Assembly: GCF_000279145.1 (NCBI RefSeq)
Contig: NC_018178.1
Span: 1,550,001-1,614,000 of the forward strand
DNA: 64,000 bases
Origin: Melioribacter roseus P3M-2
Lineage (GTDB): Bacteria; Bacteroidota; Ignavibacteria; Ignavibacteriales; Melioribacteraceae
Reading direction: 5' to 3'
The position numbers and the translations under genes are program-made. The notes below the pieces were generated by a model. It was not told where the DNA came from. It saw only the letters and a list, made by a program, of their open reading frames with translations, and did no database searches. Of the stretch, positions 1 through 64,000 are shown piece after piece; position 1 is the stretch's first letter; every line of letters begins with the position of its first letter.

Positions 1-329
1 CTGCATATTGCTCCGATCGGTTTTTTCAATCGATCAAATTCCTGAACAATTTTTATCAGTTTTTGATTCCCTTTATAGTTCCGGGCTCCTGAGCCGCCGA
101 CGAGTATTAATCCTTCGAAATTTGCCGGATGAATGTTGTATAATTGTATGTCGTTTTTTACTTTTAGTCCCGAAGAGCCGACGCAAATTCCCGTAGCATC
201 CGAAGCAATAAAATAGTTGATCCGCTCTCGTTTGAGCGCGGACGTTACGGCGAGATATTCCTCTTCACTGAAATCGGTTTGAGGGATAAATAATAACAGA
301 CTTTTCGGAATCAAAAAATTTCTTTCCAT
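1..329 (-). CDS. DJ-1/PfpI family protein, 3' end cut by window edge
   Basis: Reading the minus strand from the ATG at 329 gives an open frame of about 109 codons that runs off the window. It starts MERNFLIPKSLLLFIP and contains EGLILVGGSGARNY followed by KKPIGAIC at the very edge. That arrangement, a hydrophobic strand, a GG-S/A loop, then a GAIC nucleophile elbow, is the DJ-1/PfpI (class I glutaminase-like) fold, with the Cys as the expected reactive residue. Members act as glyoxalases/deglycases, chaperones or proteases, and the substrate cannot be told from this fragment. The first strand is unlike the usual KVAVLI start, so the N-terminus may be divergent. It is divergent from dnaG across about 100 bp. 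Confidence 0.7.
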   Translation of the reverse strand, partial: MERNFLIPKSLLLFIPQTDFSEEEYLAVTSALKRERINYFIASDATGICVGSSGLKVKNDIQLYNIHPANFEGLILVGGSGARNYKGNQKLIKIVQEFDRLKKPIGAIC

Positions 330-433
330 GATGATTATCGCTAAAATAACAATATTAAAATTGACGGGCAATGTTGATTCGGTACGGATTAATGAATTAA
401 GTTTACGGAAGCGATAAGAAACGGTTTGAGGAA

Positions 434-2275
434 ATGAGAATACCCGACGAAAAGATAGACGAAATACGAAACGCTGCGGATATAGTAGACGTGATAAGTC
501 GGGAAGTGTCCTTGAAGAAGAGGGGCAAGAATTTCGTCGGGTTATGTCCTTTCCATTCCGAAGACACGCCTTCTTTTACGGTCAGCAGGGAAAAACAGAT
601 TTATCACTGTTTCGGCTGCGGAGCCGGCGGCGACCTGTTCCGGTTTATGATGGAATTCAAAAAAATTTCGTTTGTGGAAGCCGTTCAGGAAATAGCCGAC
701 TTTGTGGGAATTCCGATCGAACCGGAGAGCGGTTATTCCGAAAAATATAAAGCCCAGGAAGAACTTTACGACATTATGTCGGCCGCTGTCAGATATTTTA
801 CCGAAATTCTGCATAAAAGCAAGGAAGCCGAGGAAGCCAGAAATTATCTTATCAAAAGGAACATCAAGCCGTCGACGCAAAAACTATTCAATATCGGTTT
901 TGCGCCTTACGGATGGGACAACTTTTTGACATTTGCAAAACAAAACGGCATTGACCTTCAAAAAGCAAGGTTGCTCGGACTTATCGATACGAAACAAAAC
1001 GGCGATTATTACGATAAACTGCGCGGCAGAGTAATATTTCCGATTCATTCCACAAACGGGAGAATTATAGCATACGGCGCGCGAATTCTCGACGATTCCG
1101 AAAAGACCGCCAAATATATCAACTCGCCCGAGACACCGATCTATTCCAAAAGGGAAGTCCTCTACGGACTCTTTCACTCTAAAGAAGAAATACGCAAACT
1201 CGACAGGGCTATTCTTGTGGAAGGTTATATGGATTTGATATCGCTTTTTCAGGAAGGAGTCCAGAACGTAGTTGCGTCGTCGGGAACTTCGTTGACCGAG
1301 GAGCAGGTAACGTTGCTGTCGAGATTCACCAGGAATATTTACGTTTTGTTCGACGCCGACGCCGCCGGTCAGAATGCGGCTCTGCGAAGCATCGAAATTC
1401 TTTTGAAGCATGATTTCGACATTAAAGTGGTTTCGCTGCCAGAAGGAGAAGACCCCGATTCCTTCATCAAGAAACACGGGCGGGAGAAATTTCAGGAGCA
1501 GCTTCAGAAAGCCCAGAATTTCTTTGAATTTACCGCTTCCAAATACGCCTCCGAAGGAAGATTCGACGACCCTTCGACATCGGCGGCTGCTTTGAGGGAA
1601 ATTATTAAAAGCCTGGCTCTTGTTAAAGACGAATTGAAGCTGAATTTCTATATAAAATCGATAGCCAGGAAATTCAACCTTCGCGAAAAACTGATCGAAA
1701 AAGAATTGGACGAATTTCGCAAGAGCTCTTCAGGAAGAAACGAAACTAGAAAAGTCGCCGCGGCAAGTTATGCCAGGCCGCAAGTTGCCGCCGCTCAAAA
1801 AGCAAATCCTTACGAGCGTGAATTGGCGCGTCTTTTATTGAGCGGCAAGGAAGAGATTGTGGATTATATACTCGAAAAAGTAGGGTCGGAATCGTTCCGC
1901 CATCCCAATCTGAAAAAGATTGCCGAAATAGTGGCAGAATGCCACAAACAGAATAACGTTTCTACGGCTAATATTCTCGACCATATTACCGAAGAGGGTT
2001 TGAGAGAATTTTTGCGCCTGTGGCTGATGAAAGACGAACAGATATCGACTATCAGCGATAAATGGGACAATTTTTATATCAGCGGAAAACTCGAAAAAGA
2101 CACGCTGGAACACGCCGTTCAAACCGTAAGGAATTACTTCATATATAAAATAGAAGAAGAAATAAAAAGCAACAACGAATTGATTCAAACCAACAACGAC
2201 GAAATGCTTCATCTGGAATTGCTGAAACGCAACAAGGAGTTGTACGAACAAAAGAAAGAACTGTTGAACAATTGA
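434..2275 (+). CDS. dnaG: DNA primase DnaG
   Basis: Synthesises RNA primers at the replication fork together with DnaB helicase. The 613-residue protein has the canonical order. There is an N-terminal CHC2 zinc finger (Cys38, His41, Cys59, Cys62, with YHCFGCGAGGD), then the primase core. The TOPRIM domain has Glu263 in VEGYMD and the metal-binding Asp307/Asp309 in FDADAAGQNAA. A low-similarity C-terminal helicase-interaction region ends in a charged helical tail. Length is in the usual range (about 580-650). ATG at 434 has GAGG four bases upstream. The stop overlaps a possible TTG start of the next gene, so the GH13 gene is probably co-transcribed. No rpoD or rpsU neighbour is present. Confidence 0.97.
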   Translation: MRIPDEKIDEIRNAADIVDVISREVSLKKRGKNFVGLCPFHSEDTPSFTVSREKQIYHCFGCGAGGDLFRFMMEFKKISFVEAVQEIADFVGIPIEPESGYSEKYKAQEELYDIMSAAVRYFTEILHKSKEAEEARNYLIKRNIKPSTQKLFNIGFAPYGWDNFLTFAKQNGIDLQKARLLGLIDTKQNGDYYDKLRGRVIFPIHSTNGRIIAYGARILDDSEKTAKYINSPETPIYSKREVLYGLFHSKEEIRKLDRAILVEGYMDLISLFQEGVQNVVASSGTSLTEEQVTLLSRFTRNIYVLFDADAAGQNAALRSIEILLKHDFDIKVVSLPEGEDPDSFIKKHGREKFQEQLQKAQNFFEFTASKYASEGRFDDPSTSAAALREIIKSLALVKDELKLNFYIKSIARKFNLREKLIEKELDEFRKSSSGRNETRKVAAASYARPQVAAAQKANPYERELARLLLSGKEEIVDYILEKVGSESFRHPNLKKIAEIVAECHKQNNVSTANILDHITEEGLREFLRLWLMKDEQISTISDKWDNFYISGKLEKDTLEHAVQTVRNYFIYKIEEEIKSNNELIQTNNDEMLHLELLKRNKELYEQKKELLNN

Positions 2276-2283
2276 GCGAAACC

Positions 2284-3756
2284 ATGAATTACAATCCTTC
2301 CCTTTACGAAATTAACATCCGCGCGTTTTTGAAAAGATTCGGAGAAGATGCCGCGCTCGAAAATATACCTGATGATTACTGGATGGAACTCCGTTCCAAA
2401 GGAATCGATTATGTCTGGTTAATGGGCGTCTGGAAAACTTGCGAAGAAAACGTGGACAAATATTGCTTTGAAGATTATCTGATTAAAAGTTACGACAAAG
2501 CGCTAAGCGATTGGCGCAGGCGCGACGTAATCGGTTCGCCTTTTGCAATCGATAAATACGAGGTTAATCCAAGGCTCGGAACCGAGGAATCGTTGCTGAA
2601 ATTGAAAAACTTACTCAACGATATCGGAATTAAATTGATTCTCGATTTTGTGCCGAATCATTTCGGAGCCGATACGAGCCTTCTTCGCGATGCCCCGGAC
2701 ATATTTCTGAAAGTGGATGAGTCGAATTATCTTAAAGATCCTCACACGTTTTTCAAACCTTTTGAAGACCGAGACGAATATTACGCGCATGGCAGAGACC
2801 CGTTTTTCCCGGCATGGCAGGATACAATCCAGGTAAATCTGATGAGCCGTAAAGCACGCGGCTATTATATCGATATTCTCGGTAAGATGACGCGGCTCTG
2901 CGACGGTATCCGGTGCGATATGGCTATGCTGGCTATGAATAACGTTTTCAAAAATACATGGGCGGGAGTCTATAATAATGCGGAAGATGAGGGACCGGTT
3001 GTCGAGTTCTGGGAAGAGATAATAGGAAGCGTGCGTTCCGTACGAAACGACTTTATATTTATTGCGGAAGCATATTGGGACCTCGAATGGAAATTGCAAC
3101 AGCAGGGCTTCGATTATACTTACGACAAAAAACTGACCGACAGAATTACCGCAGGTTACGTGAGGGATATTCACGACCACCTGATGGCTGAGGAATCGTA
3201 TCAAAAAAAATCCGTCAGGTTTATCGAAAATCACGACGAAGAGAGGTCTGTTACGCTTCTCGGCAAAGAAAAAGCCCTGGCGGCTGCCGTAATCATAAGC
3301 ACTATTCAGGGAATGCGTTTTTATTTCGACGGGCAATTCGAAGGCAAAAAAATTAAACTTCCGGTGCAGCTCGGGAGAGAACCCGCAGAGCCCGTTAATA
3401 AAGAAATTAAAAATTTTTACGACAAACTTTTGAGCATCGTCTCGTCAGACGTACTCAAAAAAGGCAAATGGACTCTGCTGGAGCCGGCGCCTGCGTGGGA
3501 TGGGAATTCAACTTATCTGAATATGCTCGCCTGGGAATGGACCCATCAACACAAAAATTGTCTGGTGGTTATTAATTTTTCGGATAAAACATCTTCCTGC
3601 CGAATTAAGCTCGATCTCCGGGATTACGACGAGGAAATTCTTCTCAACGATTTGCTGAACGATAAAGTTTACAGACGAAGTTCCGAAGAAATAATTATGC
3701 AGGGTTTGTACATCGAACTCAAACCGTATGCCTCCCATATATTTATGTGGGAATAA
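2284..3756 (+). CDS. GH13 alpha-amylase-family glycoside hydrolase
   Basis: A cytoplasmic (no signal peptide) alpha-glucan-active enzyme of the GH13 clan. All family landmarks are visible: LYEINIRAFL at the start, region I DFVPNHFG, nucleophile Asp212 in GIRCDMAM, acid/base Glu262 in FIAEAYWD, and transition-state stabiliser Asp318 in ENHDEERS (numbered from ATG 2284). About 490 residues, with a beta-sandwich C-terminal domain after residue 400. A TTG at 2272 overlapping the dnaG stop is an alternative start adding four residues; I prefer the ATG. Exact specificity (amylase, glucosyltransferase, phosphorylase-like) is not determinable by eye. It is tightly linked to dnaG with no apparent functional relation. 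Confidence 0.9.
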   Translation: MNYNPSLYEINIRAFLKRFGEDAALENIPDDYWMELRSKGIDYVWLMGVWKTCEENVDKYCFEDYLIKSYDKALSDWRRRDVIGSPFAIDKYEVNPRLGTEESLLKLKNLLNDIGIKLILDFVPNHFGADTSLLRDAPDIFLKVDESNYLKDPHTFFKPFEDRDEYYAHGRDPFFPAWQDTIQVNLMSRKARGYYIDILGKMTRLCDGIRCDMAMLAMNNVFKNTWAGVYNNAEDEGPVVEFWEEIIGSVRSVRNDFIFIAEAYWDLEWKLQQQGFDYTYDKKLTDRITAGYVRDIHDHLMAEESYQKKSVRFIENHDEERSVTLLGKEKALAAAVIISTIQGMRFYFDGQFEGKKIKLPVQLGREPAEPVNKEIKNFYDKLLSIVSSDVLKKGKWTLLEPAPAWDGNSTYLNMLAWEWTHQHKNCLVVINFSDKTSSCRIKLDLRDYDEEILLNDLLNDKVYRRSSEEIIMQGLYIELKPYASHIFMWE

Positions 3757-3928
3757 CCGTTGCGTAAATTCATTTGTCGGTTTAAACCATTCGATCTTTA
3801 ATTGAAATTAGCGCACACTTTATAATTTTGATTATAAAAATAATTTGTTACTTTTGTTATGCTGCTTATCTTGCTCTGCAGGGCGCTGTAATAATCGGTG
3901 CGTTAGAAATTTCTAAAAAGGTGGGGAG

Positions 3929-6900
3929 ATGGGAAGCAAACCGAGGGAGAATTTAATTTCAGAAAAAGGTAAATTTGAAACGCTCATATCTCTCTTAAAT
4001 AATTTACCCGTTCCCGCTCTCCTGTGCAAAAAAAAGACCCCGCAAAATAATTGCGGCAAACAAAGCCGCCGCGCGTCTCTATGGCTATTCCTTGAAAAAA
4101 ATTCTGCAGTTGAAATTCGACGATTTACTGCCGGATAAAAAAACTCCCGCCAAGCACAAAACCAGCAAGGGTAAATTAATCGACGTAAAAATTGCGGAAG
4201 AAGAAATTGAAATAAACGGCAGAAAGTTTCTGTTGATACAAGTATGCGACTTTACCGAAGAATCGCATGCGCTCGACAAACTTTTCCTTTCCGAAGAAAA
4301 ACTGAGAACCACGCTCTACAGCATTGGCGACGGAGTTATTGTTACAGACGACAAGGGGCGGGTAACGATTATGAATCCCGTAGCCGAAAAACTGACCGGA
4401 TGGAAAGAAAAAGACGCCAAAGCCAAAAAACTCGATTCCGTTTTCAGGATTGTAAACGAATTCAGCCGGAAAAATGCGGACAATCCGGTTAAAAGAGTTT
4501 TACGGGAAGGCGCTGTCGTCGGACTGGCAAACCACACTCTTCTTATATCGAAAGACGGGAAAGAATATCCGATACTCGACTGCGCCGCCCCGATTAAAAA
4601 TAGTCAGGGCAAATTGACGGGAGTAGTTCTCGTTTTCAGAGACCAGTCCAAAGAAAGAGAAGCGCAAAGAAAAATTGAAGAAGCTCGTAAACTGTCCGAC
4701 GGCATAGTCGAAACAATAAGGGAGCCGCTCGTCATTCTCGACAAAAATTTCAGAATAATAAGGGCGAATAAAGCTTTCTACTCGAAATTCGACACCAAAC
4801 CGGAAAATGTGGAAGGAAAAATCTTTTTCGATATAGAAAATAAATCCTGGAATATTCCCGAACTGAAAAGACTGCTGAAGAAAATTCTTCCGCAAAACAC
4901 TTCGTTTAACGATTTCGTTGTCGAACATAACTTCACGCGAATCGGCAAAAAAACAATGCTGCTTAATGCCAGAAGAATTTACAGGGACGGCAATAAAACC
5001 GAAATGATACTGCTGGCAATCGAAGATATAACCAACAGAAAAGAATCCGAAGAAAAAATCAAAAAGTACAATCGCCTTTATGAAGTTTTGAGCAACATAA
5101 ATCAATCGATTGTACGAATTGACGACGAACGTAAATTATTGAAGACCATTACGGAAATTGCCGTTTCGAAGGGAGATTTTAAGTTGGCGTGGTTGGGTAA
5201 GCGTGACGGAAACTTACTTAAAGAAGCTTCGAAAGCGGGCAGAGACGAGCTTTTCCCTTACGATAAAATCGACATCGATAAAGCCGATTCTAATTTGTTG
5301 AAAGATGTATTGCTCAAAAAAGAAAAAAAGATTCTCAATAGTCCGCGGGAATATAAAAAAGACAAATATTTACGGAAAGCCGCCGAGAACGGAGCAAAAG
5401 CGTGCGCGCTGCTGCCGATTACTCCAAATGATGATTCGTGGGGCGCGTTAATTTTGGTTTCTGATCAATTGGAATTTTTCGACGCCGAAGAAATTAAACT
5501 CCTCGACGAATTGACGCTCGACATTTCATTCGCGTTAGATTACTACAGGAAAGAAAAAGAAAGATTAGCCGCCGAAAAAATCATTCGAGATAACGAAGCT
5601 CTTTACAGAACTCTGCTCGAATCGAGCGAGGATTCGATTTATCTCGTCGATCCCGAAGGCAATTATCTTTATATGAACAATAAATACCTGTCGAGGTTGG
5701 GAAAAACGCACGCCGAAGTTATTGGAAAACATTATTCCGAATTTCATACCCCCGAAGGTACGGACGAATTTTTGGACAGGATTAATTATGTAATAGCAAA
5801 TAGAAAGCCGGTTACTTACGAATACAAAAGCAATCGCGACGGACGCTACTTTATCCGCACTCTGAGTCCCGCTTGCGATAAAATCCACAATACGGTAAAC
5901 GCCGTTACGATAATATCAAAAGATATTACCGAACGCAGAATAACCGAATTGCAGTTGAAAGAGAGCGAGGAAAAATTCAGAAAACTCGCAGAATCGACAA
6001 ACACGGCAATCTTTATCTACAGGAACACAAAATTTGTTTATGCCAACAGAGCGACGGAAATTCTTACGGGTTACAACGCGGAAGAATTATACAAAATGAA
6101 TTTCTGGGATGTGGTTCATACCGACGACAGGGAACTGATTATCGAAAGAGGTATGGCTCGGCTCAGGGGAGAAAAAGTTCCCGCCCAATATGAATTCAGA
6201 GTTATCAGAAGAGACGGCGAAATAAGATGGATTAGTTTTACTGCGACTATAATAGAATATCAAGGCGACACGGCGGCTATCGGTACGGCTTTCGATATTA
6301 CTGACAAAAAAATAGCCGAGGAGGCTCTTAAAGAAAGCGAAGAACGCTTCAGGGCAATTTTCGAAAACTTGACCGTAGGAGTCTACCGCGCAAAAACCGA
6401 CGGCAGACTGATAATGGTCAATCCTTCGTTTGTTGAAATGCTCGGCTGCGAAAGCGTTGACGATGTGCTGAAAAATCATACAATATGGGACTTCTGCTCG
6501 GATACGGAACGCCGCGAGCAATTCTATCGAATATTATTGGAAGAAGGGATCGTTTACCGTTTCGAAGAAGTCTGGAAAAAGAAAGACGGAACGTTAATCA
6601 ACGTAAAAGAAAGCGCGCGGGCGTAAAAGGACGACAAAGACAACATTTCGTTTTACGAATGCGTTGTTGAAGACATTACCATTCATAAAAAAGCCGAAAA
6701 GGAACTGATACTTGCCAAAGAAAAAGCCGAGAAAGCCGACCTTCTGAAAACTAACTTTCTCGCGCAGATTTCGCACGAAATCAGAACCCCGATAAACGTA
6801 ATAGTTAATTTTAACAATCTCATTAAAGAAGAAATCGAAAATTACGTAAGCGACGAAGTTATGGAGGGCTTTTTCGCCGTCGAACAAGCCAGCAGGAGAA

Positions 6901-7421
6901 TTATCCGAACCATCGATCTGATTTTGAACGTAGCGGAAATTCAGACTAACGCATACGAACCGATTTTCAGAGACATAAACATTAAAGAAGAAATTGTCGA
7001 TAATATTATTAAGGAATATTCTTTCTACGCTAAGGATAAAAATCTTTCTTTGATCGAAACGGTGAATACGGATAATTGCATAGTCCGGTGCGACGAGTAC
7101 TCTGTGTCGCAGATTATTGCGAATCTCGTAGACAATGCGATCAAATATACGCCTTCGGGCAAAGTGGAGGTTGTATTGAGCCGGAATGAAAAAGGACGGC
7201 TTGTCTTAGAAGTTAAAGATACGGGCGTAGGTATGAGCGAGGATTTTTTACCACAACTTTTCAAACCGTTTACTCAGGAAGAATCGGGATATACCAGACG
7301 GTACGAAGGAAGCGGACTCGGTTTGGCGCTCGTGAAATACTATTGCGATTTGAATAATATCGATATAGACGTAGAAAGCGGGAAAAACAAAGGCGCTAAA
7401 TTTACGCTTACATTTAAATGA
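3929..7421 (+). pseudogene. Multi-PAS sensor histidine kinase, broken by a frameshift and an in-frame stop
   Basis: The intact gene would encode about 1160 residues: a short N-terminal PAS, two more PAS domains, a GAF-like domain (near 5070-5540), three further PAS domains, then HisKA (SHEIRTP, His codon 6774-6776) and HATPase_c (DNAIKY, DTGVGM, GSGLGLALV). Two lesions are visible. An A8 run at 4028-4035 separates the start (ATG 3929, SD aaggtgggg) from the rest: removing one A joins LPVPALLCKK to the PAS continuation IIAANKAAARLYGY. A TAA at 6624-6626 then splits the last PAS from the kinase core. Both sides are in the same frame, and no ATG/GTG/TTG lies between that stop and the H-box, so no intact phosphotransfer protein is predicted. 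The ATG at 6861 would give only a HATPase fragment. The receiver gene follows at 7488. Sequencing error is the alternative explanation. Confidence 0.85.
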
Positions 7422-7487
7422 TAATTTATTGTTTATTTTGGTCGGATAAATTCATAAATTTAAGTCATAATAAACGGAAGGAGAGAA

Positions 7488-7889
7488 ATGAGCGAAGCCA
7501 GAAAACCAACTATTCTGATTGTAGAGGACGATTACGAAAATCAGAAATTCCTTCAGCTCTTTCTTAAAAGAAAATTTGAAGTCGAAGTTTGCGACTCAGC
7601 GGAAACCTTCTACGAAAAAATGAAAGAAAAAAAGATCGATATTATTTTAATGGATATATCGCTTAGAGGGAAAAAAGACGGTCTGCAGCTTACCAAAGAA
7701 TTGAGGGAATCCGAGGAATATAAAAATATGCCGATTGTAGGCCTCTCAGCCCATGTTTTTCAAAGAGACAAAGACAATGCCTACAATGCCGGAGTGGATA
7801 TATTTCTTACAAAACCGATTCAGAACAGCGTTTTGATGGAAACGTTGATTAAAACTCTCGAGAAAAAAACAGGCATTAAAATCGAATAA
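7488..7889 (+). CDS. Stand-alone response regulator receiver (CheY-like)
   Basis: A 133-residue single receiver domain with no output domain. Acidic pocket Asp14/Asp15 in VEDDYEN, phospho-acceptor Asp56 in LMDISLRG, Ser87 in GLSAH and Lys109 in LTKP are all present, so it should be phosphorylatable. It lies 66 bp after the broken multi-PAS kinase and was presumably its partner. It is clearly paralogous to the receiver at 56661-57092 (same layout, including DSAE in helix 2, GKKDG/GNKDG after the acceptor and NAG before the T-K-P). ATG has aaggagagaa upstream. Confidence 0.93.
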   Translation: MSEARKPTILIVEDDYENQKFLQLFLKRKFEVEVCDSAETFYEKMKEKKIDIILMDISLRGKKDGLQLTKELRESEEYKNMPIVGLSAHVFQRDKDNAYNAGVDIFLTKPIQNSVLMETLIKTLEKKTGIKIE

Positions 7890-7952
7890 ATTTATGTAAG
7901 AACTTTTCGATTTTCCGATGCGTCTAAAGGGCACAATTTAAAGAGGAGTATC

Positions 7953-8804
7953 ATGAAAAAAGTAATCTTCTTGTTGCTAGTCCCATACGTATGCGCGTTC
8001 GGACAATCTTACCGAGCCGAAGCGAACATGAAATTTCACAAATGGTTCAGATGGCACAAAGGCTCGCCTATGCTCGAACTCAATTACGGTTTTACTTCGC
8101 CCGAATACAAAAAACTTAATGGCGAGTTTGCCGATTTCGGTTCTCTCGATATTAAACTCGGATATACGCGGATTGATACTTTTGAATTGAATGTTACAGA
8201 ACTGAGCGAAAAATTTTTAATCGGAGGCAAGGCGTCTTCGAAATTGATTAAAGACGAGGGCGTCGATTATAAAGCCGATATCTGGAAATTCGGATTCGGC
8301 AAAAGGGAAGGATACGGATACAGATTCGATAAAGCGGGAATCGAGCCGTACGTTCAGGAAGGTTTCCTCTGGTCGGATTTCAAATCGGAGCCTTTAAACG
8401 TGGTCTCGTCGGATTTAATATACGAAGATATCGAATTGTTGAAACGCTTCGAAGGAAGAGTAAGATTCGGATCGAACGGCGAAGCGGGACTGAAATTCAG
8501 AATAGGGAATCATTTGACTTTCAACGCCGCATACGAATACAACCAGATTTTTCCGCGTTACCTCTTCTGGAAGCACGCGGGCAGCGTTGCAATCGAAGGC
8601 GCGGCGGGTAAACTGCTCGACGAATTTATAGAAGAAGCGGCATATTCTTCGCCTTACGCCGCTCCGATAATTCATCTTTTGCTGAAAGGCGGACTTTCGT
8701 ACGCTTTTTACGAATTGAGAAAAGACAGAATGAACTGGCCTTTCGAAAGCGAATCTCCGATCAGCTACGCTACGGTTAAGTTCAGCGTTTCTTTTTCGTT
8801 TTAA
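7953..8804 (+). CDS. Secreted protein, probable outer-membrane beta-barrel
   Basis: 283 residues with a clear signal peptide (MKKVIFLLLVPYVCAFGQ) and a body of alternating polar/aromatic strands ending in ATVKFSVSFSF. A terminal aromatic residue after a beta strand is the usual outer-membrane barrel signature. I do not recognise a named family. Two features stand out: an FHKWFRWHKGSPMLELNYGF segment near the N-terminus and a tandem of gly/arg-rich strands around residue 110. SD aagaggag precedes the ATG. It sits downstream of the receiver gene and shares a bidirectional terminator with carB. Function unknown. Confidence 0.75.
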   Translation: MKKVIFLLLVPYVCAFGQSYRAEANMKFHKWFRWHKGSPMLELNYGFTSPEYKKLNGEFADFGSLDIKLGYTRIDTFELNVTELSEKFLIGGKASSKLIKDEGVDYKADIWKFGFGKREGYGYRFDKAGIEPYVQEGFLWSDFKSEPLNVVSSDLIYEDIELLKRFEGRVRFGSNGEAGLKFRIGNHLTFNAAYEYNQIFPRYLFWKHAGSVAIEGAAGKLLDEFIEEAAYSSPYAAPIIHLLLKGGLSYAFYELRKDRMNWPFESESPISYATVKFSVSFSF

Positions 8805-8810
8805 AATAAA

Positions 8811-8846
8811 AAAGCCTTCTGCTTAATTTTAAACAGAAGGCTTTTT
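8811..8846. terminator. Bidirectional rho-independent terminator
   Basis: Stem aaagccttctg (8811-8821) pairs with cagaaggcttt (8834-8844) around a 12-nt loop. There are A and T runs on the two sides, so it serves both the preceding plus-strand gene and carB on the minus strand. Confidence 0.9.
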
Positions 8847-8861
8847 ACGCAATAGTTATTA

Positions 8862-11800
8862 TTAATATTCATCCCAGCTTTTAATTTCGAGACTGTCGGG
8901 ATTTTTATTTACAAGCGCTTCGGCCAATCTCATTGCAAGTTGGCGGTTTGTAATAAGAGGAATTTTATAATCGACGGCTGTGCGTCGAATCAGGTAGTCG
9001 TTTGTAAGTTCTTCTTCCTGGAAGTTTTTCGGAATGTTGATAACCAGGTCGATCGATTTGGATTTAATTAAATCGAGAGCGTTCGACTTCTTGCCGTTCA
9101 AAGGCCAATCGACCGTATCGACCGCTATGCCGTTGGAATGCATGAATTTTGCCGTTCCTGGCGTGGCGTAATATTTTACTCCTGTTTTCTGGAGTTGTCT
9201 CAATGGCTCGAGAAGTTCGGATTTCGATTCGATTGTACCCGAAGAAACCAGTATCGATTTAATCGGGAATCGGAAACCGACCGCGGTCAATGCTTTTAGA
9301 AACGCCTCGTCGAAATCTTTGCCCAAGCATGCAACTTCGCCTGTCGACGCCATTTCCACTCCCGTCGTCGGGTCGGCGCCTTCGAGACGCGTAAATGAAA
9401 ACTCCGGCGCTTTAACTCCAACGTAATCGTAATTGAACGAAAAATCGTTCGACTTTTCAACTTTTTTGCCGACTATAACTTTCGCGGCGATATCGATAAA
9501 ATTTTTCTTGAGAGTTTTCGAAACGAACGGGAACGATCTCGAAGCTCTCAGATTGCATTCGATTACTTTTACTTTATTGTCTTTTGCGAGAAACTGGATA
9601 TTGAAAGGTCCGTTGATATTAAGCGAACGGGCGATATCCGAAGAGAATTTTTTAATTTGCCGCATCGTTTCGAGGTACGTCCTTTGAGCCGGAAGCACCA
9701 GTGTGGCGTCTCCCGAGTGGACGCCCGCATTCTCAACGTGTTCGGAAATTGCCGAGCAGACAATCTCGCCGTTCTGAGCAACCGCGTCGAATTCGAGCTC
9801 CTTGGCGTTAACCAGGAATTTCGAAATAACCACCGGATGTTCGGGCGATACGTCGACGGCTTTCTGCAAAAAGTTTGTAAGCTCCACGTCGTCTGTTGCT
9901 ATTGCCATTGCGGCTCCGCTCAATACGTATGAAGGGCGAACCAGCACCGGGTAACCGACTTTGTTGGCGAATTGAAGAGCTTCGCTAATTGTTTTGAGCG
10001 CGCTCCATTCGGGTTGTTCTATTCCGAGTTTGTCCAGCAGGGCTGAGAATTTTCTGCGGTCTTCGGCGTTGTCGATCGATTCGGGAGAAGTGCCGAGAAT
10101 CCGCACTCCGATTTTATGAAGTTTAAGCGCCAGATTGTTCGGCGTTTGGCCGCCCATCGAAACTATTACTCCGCGCGCTTTGATTTGATCGTAAATTTCC
10201 CAGATAGTCTCAGTCGTAAGTTCTTCGAAAAAGAGAGCGTCGGATTGATCGTAATCGGTGCTTACGGTTTCGGGATTGCAGTTTATAATAACCGATTTAT
10301 AACCCAGTTCTCTCAATGTCTTACTCGTATTAACGCAGCACCAGTCGAATTCGACCGAACTGCCGATTCTGTAAGGACCGGAACCGAGTATGATTATACT
10401 GTTCTTAAGCTTGAGAGTCGAATCGTGTTTCGAGCAATTGTACGTAAGATAAAGATAATTTGTCTGAGCCGGATATTCGGCGGCTAACGTATCGATATGC
10501 TGAATAAAAGGATGAATGTTGTGCTTAGCGCGTAGTTTATAAATGTCGTGCGCGTCTTTATCGAGTATATTCGCAATTTGCCTGTCGGAAAAACCGTGTT
10601 GTTTGGCTTCCAAAAGCGTTTCTTTAGTTAAGCTGTTAGAGCTCTTAATTTTCTTTTCGATCTCGACGATGTTCTGAATCTTGTGAAGGAACCATTTATT
10701 GATATGGGTCAAATTATGCACCCAGTCGACGGAATAACCGCTTTTGAGAGCCTGAACGACCGCAAACATTCGTTCTTCGGTCGGATTGCTGAGAGCTTCC
10801 TCCAGGTTGTCGAATTCGATTTTGGTTCTGCTTGCCGTCAAACCTTCGACGCCGATGTCGAGCATTCGCATCGCTTTTTGAATGGCTTCTTCGAATTTCC
10901 TGCCGATTGCCATTACTTCGCCGACCGACTTCATCGACGAACCCAATTTCCGTTTGACCAATCGGAATTTCTTCAAATCCCACCGGGGAACTTTAACCAC
11001 AATGTAGTCGAGCGCGGGTTCGAAAAACGCTTTTGTTACTTTTGTGATTGAATTCGGCAGTTCGTGGAGTCCGTATCCGAGCGCCAGTTTGGCGGCTACG
11101 AACGCCAGAGGGTAGCCCGTGGCTTTCGACGCAAGCGCCGAACTTCTCGACAGTCGCGCGTTAACTTCGATGACGCGGTAATCGTGCGAATTCGGATCAA
11201 GCGCAAACTGAATGTTGCATTCGCCTACGATGCCGAGATGGCGGATTGTCTTGATTGCAATTCCCCTCAACCGGTGATATTCTTCGTTCGTCAATGTTTG
11301 GCTGGGAGCGACCACAATGCTTTCACCGGTATGGATTCCCATCGGGTCGATATTTTCCATATTACATACCGTAATGCAATTATCGTAACGGTCGCGCACC
11401 ACTTCGTATTCGATTTCTTTCCAGCCTTCGAGATATTCTTCCACGAGAATCTGAGAAGTATAAGAGAGGGCTTTCGAAGCTAATTTTTCAACCTCTCTTT
11501 TATTGCGACAAATTCCCGAACCGAGCCCGCCGAGCGCATAAGCAATTCGAATTATAACAGGAAAACCGATCTTCTTGGCGTATTCAATCGCTTCTTCGGT
11601 TGAGCTGACGGCTTTGCTCTGCGGAAATTTAACGTCGATTTCGGAAAGTTTATTGCAGAAGAGTTGACGGTCTTCCGTATTTTCAATCGCTTCTATCTGA
11701 GTGCCGAGAACTTTTACTTTGTACTTGTCGAGAATTCCCTGCTTGTGGAGGTCGAGTCCGCAGTTCAATGCTGTCTGACCGCCGAAACCGAGTATAATTC

Positions 11801-12041
11801 CGTCGGGCTTTTCACGCGCAATTACGCGTTCCACGTATTGAGCCGTAATCGGAAGCAAATAAACTTTGTCGGCAAGGTAATCCGAAGTTTGAATGGTGGC
11901 GATGTTGGGATTAATTAAGATTGTATAGACGCCCTCTTCTTTGAGAGCTTTAATAGCTTGCGAGCCGGAATAATCGAATTCGCCGGCTTCGCCGATCTTA
12001 AGCGCTGAACTTCCTATAATTAAAACTTTTTTGTATTTCAT
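8862..12041 (-). CDS. carB: Carbamoyl-phosphate synthase large subunit
   Basis: Catalyses ATP-dependent formation of carbamoyl phosphate from bicarbonate and glutamine-derived ammonia, feeding pyrimidine and arginine synthesis. At 1059 residues it has the expected duplicated structure. The first synthetase half begins [20 protein letters not shown], and the second repeats the motif as [19 protein letters not shown] around residue 550. Both halves have ATP-grasp signatures ([37 protein letters not shown]). A C-terminal MGS-like allosteric domain follows from about residue 930. It is encoded 17 bp downstream of carA in the same direction. Ends at the terminator shared with the plus-strand gene. 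Confidence 0.97.
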   Translation of the reverse strand: [1059 protein letters not shown]

Positions 12042-12058
12042 CGGCTTTCTTCTTTTAA

Positions 12059-13141
12059 TTAAACATCTTTTAGAAATTCATCGAAAATGAATTCGGTGTC
12101 GACCGGACCGGGCGTGGCTTCAGGATGAAACTGAACGCTTCTGAAGGGCAGTTTTTCGTGAATCATTCCTTCGTTCGAATAATCGTTGAGATTTTCGAAC
12201 CACGGCATCCAGCCTTTGGGCAATGTCTTTGTGTCGACCGCAAAACTATGATTTTGCGAAGTTACATAGCATTTGTTGGAACCGACAACTTTAACAGGCT
12301 GGTTTTGACTGCGGTGTCCGTATTTCAATTTATAAGTTTTGGCTCCGGCCGCCAGAGCCAGTATCTGATGACCCATACAAATGCCAAGCGTGGGCACCTG
12401 TTTCTGGATTAATTTGCGAGCGGTTTCTACAAGCTTTTTATACACAACCGGATTGCCCGGTCCATTGGACAAAACAACGCCGTCGAAATCCTCGTTCGAA
12501 ATATCGTAATCGTACGGAACTCTTAATACACGCACATCCCTGTCAAGAAGGTTTGTGATAATGCTTTTTTTGCAGCCGCAATCGACAAGGAGAATTCTCT
12601 TTTTACCGCTGCCGTACTCGTATTTCTGCGAAATGGTTACTTTTGAAATTAAATTGTCCGTATCGGGGTCGTAGTAGTCGACGGGTTTATTGTCCGTAAT
12701 AATTTTGCCGAGAAGCGTGCCTTGCTCGCGTAGAATTTTTGTTAGTCCGCGCGTATCTACGCCGTAGAGACCGGGAATATCGTATGCCTTGAGCCATTCG
12801 TCCAGACTTTGATAGCCGTTCCAGTGGGAATATTTTTCGGAGTGTTCCGAAACCACAATTGCTTCTACCTGAATTTTCTGCGATTCGAAAAAGAGAGGCA
12901 GGTCGTCCGAATCGTTTAATTGCGGAACTCCGTAATTGCCCACAAGCGGATAAGTAAATACGAGAATCTGACCTTTGTAAGAAGGGTCGGTCATCGTTTC
13001 CGGATAGCCCATCATGCCGGTATTAAACACAACTTCGCCCGCTGCATTTCTTCTGCTCCCGAATAGAAATCCTTCGAATACTTTTCCGTTTTTCAGTACA
13101 AGTTTGGCTTTTCGTTTGGGCGTAATTTTTCTATCTTTCAT
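12059..13141 (-). CDS. carA: Carbamoyl-phosphate synthase small subunit
   Basis: Glutamine amidotransferase subunit delivering ammonia to CarB. N-terminal CPSase_sm domain (KAKLVLKNGKVFEGFLFG, NTGMMGYPETMTDPSYKGQ) followed by a class I GATase domain with catalytic Cys255 in GICMGHQ and His339/Glu341 in FHPEATPGP. The open frame extends to a TTG at 13183. I prefer ATG 13141 because a GGAG motif sits about ten bases upstream and the shorter product (360 residues) matches family length. First gene of carAB; divergent from the rlpA-like gene. Confidence 0.95.
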   Translation of the reverse strand: MKDRKITPKRKAKLVLKNGKVFEGFLFGSRRNAAGEVVFNTGMMGYPETMTDPSYKGQILVFTYPLVGNYGVPQLNDSDDLPLFFESQKIQVEAIVVSEHSEKYSHWNGYQSLDEWLKAYDIPGLYGVDTRGLTKILREQGTLLGKIITDNKPVDYYDPDTDNLISKVTISQKYEYGSGKKRILLVDCGCKKSIITNLLDRDVRVLRVPYDYDISNEDFDGVVLSNGPGNPVVYKKLVETARKLIQKQVPTLGICMGHQILALAAGAKTYKLKYGHRSQNQPVKVVGSNKCYVTSQNHSFAVDTKTLPKGWMPWFENLNDYSNEGMIHEKLPFRSVQFHPEATPGPVDTEFIFDEFLKDV

Positions 13142-13250
13142 AGCGTCGTATATCTCCAAGTTATTTAGGGAGGAAGCCTGCAATTGGATGTATAAATAAA
13201 TTGTGCAAATTTATGAAAAAAATTTTTTCGTTCAAAATAATTATTGCTTT

Positions 13251-13682
13251 ATGCTTGGAAAAATAAATAAAATATCGATTATCGCATGTTTAACCTTAAT
13301 TATTACGGCTTGCTCGTCATCGGTGCGATTTACTTCGAAAACCGAAAAATCCCCCGACGACTATAATAGTTTGAGAGTTCAAACCGGAATCGCATCTTTT
13401 TACAGCGACGAATTTCACAATAAAATAACATACAGCGGCGAAGTTTACGACATGAATTCGGTTTCCGCGGCGCACCCTTTCTTTCCGATGGGAACCCTTG
13501 TGCGCGTAACAAATCTTGCTAACAAAAAGAGCATAGTATTGAAAATAAACGACAGGATGCCGTATCGCCCCGACAGGATAATCGACCTCTCGCTCGGCGC
13601 CGCCAGAGAACTCGGCTTTGTGGAAGAAGGACTGGCCGAAGTCAAAGTCGAAGTGCTCGAATGGGGGAAGGGAAAAAAATAA
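13251..13682 (+). CDS. rlpA: RlpA-like double-psi beta-barrel lipoprotein
   Basis: A short (143-residue) septal-ring/peptidoglycan-associated lipoprotein. From ATG 13251 the N-terminus MLGKINKISIIACLTLIITAC is a lipoprotein signal with the lipobox Cys followed by SSS. The rest is a DPBB domain: GIASFYSDEFHNKITYSGE, HPFFPMGTLVRVTNL, VLKINDRMPYRPDRIIDLS. RlpA proteins bind or cleave denuded glycan strands. No SPOR domain is present, so this is the minimal form. The frame continues up to a GTG at 13203, but that would bury the signal sequence. Transcribed away from carA. Confidence 0.88.
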   Translation: MLGKINKISIIACLTLIITACSSSVRFTSKTEKSPDDYNSLRVQTGIASFYSDEFHNKITYSGEVYDMNSVSAAHPFFPMGTLVRVTNLANKKSIVLKINDRMPYRPDRIIDLSLGAARELGFVEEGLAEVKVEVLEWGKGKK

Positions 13683-13750
13683 TCAATTCTGAAACGTTTT
13701 CCGTTTTTGAACATCATACCCGTAGCAAGCAAAATTCAATAGGAGAAAAG

Positions 13751-14407
13751 ATGTATATAGACGATCAATTAAAAGAAGAATTGCAGAAAGTTCTTTCGGT
13801 CTTGACAAAGGATGTTAAGATTGTGTTTTTTACTCAGGAACTCGAATGCCAATACTGCCGGGAAACAAAAGGAATATTGACCGAATTAGCCGATATAAAC
13901 GACAGACTTCATCTTGAAGTCAAAAATTTCGTTAACGACAAAGCCGACGCGGAAAAATACGGAGTGGACAAAATTCCGGCTACGGTACTTTTGGACGAAA
14001 ATGGCAAAGATTACGGTATCCGTTATTACGGAATACCGAGCGGATATGAATTTGCATCTTTGTTAGAAGACATTAAAATGCTTGGCACGGGCGTTACCGG
14101 ATTGCCTCAGGAAATCGAAGAGGAAGTCAAAAAAATCGACAAACCGGTTCATATGCAGGTATTCGTAACTCCGACTTGCCCGTATTGTCCTCAGGCGGTA
14201 ATAACTGCTCACAAATTCGCTTATTTGAACGACAATATCAAAAGCGATATGGTGGAAGCAACGGAATTTCCGCATCTGTCGCAAAAATACAATGTTCGCG
14301 GAGTGCCGAGAACCGTAATCAACGAAAGCGCTTTCCTGGAAGGAGCCGCTCCGGAACAAACCGTTCTCGAAAAGGTAAAAGAAGCTCTAAATACGATTAT
14401 TGTTTAA
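13751..14407 (+). CDS. Protein disulfide oxidoreductase (two thioredoxin folds)
   Basis: A 218-residue glutaredoxin-like PDO with two tandem thioredoxin folds. The first carries Cys33-Gln-Tyr-Cys36 with cis-Pro in KIPATV. The second carries Cys143-Pro-Tyr-Cys146 in VTPTCPYCPQA with cis-Pro in GVPRTV. Proteins of this type serve as general cytoplasmic disulfide reductases/oxidases in archaea and some bacteria, often with a thioredoxin reductase. Start ATG 13751 is chosen for its aggagaaaag SD; the frame is open 30 codons further up. It heads a cluster of Cys-pair proteins (DUF6132, DUF1858, TlpA-like). Confidence 0.92.
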   Translation: MYIDDQLKEELQKVLSVLTKDVKIVFFTQELECQYCRETKGILTELADINDRLHLEVKNFVNDKADAEKYGVDKIPATVLLDENGKDYGIRYYGIPSGYEFASLLEDIKMLGTGVTGLPQEIEEEVKKIDKPVHMQVFVTPTCPYCPQAVITAHKFAYLNDNIKSDMVEATEFPHLSQKYNVRGVPRTVINESAFLEGAAPEQTVLEKVKEALNTIIV

Positions 14408-14408
14408 T

Positions 14409-14617
14409 ATGATTAATAAAAAATAATAAAGAAAATATTTCCCGTCGCTGCCGGCGCGTTACTAGGATATGCGTATTATTATTTTATCGGTTGTAACGGA
14501 AGCTGCCCCATATCGGGCAACCCGTATGTGTCGACGCTTTACGGCGCTCTGGTAGGCGCGGTTTGGTTAATTCCCGGTAAAAAAAATGAAGAAGATAAGC
14601 AAAAACATTCTGATTGA
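14409..14617 (+). pseudogene. DUF6132-like small membrane protein, frame broken at an A6 run
   Basis: Not found by simple ORF calling. From 14420 the frame reads IIKKIFPVAAGALLGYAYYY, then FIGCNGSCPISGNPYVS, then TLYGALVGAVWLIPGKK and stops at 14615-14617. This is the pattern of the small DUF6132 membrane proteins (one or two TM helices flanking a C-x3-C-P loop). It has no start codon in frame. The ATG at 14409 reads M-I-N-K-K then TAA; adding one A to the A6 run at 14418-14423 gives a continuous protein of about 69 residues, M-I-N-K-K-I-I-K-K. So either a one-base deletion or a sequencing error. It overlaps the start of the DUF1858 gene by 32 bp. Confidence 0.65.
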
Positions 14618-14804
14618 AGACCTTGTAAATCTTCTGCCCGAATCGGTTACATACTTGATGGAAAAAGGGATACGATGCTTACGATGCGGAGAACCGATTT
14701 GGGGCACTTTGGAAGAAGCCGCCGTCGAAAAAGGCTTTGACGATAGTCAAATCGACGTATTCGTGGAGGATTTGAACGAAATGTTATCAAAAAGTGATAA
14801 ATAA
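14586..14804 (+). CDS. DUF1858 domain protein
   Basis: 72 residues, made entirely of a DUF1858 fold: KNILIEDLVNLLPESVTYL, then KGIRCLRCGEPIWGTLEEAA. The Cys31-x-x-Cys34 pair is typical; stand-alone or fused DUF1858 domains occur beside redox enzymes such as hybrid-cluster or sulfur-metabolism proteins. Here it lies between a disulfide oxidoreductase and a TlpA-like thioredoxin, which supports a thiol/metal redox role. The exact role is unknown. Confidence 0.85.
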   Translation: MKKISKNILIEDLVNLLPESVTYLMEKGIRCLRCGEPIWGTLEEAAVEKGFDDSQIDVFVEDLNEMLSKSDK

Positions 14805-14858
14805 ATTGAACGTTATTTATTATCTTTATTTTATTCATCAAAAGAAATGAGGAAGAAT

Positions 14859-15458
14859 ATGAAAAAGAAGAATCCCGGCGCAAAAGAAACCAAACAGGGA
14901 TTAACCAAGAAACAAAGAAGTTATATCTATACAGGATTTTTCGTCGGACTTATACTGCTTTTATTCGTAGTCAATAATACCGGCAGCGAACCCGAAAGAG
15001 GGCCTTATCCGCCGAATTACGTTCCTGCGGCTCAGCAGAATTCTGTAATGGCTCCCGATTTTGCGTTGCCGACAACCGACGGAAAAACTTTGAAACTTTC
15101 CGACTTGCGCGGGAAAATTGTTATTCTTGATTTCTGGGCTACATGGTGCCCGCCGTGCCGAAAAGGAATTCCCGATTTAATCGATCTTAAAAATAAATAC
15201 GGCAAAAAAGGACTCGAAATTGTGGGTATTTCCGTCGATACAGATACAAAAAATCAGGTTGTTCCATTTATGAAAGAAAAGGGAATCAACTACCCGGTAG
15301 TTTACGGTAATCAAAGCGTTTATATGCAGTACGGCGGAATCAGAGCCATTCCGACTACATTCGTAATCGATCCGCACGGCAAAATTGTAGCCAGTTACGA
15401 AGGTCTCGTGCCCAAGCTTGCATACGAAAATCACATCAAAAAGATTTTGGGTCTATAG
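14859..15458 (+). CDS. TlpA-like membrane-anchored thioredoxin
   Basis: A periplasm-facing thiol-disulfide oxidoreductase: positively charged N-terminus, one TM helix (YIYTGFFVGLILLLFVV), a Pro-rich linker, then an AhpC/TSA-thioredoxin domain with the WCPPC active site (Cys97/Cys100) and cis-Pro in RAIPTTFVID. Such proteins reduce apocytochrome c or other envelope thiols. ATG 14859 is preferred over ATG 14847 because a GAGGA motif lies just upstream of it; the longer version adds four residues. Last gene of the redox cluster, ended by a strong terminator. Confidence 0.92.
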   Translation: MKKKNPGAKETKQGLTKKQRSYIYTGFFVGLILLLFVVNNTGSEPERGPYPPNYVPAAQQNSVMAPDFALPTTDGKTLKLSDLRGKIVILDFWATWCPPCRKGIPDLIDLKNKYGKKGLEIVGISVDTDTKNQVVPFMKEKGINYPVVYGNQSVYMQYGGIRAIPTTFVIDPHGKIVASYEGLVPKLAYENHIKKILGL

Positions 15459-15477
15459 AAATTAAGTAACGAAACTT

Positions 15478-15512
15478 AAAAAGGCTGTCCCGAAAGAGAC
15501 AGCCTTTTTATT
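15478..15512. terminator. Bidirectional rho-independent terminator
   Basis: aaaaaggctgtc (15478-15489) pairs with gacagccttttt (15498-15509), loop ccgaaaga, followed by a T-rich tract. Lies between the convergent TlpA-like and cysK genes and serves both. Confidence 0.9.
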
Positions 15513-16424
15513 TTAAAACAGGTCTTCAATCGAAAGATACCGTTCGCCCGTGTCGTAATTGAAAGTAAGGATTCTTGAACCTTCGGGAATATCAGGCAGC
15601 TTTTTGTTGATTGCCGCAAGCGAGGCGCCTGAGGAAATACCTGCAAAAAGCCCCTCCTCTTTAGCCGCTCTGCGTGCAAATTCAAAGGCTTCTTCTTTAG
15701 TCACCTGAATGGCGCCTTCGATTAAAGAGGTGTCGAAAATTTGAGGAATAAATCCGGCGCCGATGCCTTGAATCGGATGTGGACCGGGTTTACCTCCGGA
15801 AATAACGGGGGAATTTTCCGGCTCTACGGCAAATACTTTCAGATTCGGAAATTTTTCTTTCAGAACTTTCGAAACGCCGGTAATATGTCCGCCGGTTCCC
15901 ACGCCCGTAATCAGATAGTCGAAACCTTCGGGAAAGTCGTTTAATATTTCCTGCGCGGTGGTTTTAACGTGAATTTCGACGTTCGATTGATTTTCGAATT
16001 GCTGAGGTATCCATATATTGGGATTCGAAGCCGCTAGTTCTTTTGCTTTTTCGATGGCTCCTTTCATTCCGAGTTCGCGCGGGGTCAGTTCGAATTCCGC
16101 GCCGTAGGCAGCCATAATTTTGCGGCGTTCGATCGACATCGATTCCGGCATTACAAGTATAATCCTGTAGCCTTTTACCGCCGCAACCATTGCAAGCCCG
16201 ATTCCCGTGTTGCCCGAAGTCGGCTCGACTATTATGCTGTCGGATTTAAGGATTCCTTTCTTCTCGGCGTCTTCAATCATTGCAAGAGCAATTCTGTCTT
16301 TAATGCTGCCGCCGGGATTCGACCTTTCGAGTTTTACCCACACTTCGTATTTATCGCCGAATAATCGGTTTAATTTGAGATGCGGCGTGTTGCCGATTGT
16401 CTGGAGTATATTGAAAGCTTTCAT
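15513..16424 (-). CDS. cysK: Cysteine synthase (O-acetylserine sulfhydrylase)
   Basis: PLP-dependent enzyme making cysteine from O-acetylserine and sulfide. 303 residues, start [20 protein letters not shown]. The PLP lysine is in [11 protein letters not shown] (about residue 42), the substrate loop is [12 protein letters not shown], the phosphate-binding loop is [11 protein letters not shown], and GISSGAS lies near the C-terminus. Encoded 19 bp downstream of the serine acetyltransferase, so the pair forms a cysteine-synthesis operon. CysM-type activity cannot be excluded from sequence alone. Confidence 0.95.
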
Positions 16425-16443
16425 TTTATTTCTTCCTTTCTTT

Positions 16444-17301
16444 TTAGATTACAAAATCGAGTGTTTCTTCGAATGGTCTGGAAGACCTGATGCGTACTTC
16501 GCTTTTGTTATAAACCACAGAATTTGGAGGAATGCTTTTGATTATCCAAGAGTTTCCCCCGATAACGGAATTTCTTCCGATTACTGTGTTGCCGCCTAAT
16601 ATGACCGCCTGGGAATAGATTACCACGTCGTCTTCGATTGTGGGATGGCGTTTTTGCTGGGCGAGATTTTTGTCGACGCTAAGGGCGCCTAAAGTTACGC
16701 CTTGATAGAGTTTCACGTTTTTTCCTATAACTGTAGTTTCGCCTATGACTATTCCCGTGCCGTGATCGATAAAAAACGGACATCCGATTTGAGCTCCGGG
16801 ATGAATGTCGATTCCGGTCACCTGATGAGCGTGTTCGGTAAGAATGCGTGGAATAATCGGAATTTTCAATTCATATATTGCGTGCGCGAGACGATAAATT
16901 ACAATTGCGCGAAAGCCCGGATATGCGAGAATTACTTCGTCGATACTTTCTGCCGCCGGGTCGCCTTTGTAAATAAATTCGGCGTCTTCCCACAGCATCT
17001 CGTTTATTGCCGGCAGCTTCTTTATAAATTCCGCGCTTTTCTCAGCGGCGTTTACAGGAGCCATTCCGTTCAGCAATTTAATCAGTTGTATAAAATCTCT
17101 CTTGATCAATTGGAGCTTTGAAAGAATGTCTTCTTCCGTATAATAAATTTTGGAAGAAAAATGAGGAAAGAGAAAATCGATTATACCTTCCAGAAAAGCT
17201 ATCGACTCGTTTTTGAGGGACGACGTGCACGCGTGCGTTTGCCGTCTCGTTAAAATATTTTTTGCAAAATCTGTAAAATTAGTCCTTTCCCAGGATTCCA
17301 T
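16444..17301 (-). CDS. cysE: Serine O-acetyltransferase
   Basis: Makes O-acetylserine from serine and acetyl-CoA, the substrate of the adjacent cysteine synthase. 285 residues, EpsC/CysE type: helical N-terminal half, then the left-handed beta-helix with [17 protein letters not shown] (catalytic His region), [20 protein letters not shown], and hexapeptide repeats [13 protein letters not shown]. Upstream, 54 bases before its ATG, ends a small ORF packed with Cys codons, which suggests cysteine-responsive control of the operon. Confidence 0.95.
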
Positions 17302-17355
17302 TTTTTATGCCCTTTAATAATTTTTATAAATTAATTTTTTGGGGTTAAGTATGTA

Positions 17356-17445
17356 TTAACAACAGCAACAAGCGCAGTTGTTGGAGCGACAGCAGTTAAG
17401 CTGAAGTGAGAATGAAGAGTGCGATATGGAAGCAAAAGTTTTCAT
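17356..17445 (-). CDS. Cysteine-rich leader peptide of the cysE-cysK operon
   Basis: A 29-codon ORF on the minus strand, ATG at 17445 and TAA at 17356-17358, ending 54 bases before the cysE start. The peptide begins MKTFASISHS and has seven Cys in its last twelve residues: Cys18, Cys19, Cys24, and Cys26-Cys29 directly before the stop. That density, placed directly in front of the cysteine-biosynthesis operon and in the same direction, is what one expects of a cysteine-sensing leader: ribosomes stall on the Cys codons when Cys-tRNA is scarce. The mRNA around the Cys codons can fold (CAACAA with TTGTTG, loop CTGCGC). I see no classical terminator after it, so translational coupling or ribosome shielding is as likely as transcription attenuation. 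No clear SD. Confidence 0.7.
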   Translation of the reverse strand: MKTFASISHSSFSLQLNCCRSNNCACCCC

Positions 17446-17506
17446 ATAAATTCGAATCACGTTTTTAAAAATGCGTTAATAATCCGAAAAGTTCAAGAAC
17501 GGGCAT

Positions 17507-17531
17507 AAAAAAAGCGGCAGTTAGCCGCTTT
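17507..17531 (-). terminator. Rho-independent terminator after the cold-shock gene
   Basis: On the minus strand, aaagcggc and gccgcttt form an 8-bp stem around a 5-nt loop, followed by seven T. It lies 27 bases past the stop of the cold-shock gene. Confidence 0.85.
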
Positions 17532-17557
17532 CGTGTGTTGCAAAATAATAAACTTTA

Positions 17558-17770
17558 TTATTTGACAACTTTTACGTCTTGAGCCTGAGGTCCTTTCGGT
17601 CCGTCTCCGACGGTAAATTCAACCTGTTGACCTTTTTCGAGAGTTTTGTATCCGTCAACCTGAATCGAAGAGAAGTGAACGAATACATCTCCTCCTTGCG
17701 ATCGCTCAATAAAACCGTAACCTTTTGTGGCATTAAACCATTTAACGGTTCCGTTTTCACGTTCTGCCAT
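17558..17770 (-). CDS. csp: Cold-shock domain protein
   Basis: A 70-residue single-domain CspA-type nucleic-acid chaperone: [17 protein letters not shown] contains RNP1, [10 protein letters not shown] is RNP2, and it ends [14 protein letters not shown] 17770 (M-A-E-R-E-N) is the family-like start with a ggagtc SD; the frame remains open 18 codons upstream, which I take as 5' UTR. Monocistronic, with its own terminator. Binds single-stranded RNA/DNA, melting secondary structure. Confidence 0.95.
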
Positions 17771-17901
17771 AAAAAAAGACTCCTTAAAAATTTTACTTAC
17801 TTCTTGATTGTAGGCAGAACGCATCTAAAAAAATTATATAATTTAGAGCATCTGCTCTACGGGCGAAACTTAAGAATAAATTCAATAATTTCAAAAATAA
17901 T

Positions 17902-18252
17902 TCAAACGGCGCGAATCATAGCGGCAATTTCCATTGCCTGCTTTTGATTGTATTCGAAAGCAATCTTCTTATAATTGATAAGATCGATAATCGTTCCGAT
18001 CATACAAATACCGCCTGTCAGTAAATAGAGAATTCCGAGTCCCATCCTGTCGGTAATAAAACGCTGAATACCTGCAATTCCGAGGAAACCTACAAGCGTA
18101 AGGAGGAGTATTGTTTGAGGATCGCGCCGGCGGGTTCTGTAAACATTTGCAAATTGCTGCGCTTTTTGGTCGTCGAAATTTTTGATTATACTAGCCACAA
18201 AAATCTGCTCTTCGCCCATAATTTCGGGCATCAGTTCGTATACGTTAGCCAT
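17902..18252 (-). CDS. TM2 domain membrane protein
   Basis: 116 residues. Residues 1-45 are a soluble acidic head, then a TM2 module with two TM helices: TILLLTLVGFLGIAGIQRF and GLGILYLLTGGICMIGTIID, with the DRMGLG turn between them typical of the family. Function of TM2 proteins in bacteria is unknown. Its start overlaps the stop of the upstream DUF2752 gene by 22 bp, so the two are translated together; this pairing is common in Bacteroidota. Confidence 0.88.
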   Translation of the reverse strand: MANVYELMPEIMGEEQIFVASIIKNFDDQKAQQFANVYRTRRRDPQTILLLTLVGFLGIAGIQRFITDRMGLGILYLLTGGICMIGTIIDLINYKKIAFEYNQKQAMEIAAMIRAV

Positions 18253-18563
18253 ATCAACTCCGATTTTTTGAAATTGTTTATTGTTTTATGAATTAGTCCG
18301 ATTATGCGGGCTGCAATTAATATTAATGCAACTGCGCCCAGAAAGTGAGCCTCGAAAGAATGTACGAAATCAAAATGGTATAGCAGCCCTATCGAGCGTC
18401 CCAATCCGCAGCCCGGACAGCTGTCAATACCTATATTCTTAAAAGGACAGAGTGTATAATGCTGCGGAGCATACGGATCGATCGATGCTAGGTAAATTAG
18501 TCCGATTAGCCAGAAAACGGCTTCCCACTCAATATTTTTCAATATGAAGATTAATCTAATCAA
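18231..18563 (-). CDS. DUF2752 membrane protein
   Basis: 110 residues with the DUF2752 signature CPFKNIGIDSCPGCGLGRS (three Cys) followed by a hydrophobic helix (FLGAVALILIAARIIGLI) and an N-terminal hydrophobic helix (AVFWLIGLIYLASI). The family is small, membrane-bound and uncharacterised; the Cys motif may bind metal or form disulfides. Operonic with the TM2 gene downstream. Confidence 0.9.
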   Translation of the reverse strand: MIRLIFILKNIEWEAVFWLIGLIYLASIDPYAPQHYTLCPFKNIGIDSCPGCGLGRSIGLLYHFDFVHSFEAHFLGAVALILIAARIIGLIHKTINNFKKSELIWLTYTN

Positions 18564-18638
18564 TTATTGTCGCTTTTAACGGTTTAGTCGTATGAGCGGC
18601 GGGATAGTTTTAAGAAAACGTGAAATTCTTAATAACCG

Positions 18639-19145
18639 TTAAAAATAATTTTCCTTTATGAAATTAATGTGATGGATAAAATGACCCGCAATAATGTATG
18701 CGCCTGCGGATACATTAAAAGGATATCCTCCGATATCTCCTTTCCTATGCCACATTTCATCGGTCAAAGTTCTTAAAAAAGAAATCGTGGATTTGCGCTG
18801 ATTTATAAAATCTTCGATTAACAATCGATGACTTATTTCGCGGCAGTCCGAATTGCTGACATAAAATTCCTGGTCGAAGCTTTTTAAATCGGAACCGTCG
18901 TTCCTGGCAGCCGAAAGCATTCTGTAGACAAATATCCGCTCGGTGTCGATCAAATGAACGATTATCTCTTTAACGCTCCATTTACCTTCGCTGTATCTGC
19001 GGTTGAAATCATAGGCAGTCAAGCCTGCCGCAAAATCATTGAACTCGTCGATTTGATTTTCGAGAACGGAAACAATATCTTCCGAATCAATCAGATCGAT
19101 ATACATCTTGTAATACGGATGATAATCTTTCGGAGAAGGTTTCAT
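18639..19145 (-). CDS. DinB-family four-helix protein
   Basis: 168 residues of the DinB/YfiT-like four-helix bundle: [19 protein letters not shown] gives the first metal-binding His, and [16 protein letters not shown] the C-terminal His pair, so the HHH metal triad is complete. DinB-like proteins are metal-dependent thiol transferases, hydrolases or unknown. Start ATG overlaps the mgsA stop by four bases (translational coupling). Confidence 0.88.
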
Positions 19146-19618
19146 TTTTCCTCTTTTGAGATAATTCTTTCCGTATACGAATCATAATCGGGCAGAATTC
19201 TTTCGTAGGGTTCGTCCATCAAAGCCGATGAAAAAATAAAATCCGCCGACGATCTGTTGTTTGCAATCGGAATATTCCAGACGACGGCAATTCTCAAAAG
19301 AGCTTTGACGTCGGGGTCGTGCGGTTGCGGTTCGAGCGGGTCCCAGAAAAAAATCAGAATGTCGATTTCGTTCTCTGAAATTAAAGCGCCGAGCTGCTGG
19401 TCGCCTCCGAGGGGTCCGCTTTTTAACTTTTTCACATTTATACCCGTTTCTTCTTCGAGAAGTCTACCGGTTGTTCCGGTGGCATAAATAGCGCAATCTT
19501 TCAGTTTGTCTTTATTGAAAGCAGTCCATTCCAGAAGGTCGCGCTTTTTGTTGTCGTGAGCAACGAGAGCAATCCTCTTTTTGACCGGCATTTGAATTTT
19601 GATTTTTTTCTGTTTCAT
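19142..19618 (-). CDS. mgsA: Methylglyoxal synthase
   Basis: Converts dihydroxyacetone phosphate to methylglyoxal and phosphate, a phosphate-starvation bypass of lower glycolysis. Characteristic motifs: [35 protein letters not shown] and [20 protein letters not shown] with the catalytic Asp. Start ATG 19618 (M-K-Q-K-K) is taken; an upstream in-frame start would add eight residues and overlap the preceding gene. 158 residues matches the family. Followed by a DinB protein with ATGA overlap. Confidence 0.95.
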
Positions 19619-19628
19619 AAGATATATA

Positions 19629-20650
19629 TTAATTTGTTGCAAATCCGCTCAGATAATAGCCTTTGCTTCTGAGATAAGACAAATGTTTTCCAATAAAATC
19701 TTTGACGGCTTCAATCCCGATTGCTTTTACGATACCGCTTCGGATAACCTGCTCTTTTTCTACATAAACTTCGCCTTTATAGGGAATTTGAGGATTAAAG
19801 TCGATGTCGTGTTCTTTGGTGAAAGGATGAAGATTCAATTGAAAATCGGCTGGCACTGAACGGACGAGTCCTACAAGTTCGAAATTCGGCACTCCGTCCC
19901 GGATAGCCAGAACAATTCCGCCGCTTGATCCTTTGTTGAATACTGCGTCGATTAAAAAAATATTTTTTCCCTTTTGGGATTGCTCACCAATGCTTTGGTA
20001 ATCATTTTGTAATTCATCGGATAACCGAATACATAGACAAAAGTGCCCCATTCGAGTTCGGACGATGAGCCCCACGGATATTTAAAGGGATTGAGCGCAA
20101 AAGCCGCCTTCGGATCGATTTTTTTGCCGAGGAAAGCTATGTCGATGTTTTTATCCATTAAAATTATATCGAGTTCTCCCCCGTCGGGAAGGTCTGGAAT
20201 ATAATTGCTTTGTCGCGATTTAATGGAAATGCTTTCGATATACTCCGAAACGCTGCCGTCCGGATTGATAAAATAAGAATAGACGGTATCGGGAAAAGCC
20301 ACGATATGCGCTACCGTAAGATAGAGAATATTACCGTCGCCCGCATATATTAAAGTGGCTGTGCCGGATGCGGTTCGGTTGAAATAAACTTTTTCTGTCG
20401 CCGCAGATTCGATGTCGATTCGTGAGATGTCCTTTCGGGTCAATCGAGAATTATAGTCGAAAACATAGCCGGTATAAAACGCTATACTGTTTATGAGATT
20501 GATGGAATTGCTTATCTCTTCCAATTGTTCCGAAGAGCTTTTATACGGAAACTCGCTATCGTACTTGCCGTCGGAAAGGGTGGGATAAACCGAATCGTAG
20601 ACGGCGGTGCATGCTGATAATACAAGTAATAAGGCGGATAATAATCGCAC
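19629..20650 (-). pseudogene. Trypsin-like serine protease lipoprotein, frameshifted
   Basis: The N-terminal part (20650 to about 19990) begins MRLLSALLLVLSAC with a lipobox Cys and contains LTVAHIVAF (catalytic His) and DIAFLGKK (probable Asp). The C-terminal part, in another frame, contains NKGSSGGIVLAI (nucleophile Ser) and ends SGFATN. They join at minus-strand gggaaaaaat (about 19960-19970): with A6 the frame reads PKREKIFF-stop, and one extra A restores PKREKNIFLIDAVF. So a one-base deletion in a homopolymer, or a sequencing error, separates His/Asp from Ser. The product would be an envelope-anchored S1-like protease or inactive homologue of about 340 residues. Confidence 0.8.
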
Positions 20651-20718
20651 AAATCCCCCGCGCGGAAATTTTGATAATAAATGTAACAGAATTTACGCAC
20701 TGAGGAAAGAATATTTTT

Positions 20719-21168
20719 TCAGCCTCTCATTTTATCGAGCAAGTCATTGAGGAGTTTTGCCTCGTTCTCGGAAAGATTGGATAGAGCTCGATCGAATTCA
20801 TCGTTGTATTTATCTATTTCTTTTAAAAGCTCGAGCCCTTTCTCAGTTATAATCACATCGGCGCGTCGCCGGTCGTTAGGGCATCGATTTCTTTCTACCA
20901 ATCCTTTGACGCGCAAGCGTTCGACCAATCGGGAAACGTCGGATGTTTTATCTAGCATGCGCTCTTTAAGCAGATTTACAGACGCGCTACCGGGATGCTG
21001 CCCTCTGAGAATACGCAGAATATTGAACTGGTTCGGCGTTATGCCGAACCGTTCGAAAATAGATTTGTGAATATTTAACAGCCAATTGTTTGTGTAATGA
21101 AGATTGACTGTCAGTTTATGAAATTCATTCCTGAATTTTTTTTGTTTAATCTCTTCTTCTAATCTCAT
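20719..21168 (-). CDS. MarR-family transcriptional regulator
   Basis: 149-residue winged-helix repressor type: FGITPNQFNILRILRGQHP, recognition helix around SVNLLKERMLDKTSDVSRLVERL, wing KGLVERNRCPNDRRRADVIIT, and a C-terminal dimerisation helix. Its ATG overlaps the yceI stop by four bases, so it is co-expressed with the YceI protein and may autoregulate the pair. The ligand is unknown. Confidence 0.92.
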   Translation of the reverse strand: MRLEEEIKQKKFRNEFHKLTVNLHYTNNWLLNIHKSIFERFGITPNQFNILRILRGQHPGSASVNLLKERMLDKTSDVSRLVERLRVKGLVERNRCPNDRRRADVIITEKGLELLKEIDKYNDEFDRALSNLSENEAKLLNDLLDKMRG

Positions 21169-21752
21169 TTTGCTTTTATCAATTGTACGTCAATAACAAT
21201 GTCGACATCCTCGCTCACAACAGCGCCGCCGAGTTCGAGCAATGCATTCCATTTCAGACCGAAATCGAAACGGTTAATTGTTCCCGTTACCTTGAAACCT
21301 GCGCGCGTATTTCCCCACGGATCTTTTACCATACCGTTGTATGTGACATCGAGAGTCACTTCTTTTGTATTGTCTCGGATTGTAAGGTCGCCGACCAGTT
21401 TATATTTATTGTCCGCAACTTTTTTCAAGGACTTACCGACGAAAGTAATTTTGGGAAATTTGGCGGCATTGAAAAAGTCGTCGGATTTCAAGTGTTCGTC
21501 GCGTTTCTCGTTGTCGGTATCGATACTGTTGACGTCGATAGTAAAGTTAATTTTGGCGTTTTCGAAATTATCGCCGTTTGTTTCTACGGCGCCTTCATAT
21601 TCGTTAAAATATCCGGTAACCTCAGAAATGACCATGTGCTTTACTTTAAAAGCAATTTTGGAGTGGGATTTATCGAAATTCCATTTGGTCTGAGCGTTAA
21701 TAAGCCCGACTGCCAAAAAAAGTATTAATGATGATAAAAATAACTTACGCAT
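21165..21752 (-). CDS. yceI: YceI-family periplasmic lipid-binding-like protein
   Basis: 195 residues: signal peptide MRKLFLSSLILFLAVGLINA then a YceI lipocalin-like barrel (KWNFDKSHSKIAFKVKHMV, DVNSIDTDNEKRDEHLKSDD, FDFGLKWNALLELGG). Known members bind polyisoprenoids or amphiphiles in the periplasm and are often stress- or acid-induced. First gene of a two-gene operon with the MarR regulator. The 200 bp upstream, before the first tRNA-like repeat, shows nothing I can name. Confidence 0.93.
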   Translation of the reverse strand: MRKLFLSSLILFLAVGLINAQTKWNFDKSHSKIAFKVKHMVISEVTGYFNEYEGAVETNGDNFENAKINFTIDVNSIDTDNEKRDEHLKSDDFFNAAKFPKITFVGKSLKKVADNKYKLVGDLTIRDNTKEVTLDVTYNGMVKDPWGNTRAGFKVTGTINRFDFGLKWNALLELGGAVVSEDVDIVIDVQLIKAK

Positions 21753-21957
21753 GGCAACTCTCCTTTTTTTATGAAAAAATTAATTAGTATAAGCGTTATA
21801 ACATATATTGCAATTAAAAAGTTCATTATAAAATCACAGAAAATTTTACTTGCTTCGGATTAGATAGAATCATTATTTTTGTAGGCGTTTTTTGAAAGGG
21901 TTATGTTCTTTTTTAGATAATTGATTTGGAAGTTAGGATATCCCGATAGATCGGTAT

Positions 21958-22008
21958 GCCTGTCACGCAGGAGGTCGTCCCGCCAAAGGCGGGAAGTCTC
22001 GTCGGCGT
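21958..22008 (+). repeat. tRNA-Asp-derived hairpin repeat, copy A
   Basis: gcctgtcacgcaggaggtcg matches the anticodon arm and variable loop of the tRNA-Asp that starts 35 bases downstream. The T-arm loop is then replaced by a palindrome (cccgcc-aaa-ggcggg), after which the tRNA sequence resumes as gtctcgtcgg. Copies B (22426) and C (48046) share the same replacement. Confidence 0.8.
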
Positions 22009-22042
22009 CAAAGAGTGATGAAATAAAGTTCTTTTAATAAAT

Positions 22043-22117
22043 GGGGTCGTAGTTCAGTTTGGTTAGAACGCCTGCCTGTCACGCAGGAGGTCGCGAGTTC
22101 GAGTCTCGTCGGCCCCG
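22043..22117 (+). tRNA. tRNA-Asp (anticodon GTC)
   Basis: Complete cloverleaf: acceptor ggggtcg/cggcccc, D-arm with tagttcagtttggttagaa, anticodon stem cctgc/gcagg with loop ctGTCac, T-arm gcgag-ttcgagt-ctcgt, discriminator G at 22117. No full CCA is encoded (GCA follows). Immediately followed by a terminator. Its 3' half is duplicated downstream, and derivative copies lie upstream and 26 kb away. Confidence 0.97.
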
Positions 22118-22121
22118 CAAG

Positions 22122-22155
22122 AAAAACTCGCCAACAAAGCGGGTTTTTTTGTTTT
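22122..22155 (+). terminator. Terminator of tRNA-Asp
   Basis: aaaactcgc (22123-22131) pairs with gcgggtttt (22139-22147) with one G-T wobble, followed by T7-G-T4. The same hairpin recurs at 22471-22498 as part of the duplicated unit, there with gcgag, which restores full pairing. Confidence 0.85.
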
Positions 22156-22170
22156 AAATGGTTAGCCGCA

Positions 22171-22416
22171 ATGCAATGGTATACCTACATAATTTATTCA
22201 TCTTCGACGGATAGATATTATGTTGCCCACACGCATAATTTATCATTGAGACTTGAAAGACATAATTCGGGCAACAGTCGTTCGACAAAACACGGCATAC
22301 CCTGGGAAATTGTCTACTTTGAAGTTTATCCTATGAAATCCGAAGCGATGAAAAGAGAATACGAAATCAAAAGAAGGAAGAGCAGAAAATACATTGAGGA
22401 GCTAATAGGAAATTAG
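22171..22416 (+). CDS. Small GIY-YIG nuclease-family protein (URI type)
   Basis: 81 residues, a single GIY-YIG domain: WYTYIIYSSSTDRYYVAHT, then LSLRLERHNSG with the conserved Arg, STKHGIPWEIVYFE, and the usual end KSRKYIEELIGN. In the second motif the conserved Gly is Ala (Y-V-A rather than Y-V-G), so activity is uncertain. Small proteins of this family are abundant in Bacteroidota genomes near tRNA and rRNA genes; their role is not established. It begins 14 bp after the tRNA-Asp terminator and is part of a unit duplicated in tandem. Confidence 0.88.
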   Translation: MQWYTYIIYSSSTDRYYVAHTHNLSLRLERHNSGNSRSTKHGIPWEIVYFEVYPMKSEAMKREYEIKRRKSRKYIEELIGN

Positions 22417-22425
22417 AACACACGA

Positions 22426-22498
22426 AGGAGGTCGTCCCGCCGGGGCGGGAAGTCTCGTCGGCCCCGCAAGAAAAACTCGCCAACAGAGCGAGTTTTTT
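22426..22498 (+). repeat. tRNA-Asp 3'-end hairpin repeat, copy B, with duplicated terminator
   Basis: aggaggtcg, then palindrome tcccgccggggcgggaa, then gtctcgtcggccccgcaag and a copy of the tRNA terminator (aaaactcgc/gcgagtttt). The following 20 bases before the second GIY-YIG gene match those after the real tRNA almost exactly. Together with the nuclease gene this is a roughly 340-bp tandem duplication of the tRNA 3' half plus nuclease. Confidence 0.85.
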
Positions 22499-22518
22499 GT
22501 TTTAAAAGGTTAGCCGCA

Positions 22519-22719
22519 ATGCAATGGTATACCTACATAATTTATTCGCATTCCGCAGACAGATATTATGCTGGTCACACTCAGAATTTGTCATTAAGAC
22601 TCGAAAGACATAATTCGGGCAATAGCCGTTCGACAAAACACGGTATACCCTGGGAAATTGTCTACTTTGAAGTTTACCCCACCAAATCCGAAGCAATGAA
22701 AAGAAGATATGGTGTCTAG
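22519..22719 (+). pseudogene. GIY-YIG nuclease-family gene, second copy, 3'-truncated
   Basis: 66 residues, nearly identical to the upstream copy through KSEAMKR, then diverging to RYGV and stop; the last 15 or so residues (the KSRKYIEELI helix) are lost. Here the YIG motif is Y-A-G-H-T rather than Y-V-A-H-T, so the two copies have different substitutions and neither has the standard Y-V-G. The sequence after the stop (tagaacatac) resembles that after copy 1 (tagaacacac), marking the end of the duplicated unit. Confidence 0.75.
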
Positions 22720-22785
22720 AACATACTATTTACTCTCTCTATTGATTAAGAATTTCCTCAAAGTCTCTTTAAAATATTTTTTCGC

Positions 22786-22814
22786 TTGACAAATTTTGAT
22801 TTTTCCGTTAATAT
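22786..22814 (+). promoter_or_regulatory. Sigma70-type promoter of the GntR regulator
   Basis: TTGACA (22786-22791), 17-nt spacer, TAATAT (22809-22814). The predicted start, around 22821, lies inside the operator-like palindrome that follows. Confidence 0.7.
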
Positions 22815-22817
22815 TAC

Positions 22818-22831
22818 GTATGACATAATAC
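22818..22831. promoter_or_regulatory. Putative GntR operator, site 1
   Basis: GTAT-GACATA-ATAC, inverted arms GTAT/ATAC, overlapping the transcription start of the regulator gene. The sequence recurs with one change at 23585 before the receptor gene. Position suggests autorepression. Confidence 0.6.
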
Positions 22832-22844
22832 AAAAAAGGATAGT

Positions 22845-23564
22845 ATGTTTAATCCTGTTGGGAATAAAGAACTTTTAAGTATGAAAGTTGCCGAGGAAAT
22901 TGAAGAAGCAATCAATTCGAAAATATTGAATCCCGGCGACCGTCTTCCAACCGAACTGGAACTTTGCGAACAATTTGCAGTTAGCAGGACTGCTGTAAGA
23001 GAAGCCTTAAGAACATTGAGTGCCAAAGGATTGATTAGTGTTGAAAAAGGAAGAGGGATATTTGTAAGAAAAATATCTTCGGATAGTGTTTCTAATCCAT
23101 TAAAAAATTATCTGTTGTACCACAGCGGGTCTTCATATATATTGGATATTGTAGAAGCAAGACTGATAATTGAACCAGAAATAGCTCGATATGCCGCTTT
23201 AAATAGGACTAGTGAAGATATCGAGCGGATCAACGAAGCTCTGAACAAACTAAAATCCTTTAGCGGTTCTGCAGCAGAATTAGCAGGTGTTGATATGGAA
23301 TTCCATGTATCTATCGCAAAGGCTACTAAAAACAAAGTCCTTCCACTTATGTTAAAACCAATATTTAACCTCATGCCGGAAATTAAAAGCAGAATAATTC
23401 ATGATATTCCCGATGCAATAAATTCAGCCGTTGTTTGGCATCAATATATTTTGGACGCAATTATTGAAGGAAATTCTGATAAAGCGCATGATTTGATGAA
23501 AGAACATTTGACTATAGCTAAAAAACACGCAAAAGAAATGATACGCATAGAAAAAATAAAGTAA
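22845..23564 (+). CDS. FadR-type GntR regulator of the alginate locus
   Basis: 239 residues: N-terminal winged helix (RLPTELELCEQFAVSRTAVR, EALRTLSAKGLISVEKGRG) and an all-helical FCD ligand-binding domain (EARLIIEPEIARYAAL, DMEFHVSIAKATKN with the metal-binding Asp/His, HQYILDAIIEGNSDKAHDLM). FCD-type GntR repressors commonly sense uronate-pathway intermediates such as KDG or related acids. It heads the alginate cluster in the same direction. Two copies of a palindrome, one in its own promoter and one before the next gene, are the likely binding sites. SD aagga upstream of ATG. Confidence 0.92.
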   Translation: MFNPVGNKELLSMKVAEEIEEAINSKILNPGDRLPTELELCEQFAVSRTAVREALRTLSAKGLISVEKGRGIFVRKISSDSVSNPLKNYLLYHSGSSYILDIVEARLIIEPEIARYAALNRTSEDIERINEALNKLKSFSGSAAELAGVDMEFHVSIAKATKNKVLPLMLKPIFNLMPEIKSRIIHDIPDAINSAVVWHQYILDAIIEGNSDKAHDLMKEHLTIAKKHAKEMIRIEKIK

Positions 23565-23584
23565 AAAATTTTTTTCAACTTAAT

Positions 23585-23598
23585 GTATGACATATTAC
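23585..23598. promoter_or_regulatory. Putative GntR operator, site 2
   Basis: GTATGACATATTAC differs from site 1 at one base. It lies 64 bp upstream of the TonB-receptor ATG. I did not see a third copy in the gap before the second PL6 gene (44686-44859). Confidence 0.6.
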
Positions 23599-23661
23599 AA
23601 CATAGGTAATATTTTCTCTTTATTTAACCGCGACAAATAATCATTTGGAGGTAATTAAATA

Positions 23662-26559
23662 ATGAAAAAATTTTTGCTACTGCTAATTTCAATTACTTTA
23701 CTTCTGTTCATAACCAGTGAAGTTACTTTTGCCGGGGAAACTGGTAAAATATCAGGGAGAGTAATTGATAAGGAAACGGGGGAACCTTTAATAGGCGCTA
23801 ATATAATTATTGTCTCAAAAATTGTTGAAGGTAAAGAGGTGCCTCTAGCATATACTTATGGAGCGGCAACGGATATTGATGGTGAATATTACATTATAAA
23901 TATCCCCCCTGGGTACTATAATGTCAAGGCATCCTACGTGGGATATAATGAACAACTTCAGACAAATGTCGAAGTAAACGTTGACAAAACTACGAGGGTG
24001 GATTTCCAGTTATCTCTCAGTACTGTCGCTTATGAAGAAGTATATATAGTCGGATATAAAAAAGATCAGGTGGAGTCGGATCTTACTGCAACAAAGCAAA
24101 CATATACTATTGAAAAAATTGAAACGCTGCCGGGCGTTACGGATGTTGGCGATATCGTTTCGCTGCAAGCGGATGTATCAGACGGCCATTTTAGAGGGGG
24201 AAGGTCGGGAGAGTCTCTCTACCTGGTCGGTGGTTCTTCAATTGTAAATCCTCTGAATAATTCACGTTCTTTTGAACCTATAGCTTTCGCATTCCAGCAA
24301 GTTGAAGTTTATACAAGCGGATTTAGCGCTGAATATGGAAACGTACAATCAGGCGTGGTTAACCTGGTTACAAAGGAAGGACCTACTGATAGATGGGAAA
24401 CTAAATTTGAGGTTGCGACAACTAACTCATATTATAAGACTTGGGGGGGGAGTGTTTATAGTAGGGAGAATAATCCATTCTTCGAGAAGATGTATAATCC
24501 GGAAGAGTGGCTGGACGGAAAAGATCCGTCGTCGGGTAAAATTTTATGGACTCACTTTGGAATTAATTTTCCGGAAAATTATTTGCCTCCCGTTCCAGTT
24601 ACTTGGCCTCCCAGCCCCCCTCTGAGTCGTATGGATTCACTCAGAACCGCAAGCTTGGTAAGAGCTTTATGGTTGCAGGCTTTCAAATTGGTCGGACTTG
24701 AATACGATAAACCCGATTACAGAGTTGATTTTACGCTTGGCGGTCCAGTGGCTAATAATACTTCCCTCTTCGTTGCAGGCAGATACGAAGTCATTAATCC
24801 TATCCTTCCTACTTCTCAGCCAGACTTGAATATACAAATGCTTTCATCCTTGATGTACAGACCATCATCATCGGATAAATTCAAACTGATATTGAACTAT
24901 AGCAATCAACGGGCAAATGAATTCCACAGAGATTATTTCGGTTATTTTGACCCAATTTTTAATTTGACAATTAATACTCAGAATACGTTACAAATGGGCG
25001 CTGAATGGAACCATGTATTCAGCAACTCAACATTTATGGATGTTAAAATAGGTTGGTTGATGACAGATGATTTAGATGACCTTCATGTTTTGAAAGATAA
25101 TGAGTATTCAACTATATACAACGACAACAGTAATTGGAGATTTTATACAGACCCCTCAGGTCATACTGTCGGCAGCCTATACACGTCGTCGGGAAAGAGT
25201 AAAACTAATACATTGAGCATTAACGCCAGCGTTACAAGCCAGGTCAACAAGAATAATTTGTTAAAAACCGGCGTCCAGTTCTTTTATTACGATATGGATG
25301 TCGACCGGCGGTCGAGCGCTACCAACTCGTCCAGTGTACGCTTCGACAAGTATCATGCTTACCCTTATGAAGGCGCGCTCTATATACAGGATAAACTTGA
25401 ATTTGAAGGTATGATAGCTAACGTCGGGTTAAGATATGATTTCTACAATTTTAACACATTCTCATATCTCGATAAATTTTCACCATATCGAAATCCAAAT
25501 ATTGACCCGACCGATCCGACTTCAAAGTACTATAGCGAAGAATTAGCCGCGAAGGAAAACACGAAATTGGTATCCGTGCTTCAACCGCGCATCGGTATTT
25601 CTTTCCCAATTGACGTAAGCACCGTGTTGCATCTCAATTATGGTCTGTTTACCCAGCGACCGGCTTATCAGTATGTCTTTCTGAAAACTCTAAAAATTTC
25701 TCCCGAACCCAATTTTACTCGCTTGGGTAATCCTGATTTAAAACCAGAAAAAACCATATCCTATGATATAGGAATTGTTCGGATGCTCCCGTTTGGTTTT
25801 TCTATTGACCTGAGCGCCTACCTTAAAGACGTTAGCAACCTTGTTCAGGATGCCGTGTACGTCGATCGAAGCGGAAATTTATATCAGACTTTTAATAACA
25901 GAGAATATGCCGATATTAAAGGCTTTCATATTAACATTGAGAAAAACGAAGGCGCTGTTACAGGATTTATACGATACAATTGGCAGTCTGTAAGGGGAAA
26001 AAATTCAAGCGCTATCGGTCCCGTTTACAGTGCGGTTTATTATGAAACTAACCCTGAGAATAACACTTTGCCTGCGCCCGAAGACATCTACCTCGATTTT
26101 GACCGTACGCACAGAGTGCTCGCAAGCTTGAAATACAGCATTGAAAAGGGCGTCTCTATCTTTGGAGTAAATCCGTTTAACAATGTATCTCTCAGTATGA
26201 TATACAGATTCCAGACCGGAAGACCTTTTACATATGACGAAACTGGCCAAGGGTTGAGAAATAACAGAAGAACGCCGGACGAGCACGATCTGAGACTCAG
26301 AATTGATAAGAAATTTACAGTGGGTAAAGTCGACCTGGGAATTTATTTAGAAGCCTTTAATGTGCTCAATAGTAAAGTATATGATTACAATAATGTTTTC
26401 TCGGAAAGTCCGGATAACAGATATAAATCGATTTATGTTAAAGACAGGGAAAATTTAGAGACAGATATGTTATATGCGCCGTATGTAACGAAAATAGAAA
26501 GTTTTCTTTACGGTAATACACCAAGACATTTTCGTCTGGGCGTTAATATCAGATTTTAA
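23662..26559 (+). CDS. TonB-dependent receptor with N-terminal carboxypeptidase-regulatory-like domain
   Basis: 965 residues. Signal peptide (MKKFLLLLISITLLLFITS), a beta-sandwich CarboxypepD_reg-like domain (GKISGRVIDKETGEPLIGAN to about residue 118), a plug (DVGDIVSLQADVSDGHFRGG, YTSGFSAEYGNVQSGVVNLV) and a beta-barrel ending in RHFRLGVNIRF with terminal Phe. This is the SusC/Oar-like outer-membrane importer layout, but no SusD lipoprotein follows. Instead three other outer-membrane or secreted proteins do. Likely substrate: alginate oligosaccharides, inferred from context. Strong SD ttggaggt. Start of the structural operon. Confidence 0.92.
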   Translation: MKKFLLLLISITLLLFITSEVTFAGETGKISGRVIDKETGEPLIGANIIIVSKIVEGKEVPLAYTYGAATDIDGEYYIINIPPGYYNVKASYVGYNEQLQTNVEVNVDKTTRVDFQLSLSTVAYEEVYIVGYKKDQVESDLTATKQTYTIEKIETLPGVTDVGDIVSLQADVSDGHFRGGRSGESLYLVGGSSIVNPLNNSRSFEPIAFAFQQVEVYTSGFSAEYGNVQSGVVNLVTKEGPTDRWETKFEVATTNSYYKTWGGSVYSRENNPFFEKMYNPEEWLDGKDPSSGKILWTHFGINFPENYLPPVPVTWPPSPPLSRMDSLRTASLVRALWLQAFKLVGLEYDKPDYRVDFTLGGPVANNTSLFVAGRYEVINPILPTSQPDLNIQMLSSLMYRPSSSDKFKLILNYSNQRANEFHRDYFGYFDPIFNLTINTQNTLQMGAEWNHVFSNSTFMDVKIGWLMTDDLDDLHVLKDNEYSTIYNDNSNWRFYTDPSGHTVGSLYTSSGKSKTNTLSINASVTSQVNKNNLLKTGVQFFYYDMDVDRRSSATNSSSVRFDKYHAYPYEGALYIQDKLEFEGMIANVGLRYDFYNFNTFSYLDKFSPYRNPNIDPTDPTSKYYSEELAAKENTKLVSVLQPRIGISFPIDVSTVLHLNYGLFTQRPAYQYVFLKTLKISPEPNFTRLGNPDLKPEKTISYDIGIVRMLPFGFSIDLSAYLKDVSNLVQDAVYVDRSGNLYQTFNNREYADIKGFHINIEKNEGAVTGFIRYNWQSVRGKNSSAIGPVYSAVYYETNPENNTLPAPEDIYLDFDRTHRVLASLKYSIEKGVSIFGVNPFNNVSLSMIYRFQTGRPFTYDETGQGLRNNRRTPDEHDLRLRIDKKFTVGKVDLGIYLEAFNVLNSKVYDYNNVFSESPDNRYKSIYVKDRENLETDMLYAPYVTKIESFLYGNTPRHFRLGVNIRF

Positions 26560-26583
26560 TAAATAAAGGAGTTAATAGTTCCA

Positions 26584-28896
26584 ATGAAATTTCTTAATCA
26601 ATACAAAATATTTTCAGTAGCAGTTTTTCTGCTGCTTCTGCCTGCATTAGTTCGTGCGCAACTTGTTGATTATAGAATACACCAAAGGGGCATGCTGCAT
26701 GAGACTGTTTACAACGACGGAGTAATTGGAAGACCTTGGCAATACGGTAGCAGCGGAGAAAAACAAAGTTTGCCAAGTTTCGAGTGGCCCCCGTATTCAA
26801 AAACAATTATTAATGGAATTGAATACAGCGGTCAACATAATATTATTGGCGGAGGTATATATATAAGCGCAAATGAAGTCGGCAAGCCGGGATGGGAAAA
26901 TCGCATTTTCTCTTTTTGCGGCGGTATCGGGACGGGTAGCGGACCCGAATTGCCTGCCGGAAGGTGGAGCTTCCCTATCTCAATTGAAAAAATCGAGAAC
27001 TATCCACTATTGCCCGACGGCGAATTAAACCCCAATTATAATCCCGACGAAGCCGAAGAGATTATTATAGCAAAATGGGCTACAAATGTCGGAATTACTG
27101 TCACAAGAACTTCGCGTGCCTGGTCGTATCCCGATTATAATGATATGATAATTTACGAATATGAATTGGAATACACGGGAGACACCGACGGCAATCCCGC
27201 AACAATCGAAAGAACTGCTCCCCTGGTCGATGTTTTATTCCACGTTAATTACGGTTTTTCTCCTTCCATGCTCGGTTACCAACGGAATTACGGCGAATGG
27301 AAATACGAACAAGGTATGTATAGACAGGACAATCGAAGCAGTTTCGATCCCGACTACTGGCTGACGTTTATGCAAACAGTTCATACCGGAGCGGCAGACG
27401 CAAAAGACGAGTATATGGCGTTTAAACCGGAACCAGACGAGGAATTATTTAAATATTTCGCAGAAACGGGTGTAAACGGAGGCGGACTGTTAAGTCCTCA
27501 GGCGCCTGGATATTGCTGGCTCTACTGGGACACTGATCATTTTGCCGTTGTTGACCCTGTCAATCCGGAAAGAAATGAATCGGAATATGCAAACTATATG
27601 CTCAAAGACAGTAAAGGAAGATATTTTGAAACAGATGAAAACGGGTATATACTACAACCGTGGAATATGAAAACAGAAAGCGGAAATACACGTATCGAGA
27701 AAATGGAAGACAGAGCTACAACTATGGACGAAAGATGGTGGACAGTATATGGCGAACTTGGAGCGCCGGAAGGATTTCCTTCCGACGAAGGGCGATTTGT
27801 TCTGCCTAAGGGAAGACAATGGCTTGGAAGAGCTCGTTATGAATGGGATGAAAGCTACAACGGAGTTCAGATTATTAATGGGTTCGGACCATACAAGATG
27901 AAATTGGGAGATAAACTTGAATTTGCCTATGCGGAAGTGGTCGGCTATGGAGGTACGGAAGGCAAAATTATTTGCGGCGGACAAACGAGCACTCAATTTT
28001 TCCCCATCAGATCTATGGACAGAAAAGTTGTTGTAAACGGGAAAGTTTACACAGAGCATTATTTACAGGATTATGGATATCCGGATTATATCGACTCGGA
28101 TATTATAAGCGTTAATCAAGTTGCTCATAAAGCTTGGGAAGCGTATTTGGGGCAGCAAATTCCATACGACCCTGATAGAAAAGGACCGGCGGGCGGCATG
28201 CTGTTTCCCGAAGACAATCCCAAACCGTCGCTAAATTCAGCTAAGTACAAAATCCCGATTCCAGTACCTGCTCCGGTGATTAAAGTAGAAAACACACCTC
28301 AAGCGACTGTCAAAATTACCTGGAAAAGGTCTGTGGAAAACTTCTCGGCGCCCCGTATGACAGGCAAGTTGAGCAAGTTCTATGTATGGAGAAGCAATGC
28401 CGGTATGGGTCCGTGGAAATTATTAGGGGAAGTCCAGTTAGGCAATGTAAATGAAGAAGGATTGTATGAATTTATCGATAACGACGAAACATACAAGTTG
28501 GGCGAAACAAAATACTATAGCGTAACTTCGGTTGACGATAAAGGCAATCAAAGCGGCAGAACAAATATAACCCCGCATGTTAAAAATGTACGCAGCGTCG
28601 ATAAAATGGATAAGGTATATGCAGTTCCTAACCCGTTTATTGTAAAGTCGGGTTTCGAAGGACACGGACAGGATAATGCTATCGGGTTTTACGGACTCCC
28701 TGAAAAATGCACCATTAGAATTTATTCCTATGCCGGACAATTGGTAGAAACAATAGAGCACGATTCCCCGGTTTATTCTACAGCCTGGTTCCAGGTAACC
28801 AGAAATAATCAAGATATAGCTTCGGGTATCTATTTTTATGTCATTACTACTCCATCAGGCGAAACAGCAACTGGTAAATTAGTTATTGTAAAATAA
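26584..28896 (+). CDS. Large secreted protein with FN3-like and T9SS C-terminal domains
   Basis: 770 residues. Signal peptide ending LVRAQ, a long beta-rich body of unknown family (no CAZy-like motif seen), a fibronectin-III-like segment near residues 560-680 (ATVKITWKRSVENF, KYYSVTSVDDKGNQSG) and a T9SS-type C-terminal domain (VYAVPNPFIVKSGF, CTIRIYSYAGQLVETI, SGIYFYVITTPSGETATGKL). Probably exported by the type IX system and held on the cell surface. Position right after the receptor suggests a glycan-binding partner taking the place of SusD; that is inference. Confidence 0.75.
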   Translation: MKFLNQYKIFSVAVFLLLLPALVRAQLVDYRIHQRGMLHETVYNDGVIGRPWQYGSSGEKQSLPSFEWPPYSKTIINGIEYSGQHNIIGGGIYISANEVGKPGWENRIFSFCGGIGTGSGPELPAGRWSFPISIEKIENYPLLPDGELNPNYNPDEAEEIIIAKWATNVGITVTRTSRAWSYPDYNDMIIYEYELEYTGDTDGNPATIERTAPLVDVLFHVNYGFSPSMLGYQRNYGEWKYEQGMYRQDNRSSFDPDYWLTFMQTVHTGAADAKDEYMAFKPEPDEELFKYFAETGVNGGGLLSPQAPGYCWLYWDTDHFAVVDPVNPERNESEYANYMLKDSKGRYFETDENGYILQPWNMKTESGNTRIEKMEDRATTMDERWWTVYGELGAPEGFPSDEGRFVLPKGRQWLGRARYEWDESYNGVQIINGFGPYKMKLGDKLEFAYAEVVGYGGTEGKIICGGQTSTQFFPIRSMDRKVVVNGKVYTEHYLQDYGYPDYIDSDIISVNQVAHKAWEAYLGQQIPYDPDRKGPAGGMLFPEDNPKPSLNSAKYKIPIPVPAPVIKVENTPQATVKITWKRSVENFSAPRMTGKLSKFYVWRSNAGMGPWKLLGEVQLGNVNEEGLYEFIDNDETYKLGETKYYSVTSVDDKGNQSGRTNITPHVKNVRSVDKMDKVYAVPNPFIVKSGFEGHGQDNAIGFYGLPEKCTIRIYSYAGQLVETIEHDSPVYSTAWFQVTRNNQDIASGIYFYVITTPSGETATGKLVIVK

Positions 28897-28920
28897 TTAG
28901 AAAAAATTAAGGTATTAGTC

Positions 28921-29904
28921 ATGAGAATAGTCTTAATTAATTTGCTGATGATTATTATAATCCCGCTGTCAACTATTTACAGTCAGAGCATCGGCATTGA
29001 CAAAGTGGGAACAACCTCGTTTCAATTCTTAAAGGTCATACCGGAAGCGAGAATTACCGGAATGGGGGATGCCGGCGTAAGTATAGCTGATAATTCGGAT
29101 GCGGTATTCTGGAACCCTGCGAATCTGATATATATAAATGGCTTTAGCAGTTCGTTTTCTGTGGTTGACTGGTTCCTGGATGTTAAACAATTTTCTTTTT
29201 CGGCTGCATATAACTTGAACGATTTTGGCACCATCGGATTCCATGCCATGGTAAACGACATCGGAACTATTGAAGTGACAAGAGTAAGTAGCTTGTATCG
29301 CGATGAACAGGGCAATTTCAATCCGGGTATCACTGGAGAAACTATCAGACCAAATTCCCAGGTTTACGGGCTGTCGTTTGCAAAAAGTCTGACCGATAAA
29401 TTTTCTTTCGGTCTGACAGCAAAATATGCTTACGAAAATCTCGTTGTAAAAAGCACGGGCGCTTTGATGTTTGACGGCGGAGTTTTGTACAATACGGGTT
29501 TTAAGTCAATAATAGTTGCCGCGTCTCTGAGAAATTTTGGTCCTGAAGTAAAATATTATGATAAATCGTATCCCCTCCCGCAAACTTTTGCAATTGGAAT
29601 ATCTACATACATGGTATCGGACAGTCAGCCGTTTTTAGCAAGCTCTTCGGATCACGCTTTTTTAGTTGCTGCTAATTTATCTCAGCCAAGAGATTACAGC
29701 CAGCAATATCAAGTGGGGTTTGAATATTCTTTCAGAAAAATATTCTTTCTGCGGGGAGGCTACAAATTTAATTATGACGAAGAAGGCATATCCGTTGGAC
29801 TGGGACTGAATTATAGCGGCTATAAAATAGATTATTCATTTAACGACTACGGCGATTTCCTGGGAGATGTTCATCGGTTTACTATTAGCTTCAGTACAAA
29901 TTAA
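28921..29904 (+). CDS. PorV/PorQ-family outer-membrane protein
   Basis: 327 residues: signal peptide, then TSFQFLKVIPEARITGMGDA and DNSDAVFWNPANLI, the signature of the PorV/PorQ (UPF0164, FadL-like barrel) family, with a repeated barrel pattern to FTISFSTN. PorV shuttles T9SS cargo to the attachment complex; locus-encoded homologues may act as dedicated adaptors. Here it follows the T9SS-tagged 770-residue protein, consistent with that. Gap of 24 bp on each side. Confidence 0.85.
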   Translation: MRIVLINLLMIIIIPLSTIYSQSIGIDKVGTTSFQFLKVIPEARITGMGDAGVSIADNSDAVFWNPANLIYINGFSSSFSVVDWFLDVKQFSFSAAYNLNDFGTIGFHAMVNDIGTIEVTRVSSLYRDEQGNFNPGITGETIRPNSQVYGLSFAKSLTDKFSFGLTAKYAYENLVVKSTGALMFDGGVLYNTGFKSIIVAASLRNFGPEVKYYDKSYPLPQTFAIGISTYMVSDSQPFLASSSDHAFLVAANLSQPRDYSQQYQVGFEYSFRKIFFLRGGYKFNYDEEGISVGLGLNYSGYKIDYSFNDYGDFLGDVHRFTISFSTN

Positions 29905-29930
29905 AGGCTTATTCAAAAAGGAGTTTAAAA

Positions 29931-31445
29931 ATGTCAAAATTATTTGTAAGAAAATTATTGATGCTAATCTTCTTAATGTTTTTGCTGCCGACATTGTTTG
30001 CTCAGCATAGAGGGGATAATATCTACTTCCAGGGATTGAATGATATTACAAATTTGAGCAGCGTTAAATTAATAGCGCTGGGAGGAACGGGCGTAGGCGG
30101 CACAAGCGACATCAACTCGTTATATACGAACCCTGCAGGTTTGTCTGGCTCCAGTAAATTTCAGATATATATTGGAATTGGCAACTTCGAAAGCAAGTGG
30201 TGGGAAAACCAGGATTACCGTCCGAATCGTCAGTTTGTAACCTTGCCATTCTATCTCGACGGAATGTACGTGCCAAATCCGGAAAACAATGGGGAATGGG
30301 ATAATAAAGCTTTCTTTAATGATTCGTCCTACATCGTTTCTGAACCCAAAATCGGTCCTGATCCGTATAGCCAGGACGCTGCGGACTGGGTTGAAAGTAA
30401 AGACGAATGGGCGTTAAAGAACATTGCCGTTGCAGTTCCATTTAATTTTGCATCGTACAATTTTGTATTCGCAGCCTCCTATAACAGGAATAATGTTTGG
30501 GATTACGACAGAAACCAAACCTACTTGGATCCGCATATCGGATATACTGGATACGGGTATCTGCCTGAAAGAGTTACGTCCGCCGACGATAGCATTAGAA
30601 TTAATTGGTACGACTATCAAAGAAAACGATTCGGAGAAGTTACTCAGTATAGATTCGCATTATCTTCAAGAATCAACGACTGGATTAAGGTTGGTCTTAG
30701 CGCAACCGTTTTATCAGGTGAAACCGATGATTTTTTGTCGTTGAACAAAGTAGGTTATTTCGATTTGATGGGAGGCGCAAACAAATTTAAGTTTTCTTAC
30801 GATACATTAAATAACGTTAATTCGGGCGTTTCGGAATTTAATTCTTTTAATGTTACTCTCGGCGTTATTTTCACGTTTCGTAAACTCGATGTGGGTTTGA
30901 AATTCGACATACCTTCCTCGATTACGAGAAAATATTCATATGAGAACGAAATTTATAATGCGGACATAAACAACAAAACAAAAACCCGAGTAGAAGGCGA
31001 AGACGAAATTGATATCCCGTTGAACTTTGCAGTGGGTATTTCCTATCGTCCTGTAGAGCAGTTCAGACTGGCTATAGATTACGAGTTGAATCCTTATTCC
31101 GAATCTAAATTTGCGCTTGCAGCGCAGGATACCGCATTTAGTGGCATCCCGGATTCGTATTCGCTAAGATTTGGAATAGAGTATCAACTACTTGACTTCG
31201 TTGAATTGTTAGCCGGTTACAACACTTATTCGGAGCTATTTATTCCGGATGGAGCGCCGGATAAAAAATACGGACCCAACTCGAACGCTTATTCCTTTGG
31301 TCTGGGCGTCTCTATTCCTTATGGCAAAATTAATATTACTTACGCTTACAGTATTCTGAAATATTACGATTCCTACTTCAGCAATACAAATTATCAGGTA
31401 AGAAGAAATCAACAAATATTATTGGGGTACACTTTAGTATTCTAA
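29931..31445 (+). CDS. FadL/OmpP1-like outer-membrane barrel protein
   Basis: 504 residues with signal peptide (ending LPTLFAQ) and the FadL/PorV-like start VKLIALGGTGVGGTSDINSL, YTNPAGLSGSSKF; the barrel alternates aromatic strands and ends ILLGYTLVF. Larger than the preceding PorV-like protein and with a domain inserted around residues 85-150. FadL-type barrels transport hydrophobic or aromatic molecules; in this locus its job is unknown. Fourth gene of the outer-membrane module. Confidence 0.8.
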   Translation: MSKLFVRKLLMLIFLMFLLPTLFAQHRGDNIYFQGLNDITNLSSVKLIALGGTGVGGTSDINSLYTNPAGLSGSSKFQIYIGIGNFESKWWENQDYRPNRQFVTLPFYLDGMYVPNPENNGEWDNKAFFNDSSYIVSEPKIGPDPYSQDAADWVESKDEWALKNIAVAVPFNFASYNFVFAASYNRNNVWDYDRNQTYLDPHIGYTGYGYLPERVTSADDSIRINWYDYQRKRFGEVTQYRFALSSRINDWIKVGLSATVLSGETDDFLSLNKVGYFDLMGGANKFKFSYDTLNNVNSGVSEFNSFNVTLGVIFTFRKLDVGLKFDIPSSITRKYSYENEIYNADINNKTKTRVEGEDEIDIPLNFAVGISYRPVEQFRLAIDYELNPYSESKFALAAQDTAFSGIPDSYSLRFGIEYQLLDFVELLAGYNTYSELFIPDGAPDKKYGPNSNAYSFGLGVSIPYGKINITYAYSILKYYDSYFSNTNYQVRRNQQILLGYTLVF

Positions 31446-31475
31446 TATTTATTAATCAATAAAAAGGAGTAAGCT

Positions 31476-32885
31476 ATGAAGAAGCATTTTTATTATTTGG
31501 TTGTTACACTTATTTCCTTCGCCAATATAGTATTAGGACAGGCAATAGAAGTAAAAGTAAGCGACGGATTGAATAACGCGCTTGCTTTTGTCAATACAGG
31601 CGCCGCTAATGAAATTATATTGGTCGACGATGGGGGGCTTTATATCACTAATCCGACAACTATCGAAACACCCGTTAAAATTAGAGCTAAAGAAGGGTTG
31701 CAAAACCCTCCCGTTGTGGTAATAAAAGGCTGTCAAGCATTGCCGTTTTTCAAAATTAAAAATGATTTCGAGATAGAAGGAATCATATTTGACGGTTATG
31801 ATTCGAATGCAGGCACATACGACTCAATTCAGTATGTCTTCCAGGTTCAGGCTATGGCAGGCGGCGTTAATGAAAAACCAAAAGTTACAATTAAAGACTG
31901 TATTGTAAGAAATATATACAAGTACGGTGACCCGGAAACGAGCACAGACGGTACAATCTTAGACTTTGCTAAGGGCGCGCGCGCAGGCGATGTATTAATT
32001 GAAAATACTACGTTTATGAATACAGGCGACGAAGCGCTTAGAGCAATCAATACGCACAAAGATCCTGTGCCGCTTGAAGGAAAATTTGCGGAAACATTTA
32101 CAGTAAGAAATTGCACCTTTCATAATATCAGAGGAAGCGCTATAAAAATTGAAGACGACGGCGACTCAACAAATGTCGACACACAGGTATTAATCGATCA
32201 TTGTACATTTAATAAGAGTCAAAGAAGAGTTATTTGGCATCGCGACCTTTCAAATTCGATTATAAGAAATTTATTGATAACGAATTTGATTCAAGGTAAC
32301 GATCAACTTGGCTATATTATTACTGTCCAGAGAGAAGGTACGATAGTATCGCATATAGATACATTTAACGTTTCAATACCAAACTACACTAACGGATTTT
32401 TAGCTGAAACTCCAGCGTCATGGTCGGGAGCGCAACGCACAGCTACAATCGACGAATCGACTATTTATAATTACGATCCAATGTATAAAGATCCGGATAA
32501 TGCCGATTTCACATTAGATCCTAATTCGCCGGTTCGTACACTTGCTTCCGACGGAAAAGCATTGGGCGACTTAAGGTGGGCTGGAGATGTTGTCAGTGTT
32601 GAAGAAAATGGCGTAACTCCTACTAGTTTTGAACTAAAACAAAATTTCCCAAACCCCTTTAACCCTTCAACCGTAATAGAATTTACAGTTCCCAAAGCTG
32701 GAGCTTATACACTCAAAGTATATAACGTACTTGGACAGGAAGTAGCTACTTTGATAAATAGAAACTTGGCTGCTGGTACGCATACTACAATCTTTAACGC
32801 AAAGAATTTACCATCTGGATTGTATCTCTATAAACTTTCTGGTGAAAACATAAATCTTATTAGAAAAATGATGTTGATGAAATAA
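31476..32885 (+). CDS. Secreted right-handed beta-helix protein with T9SS tag (PL6-like)
   Basis: 469 residues: signal peptide, a parallel beta-helix (KVTIKDCIVRNIYKYG, VLIENTTFMNTGDEALRAI, FTVRNCTFHNIRGSAIKIED, VLIDHCTFNKSQRRVI), a short tail ADFTLDPNSPVRT and a textbook T9SS C-terminal domain (NFPNPFNPSTVIEF, LKVYNVLGQEVATL, SGLYLYKL). The helix repeats resemble chondroitinase-B/PL6-like and DUF4957/DUF5123 proteins. I do not find the PL6 Lys...LRHG catalytic pair, so it may bind or epimerise alginate rather than cleave it, or be a divergent lyase. Surface-exposed. Confidence 0.78.
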   Translation: MKKHFYYLVVTLISFANIVLGQAIEVKVSDGLNNALAFVNTGAANEIILVDDGGLYITNPTTIETPVKIRAKEGLQNPPVVVIKGCQALPFFKIKNDFEIEGIIFDGYDSNAGTYDSIQYVFQVQAMAGGVNEKPKVTIKDCIVRNIYKYGDPETSTDGTILDFAKGARAGDVLIENTTFMNTGDEALRAINTHKDPVPLEGKFAETFTVRNCTFHNIRGSAIKIEDDGDSTNVDTQVLIDHCTFNKSQRRVIWHRDLSNSIIRNLLITNLIQGNDQLGYIITVQREGTIVSHIDTFNVSIPNYTNGFLAETPASWSGAQRTATIDESTIYNYDPMYKDPDNADFTLDPNSPVRTLASDGKALGDLRWAGDVVSVEENGVTPTSFELKQNFPNPFNPSTVIEFTVPKAGAYTLKVYNVLGQEVATLINRNLAAGTHTTIFNAKNLPSGLYLYKLSGENINLIRKMMLMK

Positions 32886-32919
32886 AGCCTTTTCGTGTTG
32901 CCTCCACATTACGAATAGC

Positions 32920-32948
32920 GAGTCGGGGAATAACTAATTCTCCGACTC
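32920..32948 (+). terminator. Intra-operon hairpin (terminator or processing site)
   Basis: gagtcggggaa (32920-32930) pairs with ttctccgactc (32938-32948), 7-nt loop, followed by a weak ctaaaatttt. It sits in the 84-bp gap between the T9SS beta-helix gene and the PL6 lyase gene. May reduce read-through within the operon. Confidence 0.5.
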
Positions 32949-32969
32949 CTAAAATTTTAGGGTGAACTA

Positions 32970-35162
32970 ATGAATAAATCTTACAAAATATTAATAACTA
33001 TCATTGTTGCAGTGCATTTTTTCCTTAATAATATATTTGCCACTACATACGAAGCGAAGAATGCTTCCGAGATTGCAAACTTCACTAAAATTGCAGCTCC
33101 TGGCGACACTATTATTATGAAAAATGGAATCTGGACTAACCAAACGATAGTGTTTACAGGGAACGGTACAGAGGAAGCCAATATTGTGTTAAAAGCCGAG
33201 ACGCCAGGCGGAGTTATTCTTAACGGTAATTCTACCTTGAGAATTGCAGGGAAATATTTGACTGTAGACGGCTTGTGGTTTTATAAAGGTTATAGTTCAA
33301 GCGGAGCGGTTGTTGAGTTTCGTAATGGCAGCGTTAATGCATATCATTGCAGATTAACGAATACTGCAATTGAAGATTATAATCCGGCTAATAAAAATAC
33401 CGATTATAAATGGGTCTCCATTTACGGTCAAAATAACAGAGTAGACCACTGTTATTTTAAGGGGAAAGAGCACTCAGGTACAACTTTGGTGGTTTGGGTT
33501 AGTAAAAATACGTCTCCTAATTACCATCTTATAGATCACAATTATTTTGGTTACAGGCCTGAACTTGGCTATAACGGAGGCGAAACAATACGTGTGGGCG
33601 ATAGCGAAAATTCGATTTATAATTCTTCCACAACCGTTGAGTATAATTATTTTGAAAGATGTAATGGTGAAACCGAGATTATATCGAACAAAAGTGATTA
33701 CAATATCTACAGATATAACACTTTTTACGAATGCGACGGACAGCTTACTCTTAGACACGGCGACAATTGCGAGGTGTACGGAAATTATTTTTTCGGCAAT
33801 AATAAACCAGGAACCGGAGGGGTAAGAATTATTGGAGCAGGGCACAAAGTTTATAATAATTATTTCCAGGATTTGGCAGGCGAAGTAAGCGATTGGCACG
33901 GCGCGATTGTAATGATGAATGGCATTGAAAATTCACCTTTGAACGGATACTTCCAGGTAGACAGCGCTACGGTAGCGTTTAATACTATTGTTAATTGCAA
34001 AAATGGATTCGTAATCGGACTCAAAAAGTCTAGTGATCCCGATCAGATATTGCCGCCTAAAAATTCTGTCTTTGCAAATAATGTAATTTATAATACTACG
34101 AATTTACTTACTTATGTAACTGAGCCTATTAATTTTATATATCAAAACAACTACGTGTGGGGCGGCAATTATACGACTGTTGCCGAAGGTTTTGTTGAGG
34201 CCGATCCGTTAATGGTCATGGGAGCGGATAATCTTTGGCGTCCTCAATTTAACAGTCCATTGATTAATTCTGCTGAAGGCGATTACTATTTTGTAATAGA
34301 CGATATAGATGGACAAGTTAGAGATTCTTTGAAAGATGTCGGCGCCGACGAATATTCAGTTGCAGAAATTATACGGACTCCCGTTACTCCCGAATCGTCA
34401 GGGCCTACTTGGCTATCGAATAACAACGATGTAGTAGTCTTAACGGTAACTCAAACCGGGACAGGCGAAGTAATATTAGAACCCGCAGGCGGAGTTTATA
34501 AAAAAGGAACAAACGTTACTTTAACCGCAATTCCGGCAACTAATTCTTCTTTTATTAATTGGACGGGGGACACCGTAACCACCGAAAATCCGATCACAAT
34601 ACTGATGAATTCCGATAAGAATATTACGGCAAATTTTAAAGACCCGAAAGTATATAAACTAGCGATATGGAAAAACGGCGAAGGCGATGTAATCCTGTCA
34701 CCGGAGGGCGGAAGTTACATTGAAGGCACTAAAGTAATTATTACGGCTGTTCCGGCTGAAGGATGGGCGTTCGAATCCTGGAGTAACGCCTTAACTGGCA
34801 ACTCCAATCCGGACACGGTACTTATGGATGCAGACAAGCTTGTTATAGCAAATTTCAACAAATTAACAGATGTTTATGAAAAGGCGGTTCCGACAGAATA
34901 CAATCTTCAACAAAATTACCCGAATCCATTTAATCCTTCCACGGTTATTGAATACTCTATACCGGAACCAACTTTTGTCAAAATTTTAGTTTACAATGAG
35001 TTGGGACAACTAATAGACGTGCTGGTTAATGAATATAAAAGAGCGGGTAAATATCAGTTAAAGTACAATCTTGAAGGGAAAAATTTCAGTTCGGGAAGAT
35101 TATTCTATCGCATCGAAACAGATAAGTACTCAGAAACAAAATGTATGTTAATAATAAAATAA
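32970..35162 (+). CDS. PL6 alginate lyase, secreted by T9SS
   Basis: 730 residues. Signal peptide to about 24, then a PL6 (chondroitinase-B-like) beta-helix with the catalytic pair Lys241 (ISNKSDYNIYRYNTF) and Arg262 (LTLRHGD), the same 21-residue spacing as characterised PL6 enzymes. Metal and substrate-site motifs NGGETIRVGDS and CNGETEI are present. After residue 470 come two InlB-type beta-grasp repeats (LEPAGGVYKKGTNVTLTAIP; LSPEGGSYIEGTKVIITAVP), then a T9SS tag (NYPNPFNPSTVIEYSIP). Endo- or exolytic beta-elimination of alginate outside the cell. One of two PL6 genes in the locus. Confidence 0.93.
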   Translation: MNKSYKILITIIVAVHFFLNNIFATTYEAKNASEIANFTKIAAPGDTIIMKNGIWTNQTIVFTGNGTEEANIVLKAETPGGVILNGNSTLRIAGKYLTVDGLWFYKGYSSSGAVVEFRNGSVNAYHCRLTNTAIEDYNPANKNTDYKWVSIYGQNNRVDHCYFKGKEHSGTTLVVWVSKNTSPNYHLIDHNYFGYRPELGYNGGETIRVGDSENSIYNSSTTVEYNYFERCNGETEIISNKSDYNIYRYNTFYECDGQLTLRHGDNCEVYGNYFFGNNKPGTGGVRIIGAGHKVYNNYFQDLAGEVSDWHGAIVMMNGIENSPLNGYFQVDSATVAFNTIVNCKNGFVIGLKKSSDPDQILPPKNSVFANNVIYNTTNLLTYVTEPINFIYQNNYVWGGNYTTVAEGFVEADPLMVMGADNLWRPQFNSPLINSAEGDYYFVIDDIDGQVRDSLKDVGADEYSVAEIIRTPVTPESSGPTWLSNNNDVVVLTVTQTGTGEVILEPAGGVYKKGTNVTLTAIPATNSSFINWTGDTVTTENPITILMNSDKNITANFKDPKVYKLAIWKNGEGDVILSPEGGSYIEGTKVIITAVPAEGWAFESWSNALTGNSNPDTVLMDADKLVIANFNKLTDVYEKAVPTEYNLQQNYPNPFNPSTVIEYSIPEPTFVKILVYNELGQLIDVLVNEYKRAGKYQLKYNLEGKNFSSGRLFYRIETDKYSETKCMLIIK

Positions 35163-35175
35163 TACCTAAAAAATA

Positions 35176-37074
35176 ATGGATAGAATATTTATCGGTTTTA
35201 AATTGCTCTTGAGTCTGTCAATCCTTTTTTTCATCACAAATATTTTTTATGCTCAGGAATGGCAATCTTCGATAGTTTACTATAACGGCGATAAACTTGT
35301 TTACATAAGCGATAGCGCTGGAAACAGAATACCCGATTTTAGTTATGCTGGATATAAAAACGGCGAAGAAGAGCTCCCTTATGTAGAAACTGTTAAAATT
35401 ATCGAACCTTTGGAGGGAGACAATACTGAGCATATACAGAATGCTATTAATGAATTAGCCCGGCTGCCATTGAATGCTAGCGGATTCAGAGGAGCTCTAT
35501 TATTAAGAGCCGGCGTGTATAGAATAAGCGGAACTATTTATCTAAACGAAAGCGGTATAGTGCTTAGGGGAGAAGGAGACGGCGAGGATACAACATCTAA
35601 TACAATTATATACGCAGTCGGAAATAACCCGCATCAAAGAAGCGTTATTATTGCTGGCGGTGGAAATAATACAAGGTGGGCGGATAGAGTAGAAAATTCA
35701 ACCACAAAAATTATTGATGATTATGTCTTCGTCGGGGCATTTAAGTTTAGGGTGGAAAATCCATCTTTATTCAAACAGGGCGATAATATTATAATATATC
35801 ATCCTGCTACAGACGCTTGGCTAGATGCTGTCGACAGGGGAGGAACGGCATCGGACCCGGGCTGGACAATATATGATGGAATTGATATAGTTTATAATCG
35901 TTACATTGAAAAAATAAACGGTGATACAATCTTTATTGACGCTCCGGTTTTTTATACTCTTAATAAGAATTTATCGGAATCCTATGTTTACAAGTATAGC
36001 CGGGAAGGCATTAAGACTAATATTGGTATTGAAAATTTAAGAGTCGACATTGAAGCAAATGATCTGCCTACGAACTCCAACGGAAACGAAAATCATGCAT
36101 GGCAAGCAATTGAATTGATGCAGATTGAGGATGCCTGGGTGATAAAATGTACGGCTATTCATTTCGGGCAGTCCGGCTTTCGAACCAGCACTGCATCCCG
36201 CATAACGATAGATAGCTGCAAAGCAATCGATCCGATAAGCAGAATTACCGGCGAAAGAAGATATAATTTCAACTTATACCATGCGTCGCAGTTAATTCTT
36301 GTTAAGAATTGCTATGCCAGATATGGTAGACACGATTTTGTATCTAATGGCACCAGTACTGTTTCGGGATGCGTCTTTTATAACAATGTAAGTGAATATA
36401 CTTATTCGTCGAGTGAAGGACATAGATGGTGGAGTCAGGGACTTTTATACGATAATATATTGTTCAAATCCCCAAACTACAGCTATGTTTTGGCGCTCTA
36501 TAATAGAGGCGACAAAGGCACCGGTCACGGATGGGGCGCGGTGAATTCGGTAGCTTGGAATTGCAAAGTAGAAAATTCAAAAAATATAATAATACAAAAA
36601 CCTCCCACAGCGCAAAATTATGCAATCGGATGCTTTGCCGGAAAGGTAAGCGGCTTAAAAGTGCACGGCGCTTTATTCGTCCACCCTGAAGGATACATAG
36701 AAGGCACTAATAGAGAAGGGTTAAATCCATCCTCGCTATACATAGCGCAACTTAACGAAAGAAGAAATTATACATCGGTTCAATCTGAAAAGAAAACGCT
36801 TCCGTCCGAATTTAAGCTGAATTATAATTACCCGAATCCTTTCAATCCTTCAACAATTATAAGTTACAATCTATCCGAAGATAATTATGTTAATGTCGCT
36901 GTTTATAATATGCTCGGAGAAAAAATTTGCTCTCTTGTCGACCAATTTCAAAAAGCAGGTTATTATAAAATAAAATTCGACGCCAGTTCATTTAATCTCT
37001 GTTCGGGCGTTTATTTATGTAGGATTATAGCCGGCAACAATTCAAAAACCATTCCAATGTTATTATCAAAATAG
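35176..37074 (+). CDS. Secreted pectate-lyase-fold protein with T9SS tag, unknown activity
   Basis: 632 residues. Signal peptide ending FYAQ; an N-terminal segment (HIQNAINELARLP, GALLLRAGVYRISGTIYL) typical of pectate-lyase-superfamily (Pectate_lyase_3-like) helices; many coils (VIKCTAIHFGQSGFRTSTAS, LILVKNCYARYGRHDFVSNG); and a T9SS C-terminal domain (NYPNPFNPSTIISYNL, VAVYNMLGEKICSL). It has no recognised catalytic motif. The co-location with lyases suggests a polysaccharide lyase or epimerase of an unassigned family. It is 13 bp after the PL6 gene and in the same operon. Confidence 0.72.
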   Translation: MDRIFIGFKLLLSLSILFFITNIFYAQEWQSSIVYYNGDKLVYISDSAGNRIPDFSYAGYKNGEEELPYVETVKIIEPLEGDNTEHIQNAINELARLPLNASGFRGALLLRAGVYRISGTIYLNESGIVLRGEGDGEDTTSNTIIYAVGNNPHQRSVIIAGGGNNTRWADRVENSTTKIIDDYVFVGAFKFRVENPSLFKQGDNIIIYHPATDAWLDAVDRGGTASDPGWTIYDGIDIVYNRYIEKINGDTIFIDAPVFYTLNKNLSESYVYKYSREGIKTNIGIENLRVDIEANDLPTNSNGNENHAWQAIELMQIEDAWVIKCTAIHFGQSGFRTSTASRITIDSCKAIDPISRITGERRYNFNLYHASQLILVKNCYARYGRHDFVSNGTSTVSGCVFYNNVSEYTYSSSEGHRWWSQGLLYDNILFKSPNYSYVLALYNRGDKGTGHGWGAVNSVAWNCKVENSKNIIIQKPPTAQNYAIGCFAGKVSGLKVHGALFVHPEGYIEGTNREGLNPSSLYIAQLNERRNYTSVQSEKKTLPSEFKLNYNYPNPFNPSTIISYNLSEDNYVNVAVYNMLGEKICSLVDQFQKAGYYKIKFDASSFNLCSGVYLCRIIAGNNSKTIPMLLSK

Positions 37075-37086
37075 GAATTAATTAAA

Positions 37087-39366
37087 ATGAGGAAAAACAT
37101 TCTATTGTTCTTATTGTTAAGCTTTACGCTATACTACGGCCAGAATAGCGTTCAGGATAATGTGCCTCGCAATCGTCTTCTCTCGGATGATGAATTAATG
37201 AATCTTCTGGATTTAACGGTTCCTCAACTCAAATCAATATATGATTATTATAAGAGAGATAAAGAAAAAGGATTAATTCAACTTGCCGAATATTTCAGAA
37301 AAAGAAACAACGTCAATTATTTTTTTAATAATGTTTCTTTAAAAGAAAGATTAGCCTCTTTTGGCAATGAATATCCCGACGCAGTGGTAATGTACATTGA
37401 AGATTCGAAGAAATTTTTAAGAACGTTCGGGACAGATATCGATTGGAAATTACCTTCGGTAGACAAGCATGGAAGAAAACTTAATCCGAATGCGCTGCGC
37501 TATGTTTCGCGTTTCGAACGAGCAAGCGAAATGGCGCTCGCTTCGTACTACGCCAAGGATGATCGGTATGTGAAAAGTTTATTGTTGTTGGTTAAAGATT
37601 TTATAAGAGATTATGAAAACAAAGAGACTGAAATTGGAGGCAATGATTTGTTCGAGAGGTTTTATGCGGGACACCGATTAAGGAATTTGTTGCAGGCATA
37701 TCATTTTATGCTAGGAGCGGATTATTTAGACTGGAAGGATCAAATATTTTTAATAAAACTGTTTTTGCTTCACGGCGCGCGTATTGTCGATGTAAGTAAA
37801 GTCTATAATTATGGCAATCATCAAACCCATGGTTTGGAAGCTTTATATGAAACGACGTTAATGTTTCCCGAGTTTACTATTGCAAAGTTGTGGAACAAGA
37901 TAGCTCTTAATACCCTGATGGAGCATATTAAAACCGAGGTAATGGAAGACGGTTTTCAATTCGAAAGAGCTTCCCACTATTTTAAACTGGAACTGATCAA
38001 TTATTTCAGAGTATCTCAGCTATCTCGCAGAAATAATGTTGAGCTTCCCGAGCTGTTTCGCAGAAGATTTCACAGAATGTTCGATGCAATTGTCAAATTA
38101 GCATTGCCTTCTGGAGAATTACCCGTATTGCAAGACGCTCAGGCTACTTATGGCGCCGAGAATGATTCTCTCGAGAATTTAGAAGCTGCAGAGTTGCCGG
38201 ATATTAAAACTTCCATTATCATGACTATCGGAGCGGCGTTTTTCCTGGATAAGAACTATAAAAGTTATAGCTGCTATAAATTCCCTTCGGAGTTGTACTG
38301 GTTCTTTTCCGCTAAAGAAATAGAGGACTACCATAAATTGATTCCTGAAAGACAAAATATTAGTTCGGCTTTCTTAGAACAAACCAAATATTTTGTAATG
38401 CGTAGCGGATCAGACAGTAGCTCCTTGTATTTATTAGTAGACGCCGGATTGGCGAAGTTAAAGCCCGATCACACGCACGGAGGCGTTTTGGGTATAGTAG
38501 CTCACGGTTACGGCGAAGAATTATTGCCTTCTTACAGAGTTAGATACAGCGACGTATCGATTCAGTATATGAAAAATTCTTTAACAAAGAATGTAGCGCT
38601 GGCTGATCGCTATTTACAGGGCAGAGATTGGATTGATAATCATGCAAGAACGGGTTTTGGTAAATGGAATATTCTACCGGAGCCACTAATACATGATTTG
38701 TATATCGGTAGTAATTTTGATTATATCATGGCTGAACACAATGGTTTTGACACACTCGGAGTTAATTATAACAGAGAAATATTGTTTGTCAAACCGTATT
38801 TCTGGTTGCTTACGGATAATTTTACATCAAAAGAGATACATAATTATCAACAAATATTTCAAGGAGAATATGAGCGGGAAAGCATGAATAACGGAGTCGT
38901 AAAACATAAGGGAAATGTCCGGTTTTATATTTTGCAGGCTGATCAAACAGATATGGATATTAATAAAATATCCAAGTATGGAATTGACGCTGTATTGTTT
39001 GAAAAACACTCGGTTAATGATTACTCGTTTAATACACTCCTGTTTCCTACGCTCAATGACAAAGTAACGCCGTCGATAAGAAAATACAACAATCCTAATT
39101 ATGTGTTGCTTACTGTTACGTCCGGCGGACTAAAGGCTGATGTTTATATAAAAAAAGGCGACGAGCTAAAGCTGCCTGAAATAAAAACTGACGCGCAATT
39201 TGTATGCATATTGAGTAGGGACGAAGAACCAAGCGCATTATTGTTATATAAAGGCAGTTACGTTAGATACGACGGATTAGATACAAAGCAATCGAATAAA
39301 TCTGTATATGAATATCAAAAATCGGCTGATGGCTGGAAGTTGGTAAACAAATCATACGATAAATAA
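37087..39366 (+). CDS. Heparinase II/III-fold polysaccharide lyase, probable oligoalginate lyase
   Basis: 759 residues, signal peptide to about 18, no T9SS tag, so probably periplasmic. An N-terminal (alpha/alpha) toroid contains the lyase motif Asn244-His245 in NYGNHQTHGLEAL and Tyr298 in FERASHYFK. The C-terminal antiparallel beta-sheet domain (heparinase II/III) has PDHTHGGVLGI and MRSGSDSSSLYLLV. Families PL15, PL17, PL34 and PL39 share this architecture; context favours alginate, but I cannot assign the PL family by eye. Together with the PL17 enzyme it would complete conversion to monouronates. Confidence 0.8.
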   Translation: MRKNILLFLLLSFTLYYGQNSVQDNVPRNRLLSDDELMNLLDLTVPQLKSIYDYYKRDKEKGLIQLAEYFRKRNNVNYFFNNVSLKERLASFGNEYPDAVVMYIEDSKKFLRTFGTDIDWKLPSVDKHGRKLNPNALRYVSRFERASEMALASYYAKDDRYVKSLLLLVKDFIRDYENKETEIGGNDLFERFYAGHRLRNLLQAYHFMLGADYLDWKDQIFLIKLFLLHGARIVDVSKVYNYGNHQTHGLEALYETTLMFPEFTIAKLWNKIALNTLMEHIKTEVMEDGFQFERASHYFKLELINYFRVSQLSRRNNVELPELFRRRFHRMFDAIVKLALPSGELPVLQDAQATYGAENDSLENLEAAELPDIKTSIIMTIGAAFFLDKNYKSYSCYKFPSELYWFFSAKEIEDYHKLIPERQNISSAFLEQTKYFVMRSGSDSSSLYLLVDAGLAKLKPDHTHGGVLGIVAHGYGEELLPSYRVRYSDVSIQYMKNSLTKNVALADRYLQGRDWIDNHARTGFGKWNILPEPLIHDLYIGSNFDYIMAEHNGFDTLGVNYNREILFVKPYFWLLTDNFTSKEIHNYQQIFQGEYERESMNNGVVKHKGNVRFYILQADQTDMDINKISKYGIDAVLFEKHSVNDYSFNTLLFPTLNDKVTPSIRKYNNPNYVLLTVTSGGLKADVYIKKGDELKLPEIKTDAQFVCILSRDEEPSALLLYKGSYVRYDGLDTKQSNKSVYEYQKSADGWKLVNKSYDK

Positions 39367-39383
39367 TAGGAGATTAAAAAAGG

Positions 39384-40025
39384 ATGGAGAGACAACAAAT
39401 AATTCGGAAAATACTTGACCATAAAATAGTTGCAGTAATCAGGATGGAAGACGCGAATAAATTATTAAACGTAGTAGACGCAATTTATAAAGGCGGCGTA
39501 GACATAATCGAAATTACAATGACAGTGCCGGGAGCAATAAATTTAATAGAAAAAACGGCTGAGAAATTCGGAGATAGTGTTCTTATTGGCGTCGGCTCGG
39601 TATTGAAAAAAGAAACCGCTCAGGATGCTATAAATGCGGGAGCTAAATTTGTTGTAAGCCCTATATTCAAAGAGGAAATAATAGACTTGGTTCATAAAAA
39701 TAATTTACCTGCATTCCCCGGTTGTTTTACTCCTACAGAGATTTATAAAGCTTATGAAAGCGGCGCAGAGATTATAAAAGTTTTTCCCGCCGATATTCTT
39801 GGAATGCAATTTATTAAAGCTGTAAAAGCTCCTATCCCAGAAATTAATTTAATGCCAACAGGAGGGGTTACACTGTCCAATATTAAGGACTGGATACAAG
39901 CTGGAGCTTGTGCGGTCGGAATAGGAACTGCCTTGTTGGATAAAACGGCAATAAAAGAAAATAATTATCAGTTATTAACTGAAAATGCCCAAAAAGCTTT
40001 AGAAAACCTAAAAAATATAAACTAA
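39384..40025 (+). CDS. eda: KDPG/KHG aldolase
   Basis: Splits 2-keto-3-deoxy-6-phosphogluconate to pyruvate and glyceraldehyde 3-phosphate, the final step of alginate catabolism. 213 residues, class I aldolase: Glu43 in IIEITMTVPG, the Schiff-base Lys132 in AEIIKVFPAD, PGCFTPTE and LMPTGGVTLSN. Starts after aggagatt. Its composition is AT-rich like its neighbours, so it came with the locus rather than being a core gene pulled in. Confidence 0.95.
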   Translation: MERQQIIRKILDHKIVAVIRMEDANKLLNVVDAIYKGGVDIIEITMTVPGAINLIEKTAEKFGDSVLIGVGSVLKKETAQDAINAGAKFVVSPIFKEEIIDLVHKNNLPAFPGCFTPTEIYKAYESGAEIIKVFPADILGMQFIKAVKAPIPEINLMPTGGVTLSNIKDWIQAGACAVGIGTALLDKTAIKENNYQLLTENAQKALENLKNIN

Positions 40026-40043
40026 CATTACGGAGGTAAAAAA

Positions 40044-40799
40044 ATGGTTAATCTAGAAGGTAAAGTAGCAATTGTAACCGGTGGCGCAAGAGATATTGGT
40101 CGACAAGTATCAATAAGACTTGCTCGGCAAGGCGCTTCGGTATGCCTGAATTATTTTGATAATCCCGAAGACGCCGACGAAACATTAAGATTAATTTCTG
40201 AATTTGGCGGCAAAGCTATAAAAGTACAGGGAGACATGACTAAACCAGAAGATATCAATCGTCTTGTAGAAACCTGCGTTAAAGAGTACGGACCTCAAAT
40301 AGATATATTGGTAAATGTCGTAGGAGGTTTGGTAGGAAGGAAAACAATCAACGAAATGGATGAAGCTTTTTGGGATTTCGTGGTTACGTTAAATATGAAA
40401 ACAGTCTTTATGGTAACTAAAGCCGTTGTGCCTTATATGAAAAGCGGCGCATCGATTGTTAATTTTGCTTCTCAGGCGGCAAGAGACGGCGGAGGTCCCG
40501 GAGCTGGCGCATACGCTGCTGCTAAAGGAGGAGTACTAACTTATACCAGGAGCCTTGCCAAAGAATTCGGCCCTAAAGGAATTAGAGTTAACGCCGTTTC
40601 CCCTGGTATGATAAGTACAACCTTCCATGATAAATTTACAAAACCGGAAGTAAGACAAATGGTTGCCAATAACACACCGTTAAGAAGAGAAGGGAAAGCC
40701 GAAGAAGTGGCGGACTTGGTTGCTTATCTTGCATCCGACTCTGCTTCTTTTATAACAGGCGCCTGCGTTGAAATTAACGGCGGTACTTATTTTGTATAA
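40044..40799 (+). CDS. SDR-family oxidoreductase, probable DEH reductase
   Basis: 251 residues. Rossmann motif TGGARDIGR (12-20), active-site tetrad Asn117, Ser143 (NFASQ), Tyr157 and Lys161 (GAYAAAKGG), and a C-terminal GACVEINGGTYFV. By position between eda and a PL17 lyase it should reduce 4-deoxy-L-erythro-5-hexoseulose uronate (DEH) to KDG, as known SDR DEH reductases do. Instead of the usual NNAG loop it has N-V-V-G-G. Cofactor preference is uncertain: C-L-N-Y-F-D-N at the end of beta2 shows no obvious Arg pair for NADPH. Confidence 0.88.
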   Translation: MVNLEGKVAIVTGGARDIGRQVSIRLARQGASVCLNYFDNPEDADETLRLISEFGGKAIKVQGDMTKPEDINRLVETCVKEYGPQIDILVNVVGGLVGRKTINEMDEAFWDFVVTLNMKTVFMVTKAVVPYMKSGASIVNFASQAARDGGGPGAGAYAAAKGGVLTYTRSLAKEFGPKGIRVNAVSPGMISTTFHDKFTKPEVRQMVANNTPLRREGKAEEVADLVAYLASDSASFITGACVEINGGTYFV

Positions 40800-40820
40800 T
40801 ATTAACACGAGAGGAAAATT

Positions 40821-43019
40821 ATGAAGTTTAATACGTTAGTCTTAAGTGTATTGATGTTCTTTACATATATAAATTCGGATGCGCAAAATATGCATCCGAA
40901 TTTATTATTAACTAAAAAAACTGTTGAAATTATTAGGCAGGAAAAAGATAAATATCCGCTCTTCCATAATACCTATCAAAAGATTAAAAACTATATCGAT
41001 TCGGTAATTGCCGAGCCGATGGACGTACCGGTTCCCAAAGACGCCGGCGGAGGGTACACTCACGAGAAACACAAACAAAATTACAATGAGATGTACTATG
41101 CCGGGATATTGTATCAGATTACGCAAGATGAAAAATATGCCGTTTTTATCCGTGATATGTTAAATAAATATGCAGAACTGTATCCTAAGATAGGACAGCA
41201 TCCGCAAAGCAAAATAGAAACCCCCGGGCGTCTCTTCTGGCAAACCTTGAATGAAAATGTATGGCTTGTACATACAATCCAGGCATACGATTGCATATAT
41301 GATTGGTTGTCCCCGCAAGATAGAGAAAAATATGAGAATAATATTTTTAATCCAATGTGTGAATATTTCATGGAACACGAAGAGGAATTTAATAGGATAC
41401 ACAATCATGGAACTTGGATGGTAACAGCCGTTGGTATGACTGGACTGGTTACACAAAATGATAAGTATGTGCAGTATTCGCTTTACGGAACACACTTAGA
41501 CGGAAAAGGGGGGTTTATAAAACAATTGGATTTATTGTTCTCTCCAGACGGTTATTATACGGAAGGGCCATATTATGCGCGTTATGCTTTGTGGCCGTTT
41601 TTTATTTACGCGGAAGCTCTGGAAAATAATAAACCTGAATTGAAAATTTATCAATACAGGGACTCTATACTAAAAAAGACTTTGAACGCTCTGTTGCAAC
41701 AGACGAATACAAACGGAGCTTTTTTCCCCATTAACGATGCTCTCAAAGAAAAAACATGGCAGTCCGAAGAACTGGTTATAGCTTCTAATTTAATTTACTA
41801 CAGGTATGATAAGGACGACAATTTGCTGAGCCTTGTCAATGAGCATGGTCGGGTAATTCTGAGTTACGCCGGATTGGTTGTAGCAAAAGCTATAGCGAAA
41901 CGAGAGAGTCTGCCTGAATTTAAATGGAAAAGTATAAAGTTTAGCGACGGAGCCGATGGTAAACAAGGTGGTCTTGCAATTCTACGTTGGGGGAATAATA
42001 AAGAAGAACTTTCAACATTAGTATTTAAATATGCATCGCATGGCCTTTCGCACGGTCATTATGACAGACTACACTTTTTATATTACGACAAAGGAAGTGA
42101 AATTATACAGGATTACGGCGCAGCTAGATTCTTAAACATCGATCAGAAATTCGGCGGCAGATATTTGCCTGAAAATAAATCATACGCTATGCAAACAATT
42201 GCTCATAATACAATTGTAGCGGATGAGAAATCCCATTTTGACGGTAAACGAAGCAGGGCCGAAAAATTCCACCCCGAAGAGTACCTGTTTGATATTTCGG
42301 ATGCTAATTTCCAATACGTAAGCGCAAAAGAAAAAAATGCTTACAAAGGGATTGAATTACATCGAACATTGGCGCTTGTAAAATCACACCAACACGATTA
42401 TCCGATCATTGTTGATGTATTTAGAGTCAACTCCGATACGGAACATCAGTACGATTTGCCATATTATTTTATGGGGCATATTATAGATATAAATTTCGAT
42501 TATGAAGCGTACGATAATCAAAGAGTTCCTCTGGGAAAGTCTAACGGATATGAACATCTGTGGGTTACAGCCAAAGGAAAAGGAAACGGCGTCTCTTCGC
42601 TAACTTTCCTGAGTGACAATAATAGATTTTATACTCTGTTAACAACTTGCGATAATTCAACGGATATATATTTAACTCAGATAGGAGCTAACGATAAAAA
42701 TTATAATCTTCGAAATGAACAAGGTATAATGTTTAGAAAAAAGGCAAAAAATCACCTTATTGTTTCAGTAATTGAACCGCATGGCGAGTTCAATCCGACT
42801 CTGGAATATACAAAGAATTCATACGCTACTATTAGCGATATTAAAGTGCTTTATAATGACGGTAATTATACCGTAATCGAAATCATTAACGAAGATAAAT
42901 CCGGGATTAACTTATTTATTGCAAATAATGATCCTTCCAAAAATAAAGTGCATAATATTAATACGGGAAATGCCCAATATTCTTGGAAAGGACCAATTCA
43001 TCTGAAATACATTAATTAA
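40821..43019 (+). CDS. PL17 oligoalginate lyase
   Basis: 732 residues with a signal peptide and no lipobox or T9SS tag (periplasmic). N-terminal alginate-lyase toroid with Asn195-His196 in NRIHNHGTWMVTA and Tyr252 in YYTEGPYYARYALWPF; these match the catalytic Asn/His/Tyr of characterised PL17 exolyases in spacing. C-terminal heparinase II/III domain (ASHGLSHGHYDRLHFLYYDK, IQDYGAARFLN, AHNTIVADEK). Releases unsaturated monouronate from alginate oligomers. Followed after 26 bp by kdgF, which acts on its product. Confidence 0.93.
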   Translation: MKFNTLVLSVLMFFTYINSDAQNMHPNLLLTKKTVEIIRQEKDKYPLFHNTYQKIKNYIDSVIAEPMDVPVPKDAGGGYTHEKHKQNYNEMYYAGILYQITQDEKYAVFIRDMLNKYAELYPKIGQHPQSKIETPGRLFWQTLNENVWLVHTIQAYDCIYDWLSPQDREKYENNIFNPMCEYFMEHEEEFNRIHNHGTWMVTAVGMTGLVTQNDKYVQYSLYGTHLDGKGGFIKQLDLLFSPDGYYTEGPYYARYALWPFFIYAEALENNKPELKIYQYRDSILKKTLNALLQQTNTNGAFFPINDALKEKTWQSEELVIASNLIYYRYDKDDNLLSLVNEHGRVILSYAGLVVAKAIAKRESLPEFKWKSIKFSDGADGKQGGLAILRWGNNKEELSTLVFKYASHGLSHGHYDRLHFLYYDKGSEIIQDYGAARFLNIDQKFGGRYLPENKSYAMQTIAHNTIVADEKSHFDGKRSRAEKFHPEEYLFDISDANFQYVSAKEKNAYKGIELHRTLALVKSHQHDYPIIVDVFRVNSDTEHQYDLPYYFMGHIIDINFDYEAYDNQRVPLGKSNGYEHLWVTAKGKGNGVSSLTFLSDNNRFYTLLTTCDNSTDIYLTQIGANDKNYNLRNEQGIMFRKKAKNHLIVSVIEPHGEFNPTLEYTKNSYATISDIKVLYNDGNYTVIEIINEDKSGINLFIANNDPSKNKVHNINTGNAQYSWKGPIHLKYIN

Positions 43020-43045
43020 GTAACTTTAAATTAAGGGGAATAAAA

Positions 43046-43393
43046 ATGAAAAATAAAAGCGAAAATTTTATTAAAGCTAATTTCTTAGAATGGGAAAATG
43101 TTGCCCCGGGCGTAGAAAGAAAAATTCTAGGATACGACGATAAAATAATGATGGTTAAAGTTCGTTTTAAAAAAGATTCTGTCGGCGAGCCGCATAAACA
43201 TTTTCACAGTCAAACGACTTACGTTGTGTCCGGAAAATTCCAGGTAGAGATAGACGGGATTAAACAAATATTAAGTAGCGGGGACGGATTTTATGTCCCA
43301 CCCAATGCATTGCACGGCGCCATATGTCTGGAGGACGGTATGCTTATAGATGTGTTCAGTCCGGTACGTGAGGATTTTCTCAAAAAAGGTTAA
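43046..43393 (+). CDS. kdgF: KdgF-like cupin, uronate linearisation
   Basis: 115-residue single cupin. KdgF converts the cyclic 4,5-unsaturated uronate released by lyases to the linear ketone form (DEH/DKI), a step that otherwise occurs slowly on its own. Metal-site residues are present: His50/His52 (and His54) and Gln56 in PHKHFHSQTTYVVSG, and His90 in PPNALHG. The C-terminal IDVFSPVREDFL is the KdgF family signature. Cytoplasmic. Directly between the PL17 lyase and the uptake transporter. Confidence 0.92.
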   Translation: MKNKSENFIKANFLEWENVAPGVERKILGYDDKIMMVKVRFKKDSVGEPHKHFHSQTTYVVSGKFQVEIDGIKQILSSGDGFYVPPNALHGAICLEDGMLIDVFSPVREDFLKKG

Positions 43394-43419
43394 ACAGATA
43401 AAAAATATTGAGGTCTACA

Positions 43420-44685
43420 ATGAAAAAAGTAAAAGGCTTACGTTGGTGGATAATAACTCTTATTTGTATCGCTACAATTATTAATTACATAGACAGAAGC
43501 ACTTTGGCAATAATGTGGCCCAGCATTTCTGAAGATACGGGAATGGATAAAACAGATTACGGCTTGATACTAAACGTGTTTATGATTGCGTATGCGATCG
43601 GGCAGTCTGTGTCAGGCAAATTATTCGATAAAGTTGGCACCAGAATCGGATATGTAATTGCCGTAGGAGTCTGGGCGTTATCTTCTTTTGCTCATGCTTT
43701 TGCGAGGAATATCTATTCATTTAGCCTTTTTAGAACAACGCTTGGATTGGCGGAAGCCGGAAACTGGCCAGGCGCAGTCAAAAGCAATGCTGAGTGGTTT
43801 CCAGTAAAAGAAAGAGCAACTGCACAGGGTTTATTTAATGCCGGCGCTTCAATCGGTTCTGTGATCGCTCCTCCTCTTATCGCTTTGTTATGGGCGAGTT
43901 TTGGCTGGCAAACAACCTTTATGATAGTTGGCACTTTCGGATTGATATGGTTGATTCCATGGCTAATTATTAATAAAACATCTCCTGATAAACATCCGTG
44001 GTTAAGCGAGGAAGAAAGGACATATATACTTGACGGACAAACTCAAACTGAAAAAAACAATAGTAACGCGAGAGCGCTAAGTATTAAACAAATTTTATCC
44101 CACAGAGAATCATGGTCGGTCTTAATATCAAGATTTTTCTTTGAACCTATCTGGTGGCTTTTTGTAGGTTGGATGCCGATATATCTTGCAGACGTATACG
44201 GATTCAACGTTAAGGAAATAGGACTCTTTGCCTGGGTGCCTTATGTCGGAGCTGCTATCGGAAGTATAAGCGGCGGATACTTCGCCGGCAAGCTTATCTC
44301 TAAGGGTAAATCTGTTAACAGAGCAAGAAAAACAGCTATCTCTATAGGAGCGGTTATTATGTTCCTCGGATTAATAACTACGATTCTTTTTGCCGACACT
44401 CCATTAAAATTTGTTGTGATAGTTGCGTTTGTCTTATTCGGTTTTCAGTTTGCAATAGGCAATGTTCAAACTCTGCCAAGCGATCTCTTCAGTGGAAAAT
44501 CGGTTGGCACTTTGGCGGGGCTAGGCGGCAGCGTGGGGGTTTTTTCTGTAATTGTTATGAATTTTCTTGTCCCTATTATTACTAAAATCTCATATACACC
44601 AGTATTTATTATGATAGCAGTATTTGTACCATTCGGTGTATTGGCAATTTATTTCTTTGCAAAAGAAATTAAACCGTTAGAATGA
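43420..44685 (+). CDS. MFS transporter, hexuronate (ExuT/ACS) type
   Basis: 421 residues with about 12 TM helices. ACS-family features: WWIITLICIATIINYIDRST in TM1, the loop FDKVGTRIGY between TM2 and TM3, and AEAGNWPGAVKSNAEWFP, a signature of hexuronate/aldohexuronate porters. Should bring the unsaturated monouronate into the cytoplasm. The frame is open to a TTG at 43408, but ATG 43420 follows a GAGG SD. Last gene of the continuous operon; a 174-bp gap follows. Confidence 0.92.
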   Translation: MKKVKGLRWWIITLICIATIINYIDRSTLAIMWPSISEDTGMDKTDYGLILNVFMIAYAIGQSVSGKLFDKVGTRIGYVIAVGVWALSSFAHAFARNIYSFSLFRTTLGLAEAGNWPGAVKSNAEWFPVKERATAQGLFNAGASIGSVIAPPLIALLWASFGWQTTFMIVGTFGLIWLIPWLIINKTSPDKHPWLSEEERTYILDGQTQTEKNNSNARALSIKQILSHRESWSVLISRFFFEPIWWLFVGWMPIYLADVYGFNVKEIGLFAWVPYVGAAIGSISGGYFAGKLISKGKSVNRARKTAISIGAVIMFLGLITTILFADTPLKFVVIVAFVLFGFQFAIGNVQTLPSDLFSGKSVGTLAGLGGSVGVFSVIVMNFLVPIITKISYTPVFIMIAVFVPFGVLAIYFFAKEIKPLE

Positions 44686-44859
44686 TCTTGATTAAATTAA
44701 ATCTCGGAGAAATTGTCGGTCGTCGGAAAAATGAAGCTAGTTAGCTGTAAATAAGTTTGTGACTGGTTAATATATACACCAAAAGTCTAATTCAGGCTTT
44801 TGATACAATACGGTAGTCAAAGAACAATATATAACAGAGCGATTATTGCATAATAAAAT

Positions 44860-46632
44860 ATGCTTAGAAAGATTTTTTTAATAATCTTTTTTGTAAGCCA
44901 CCTAAGTAAAGTATTGGCGGGTAATAAATATGTCGCTCATTCTAAAGACGAATTAAAGGCATATGTGAATTCATTGTTGCCCGGTGATACGCTTGAGCTT
45001 GCGAACGGACAATATGAACTTGGGTATATTACTATCGCCGGCATAAATGGCACAGCCGAAGAACCGATAGTTATAAAAAGCCAGGCAGTAGGAGGAGCGG
45101 TATTAACAGGCAATTCTTATTTTACATTAAGGAAAATAAGTCATGTTATTTTAAAAGGATTTGATTTCCGTTCGGAAAGCGGGACGGTTATTAAATTAGA
45201 AGCGTGTAATCATGTTCGTATTACAAGAAATTTTTTCAGATTAAATGAAACTAAATCGGCTAAATGGATTATCGTGGGTGGTAAATGGGACGAACCGTAC
45301 GCAACTTCTTCTTATAACCGAATAGATCATAATCTTTTTGAAAATAAAACACAACCGGGCAATTTTATTACCTTGGATGGAACGCCAAAACCAACAAGTA
45401 TCCCCTCAAAATACGATAGAATCGATCATAACTACTTCAGAAATAATAAACCGAGGGTGGTAAACGAAAAAGAGTCTGTACGATTGGGACAAAGTGAATT
45501 AAGCTGGGATAGCGGTTTTACGGTAGTAGAATATAATTTGTTTGAAGAGTGCGACGGCGACCCTGAAATTGTTTCGGTAAAAACATCCGAAGATACTATC
45601 AGGTTTAATACTTTTATAAGGTCAAAGGGAACGTTATGCCTCAGACAAACAAAAAATTCCGTGGTATATGGCAACTACTTTTTAGGATACAATGTTGACA
45701 GTACGGGCGGTATTCGTATGTATGGATACGGGCATAAAATATATAACAATTATTTTCATGACTTACAGGGGGAAAAATGGGATGCTGCTATTACCATTAC
45801 AAATGGCGATGTGGAAAACACTTCTACAAGTTATTCTTCCCACATGAGACCCGAAAATATCATAGTATGCTTTAATTCTTTTATTAATGTCGAGCATCCG
45901 GTTGAAATAGGTTACACAAACAATGATTCTTATAAAAAGGCTCCCCGGAATATTATGTTCTCTAATAATTTAGTAGTATCAAACGGAACTAATCCAATTA
46001 TTAAAATCATTTCTAAACCGGAGGGCTTATTACTGGAAAATAATGCTTTCGCTGTTACCGATTCTGTTTATGTAGGAGTGCCTTTTACAAAAAATGAAAT
46101 AGAATTGATAGACGACCCGTCTTTGGTGATGAATGACGGCGTATATCAAATTAGTGCAAAAAGTCCTACGGTGAATAAGGGAAATAATCATTACCCTTTT
46201 GTTAATTACGATATCGAAGGACAACAGAGAGATACTATGCCCGATATAGGAGCCGACGAGTTAAGTATGTTCCCAAAATCCAATTATCTGCTTACTCCTG
46301 ATAAAGTTGGTCCATATGCCGCCGAGGATGATATAGAGACTTCCGTTAGAGAGTATGATGTACCTAGTCACGATTTTGAACTAATGAATAATTATCCAAA
46401 TCCCTTCAATTCAACGACAAATATTGTATTTATAGTGAATAAAAAAGGACTATACATATTAAAGATATATGATATACTTGGGAGAGAAGTTGCAAAACTA
46501 CTAAACAAGGAGCTATTGCCGGGTAAATATACAGTTCAATTTGTAGCTGATAAAATAGCAAGCGGTAAATATTTCTGTAAAATAGAAGGACCAAGCGGGC
46601 ATAAAATACTAAAAATAGTTTATCTAAAATAA
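44860..46632 (+). CDS. Second PL6 alginate lyase, T9SS-tagged
   Basis: 590 residues: signal peptide (ending SKVLAG), PL6 beta-helix with catalytic Lys241 (VSVKTSEDTIRFNTF) and Arg262 (LCLRQTKNSVVYGNYF), followed by a T9SS tag (NYPNPFNSTTNIVFIV, LKIYDILGREVAKLL). Compared with the first PL6 it lacks InlB-like repeats. It also has Gln where LRHG normally has His after the Arg, and N-K became V-K before the Lys. It should still be catalytic since Lys and Arg are kept, but specificity may differ. Has its own upstream gap (174 bp), so perhaps its own promoter. Confidence 0.9.
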   Translation: MLRKIFLIIFFVSHLSKVLAGNKYVAHSKDELKAYVNSLLPGDTLELANGQYELGYITIAGINGTAEEPIVIKSQAVGGAVLTGNSYFTLRKISHVILKGFDFRSESGTVIKLEACNHVRITRNFFRLNETKSAKWIIVGGKWDEPYATSSYNRIDHNLFENKTQPGNFITLDGTPKPTSIPSKYDRIDHNYFRNNKPRVVNEKESVRLGQSELSWDSGFTVVEYNLFEECDGDPEIVSVKTSEDTIRFNTFIRSKGTLCLRQTKNSVVYGNYFLGYNVDSTGGIRMYGYGHKIYNNYFHDLQGEKWDAAITITNGDVENTSTSYSSHMRPENIIVCFNSFINVEHPVEIGYTNNDSYKKAPRNIMFSNNLVVSNGTNPIIKIISKPEGLLLENNAFAVTDSVYVGVPFTKNEIELIDDPSLVMNDGVYQISAKSPTVNKGNNHYPFVNYDIEGQQRDTMPDIGADELSMFPKSNYLLTPDKVGPYAAEDDIETSVREYDVPSHDFELMNNYPNPFNSTTNIVFIVNKKGLYILKIYDILGREVAKLLNKELLPGKYTVQFVADKIASGKYFCKIEGPSGHKILKIVYLK

Positions 46633-46655
46633 TATTTAAAACAGGAGTTAATTAA

Positions 46656-47690
46656 ATGAGCAAGAAAGTAGTAACCTTCGGCGAGATAATGCTTCGTCTT
46701 TCTACGCCGGGATACACTCGTTTTGTCCAGGCGCAGAATTTCGACGTAACATTCGGCGGCGGCGAAGCAAACGTAGCTGTATCGTTGTCGAATTACGGAT
46801 TCGAGTCGTATTTCGTTACAAAATTGCCGAAACACGAAATCGGTCAAAGCGCGGTAAATCATCTGCGCCGTTTCGGGGTTAAAGACGACTACATAGTACG
46901 AGGCGGCGATCGTATCGGCATTTATTTTCTGGAAACGGGCGCCAGTCAGAGAGCTTCGAAAGTAATTTACGACAGGGCAAATTCGGCGGTCGCTCTGATG
47001 AAAAAGGGGGAAGTCGACTGGAAAAAAGTATTCGAAAACGCCGCCTGGTTTCACTGGACGGGAATAACCCCGGCTCTCGGTAAAAACGCGCAGGAAATTC
47101 TCAACGAAGCGTGCGAAACAGCCAAATCGATGGGAGTTACGGTAAGCTGCGATCTCAATTTCCGGGCTAAAATGTGGACTACCGAAGAAGCTCAGGCTGT
47201 AATGAAACCGTTGATGAAATATGTAGACGTATGTATTGCAAACGAGGAAGACGCCGAAAAAAGTCTGGGACTTAAAGCCGATAAGACAAACGTAGAAGCG
47301 GGCAAACTCGACGAAGAAGGATATTTTAACGTGGCAAAGAAACTGAAAGAGACATACGGTTTCCAAGCCGTTTCAATTACTCTCAGGGAAAGCTATTCGG
47401 CGTCGCGAAACGGCTGGAGCGCATTGTTGCTTGACGACAAAGACTGCAAAGAACCGTACCGCTCGAGAAGATACGACATCGATATTGTCGACCGTGTGGG
47501 CGGCGGAGATTCGTTTGCAAGCGGTTTGATTTACGGTCTGCTTACAAAAGAAAACTCAAAGGAGGCTCTTGAATTTGCAGTCGCTGCCTCTTGTTTGAAA
47601 CATACGATTCCGGGCGATTTTAATCTTGTAAGCGTCGACGAAGTGGAAAAATTAATTAAGAGCGGCGGCTCGGGCAGAGTGGAAAGATAA
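46656..47690 (+). CDS. kdgK: 2-keto-3-deoxygluconate kinase
   Basis: PfkB-family sugar kinase phosphorylating KDG to KDPG, the substrate of the upstream aldolase. 344 residues: KVVTFGEIMLRLSTP, FGGGEANVAVSLSNYGF, the signature DRVGGGDSFASGLIYG with catalytic Asp285. Base composition is markedly higher in G+C than the lyase genes before it and like the flanking chromosome (a hand count of 46741-46800 gives 31/60; 45181-45240 in the PL6 gene gives 19/60). So kdgK may predate the insertion of the alginate genes. Confidence 0.93.
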   Translation: MSKKVVTFGEIMLRLSTPGYTRFVQAQNFDVTFGGGEANVAVSLSNYGFESYFVTKLPKHEIGQSAVNHLRRFGVKDDYIVRGGDRIGIYFLETGASQRASKVIYDRANSAVALMKKGEVDWKKVFENAAWFHWTGITPALGKNAQEILNEACETAKSMGVTVSCDLNFRAKMWTTEEAQAVMKPLMKYVDVCIANEEDAEKSLGLKADKTNVEAGKLDEEGYFNVAKKLKETYGFQAVSITLRESYSASRNGWSALLLDDKDCKEPYRSRRYDIDIVDRVGGGDSFASGLIYGLLTKENSKEALEFAVAASCLKHTIPGDFNLVSVDEVEKLIKSGGSGRVER

Positions 47691-48201
47691 TTCTATCAAA
47701 TGAATACCAACAGATAGATCTATTATATATTGTGCTAGGAAGTATACATATAGCTCCGATTAATATCGGAGCTTGTACTAATTAAGTGAATTTTCATTGT
47801 TGCAGAAGCGATTATCTTATTCAGTGTTGTATAAATCAGACTAATGACTACATTAGGTTAATTGATATGAGTAAATTGGTTTTATTTTCGGAAACAACAA
47901 GATAGAAATTTATGACCTCTTGAATGTCGGATAAGATATCCAAAGCTGAAGTAGTTCTGCTAAAAAAATGCCCTAAAAATGCGCTACCACCTTATTAAAA
48001 CAACTCAAAAACGCACTTTGGGGGCTTCGGATTTCCCTGCTACCCAGGAGGTCGTCCCGCCGGGGCAGGAAGTCTCGTCGGCCCAAAAAAGTCATTCATT
48101 GTTTTACTCGGAAAGGGAAAGGCTAATTCCCAGATAATTCTTAATTTTACCTGCCGCAATAAAATTTTTCATTTACAAACTTATACTACGGAGCAAAACT
48201 T
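47691..48201. other. 511-bp intergenic region after kdgK
   Basis: Holds an inverted repeat agctccgat/atcggagct at 47752-47773 (possible terminator for kdgK, without a strong T run), a stretch without convincing ORFs on either strand, and the tRNA-Asp-derived repeat copy C. I found no tmRNA or tRNA here. Confidence 0.6.
48046..48084 (+). repeat. tRNA-Asp-derived hairpin repeat, copy C
   Basis: aggaggtcg, palindrome cccgccggggcagg with one change, then gtctcgtcggccc: the same fused sequence as copies A and B, 26 kb away and on the far side of the alginate locus. Preceded by ccctgctacccagg, which may be an altered anticodon-like arm. A GIY-YIG gene follows 118 bp downstream. Confidence 0.8.
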
Positions 48202-48549
48202 ATGGACAAATCCGCTTTGAAAAAAGCTTACAAGGAATCTAAAAAGCCGATGGGCGTTTATTCGATCAAAAATAATTATAATCATAAATTATACCTCGGC
48301 GCGTCGGTCGATCCGGAAGCCAGAATTAACCGGCATAAAGCGGAATTGAGATTCGGCAGCCATAGGAATGCAGAGCTTCAAAATGCCTGGAAAAACGGCG
48401 GCGAATCCGCTCTGGAATTCGAAATTCTCGATCTACTCGAACAGAAAGAAGAAGTGGAAAATAATATTGAAGAAGAATTGCGGCTTCTTACGGAGATGTG
48501 GATTCAAAAATTGAAAGACGGCGATTATGAGATAATTCTTATTAATTAA
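48202..48549 (+). CDS. GIY-YIG nuclease-domain protein
   Basis: 115 residues, of a different GIY-YIG subfamily from the pair at 22 kb: PMGVYSIKNNYNHKLYLGAS carries G-V-Y (18-20) and Y-L-G (31-33), followed by DPEARINRHKAELRFGSHRN with Arg41, and ALEFEILDLLEQKEE. All core residues look intact, unlike the other two. Composition is like the flanking chromosome. It stands alone between copy C of the tRNA-derived repeat and pckA, and shares a terminator with the latter. Function unknown; no group I intron is seen. Confidence 0.85.
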   Translation: MDKSALKKAYKESKKPMGVYSIKNNYNHKLYLGASVDPEARINRHKAELRFGSHRNAELQNAWKNGGESALEFEILDLLEQKEEVENNIEEELRLLTEMWIQKLKDGDYEIILIN

Positions 48550-48554
48550 GTATG

Positions 48555-48589
48555 AAAAAGAGACTGCTTAATTTGAGCAGTCTCTTTTT
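48555..48589. terminator. Bidirectional rho-independent terminator
   Basis: aaaaagagactgct (48555-48568) pairs with agcagtctcttttt (48576-48589). Serves the GIY-YIG gene and pckA, which converge. Confidence 0.92.
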
Positions 48590-48592
48590 AAT

Positions 48593-50260
48593 TCATCCTT
48601 CCAAACCAGTCCTGTTTAACCTTCTCGGCCCGGCTTCAATTACTTCCTTCGAACAGAATTTTTCGTATAATTTAAAATTATCGATGAATCTTGCTGCAAG
48701 TGCGTCGTACTTTTTCCAGAATTCTTCTTTATTGCCCCATGAACTTTCGGGATTTAATATTTCCGAAGGCACTCCGGGACAGCTTGTGGGCACTTCGAAC
48801 CCGAAGAGTTTATCCTTGCGGTAATTAACATTGTCGAGTATGCCGTCGAGAGCCGCATTCAGCAAGTTGCGGGTGTGACGAATCGAAATTCGTTTGCCGA
48901 CGCCAAATCTGCCTCCGACCCAGCCGGTATTGATTAGCCACACTTTTGCGTTGTGTTTCAGCATTCTTTGCTTGAGCATTTGAGCGTATTCAAACGGATG
49001 CCGTACCATAAACGGAGCCCCGAAACACGCGCTGAACGTCAATTCGGGCTCGATTCCGAGTCCGATTTCAGTGCCGGCAATTTTCGAAGTGTAGCCGCTA
49101 ATAAAATGATATTGCGCCTGTTCCGGAGAAAGTCTCGCTATGGGAGGCAGAACTCCCGTTGCGTCGCAAGTAAGAAATATGATATTCTTCGGATGGGCAT
49201 GAACGTACCCTTCGGGTATTACATTTGGAATGAATTCTATCGGATACGAAGCGCGGGTGTTTTCCGTAATCGAATCGTCGTCGAGATCTATTGCTCTCGA
49301 GACAGGATCGAAAACTACGTTTTCAAGTATTGTGCCGTACCGGTGAGTTGTCGAATAAATCTCCGGTTCGTTTTCAGCAGAGAGTCGTATTACTTTTGCA
49401 TAGCAGCCGCCTTCGAAATTGAACACGCCTTTTGAACTCCAGCCGTGTTCGTCGTCGCCAATCAATTTCCTGTTGGGGTCGGCGGACAGTGTGGTCTTGC
49501 CGGTTCCGCTCAATCCGAAAAACAACGCCGCGTCGTTTTCTTTGCCTACGTTTGCCGAACAATGCATCGGCAGAACATCCCGGAAAGTTAACAGGTAATT
49601 GAGCACCGTAAAGACCGATTTTTTAATTTCGCCCGCGTAGAGAGTGTTTGCGATAATCGCCATCTTGGCGCCGAAATTCAATATTATTCCCGTCTCCGAT
49701 CTCGTTCCGTCGATTACGGGATTTAGTTTGAATCCGGGCACGGCTATAATTGTAAATTCCGGTACGAATTTTTTCAATTCGTCTTTATTATCGATTGTAA
49801 TAAACATATTTCTTGCAAACAAACTATGCCATGCCTTCTCGGTTATTATTCTTACGGGCATTCGATATTCGGGATCCGCGCCGGCATATACATCCTGAAC
49901 GAACAACTCTTCGCCCTGAGCCCATGCCTGCAGACGTCCAAACAGTTCGTTGAATTTAGCCTGACTGTATGGCCTGTTATAGATTCCCCACCAGATATTA
50001 TTTCCCGTTGATTCTTCCTGAACAATATATTTATCCGCTGCGGCTCGCGCTGTGTGTTTTCCCGTATTTACGAGCAGCGGACCGCCTTTGATTATTTTGC
50101 CTTCGTTACGGAAGATTGCTTCTTCATAGAGAGCTTCTTCCGGCAAATTCCAGTATACTCTGTCGAGATACGTCAGTCCCTGATGTTTTAATCTGAAATC
50201 CGACGCTAATTCCATCGCTTCTTTCGAAGCGGGGGTATTGAATTCGAGGTATTTGCTCAT
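48593..50260 (-). CDS. pckA: Phosphoenolpyruvate carboxykinase (ATP)
   Basis: Interconverts oxaloacetate + ATP and PEP + CO2 + ADP, the entry to gluconeogenesis (or CO2-fixing anaplerosis). 555 residues: RMPVRIITEKAWHSLFARNM, P-loop GLSGTGKTTLSADPNR, kinase-2 motif LIGDDEHGW, NFEGGCYAKVIRLS, and a C-terminal NTGWVGGRFGVGKRI. ATG overlaps the stop of the aminotransferase upstream by four bases, so the two are translationally coupled; both deal with C4 acid/amino acid flux. Confidence 0.96.
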   Translation of the reverse strand: MSKYLEFNTPASKEAMELASDFRLKHQGLTYLDRVYWNLPEEALYEEAIFRNEGKIIKGGPLLVNTGKHTARAAADKYIVQEESTGNNIWWGIYNRPYSQAKFNELFGRLQAWAQGEELFVQDVYAGADPEYRMPVRIITEKAWHSLFARNMFITIDNKDELKKFVPEFTIIAVPGFKLNPVIDGTRSETGIILNFGAKMAIIANTLYAGEIKKSVFTVLNYLLTFRDVLPMHCSANVGKENDAALFFGLSGTGKTTLSADPNRKLIGDDEHGWSSKGVFNFEGGCYAKVIRLSAENEPEIYSTTHRYGTILENVVFDPVSRAIDLDDDSITENTRASYPIEFIPNVIPEGYVHAHPKNIIFLTCDATGVLPPIARLSPEQAQYHFISGYTSKIAGTEIGLGIEPELTFSACFGAPFMVRHPFEYAQMLKQRMLKHNAKVWLINTGWVGGRFGVGKRISIRHTRNLLNAALDGILDNVNYRKDKLFGFEVPTSCPGVPSEILNPESSWGNKEEFWKKYDALAARFIDNFKLYEKFCSKEVIEAGPRRLNRTGLEG

Positions 50261-51474
50261 AACCAGTCCCTCACTAATTTTCTGTCGCCGATATAAAGTT
50301 CGTTAGGAGCGTTCGGATCGATTGCCCATTTTATTCTTTCGACTCCTTCCTGAATTTCTTTCATCGAACCCGCAAAACTAAGACGAATAAATCCTTCCAT
50401 TCCGAATTCAACTCCGGGCACGGTCAACACCATAACTTTGTCGACCAATAACTGAGAGAGTTTATGAGAGCTTTTTTCGTATGCGCTGAAATCGACAAAA
50501 CAGTAAAATGTTCCATCGGGCACAAAAACTTTTGCGCCTTCCATTGAGCGCAGCAAGTCGACCATTACGTTGCGATTGTTTTCCAGAGTCGCTCTGAGAT
50601 TTTCCACACTCGATTGAATTCCGTTCAGAGCTCCCACTGCGGCGCGCTGCAAAACAACAGATGGCCCTCCCGATTGGTGGCTCTGTATATTCGTCATTGC
50701 TTCGATAAGTTTTTTGTTTGCCACAGCCCAGCCTATCCGAAAACCCGTCATTGCATATTGTTTCGACACTCCGTTGATAATTATCATTTTCGAGTTTTCG
50801 TCTTTCTTTTTTGCATACATCCAGGGATTAATCGGTTTCCTGCCGTCGAAAATCAAACGATGATAAATATCGTCCATTATTAAATAGAGGTCGCGTCGCT
50901 CGCAAAAATCGACAATGTCGGCAATAAATTCTTCCGAGTAAACGGCTCCGGAAGGATTATTTGGACTGTTGATTATAATTGCTTTCGTATAACTGCCTAC
51001 CTTCCTTTCGATATCCTGAATTCTGGGATAAAAAGCGCCGTCTTCGGGCGGAACGGGAACTCCGATGCCGCCGCACAATTTTGCCATTTCGGGATAACTT
51101 ACCCAATAAGGCGCGGGATATAAAACTTCCTCCTGAGGATTGAGAATTGATTGAAGCGCTACCATTATTGCCTGTTTTGCTCCGCCCGAAACAATTATGT
51201 TCTCGGGTTCGACTTTCCGGTCGTAGAATTCCTCGGTATAACGGATAATTGCCTTCTTCAAGTCGGGTATCCCGTCCGGAGGAGTATAACGAACCTCGCC
51301 GCTGTTGAGAATTTGAACTGCGGCTAGTATCGAATCGAGAGGCGCGCGGCTGCGCGGTTCGCCCACGCTGAAGTTGATTACCGGTTCCCCTTTCTGGCGC
51401 AGTATTTGCGCTTTTTCGTTTAAAGCTAATGTGGGGGACGCCGATATGCTTTTGGCTATTAGACTCAGACTCAT
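50257..51474 (-). CDS. aspC: Class I aspartate aminotransferase
   Basis: 405 residues, PLP fold type I, AAT-I gamma type. Key motifs: INFSVGEPRSRAP, YTPPDGIPDLKKAI, INSPNNPSGAVY, MDDIYHRLIF, PLP Lys in NGVSKQYAMTGFRIGW, and the substrate Arg in GFIRLSFAGS. Interconverts aspartate/2-oxoglutarate with oxaloacetate/glutamate (some relatives act on prephenate). Upstream of and overlapping pckA, so oxaloacetate made here is the direct PckA substrate. Confidence 0.92.
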   Translation of the reverse strand: MSLSLIAKSISASPTLALNEKAQILRQKGEPVINFSVGEPRSRAPLDSILAAVQILNSGEVRYTPPDGIPDLKKAIIRYTEEFYDRKVEPENIIVSGGAKQAIMVALQSILNPQEEVLYPAPYWVSYPEMAKLCGGIGVPVPPEDGAFYPRIQDIERKVGSYTKAIIINSPNNPSGAVYSEEFIADIVDFCERRDLYLIMDDIYHRLIFDGRKPINPWMYAKKKDENSKMIIINGVSKQYAMTGFRIGWAVANKKLIEAMTNIQSHQSGGPSVVLQRAAVGALNGIQSSVENLRATLENNRNVMVDLLRSMEGAKVFVPDGTFYCFVDFSAYEKSSHKLSQLLVDKVMVLTVPGVEFGMEGFIRLSFAGSMKEIQEGVERIKWAIDPNAPNELYIGDRKLVRDWL

Positions 51475-51626
51475 ATTAGTACCTTAATGATTGGTTTGAT
51501 TGGATGGGATTTATATGAAATGAAAAAATATATTTGCGACTGCGCATTTAACACGCTCGTATTTTTAGAATTTTTGATTCTAATTTTTATGCGAAATTCT
51601 GTTTTGCAGATTCCGCAGACAATAAA

Positions 51627-51645
51627 GGGGATGTTTTGCATCCCC
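51627..51645. terminator. Hairpin in the 277-bp gap upstream of aspC
   Basis: ggggatg/catcccc with loop ttttg, followed by ccgtctttta on the plus strand and preceded by aataaa. A weak terminator in form. The only convergent gene nearby is the LamG gene on the minus strand upstream, so its client is unclear. Nothing else is recognisable between 51475 and 51751. Confidence 0.4.
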
Positions 51646-51751
51646 CGTCTTTTAATGCCAATTGTGCTTTTTTACACTGAGGAAAAATAATAAATAAAGC
51701 GAGAATGGCAAAGAATAACCGGAACGTGATTTTGCTTTTACGACAAACGGT

Positions 51752-52381
51752 TTATCGGATGAATTTAATCTCCCTGATTATGCCTTTGAACCAAGATTTT
51801 TTGTTTTGTCTTACTCCTATTGAAATCGTACCGTTGTCGCCGATCGGCTCGAAATCGATTTTCCCTCTCATCCCCTCTCGACCGTTAACAGAATGCTTCA
51901 TAATACCTTTCGTGTAAGACAGCGCCGCTTTGTACCATTTGCCCGCTTCGTGCCAAATTGAAGTATCGATTAGCGTGCATTTCGAATCCCCGTTTTTAAT
52001 AAAGGTGTCGAGCGTCCATCTGTTTTTCTTCAAACGGAGTTCGATTAAAATCCTTCTTGAATCGTCGCTGTTTTTGATATGGATAAAACGTTGTTCGTAA
52101 TTAGAAATGTCCGACGACGAATCCGGCCGGAAAAAAACTTCGATCGTAAAACTGTCCGCATTGCCGAGCGGATTGGCGTTGACCAAGATTCCGTCGTCGA
52201 CTCCGTCGAAAATGAGAGCCTCTCCGTATTCAGTGTTTATTACGGAAGGGCGATCTGTAAGATACGAAGTTTTGAAATTCCCGACAGTATCCGGATTATT
52301 AAGTTTCCAGACCAGAGTGTCCTGAGCAGGAATGAGCGTATAGCCCAAGAATAAAATTAGCAGGCAATAGTTTTTGTTCAT
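51752..52381 (-). CDS. Secreted LamG-like (concanavalin-fold) domain protein
   Basis: 209 residues: signal peptide (MNKNYCLLILFLGYTLIPAQ) and a single LamG/jelly-roll domain (GEALIFDGVDDGILV, SFTIEVFFRPDSS, WHEAGKWYKAALSYTKG, GTISIGVRQNKKSWFKGIIR, EIKFIR). Such domains bind sugars or proteins outside the cytoplasm. No T9SS tag is present, so it is probably periplasmic or loosely bound. Monocistronic. Ligand unknown. Confidence 0.82.
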   Translation of the reverse strand: MNKNYCLLILFLGYTLIPAQDTLVWKLNNPDTVGNFKTSYLTDRPSVINTEYGEALIFDGVDDGILVNANPLGNADSFTIEVFFRPDSSSDISNYEQRFIHIKNSDDSRRILIELRLKKNRWTLDTFIKNGDSKCTLIDTSIWHEAGKWYKAALSYTKGIMKHSVNGREGMRGKIDFEPIGDNGTISIGVRQNKKSWFKGIIREIKFIR

Positions 52382-52506
52382 TTTAATAAATAGCTAAGTT
52401 TAATGAACGCAAGATACTTTTTTTATTAAAAAAGCGCAGAGGCTTTCTTTGTTATGGAACTATTTCTACGTAATATGGATTTATACACTAAAAAAAGGGA
52501 ATAAAG

Positions 52507-53052
52507 TTGAACATTGAATGCAGAACAAAAGTATCGGAATTGTTAGCCGAAAGATACAGTCCATACGATTTTTCCGGCGAAGAGGTCCCATCGGAAGATA
52601 TAAAAGCGCTGCTCGAAGCTGCGCGCCTGGCTCCTTCGTCATACAATGAACAACCGTGGAAATTTTATGTCGGTTTCAAAGGCGATAACATATACAATTC
52701 CTTGCTCGACTCGCTTTTCGACAGCAATAAAACGTGGGCGGCAAAAGCTCCCGTTATGATTGGAGTTACGGGCAGAAGGAATCTTTCCCTCAACGGCAAG
52801 AAGAATAATTATACTGAATACGATGTCGGCCAGGCGGTCGCATTTTTAACGTTGGAAGCGATGGAACGCGATATCTACTTACATCAAATGGGAGGATTCG
52901 ACAGGAATAAATTTGCTGAAAGTTTTAATCTCAATGAAGACGAAAAACCCGTCGTAGTTATTGCGCTCGGTTATAAAGACGAAAATAATCCGCGAAGAAA
53001 AGGCAGAAAAGAATTAAAAGAAATAGTCGCGACTGAAAGAAACATTTTTTGA
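52507..53052 (+). CDS. Nitroreductase-family FMN oxidoreductase
   Basis: 181 residues. FMN-binding features RYSPYDFSGEEVPSEDIKAL, AARLAPSSYNEQPWKFYVG and VVVIALGYKD. Start is TTG 52507 with aaaagggaa upstream; no ATG nearby gives the conserved N-terminus. Shorter than typical NfsB proteins but within the small family range. Substrate unknown; flavin-dependent reduction of quinones or nitro compounds is the family activity. Confidence 0.9.
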   Translation: MNIECRTKVSELLAERYSPYDFSGEEVPSEDIKALLEAARLAPSSYNEQPWKFYVGFKGDNIYNSLLDSLFDSNKTWAAKAPVMIGVTGRRNLSLNGKKNNYTEYDVGQAVAFLTLEAMERDIYLHQMGGFDRNKFAESFNLNEDEKPVVVIALGYKDENNPRRKGRKELKEIVATERNIF

Positions 53053-53141
53053 TTGCAATCATGTCAGCGCTAAATGCAAATAATATAGTTGATAAACGCT
53101 GCCTTATTAATTAAATTGACGCTTAAAAAAAAGGATGTTAA

Positions 53142-54119
53142 TTGAGAGCTGTAATTCCGGCAGCGGGTTTCGGAACACGATTAAAACCTCACACGCATTC
53201 GCTTCCCAAAGTCATGCTCAATGTGGGCGGAAAGCCTATCATCGGGCATATCGTCGACAAACTGATTCAGGAAGGCATAAATAAAGCCACGTTTATTATC
53301 GGCTATATGGGCGAAAAAATAGTCGATTATATCAACGGCGAATATCCTCTGATCGACGCCAGATTTGTAGAACAGGAAGAATTGCTCGGACTCGGACACG
53401 CAATTTATGTAGCGCTGAAAGATCAGGGAGACGAAGATATTTTCATTATTCTGGGCGATACGATTTTCGATTTCGATTTGAAAAAAGGATTCGAGAAAAA
53501 CACAACCGCGCTTGGAGTAAAGCAGGTCGAAGATCCTTCGCGTTTTGGCGTGGCGGTTTGTCAAAACGATACGATCGTTAAACTCATAGAAAAACCTCAA
53601 ACGCCGATTTCGAAACTGGCTCTCGTCGGATTATACTATATTAAAAACACTCCTCTTCTGAAAAAATGTCTCGCCGAGTTAATCGATAAAAACATCCGCA
53701 CACGCGGAGAATATCAATTGACTGACGCATTGCAATTGATGATCGACAAAGGCGAGGTTATTAAGACGTTCGATGTAGAAGGCTGGTATGACTGCGGCAA
53801 ACCCGAAACACTTCTCGAGACCAATCGGTTTCTGCTGTCGAAAAACGGGACGCATAAAAAATTTGACAATGCGGTTGTCATCGAGCCGGTTTATATCGAC
53901 GATAAAGCTGAAGTGATAAATTCCGTGATTGGTCCGTATGCCACTATTTCCAAAGGCTGTAAAATTACCGACTCGATAATCAGAAATTCGATTATCGGCG
54001 AAGGCGCCGTGATCGACAAAAGTATGCTCGAAAACTCAATAATTGGCAGCAATGCAGCGGTTAAAGGAAATTTCAAAAAATTGAATACCGGCGATTCATC
54101 CGAAATTGAATATTATTAA
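53142..54119 (+). CDS. Sugar-1-phosphate nucleotidyltransferase
   Basis: 325 residues. MRAVIPAAGFGTRLKPHTHS and LPKVMLNVGGKPI form the nucleotide-binding signature; VGLYYIKNTPLL and EGWYDCGKPETLL are the RmlA/GlmU-type catalytic region. A C-terminal left-handed beta-helix (GPYATISKGCKITDSIIRNS, IGEGAVIDKSMLENSIIGSN) suggests the long form (glucose-1-P or mannose-1-P type). Sugar specificity is not determinable. TTG 53142 is the start (aagga upstream). Tight with metK (22 bp). Confidence 0.9.
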   Translation: MRAVIPAAGFGTRLKPHTHSLPKVMLNVGGKPIIGHIVDKLIQEGINKATFIIGYMGEKIVDYINGEYPLIDARFVEQEELLGLGHAIYVALKDQGDEDIFIILGDTIFDFDLKKGFEKNTTALGVKQVEDPSRFGVAVCQNDTIVKLIEKPQTPISKLALVGLYYIKNTPLLKKCLAELIDKNIRTRGEYQLTDALQLMIDKGEVIKTFDVEGWYDCGKPETLLETNRFLLSKNGTHKKFDNAVVIEPVYIDDKAEVINSVIGPYATISKGCKITDSIIRNSIIGEGAVIDKSMLENSIIGSNAAVKGNFKKLNTGDSSEIEYY

Positions 54120-54141
54120 TAAAAATAAAACAGAGGTATAA

Positions 54142-55287
54142 ATGTCATACTTGTTCACATCCGAATCCGTCTCCGAAGGGCATCCGGATAAAGTGTGCGA
54201 TGCAATATCGGACGGAGTATTAGACGCAGTAATGAAAAACGACCCGAACGGAAGGGTAGCGTGCGAAACTTTTGTTACGACCGGACTGGTAGTCGTCGGG
54301 GGAGAAATTACTACCGACGCATACATCGATATCGAAGACATTGTAAGAACGACAATAAGAAATATCGGTTATACAAAAGCCGAATATAAATTCGACGCGG
54401 AATCGTGCGGAGTAATCAATGCAATTCATTCGCAATCCCCGGATATCGCAATGGGAGTAAACAAAGGCGGCGCCGGCGACCAGGGAATAATGTTCGGATA
54501 CGCCTGCGATCAAACTCCGGAGTTTATGCCGATGCCTTTGATGTTTGCTCATAAACTCGTTAAACGCCTTGCGGACGTCAGAAAAAACAGCCCCGATGAA
54601 ATGCCTTATCTGAGACCCGATTCTAAATCGCAGGTGACTATCGAATTTGAAGACGACGGAACTCCTAAAAGAGTCGACGCGGTTGTGATTTCGACGCAGC
54701 ACGATCCCGGCGTTAGCCAGAAAAAAATCAAAGCTGACGTAATTGATAATATCGTTAAAAAAGTTATTCCCGCCGAATTGCTCGACAAGAGAACCAAATA
54801 TTATGTCAATCCTACGGGACGATTTGAAATCGGCGGACCACACGGCGACACCGGTTTGACCGGCAGAAAAATCATCGTGGATACTTACGGCGGATGGGCT
54901 CCTCACGGCGGGGGCGCTTTTTCAGGCAAAGACCCGTCGAAAGTAGACAGGAGCGCCACTTACGCCGCTCGACATATTGCAAAAAATGTTGTGGCTGCAG
55001 GTCTTGCAAAAGAATGTCTGTTCCAGATTGCATATGCCATCGGCGTTAAAGAACCCGTTTCGGTGTATGTAAATACGAACGGCACGGGCGTTATTCCGGA
55101 TAAAGAACTGGCAAAACTAATAAAAAAAGAAATCGACCTTACGCCGAACGGCATAATCGAACGATTGAAACTGAGAAGACCGATTTATCAAAAGACAGCC
55201 GCTTACGGCCATTTCGGAAGAAACGAAAAAGAATTTACGTGGGAAAAACTCGATCTGGTATCAACACTAAAAAAACTCGTTAAATAA
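54142..55287 (+). CDS. metK: S-adenosylmethionine synthetase
   Basis: Makes SAM from methionine and ATP. 381 residues; [17 protein letters not shown] at the start, [17 protein letters not shown] (ATP/methionine site), [20 protein letters not shown] and the C-terminal [14 protein letters not shown]. Followed 12 bp later by the SAH hydrolase gene, so the operon covers SAM production and recycling of its product. No room for a riboswitch before it (22 bp to the previous stop). Confidence 0.97.
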
Positions 55288-55299
55288 GGAGCAAAATTT

Positions 55300-56577
55300 A
55301 TGGATTTCAAAGAAGGAAAGTATAAAGTACGCGATATTAAATTAGCCGCCGAAGGCAGAAAAAAAATCGAATGGGCGGAATCGAGAATGCCGGTGATGAT
55401 GGAACTCCGAGAAAAGTATTCGAAGACAAAACCATTGAAAGGATTCAAGATTGCCGGGTGTCTTCACGTGACAAAAGAGACGGCAGTGCTCGTCGAAACG
55501 TTGAAAGCCGCCGGAGCTAAAGTCAGCTGGAGCGGCTGCAATCCGTTGTCGACACAGGACGAAATTGCCGCAGCGCTGGCAAAAAGCGGCATCGAAATTT
55601 ATGCCTGGCACGGACAGAACGTTAAGGAATTCTACTGGTCGATTGAACAAACATTAAAAATGAAACCCAATCTTACGCTCGACGACGGCGCCGATTTGAT
55701 TTTTACCGTTCATAATAAATATCCTGAACTGGCAAAGAATATTGTCGGCGGAACGGAAGAGACAACAACGGGAGTTCACAGACTGCGCGCAATGGCTGCC
55801 GCAAAGAAACTGCTCTATCCGGTTATTGCCGTTAACGACGCCGAAACGAAATGGGATTTCGACAATGTTTACGGAACGGGTCAATCTTCTATCGACGGTA
55901 TATTAAGAGCCACTTCGGTTTTGCTTGCGGGCAAGAATTTCGTTGTCGCCGGATACGGTCATTGCGGACGAGGCGTAGCAATGAGAGCCGCCGGAATGGG
56001 CGCCAATGTGATCGTTACGGAAGTTAAACCGACCGCCGCTCTGAAAGCCGCGCTCGAAGGCTTCCGGGTTATGCCGATGGACGAAGCTGCAAAAATCGGA
56101 GATATATTTATAACTGCAACCGGAGTTAAGGATGTAATCGTTTCAAAGCATTTCAAGAGTATGAAAGACGGGGCGATTGTCTGCAATACCGGGCATTACG
56201 ACTGCGAAATCAATATTCCGCATCTCGAAAAACTGAAGAAATCCAAAAGAACCGTGCGACCGAATAACGAAGAATACACGCTCAAAAACGGTAGACGTAT
56301 CTATTTACTGGCGCAGGGCAGACTCGTAAACCTTGCAGCCGCCGAAGGACATCCTTCCGAAGTGATGGATATGTCGTTTGCAAATCAGTTTATGTCGCAG
56401 CTCCGCTTGGCGGAAGTTAAAATGAAAGGCATTAAACTTGAACCGGATGTAATCGATATTCCTGAAGAACAGGATCAGGAAATAGCAATGATCAAACTGA
56501 AAACGATGGGTTACAAAATAGACAAATTGACCAGAGAACAGGTTAAATACATCAACGATTACAGCGCCGGTACGTAA
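55300..56577 (+). CDS. ahcY: Adenosylhomocysteinase
   Basis: Hydrolyses S-adenosylhomocysteine to adenosine and homocysteine, removing a methyltransferase inhibitor. 425 residues: GCLHVTKETAVLVETLKAAG, TGVHRLRAMA, AVNDAETKWDFDNVYGTGQS (substrate and catalytic region), NAD loop VAGYGHCGRGVAMRAAGMGA and a C-terminal FANQFMSQLRL. The tail ends DYSAGT and lacks the longer Lys-Tyr extension of some homologues. Downstream of metK in an operon; ends at a strong terminator. Confidence 0.97.
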   Translation: MDFKEGKYKVRDIKLAAEGRKKIEWAESRMPVMMELREKYSKTKPLKGFKIAGCLHVTKETAVLVETLKAAGAKVSWSGCNPLSTQDEIAAALAKSGIEIYAWHGQNVKEFYWSIEQTLKMKPNLTLDDGADLIFTVHNKYPELAKNIVGGTEETTTGVHRLRAMAAAKKLLYPVIAVNDAETKWDFDNVYGTGQSSIDGILRATSVLLAGKNFVVAGYGHCGRGVAMRAAGMGANVIVTEVKPTAALKAALEGFRVMPMDEAAKIGDIFITATGVKDVIVSKHFKSMKDGAIVCNTGHYDCEINIPHLEKLKKSKRTVRPNNEEYTLKNGRRIYLLAQGRLVNLAAAEGHPSEVMDMSFANQFMSQLRLAEVKMKGIKLEPDVIDIPEEQDQEIAMIKLKTMGYKIDKLTREQVKYINDYSAGT

Positions 56578-56629
56578 TATGATTGATGGTTGAAGGTTTG
56601 TTAGTTTGATAAAGACTGGGAAATTGTAT

Positions 56630-56656
56630 AAAAGCCCGCTTATTGCGGGCTTTTTA
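56630..56656. terminator. Bidirectional rho-independent terminator
   Basis: aaaagcccgc pairs with gcgggctttt around a 5-nt loop, followed by T-rich sequence in both directions. Lies between ahcY and the converging receiver gene. Confidence 0.9.
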
Positions 56657-56660
56657 TTTA

Positions 56661-57092
56661 TCAGTATGCAAAGCCGTTGATTACGGGAGCGGTGAAATTT
56701 TTCCCTTTCTTCTTCAGTAGAGTAAAAAGGTAATAAAGAAGAGTTTTAATGTCCGTCGGTTTTGTAAGATACATATCGCAACCGGCATTGAGAGCGTTAA
56801 TCCTGTCGCGGTTCATTGCAAATGTGGTATAGCATAAAATCGGTATTTGCGAATAAGCTTCGTTGTTCTTTAATTCCTGAATTAATTGAATACCGTCCTT
56901 GTTGCCTTTTAATGCGATGTCCATCAGTATTATGTCGTAATCGTTTTGCGAAAGGAGTTCATAGAGTCCCTCCGCGGAATCGCATGTGTCTGCCGAGAAA
57001 TATTTTTTTAAATAGAGCGTCAGAAAATGTCTGTTGTCCTGGTCTCCCTCTGCAATTAAAATTCTAGGTTTTTTTACTTCTTGTTCTTCCAT
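56661..57092 (-). CDS. Stand-alone response regulator receiver
   Basis: 143 residues from ATG 57092. Receiver domain with Glu15/Asp17 in IAEGDQDN, phospho-acceptor Asp58 in LMDIALKGNKDG, Thr in CYTTFA and Lys111 in LTKPTD. A C-terminal tail KKGKNFTAPVINGFAY follows. No output domain. Its start overlaps the end of the kinase gene by 29 bp, a strong sign that they work together. Paralogue of the receiver at 7488. A TTG at 57107 would add five residues. Confidence 0.92.
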   Translation of the reverse strand: MEEQEVKKPRILIAEGDQDNRHFLTLYLKKYFSADTCDSAEGLYELLSQNDYDIILMDIALKGNKDGIQLIQELKNNEAYSQIPILCYTTFAMNRDRINALNAGCDMYLTKPTDIKTLLYYLFTLLKKKGKNFTAPVINGFAY

Positions 57093-58386
57093 AACTGTTA
57101 CCCTCAAAAATAACGGTGAATATCGAGCCGGTACCCAGCTCGCTCTTCACTTCTATTTTGGCGTTATTAATGTCCAAAAGATTTTTAACTAAAGCCAAAC
57201 CCAAGCCGGTACCTTCGAAAGGCTTGGAGTATGACATGTTTGCCTGCGAAAACGGAGTGAATAATTTTTCAATATATTCGGGAGGCATTCCTATGCCGTT
57301 GTCTTTAACGTCGACATAGAAATAATTGTCGTCTCTGCGCAATATAATATCCACGTTTCCGTTTTCGGAATATTTGATGGCGTTGTCGATAAGGTGAGAA
57401 AAGATCTGATTTACGGAATAATGATCCGCCGTAATAAAAGTATCTTCGGTAAGCGGAACTACTTTTAATATAACCCGTTTCTCTTCAGCGTAGGTCGCAA
57501 ATTCATTCGTCAAAGATTTTATTATCGGCAGCACGTCAATCCGTTCAAAACGCAAATTGAATGTGCCCGTTTGAATTTGCGACATATTCAACAACAAGTC
57601 GAATGTGCGATAGAGCCGTTTGCTGTTGTTGATAATCGAAAGGTAGATTTCTTTCATGTCGGGGTCGTTGCTGCTTTTGGCTTCTTCGAGCAGCATATTG
57701 GAAAAGCCGATAATAACGTTCAACGGAGAACGCACCTCGTGCGATATTTGCGACAGGAAAAATTCTTTTAATTTTTGCGACTCTTCGGCTTTACGCAGCG
57801 CTTCCTGGAGTTCTTTTTCCGACCGCTTAAGCTCGGTTATGTCTCGTCCGTATATCTGGCAAATTTCGAGACTCGAAATACCGCTTATCTTGAATTGGAA
57901 AAAATTCTGATTGATTTGAGTAGTATAATTAATCGTTATGTCCCGCTTGATCATTTCGTAAATGTCGAGGTCTTTCGTAAACGGGAGGACTTCGGAGATT
58001 TTCGTGCCGAGCAGAACTTCGAAAGGAAAGACCTTATGAGCGGCGTCGTTTGCCAGTATTATATTGCTTGCTTTATCCACGCGGAATACCGGGTCGGGGG
58101 CAAGACTCGCAAAGAGAGCCATCAATTCCGCCTGACGCAGCTGCATCGTCTTTTCTTCTTTTTCGTGGCGTTTCCGCATAGGGAGAATTACGTACCAGAA
58201 AAACATAAAAGACACCACGAGTATTACAGCTATCAGGAGAATTGCGTAAAAATACGGATTCTCAGCGCTGAATAACGACCCGGGCTCTATCTCCTCTAAC
58301 GATCGAAAAGAAGAGTCCAAAGGAGATTTGGAAGATACTTGTAATAATAAAGTAAGCGGTTGCATTTGTAAATCCGAAAGCCACAT
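57064..58386 (-). CDS. Membrane-bound PAS sensor histidine kinase
   Basis: 440 residues. One TM helix (YFYAILLIAVILVVSFMFFW), a PAS domain (about 88-185), HisKA with His216 in LSQISHEVRSPLNV, and HATPase_c with DNAIKYSENG, DNGIGMPPEY and GTGLGLALV. The start is uncertain: the ORF begins at ATG 58386, 125 bp inside the upstream membrane-protein gene, which is an unusually long overlap. The true start may be closer to 58262. It is the third gene of an operon (secreted protein, membrane protein, kinase, receiver). Confidence 0.9.
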   Translation of the reverse strand: MWLSDLQMQPLTLLLQVSSKSPLDSSFRSLEEIEPGSLFSAENPYFYAILLIAVILVVSFMFFWYVILPMRKRHEKEEKTMQLRQAELMALFASLAPDPVFRVDKASNIILANDAAHKVFPFEVLLGTKISEVLPFTKDLDIYEMIKRDITINYTTQINQNFFQFKISGISSLEICQIYGRDITELKRSEKELQEALRKAEESQKLKEFFLSQISHEVRSPLNVIIGFSNMLLEEAKSSNDPDMKEIYLSIINNSKRLYRTFDLLLNMSQIQTGTFNLRFERIDVLPIIKSLTNEFATYAEEKRVILKVVPLTEDTFITADHYSVNQIFSHLIDNAIKYSENGNVDIILRRDDNYFYVDVKDNGIGMPPEYIEKLFTPFSQANMSYSKPFEGTGLGLALVKNLLDINNAKIEVKSELGTGSIFTVIFEGNSYGRTRSKKT

Positions 58387-58840
58387 TTAAATATTTGAGT
58401 ATGGTTGTGAATTCGTAAAAGATAACTATTAAAAGAAAAATATCGAGCTCGCTCTTAAAAGAGAAACGGATAATAAATTCTTTGAGAAAAAGAAATACAA
58501 TAAGAAAATGGAGAATTCCAACCGCAAGCTGGGATTGCTCCATTATTAATGTTAGAATAAACGTGAAAGACGATATTGTCAGAGTAACGGGGAAATATAT
58601 CTTTTCATTTGTTTTGTCTTTCCTGTATACGGAGAAGAACAACAATAAAGATATAAACGGGAAATAAAAATGAATATTACTGCTTAATACATAGTTTTTT
58701 AAAAACATCGATACTGGATCAGCCAGCACCAGTATAAGAAAAAAGTAAAAGTACTTGGTCTTCCATTGACGTACGGGTGGAAAGAGCCAAATTACGATAC
58801 TTATATAAAAGAGTATTTTAAATATTTCAATCTTATTCAT
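58262..58840 (-). CDS. Multi-pass membrane protein, unknown
   Basis: 192 residues, six or so hydrophobic segments (IFKILFYISIVIWLF, FYFFLILVLADPVSMFL, FYFPFISLLLFFSVY, FTFILTLIMEQSQLAV, FLIVFLFLKEFIIRF, FLLIVIFYEFTTILKYL). No family recognised. It overlaps the kinase gene by up to 125 bp and follows the 168-residue secreted protein by 13 bp. Its place directly before a kinase with only one TM helix suggests it is the sensing partner of the kinase; that is inference. Confidence 0.7.
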   Translation of the reverse strand: MNKIEIFKILFYISIVIWLFPPVRQWKTKYFYFFLILVLADPVSMFLKNYVLSSNIHFYFPFISLLLFFSVYRKDKTNEKIYFPVTLTISSFTFILTLIMEQSQLAVGILHFLIVFLFLKEFIIRFSFKSELDIFLLIVIFYEFTTILKYLNVAFGFTNATAYFIITSIFQISFGLFFSIVRGDRARVVIQR

Positions 58841-58853
58841 GGAATTAACTTAA

Positions 58854-59360
58854 TTATGGATCTACACAATATGGCGGACAATCAGTAGACAATTCCAGCG
58901 TGCTTACCGAGTTGCTTAAAGTCAATATTGCATTTGACGAGAAGGAACCTGAAGTGCGTCTGCCGCCTCCAAATTCGGCGCCTCTTATTTCTATCTCGAT
59001 GACAGAATCGTTTGTGCTGTTGAGAAATTCTTCAACTACTTCCTTGCTGAAGACGAAACCTTTTTCGCCCGGGTCCAACGTAACGTTATCGTCGAGCAGC
59101 GGTTTTCTTCTGCTGTTGAACATTAACGGTCTTTTGCCCTTGATTGCAAATAGAACGTATTTATCAACACGCGAAAGAGCGGCTTTGATGATGTCTTTCT
59201 TGACTTTTACCGAAAAGACCACGTTGCCGAAAAGCTGATTGGCTTCTTCTTTACCGAAGATTTTTCCGAAACGCACGTTGCGATCCTGCGCCACGGTTAA
59301 AGAAGAGAATAAGATTACCATAAAGGAAATCATCAGTGTGATACTGAGAGTTTTTTTCAT
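58854..59360 (-). CDS. Secreted hypothetical protein
   Basis: 168 residues: signal peptide (MKKTLSITLMISFMVILFSS), then RFGKIFGKEEANQLFGNVVF and a middle that reads KYVLFAIKGKRPLMFNSRRK, with a Gly/Arg-rich patch RGAEFGGGRRTSG. Its mature end has STDCPPYCVDP, a Cys pair that could form a disulfide. No family recognised. First gene of the sensor operon; might be the periplasmic ligand or accessory of the sensor. Confidence 0.65.
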   Translation of the reverse strand: MKKTLSITLMISFMVILFSSLTVAQDRNVRFGKIFGKEEANQLFGNVVFSVKVKKDIIKAALSRVDKYVLFAIKGKRPLMFNSRRKPLLDDNVTLDPGEKGFVFSKEVVEEFLNSTNDSVIEIEIRGAEFGGGRRTSGSFSSNAILTLSNSVSTLELSTDCPPYCVDP

Positions 59361-59443
59361 ACATACCCCCTTTTTAGGCTTTTCATTGTTTCTCGCAGAT
59401 TAATGGAAAAATTCAATTAAAAATATTGATAAAGTTAGTAAAT

Positions 59444-60484
59444 TCATAATAAAAAAAATCTTCCGTCGATTTTTGTTGAACAGTAGTTACAACGTCCTTC
59501 CGTAAGTGAAATTTCAAGAATTGAGTGCCAATCCCTTTTAATAACCGCATTTCCGCATTCGGGACAGTAAGTCGTTTGTCCTTCGATGTTGTGAACGTTG
59601 CCCGTGTAACAATACTTTATTCCCATATTAAGCGCGATATTACGGGCATGAACGAGCGTTGAAGGCGGAGTCGGAGGCTTGTTTCTCATTTTGAAATCCG
59701 GATGGAAAGCCGTAAAATGAAGCGGTACGCGGTCGCTCAGATTTTTTAATATCCACTCGCACATTCTTTTAATCTCGTCTCCGGAGTCGTTTTCGCCCGG
59801 AATTAAAAGCGTCGTAATTTCGAACCAGACGTCAGTTTCGTTGTGAAGCCATTGCAGCGTGTCGAGCACGGGTTGAAGATGCGAGAATGTAAGCTTATGA
59901 TAAAATTCTTCCGTAAAAGCTTTCAGATCCACATTTGCCGCGTCGATATATTGAAAAACTTCCTTGCGGGCTTCCTTGTCGATATATCCCGCCGTAACCA
60001 TAACCGTTTTAATGTTCCGTTCGCGCGCAAGCCTTGAAATATCGATTACATACTCGCCGAAAATTACCGGATCGTTATATGTGAACGCTATCGAAGGCGT
60101 TTTATATTTCAACGCGATATTTACCACGTCTTCGGGAGAAGCTTCAACGGAATTGATTGCGTCGAGTTTTGCTTTGCTTATCGACCAGTTTTGACAAAAT
60201 TTGCAACCGAGATTGCAGCCGGCTGTGCCGAAACTGAGAATTTTACTGCCGGGCATAAAATGAAACAGAGGTTTCTTTTCTATCGGATCGATGGCAAATC
60301 CGGTCGGATGTCCGTATCCGAGCGTATAAAGTTTGCCGTCGATATTTTGGCGGATGTAGCAAAAGCCGGCTTGATTGTTACCGATTGTGCAATAACGCGG
60401 ACAGAGCGTACAGAGGATTTTGCCCTTATCGTTTAACGACCACCATTTGGCGGGTTTGTATTTTATGCCAGCCGCTCTATCCAT
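59444..60484 (-). CDS. amrS: AmrS-like radical SAM enzyme (AmmeMemoRadiSam system)
   Basis: 346 residues. N-terminal Cys motif CTLCPRYCTIGNNQAGFC, then the radical-SAM cluster GTAGCNLGCKFCQNWSISKA (CxxxCxxC), and a C-terminal zinc-type motif TTYCPECGNAVIKRDW with a second Cys pair NYCSTK. This is the AmmeMemoRadiSam radical SAM protein related to PFL-activating enzymes. The usual Memo and AMMECR1 partner genes are not in this window, so the gene is separated from its system here. Substrate unknown. Confidence 0.88.
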   Translation of the reverse strand: MDRAAGIKYKPAKWWSLNDKGKILCTLCPRYCTIGNNQAGFCYIRQNIDGKLYTLGYGHPTGFAIDPIEKKPLFHFMPGSKILSFGTAGCNLGCKFCQNWSISKAKLDAINSVEASPEDVVNIALKYKTPSIAFTYNDPVIFGEYVIDISRLARERNIKTVMVTAGYIDKEARKEVFQYIDAANVDLKAFTEEFYHKLTFSHLQPVLDTLQWLHNETDVWFEITTLLIPGENDSGDEIKRMCEWILKNLSDRVPLHFTAFHPDFKMRNKPPTPPSTLVHARNIALNMGIKYCYTGNVHNIEGQTTYCPECGNAVIKRDWHSILEISLTEGRCNYCSTKIDGRFFLL

Positions 60485-60552
60485 TTTTAATCTACTTTAC
60501 CCCTTCTCTTTTTAAAAGAGCTTAATTCGGCTGGTAATATTTTTAATAAAAA

Positions 60553-61976
60553 TTATACTATTGAATAACGGAGCCAACTGCGTCTACCGTCGGATAACGG
60601 TTGACCTGCGGCAAAAATAACCACATCGCCGTCTTTAATCAAGTTTTTTCTTTAAGCAGCTTCATCGATTCCCTGATTGCGGAATCCTCGTCGCTGATAT
60701 GCGAAAGATAAAAAGGTTTAATTCCCCAGTGGAGATTCAATGTATTCAAAGTTTCAAACTTGTCCGAAATTGCAAAAATCGAGGCGTTCGGTCTGAATTT
60801 GGAAATGATATTTGCTTTCGAACCGAAATGGGTAAAAATTACAATTGCGGAGGCGTTCAGTTGATCCGAAATTTGCGTTATGCCTGCTCCGGTTGCGTCG
60901 ACCATATTTTCGAAAATGTTTTCCGGCTTTTCGTATTTGGTTTTTTTTCGCATACCGGGGTCGGATTCCGTAGTCAAAAGAATTTCGTTCATAATTCTAA
61001 CGGCGTCGACCGGATATTTGCCCACCGACGTTTCGCCGCTCAGCATAACAACGTCTGTCCCGTCCCAAACAGCATTTGCAATGTCGGATGCTTCGGCTCG
61101 GGTGGGCACGGGATTGTGAATCATCGATTCGAGCATTTGAGTGGCGGTAATGACGAGTTTTCCGGCTTCGTTGCATCTTCTGATTATCTTTTTCTGTATT
61201 ACCGGAACAAGATGCGGACCGAGTTCGACGCCGAGATCGCCTCTAGCAACCATAATGCCGTCGGATTCTTTCAGAATTTCTTCGAAGTTGTCGACCGCTT
61301 CCTGTTTTTCGATTTTGGCAATCAACGGGATTGTATAGCCTCTGTCATTTAACCATTTGCGCAAACCTCTTATATCTTCCGCCCGGCGCACGAATGAAAG
61401 AGCGATAAAATCGACCCGGTACTGTAGAGCGAATTCGAGATTCTCGTAATCCTTTTCCGTTACCGAAGGAGCGCTCAATTTCATTCCCGGTAAGTTCATC
61501 CCTTTGCGAGGCTTTAATATTCCGCCTTCGAGGATTGTGCAGACAAGTCTGTTCTTTTTCTTTTCGGTAACTCTGAGTTTTATAAGTCCGTCGTCGATTA
61601 AAATCGTCTCGTCTTTTTTTGCATCTTTGATTAAGTCTTTATAACTGGTGGAAATTATCTCTTTTGTGCCGGGAATATCGTCGGTGGTTATTTCGATTGT
61701 GTCGCCGGTATTAATTTCAATCTCCGGTTCGGTAAGCTCTCCGATTCGGATTTTGGGTCCCTGCAGATCGACTAAAATCGGAATCGGAAGCGATTTTTCC
61801 ACGCAAATGTCGTGAATTAAATTGAATAGTCGTGTGAAATATTCTTTGTTTCCGTGTGAAAAATTAAGACGAATACCGTCCGTGCCAGCGTCGATCAATG
61901 CTTCAAGCCGCTCTCTGGAATCGGAAGCCGGTCCGAGCGTGGCTAATATTTTTGTCTTTGCAAATAACGTTTTCAT
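60553..61976 (-). pseudogene. pyk: Pyruvate kinase, frame broken near the 3' end
   Basis: Catalyses PEP + ADP to pyruvate + ATP. The main frame (61976 to 60639) encodes 445 residues: MKTLFAKTKILATLGPASDS, RLNFSHGN, LVDLQGPKIRIG, IALSFVRRAEDIR, IAKIEKQEAVDN, MVARGDLGVELG, TQMLESMIHNPVPTRAEASD and a C-terminal domain. It ends at LLKEKT just after an A6 run. If that run had seven A it would continue NLIKDGDVVIFAAGQPLS to a TAA at 60553-60555, matching the normal pyruvate kinase C-terminus. So roughly 30 residues are lost by a one-base deletion, or the base is a sequencing error. The truncated enzyme may still fold since the catalytic core is complete. Confidence 0.85.
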
Positions 61977-62056
61977 GCAGTTAAAAGATTATTTTTGATT
62001 ACGACAAAAATAATACAATTAACGGAAAGAAATTAATACTAAAGAGGGTAAAAGCA

Positions 62057-64000
62057 TTATTTTTTTAGCTTTTTCCTGCTTTCCTGTTTCGACTTTTTCA
62101 GCATCGATTCGAGTTCTTTTTCAACTTTGTTGAAAAGCGTATTAATTTCGTGTTTTCCCGTTTTAAGCAAATTGCCGGCTTTTACTCCCGTCAAAATTTC
62201 GACCGCTTCTTCGACGGTTTTAACCGGATAGATGTGAAACCGTTTTGCGCTTACGGCATTTACTACTTCGTCTTTTAGCATCAAATCTTTTACGTTTTGA
62301 TGTGGAATTACGACGCCTTGGGAGCCGTTAAGTCCGCGTTTTTTGCAGACGTCGAAAAAACCTTCGATTTTTTCGTTGACGCCGCCGATCGGCTGAACTT
62401 CGCCTTTTTGATTGACCGATCCGGTAATCGCAGTCGATTGCTTGACGGGAACGCCGGAAATAGCCGAAAGCAGAGCGCAGATTTCGGCTATCGACGCGCT
62501 GTCGCCGTCGATCATACTGTAGCCCTGTTCAAATACAAGACTTGCGCTGAAGGAAAGGTTCATGTTTCGTCCGAACTTTTCCCTGAAATAACCGGAAATA
62601 ATCAGTACTGCTTTGTTGTGGGTTTTGCCGCTCAATCCCGCTTCTCTTTCCACATTAATTATGCTGCCGTTGCCCAGAGATACCGAAGCGGTTATTCTTG
62701 TGGGCTTGCCGAATGAATAAGCTCCGACGTCGTAGACTGCGAGTCCGTTTACCGTTCCGACGCGCGACCCTTCGGTGTCGATTAAGATTGCGCCTTCTTC
62801 AATATACTCGGAAATTTTCGATTCGTACAATCCGTGGCGCTCTCTGTAAGAATTATAAGCCTGGTCGACGTGATAAGCGTTTACTATTTTGCTGCCGTTG
62901 TCTTTTGCCCAGAAGTCGGCTTCGCGTACGAGGTCGGCGATGTATGCAAATCGGGTCGTCAGTTTGTTCTTCTCGCCGGCGTAACGCGCGCCGTATTCGA
63001 TAAGCCGCGCAATCGCTGTTTTATCGAATTCATAAAGCTTTTCGGTTTCGATTAATTTTTTAATCAGTCTGGCGTATTCGTTCAACGCGTTTTCGGAACG
63101 CTTCATTACGTTGTCGAATTCGGCTTTTATCTTGAAAATTTTATTGAAGTCGTCTTCGTAATACGATAGAGACGAGTAGACGTAATTATTTCCGATAAGA
63201 ATTATTTTGGTGTCGATTTCGATGGGTTCGGGTTTCAGAATGGACGGGGAAAATTGATAAACGTTTGCAAAATCCTGAATTTCCAGTTTGCCGTAGAGCA
63301 AAGAGCGTTTGAGCGCTTTCCAAACGCCCGGCTCGCCAAGAGCGTCGAGCGCGTTTATAACGAGGAATCCGCCGTTGGCTCTTAATATCGATCCGGCTTT
63401 GATGCGCGTAAAATCGGCGTACCATCCGCCCCGTCCGTCGCTTACTTTTTCGATTGTGCCGAACAAATTTGTATACGTGGGAGTAGTCTCGATTATCACT
63501 GGAGTGGCTTTTGTAGTCGAATTATCGAGAATTATGTTGACTTCGTATTCTTTGAGGTAATCGATAACGACGCCGTCTTCCGATTCTTCCCGGACCGGTT
63601 TTTGTCCTTTGAAAATTTCGATATTCAAAAGTATGTTTTCCGTCACCTGTTCGAGATAATGTTTAATCTTGCGGTCTCTGTATTTTTTCTTCAAATCATC
63701 TATTGTAACTTTTACTATTGACGAGACCGATTCGGTTTCGAGCTGATTTATCTTCTCCTGATACGATTGCGTAAGTTTAAGGCTTTCTACGAATACCTGC
63801 TGAAGTTCTTCCTGATAAGAGGAATATTTGCTGATAATTTCATTGGCGTTTTCGGAAGAGATTTTGCCTTCGCGTACGAATTCCTGAATCTGCTGTACAA
63901 ATACCGGTTTGTCGTCAATCAATGCGAGTATTTCGGGTCGAACCATTTCGCCCGATTTAACTTCGCCCAGAGTAAAATTATCTTTCCTTAGTTTTTCTTC
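62057..64000 (-). CDS. Lon-family ATP-dependent protease (LonB/LonC-like), 5' end outside window
   Basis: The minus-strand frame is open to the window edge (EEKLRKDNFTLGEVKSGEMV precedes the first internal Met at 63946). It contains the second part of an AAA module (GGFLVINALDALGEPGVWKA, LKRSLLYGKLEIQDF, KIILIGNNYVYSSL) and a C-terminal Lon protease domain with catalytic Ser in DGDSASIAEICALLSAISGV and Lys in PIGGVNEKIEGFF. Lysine-rich end KSKQESRKKLKK. Bacterial LonB/LonC-type proteins degrade damaged proteins. The Walker A motif must lie before the window. Confidence 0.88.
   Translation of the reverse strand, partial: EEKLRKDNFTLGEVKSGEMVRPEILALIDDKPVFVQQIQEFVREGKISSENANEIISKYSSYQEELQQVFVESLKLTQSYQEKINQLETESVSSIVKVTIDDLKKKYRDRKIKHYLEQVTENILLNIEIFKGQKPVREESEDGVVIDYLKEYEVNIILDNSTTKATPVIIETTPTYTNLFGTIEKVSDGRGGWYADFTRIKAGSILRANGGFLVINALDALGEPGVWKALKRSLLYGKLEIQDFANVYQFSPSILKPEPIEIDTKIILIGNNYVYSSLSYYEDDFNKIFKIKAEFDNVMKRSENALNEYARLIKKLIETEKLYEFDKTAIARLIEYGARYAGEKNKLTTRFAYIADLVREADFWAKDNGSKIVNAYHVDQAYNSYRERHGLYESKISEYIEEGAILIDTEGSRVGTVNGLAVYDVGAYSFGKPTRITASVSLGNGSIINVEREAGLSGKTHNKAVLIISGYFREKFGRNMNLSFSASLVFEQGYSMIDGDSASIAEICALLSAISGVPVKQSTAITGSVNQKGEVQPIGGVNEKIEGFFDVCKKRGLNGSQGVVIPHQNVKDLMLKDEVVNAVSAKRFHIYPVKTVEEAVEILTGVKAGNLLKTGKHEINTLFNKVEKELESMLKKSKQESRKKLKK

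Follow-up and report, generated by a model that had tools for sequence, protein, structure and literature searches.

Why should a reading frame of 29 codons that closes on a run of cysteine codons stand directly in front of a gene for cysteine biosynthesis? We addressed this question at the cysE locus of Melioribacter roseus P3M-2, within a 64,000-nt stretch of the single 3,300,414-base contig NC_018178.1 (the window, in which positions are counted unless another location is named). The initial annotation had read the frame as a sensor of cysteine supply that acts by ribosome stalling. The elements of the locus are as follows.

17356-17445, minus strand: putative leader ORF, translated as MKTFASISHSSFSLQLNCCRSNNCACCCC and then the stop; 29 codons; stop codon TAA at 17356-17358.
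17359-17394, minus strand: Cys-codon cluster CCRSNNCACCCC, with 7 Cys in 12 codons, the last of which adjoins the stop; proposed stall site.
17302-17355, minus strand: spacer of 54 nt from the leader stop to cysE, without a detected intrinsic terminator.
17328-17355, minus strand: C-rich, G-poor stretch (C6, G0) directly 3' of the leader stop; proposed as a site of Rho entry or as another single-stranded element.
17310-17315, minus strand: AAAGGG, resembling a Shine-Dalgarno (SD) sequence, 8 nt before the cysE start.
16444-17301, minus strand: cysE, serine O-acetyltransferase (NCBIfam), start at 17301; the proposed regulated gene.
15513-16424, minus strand: cysK, cysteine synthase A (NCBIfam TIGR01139, above cut-off), 19 nt after cysE.
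17466-17496, minus strand: weak candidate promoter TTG-N20-CATTTTTA, resembling TTGAACTTTT...CATTTTTG in loci L003, L198, L199 and L200.

Translation and coordinates bear out the basic description given in the initial annotation, namely a 29-codon ORF with seven Cys codons, 54 nt before cysE and on the same strand. All seven lie among the last 12 codons, beginning with a Cys-Cys pair at residues -12/-11, and an alternative in-frame GTG start is present at 17460. The arrangement places a short ORF immediately ahead of a biosynthetic gene and, within that ORF, a cluster of codons for the end product. The best NCBIfam match of CysE, TIGR01172 (serine O-acetyltransferase), scored below cut-off and the related NF041874 EpsC model above it. 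Judging from their spacing, cysE and cysK probably form one operon. Directly upstream of the leader lies a cold-shock protein gene (17558-17824, minus strand) with its own terminator; the terminator nearest to the leader, located by eye at 17530-17507, ends this gene, and a similar one (AAGCGG...CCGCTTTTTTT) was also seen by eye ahead of the leader in L003, L061 and L094. In the promoter scan, 93 of 200 base shuffles scored as well as the window candidate, and the 13 of 40 family loci that scored at least 5 of 6 mostly did no better than base shuffles. None of the Rfam covariance models reached its gathering score at the leader; the sole match in the window at that score was a tRNA gene (22043-22117, plus strand).

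The initial annotation had considered seven Cys codons among twelve to be very improbable by chance, and shuffling agreed. When the 350 nt upstream of cysE were shuffled with dinucleotide composition preserved, and the best Cys count per 12 codons was taken from ORFs with a stop at -260 to -35, none of 20,000 shuffles reached 6 and the best value was 5, found once, against a real count of 7. The bare motif TGYTGYTGYTGYTRR is not rare; its place is rare. It matched once in the 3.3-Mb genome, at the leader (reversed control pattern, two matches), and it is no marker by itself because it matched in 175 of 197 genomes of the class. The pattern Y..TC.C-stop matched in 5 of 194 genomes (reversed control, 1), three of the matches being known cysE leaders, one (L163) lying within another gene and one (L167) unassigned. 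Of the ten sites of TGYTGYTGYTRR in the M. roseus genome, two end short ORFs, both ahead of sulfur genes. Five other short ORFs of the same genome, each with three Cys close to the stop (L233, L235, L237, L239, L242), were also inspected; four were located inside longer ORFs, and no sulfur gene was recognized behind any of the five.

Conservation in close relatives was what the initial annotation had staked its reading on, and conservation was found. Among 79 Melioribacteraceae genomes, each counted once, 42 carried this cysE at E<=1e-40, and 40 of these 42 loci had, at the same place, a leader whose tail contains Cys codons; genomes G506 and G454 had no leader before cysE. The remaining 37 genomes had no cysE of this kind at the same threshold. 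The CysE of L061 is 94% identical to that of the window. Loci reached through a cysK search carried the leader in 9 of 10 cases, or in 8 of 9 loci not previously seen, given that L178 repeats L063; because the loci are related, such locus counts are not independent events and the shuffles overstate the case. Nine further loci were cysK paralogs or distant; the gene was recognized in five, one of which (L197) had a 19-residue ORF with 3 Cys upstream, and the other four had no upstream Cys ORF.

A first survey, with a threshold of at least 4 Cys in 12 codons in an ORF ending 35-260 nt before cysE, covered a wider range of lineages. Such ORFs were found at 9 of 17 family loci (including L062, named only as Ignavibacteriales), 7 of 20 loci of other Ignavibacteria, 4 of 14 of Chitinophagaceae and similar named Bacteroidota, and 1 of 53 of other Bacteroidota (L111), the last group having numbered 64 before 11 loci without a recognized cysE ORF were dropped. 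Shuffles passed this threshold at 0.4-1.4%, and the antisense strands of the four groups gave 0, 0, 0 and 1. At a threshold of at least 5 Cys, 8 of the 17 family loci qualified and none of the controls did (0 of 1,700 shuffles, 0 of 17 antisense strands, 0 of 53 loci of other Bacteroidota). To look for such an ORF in other Ignavibacteria and Bacteroidota was a check that the initial annotation had proposed; most of the sampled cysE loci of the other Bacteroidota had no such leader. Leaders are not absent from that last group, since L161 and L162, of its family f37, have leaders with 3 Cys each, below the 4-Cys threshold. Three pairs of loci are identical: L061/L093 over 400 nt upstream, and likewise L063/L213 and L075/L111, the last pair being split between two groups in the first survey. 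The starts of the L009 and L002 leaders were shifted to a downstream ATG. That the ORF arose by chance is suggested by the frequency of CCCC-stop as a bare motif in the genomes searched, and the shuffle test and the loci reached through cysK speak against it; chance alone as the source of the putative leader is contradicted by conservation in 40 of 42 loci, and we regard this explanation as practically negligible.

It is mainly the end of the peptide that is conserved. The 40 family leaders fall into two classes. The poly-Cys class (25 of 40) has 3 to 7 Cys among its final 14 residues, with tails such as VCCCCCC, ICCCCC, NNCICCCN and SACCCCCC before the stop. The CIC class (15 of 40) has only two tail Cys and ends approximately in GY(F/L)xTCIC-stop, for example GYFSTCIC, GYLFTCIC, GYFYTCLC and GYYYACIC; its consensus is G-Y-[FLIY]-x-[TSA]-C-[IMLV]-C-stop, with Tyr in 15 of 15 when the motifs are lined up, and in one member the motif is separated from the stop by two further residues. 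Of the 40 leaders, 29 have Cys as the final sense codon; in the others the last Cys is followed by one residue in nine, by two in one and by six in one. Both Cys codons are used (TGT 94, TGC 59). With one leader taken per genus (8 genera for poly-Cys, 12 for CIC), stop-anchored identity between genera over the last 8 residues was 0.36 (81/224) for the poly-Cys class and 0.63 (335/528) for the CIC class, and in the two preceding 8-residue blocks it was 0.08-0.13. Since identity is concentrated in the last 8 residues, it is the end and not the whole of the peptide that matters, as would be expected of a leader. Codons were also compared within eleven selected pairs of related leaders, some loci entering two pairs. 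For the Cys codons among the final 8 residues, 33 comparisons were identical, 6 synonymous and 6 replacements, and the other codons gave 16, 12 and 15. A twelfth pair, L204/L006, was set aside for a premature stop inside the Cys run of L006 (G049), a natural variant in which TGA shortens NCCCCC-stop, as in L204, to NCCC-stop. The sister species differs from the window at 3 of the 5 Cys codons of this 8-residue end, each time by a synonymous change.

A short Cys-rich peptide with a tail motif conserved in 15 loci could also be a small cysteine-rich protein in its own right, for example a metal-binding one. Its N-terminal part is not conserved, however, its spacing to cysE is nearly fixed, a like tail occurs ahead of a second sulfur operon, and the two leaders scanned against NCBIfam gave no match, so that a protein of this kind is highly improbable.

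The second sulfur operon lies elsewhere in the same genome, where a poly-Cys leader, MKNVLLSRRKEKYSSQTKTLSYTLLMPSSMRACACCC and then the stop (ending ...RACACCC-stop), is encoded at about 988,965-989,078 on the plus strand. Its stop precedes a DUF2061 gene by 74 nt, and this gene is followed by genes for PAPS/APS reductase (cysH), CysD, CysN, siroheme synthase, a NirA-like sulfite/nitrite reductase, an Rrf2 regulator, a second cysteine synthase, an O-acetylhomoserine/O-acetylserine sulfhydrylase and a ThiF protein; we infer that all of these form one operon. Upstream of the poly-Cys leader there is another, mixed Cys/Met leader (ending ...MICCNNCMMRQVTSRRRD-stop) with a terminator of -16.1 kcal/mol. 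The additional elements, all outside the window, are these.

G000:C1, about 988,780-989,078, plus strand: tandem Cys leaders (loci L253 and L254), the Cys/Met leader with terminator and then the terminator-less poly-Cys leader.
L263, 1060-1174; L265, 1081-1179; L266, 2509-2608 (minus strand): SAM-I riboswitches behind the Cys/Met leader (Rfam).

The presence of a second poly-Cys leader before sulfate-assimilation genes makes cysteine sensing much more likely. In the family, 12 of 79 genomes had cysH at E<=1e-40, with 13 loci. An upstream terminator was found in 11 of the 13, after leaders such as NCMCMMM, TCMCMMK, DCCMC and ACCMCC (that of L262 has, by eye, a single Cys among Met codons), and a terminator-less poly-Cys leader in 8 of 13 (L254-L260, L262). 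In L263, L265 and L266 the poly-Cys slot holds a SAM-I riboswitch (RF00162, 69.5-86.7 bits; 8 of the 13 loci searched) and a second terminator. Because a SAM-I riboswitch occupies it in three relatives, the slot of the terminator-less leader appears to be a regulatory slot. L261 has neither a terminator-less poly-Cys leader nor a SAM-I riboswitch, and the upstream sequence of L264 is too short to judge the second slot. L257 (G545) and L258 (G505) come from different genera and share the same leader peptide and DUF2061 start before cysH, by either recent transfer or contamination. Among 27 further cysH loci, 18 had a recognized ORF and none of these a leader at the 4-Cys threshold; in the other 9 the ORF was not recognized.

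Leaders with terminators also occur ahead of cysE, outside the family. Of 14 leader loci chosen there, 10 had a strong terminator (-12.7 to -23.6 kcal/mol, equaled by 0-1 of 30 shuffles), namely L066 (Foetidibacter), L069 (Parafilimonas), L073 and L074 (Bacteroidetes), L161 and L162 (Bacteroidota family f37), and L010, L017, L019 and L030 (Ignavibacteria); L018, L022 and L098 were without a terminator and L075 had a poor one. The L162 leader mixes Cys and Met codons (CNMCCMM). In each of the ten, a competing copy upstream can pair with the 5' arm of the terminator. The numbers of shuffles, of 500, that did at least as well as this copy were 4 (L066), 5 (L069), 0 (L073), 48 (L074), 13 (L161), 11 (L162), 42 (L010), 1 (L017), 158 (L019) and 92 (L030), that is, 13 or fewer in six of ten loci, and the better of these putative leaders look like textbook attenuators.

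A cysteine-responsive leader is well supported by comparison, because the tail is conserved, a second leader exists and some related lineages have Cys leaders that carry strong terminators. As judged from sequence comparison, the ORF is very probably the gene of a leader peptide in a cis-acting, cysteine-responsive control element of cysE-cysK. The conserved Cys tail and the second poly-Cys leader therefore favor the sensor proposed in the initial annotation, which we would word as follows. A ribosome would read the leader before cysE-cysK. When charged tRNA-Cys is scarce it would stall on the Cys codons adjoining the stop, and the stalled ribosome would keep the downstream genes on; when cysteine is ample it would finish the leader and leave, and expression would fall. 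Translation of the ORF, stalling at scarce Cys-tRNA and the on-when-cysteine-short direction are all parts that we infer.

How would the stalled ribosome act on cysE? The form of control seen in those 10 of 14 chosen loci outside the family, transcription attenuation through an intrinsic terminator between leader and cysE, is very unlikely for the window. No intrinsic terminator was found between the leader and cysE there, as the initial annotation had also noted, and the family at large offers 3 of 40 loci with a weak candidate that reaches -6 kcal/mol (-6.1 to -8.8). The classical trp-type combination of an intrinsic terminator and an alternative antiterminator is absent from the window leader.

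The initial annotation had suggested a translational or Rho-linked mechanism instead. In translational attenuation, the spacer would fold over the cysE start unless that start is kept open by a ribosome that has stalled on the Cys codons or at the stop. The spacing is nearly constant (47-68 nt, median 54, in 25 poly-Cys cysE loci), an SD-like 4-mer is present in 27 of 40 family loci, and papers citing the mycobacterial polycysteine work speak of translation in their available text. In the window, CCC after the leader stop can pair with GGG before cysE, and stronger anti-SD pairing (-8.2 to -9.5 kcal/mol) is predicted in L003, L002 and L094. Across 10 loci, however, matched pairing was no better than permuted pairing (duplex energies, p 0.59). 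With a ribosome mask on the last Cys codon, opening the start became cheaper by over 1 kcal/mol at few of the 14 loci, and the effect was clear at L003 and L004. A 30-nt mask placed one codon beyond the stop reduced this cost by 1.2-3.3 kcal/mol in L001, L002, L094, L003, L004 and L005; the window belongs to these six loci. Because the effect changes with mask position, the result depends on the assumed footprint, and because the mask beyond the stop frees the start in six loci, a longer ribosome footprint would help the translational model. RNAalifold gave no consensus structure in the 25 poly-Cys regions, the 15 CIC-type regions or 7 loci of one genus, and a weak structure in 4 loci of another genus; by eye, several loci had small inverted repeats in the region of the stop codon, which are not a general feature. 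Relief of SD sequestration is supported in part, in a few loci and not generally, and we regard a translational effect on cysE initiation as the main alternative to the Rho-linked form, somewhat less likely than it.

The Rho-linked form has a precedent in E. coli tnaC, where a ribosome at the leader stop blocks Rho. The tnaC leader is a nascent-peptide sensor of tryptophan and has a longer spacer. Control at the leader stop codon, and the proposal that Rho is blocked next to it, would be common to both systems; the sensing of tryptophan by the nascent peptide and the longer spacer set tnaC apart, and for the leader studied here Rho action is a proposal. If the ribosome stalled on the last Cys codons, it would shield the beginning of the C-rich stretch; if it stalled at the stop, it would shield a putative C-rich site of Rho entry immediately 3' of it, as in tnaC. 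Base composition is the evidence that points this way. In the 28 nt after the stop, C exceeded G in 39 of 40 family loci (mean difference 4.6), compared with 22 of 53 position-matched loci of other Bacteroidota (mean 0.04). The same excess followed the stop in 8 of 8 terminator-less leaders of cysH operons (summed C 43, G 5), and 26 intergenic controls of the window gave C 117 and G 92. A Rho gene is present in the genome, and 54 nt is a short spacer for a Rho site. We put a tnaC-like Rho block forward as the last step tentatively, at slightly less than an even chance.

The two-Cys tails (15 of 40 leaders) fit simple tRNA limitation less well. It is a speculative and rather unlikely suggestion that the CIC-class tail arrests the ribosome at the stop as a nascent peptide and directly detects cysteine or a precursor, in the way that TnaC detects tryptophan, the poly-Cys form being its tRNA-limited sister. 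If this reading were true, a single family would contain the transition between two sensing modes; alongside it stands the sulfate operon, ahead of which a terminator-less poly-Cys leader follows a Cys/Met attenuator.

Leaders of this kind are already known. According to the available text of Seliverstov et al. 2005 (PMC1262725), candidate cys leaders occur in Mycobacterium, Propionibacterium acnes and Bifidobacterium longum, in keeping with the statement in the initial annotation that polycysteine leaders precede mycobacterial sulfur genes. These leaders share with ours a short ORF before cys/cbs genes, Cys runs near the stop and the lack of a terminator hairpin, and the architecture of the two matches; for the actinobacterial leaders that paper suggests a Rho/tna-like mechanism and poly-Y sites, citing tnaC as the model for the mycobacterial ones. 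They belong to another phylum, no sequence relation is shown and the poly-Y motifs are not conserved; unlike them, the Melioribacteraceae leaders have C>G in 39 of 40 loci, a GYxxTCIC-stop class and tandem arrangements. Polycysteine sORFs make mycobacterial genes cysteine-responsive (PMC13236596, PMC9094748 and PMC9031893, in the portions available). Those of Canestrari et al. 2020 are reported to have contiguous Cys codons likewise and to be leaderless, with cysteine-responsive attenuation of downstream genes in M. smegmatis, whereas for the leader described here the response to cysteine is predicted. In Rhodobacterales, uORFC-8-2 before cysS (Brewer et al. 2021, PMC8632094, available text) resembles it as a uORF with tandem Cys codons and proposed tRNA-Cys sensing, and differs in having two Cys codons inside a stem, an intrinsic terminator, another gene and another phylum. 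For the Bacteroidota, the accessible text of PMC9723704 gives clues for leader-peptide attenuation of flavobacterial amino-acid operons and does not name cysteine there, that of PMC7366714 refers to leader-like sORFs in Bacteroides, and the accessible parts of PMC2965389, PMC11109978, PMC8305728 and PMC4833913 mention no cysteine leader. The literature searched, with most subscription papers outside its scope, thus yielded cysteine leaders in Actinobacteria and a cysS uORF in alphaproteobacteria, and no described cysteine leader in Bacteroidota or Ignavibacteria. Within that literature, in the parts accessible, the lineage, the GYxxTCIC tail, the near-fixed spacing, the conserved C-rich tail, the tandem combination and the exchange with a SAM riboswitch are without precedent in print.

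How terminator-less poly-Cys leaders act was left open in PMC1262725, in its available text. The Melioribacteraceae offer a natural set of variants, with poly-Cys and GYxxTCIC tails in one family, and their relatives add outputs with and without a terminator, and tandem pairs in which a SAM riboswitch is substituted. This natural set therefore makes two questions testable, namely how a terminator-less leader acts and whether a nascent chain may sense cysteine.
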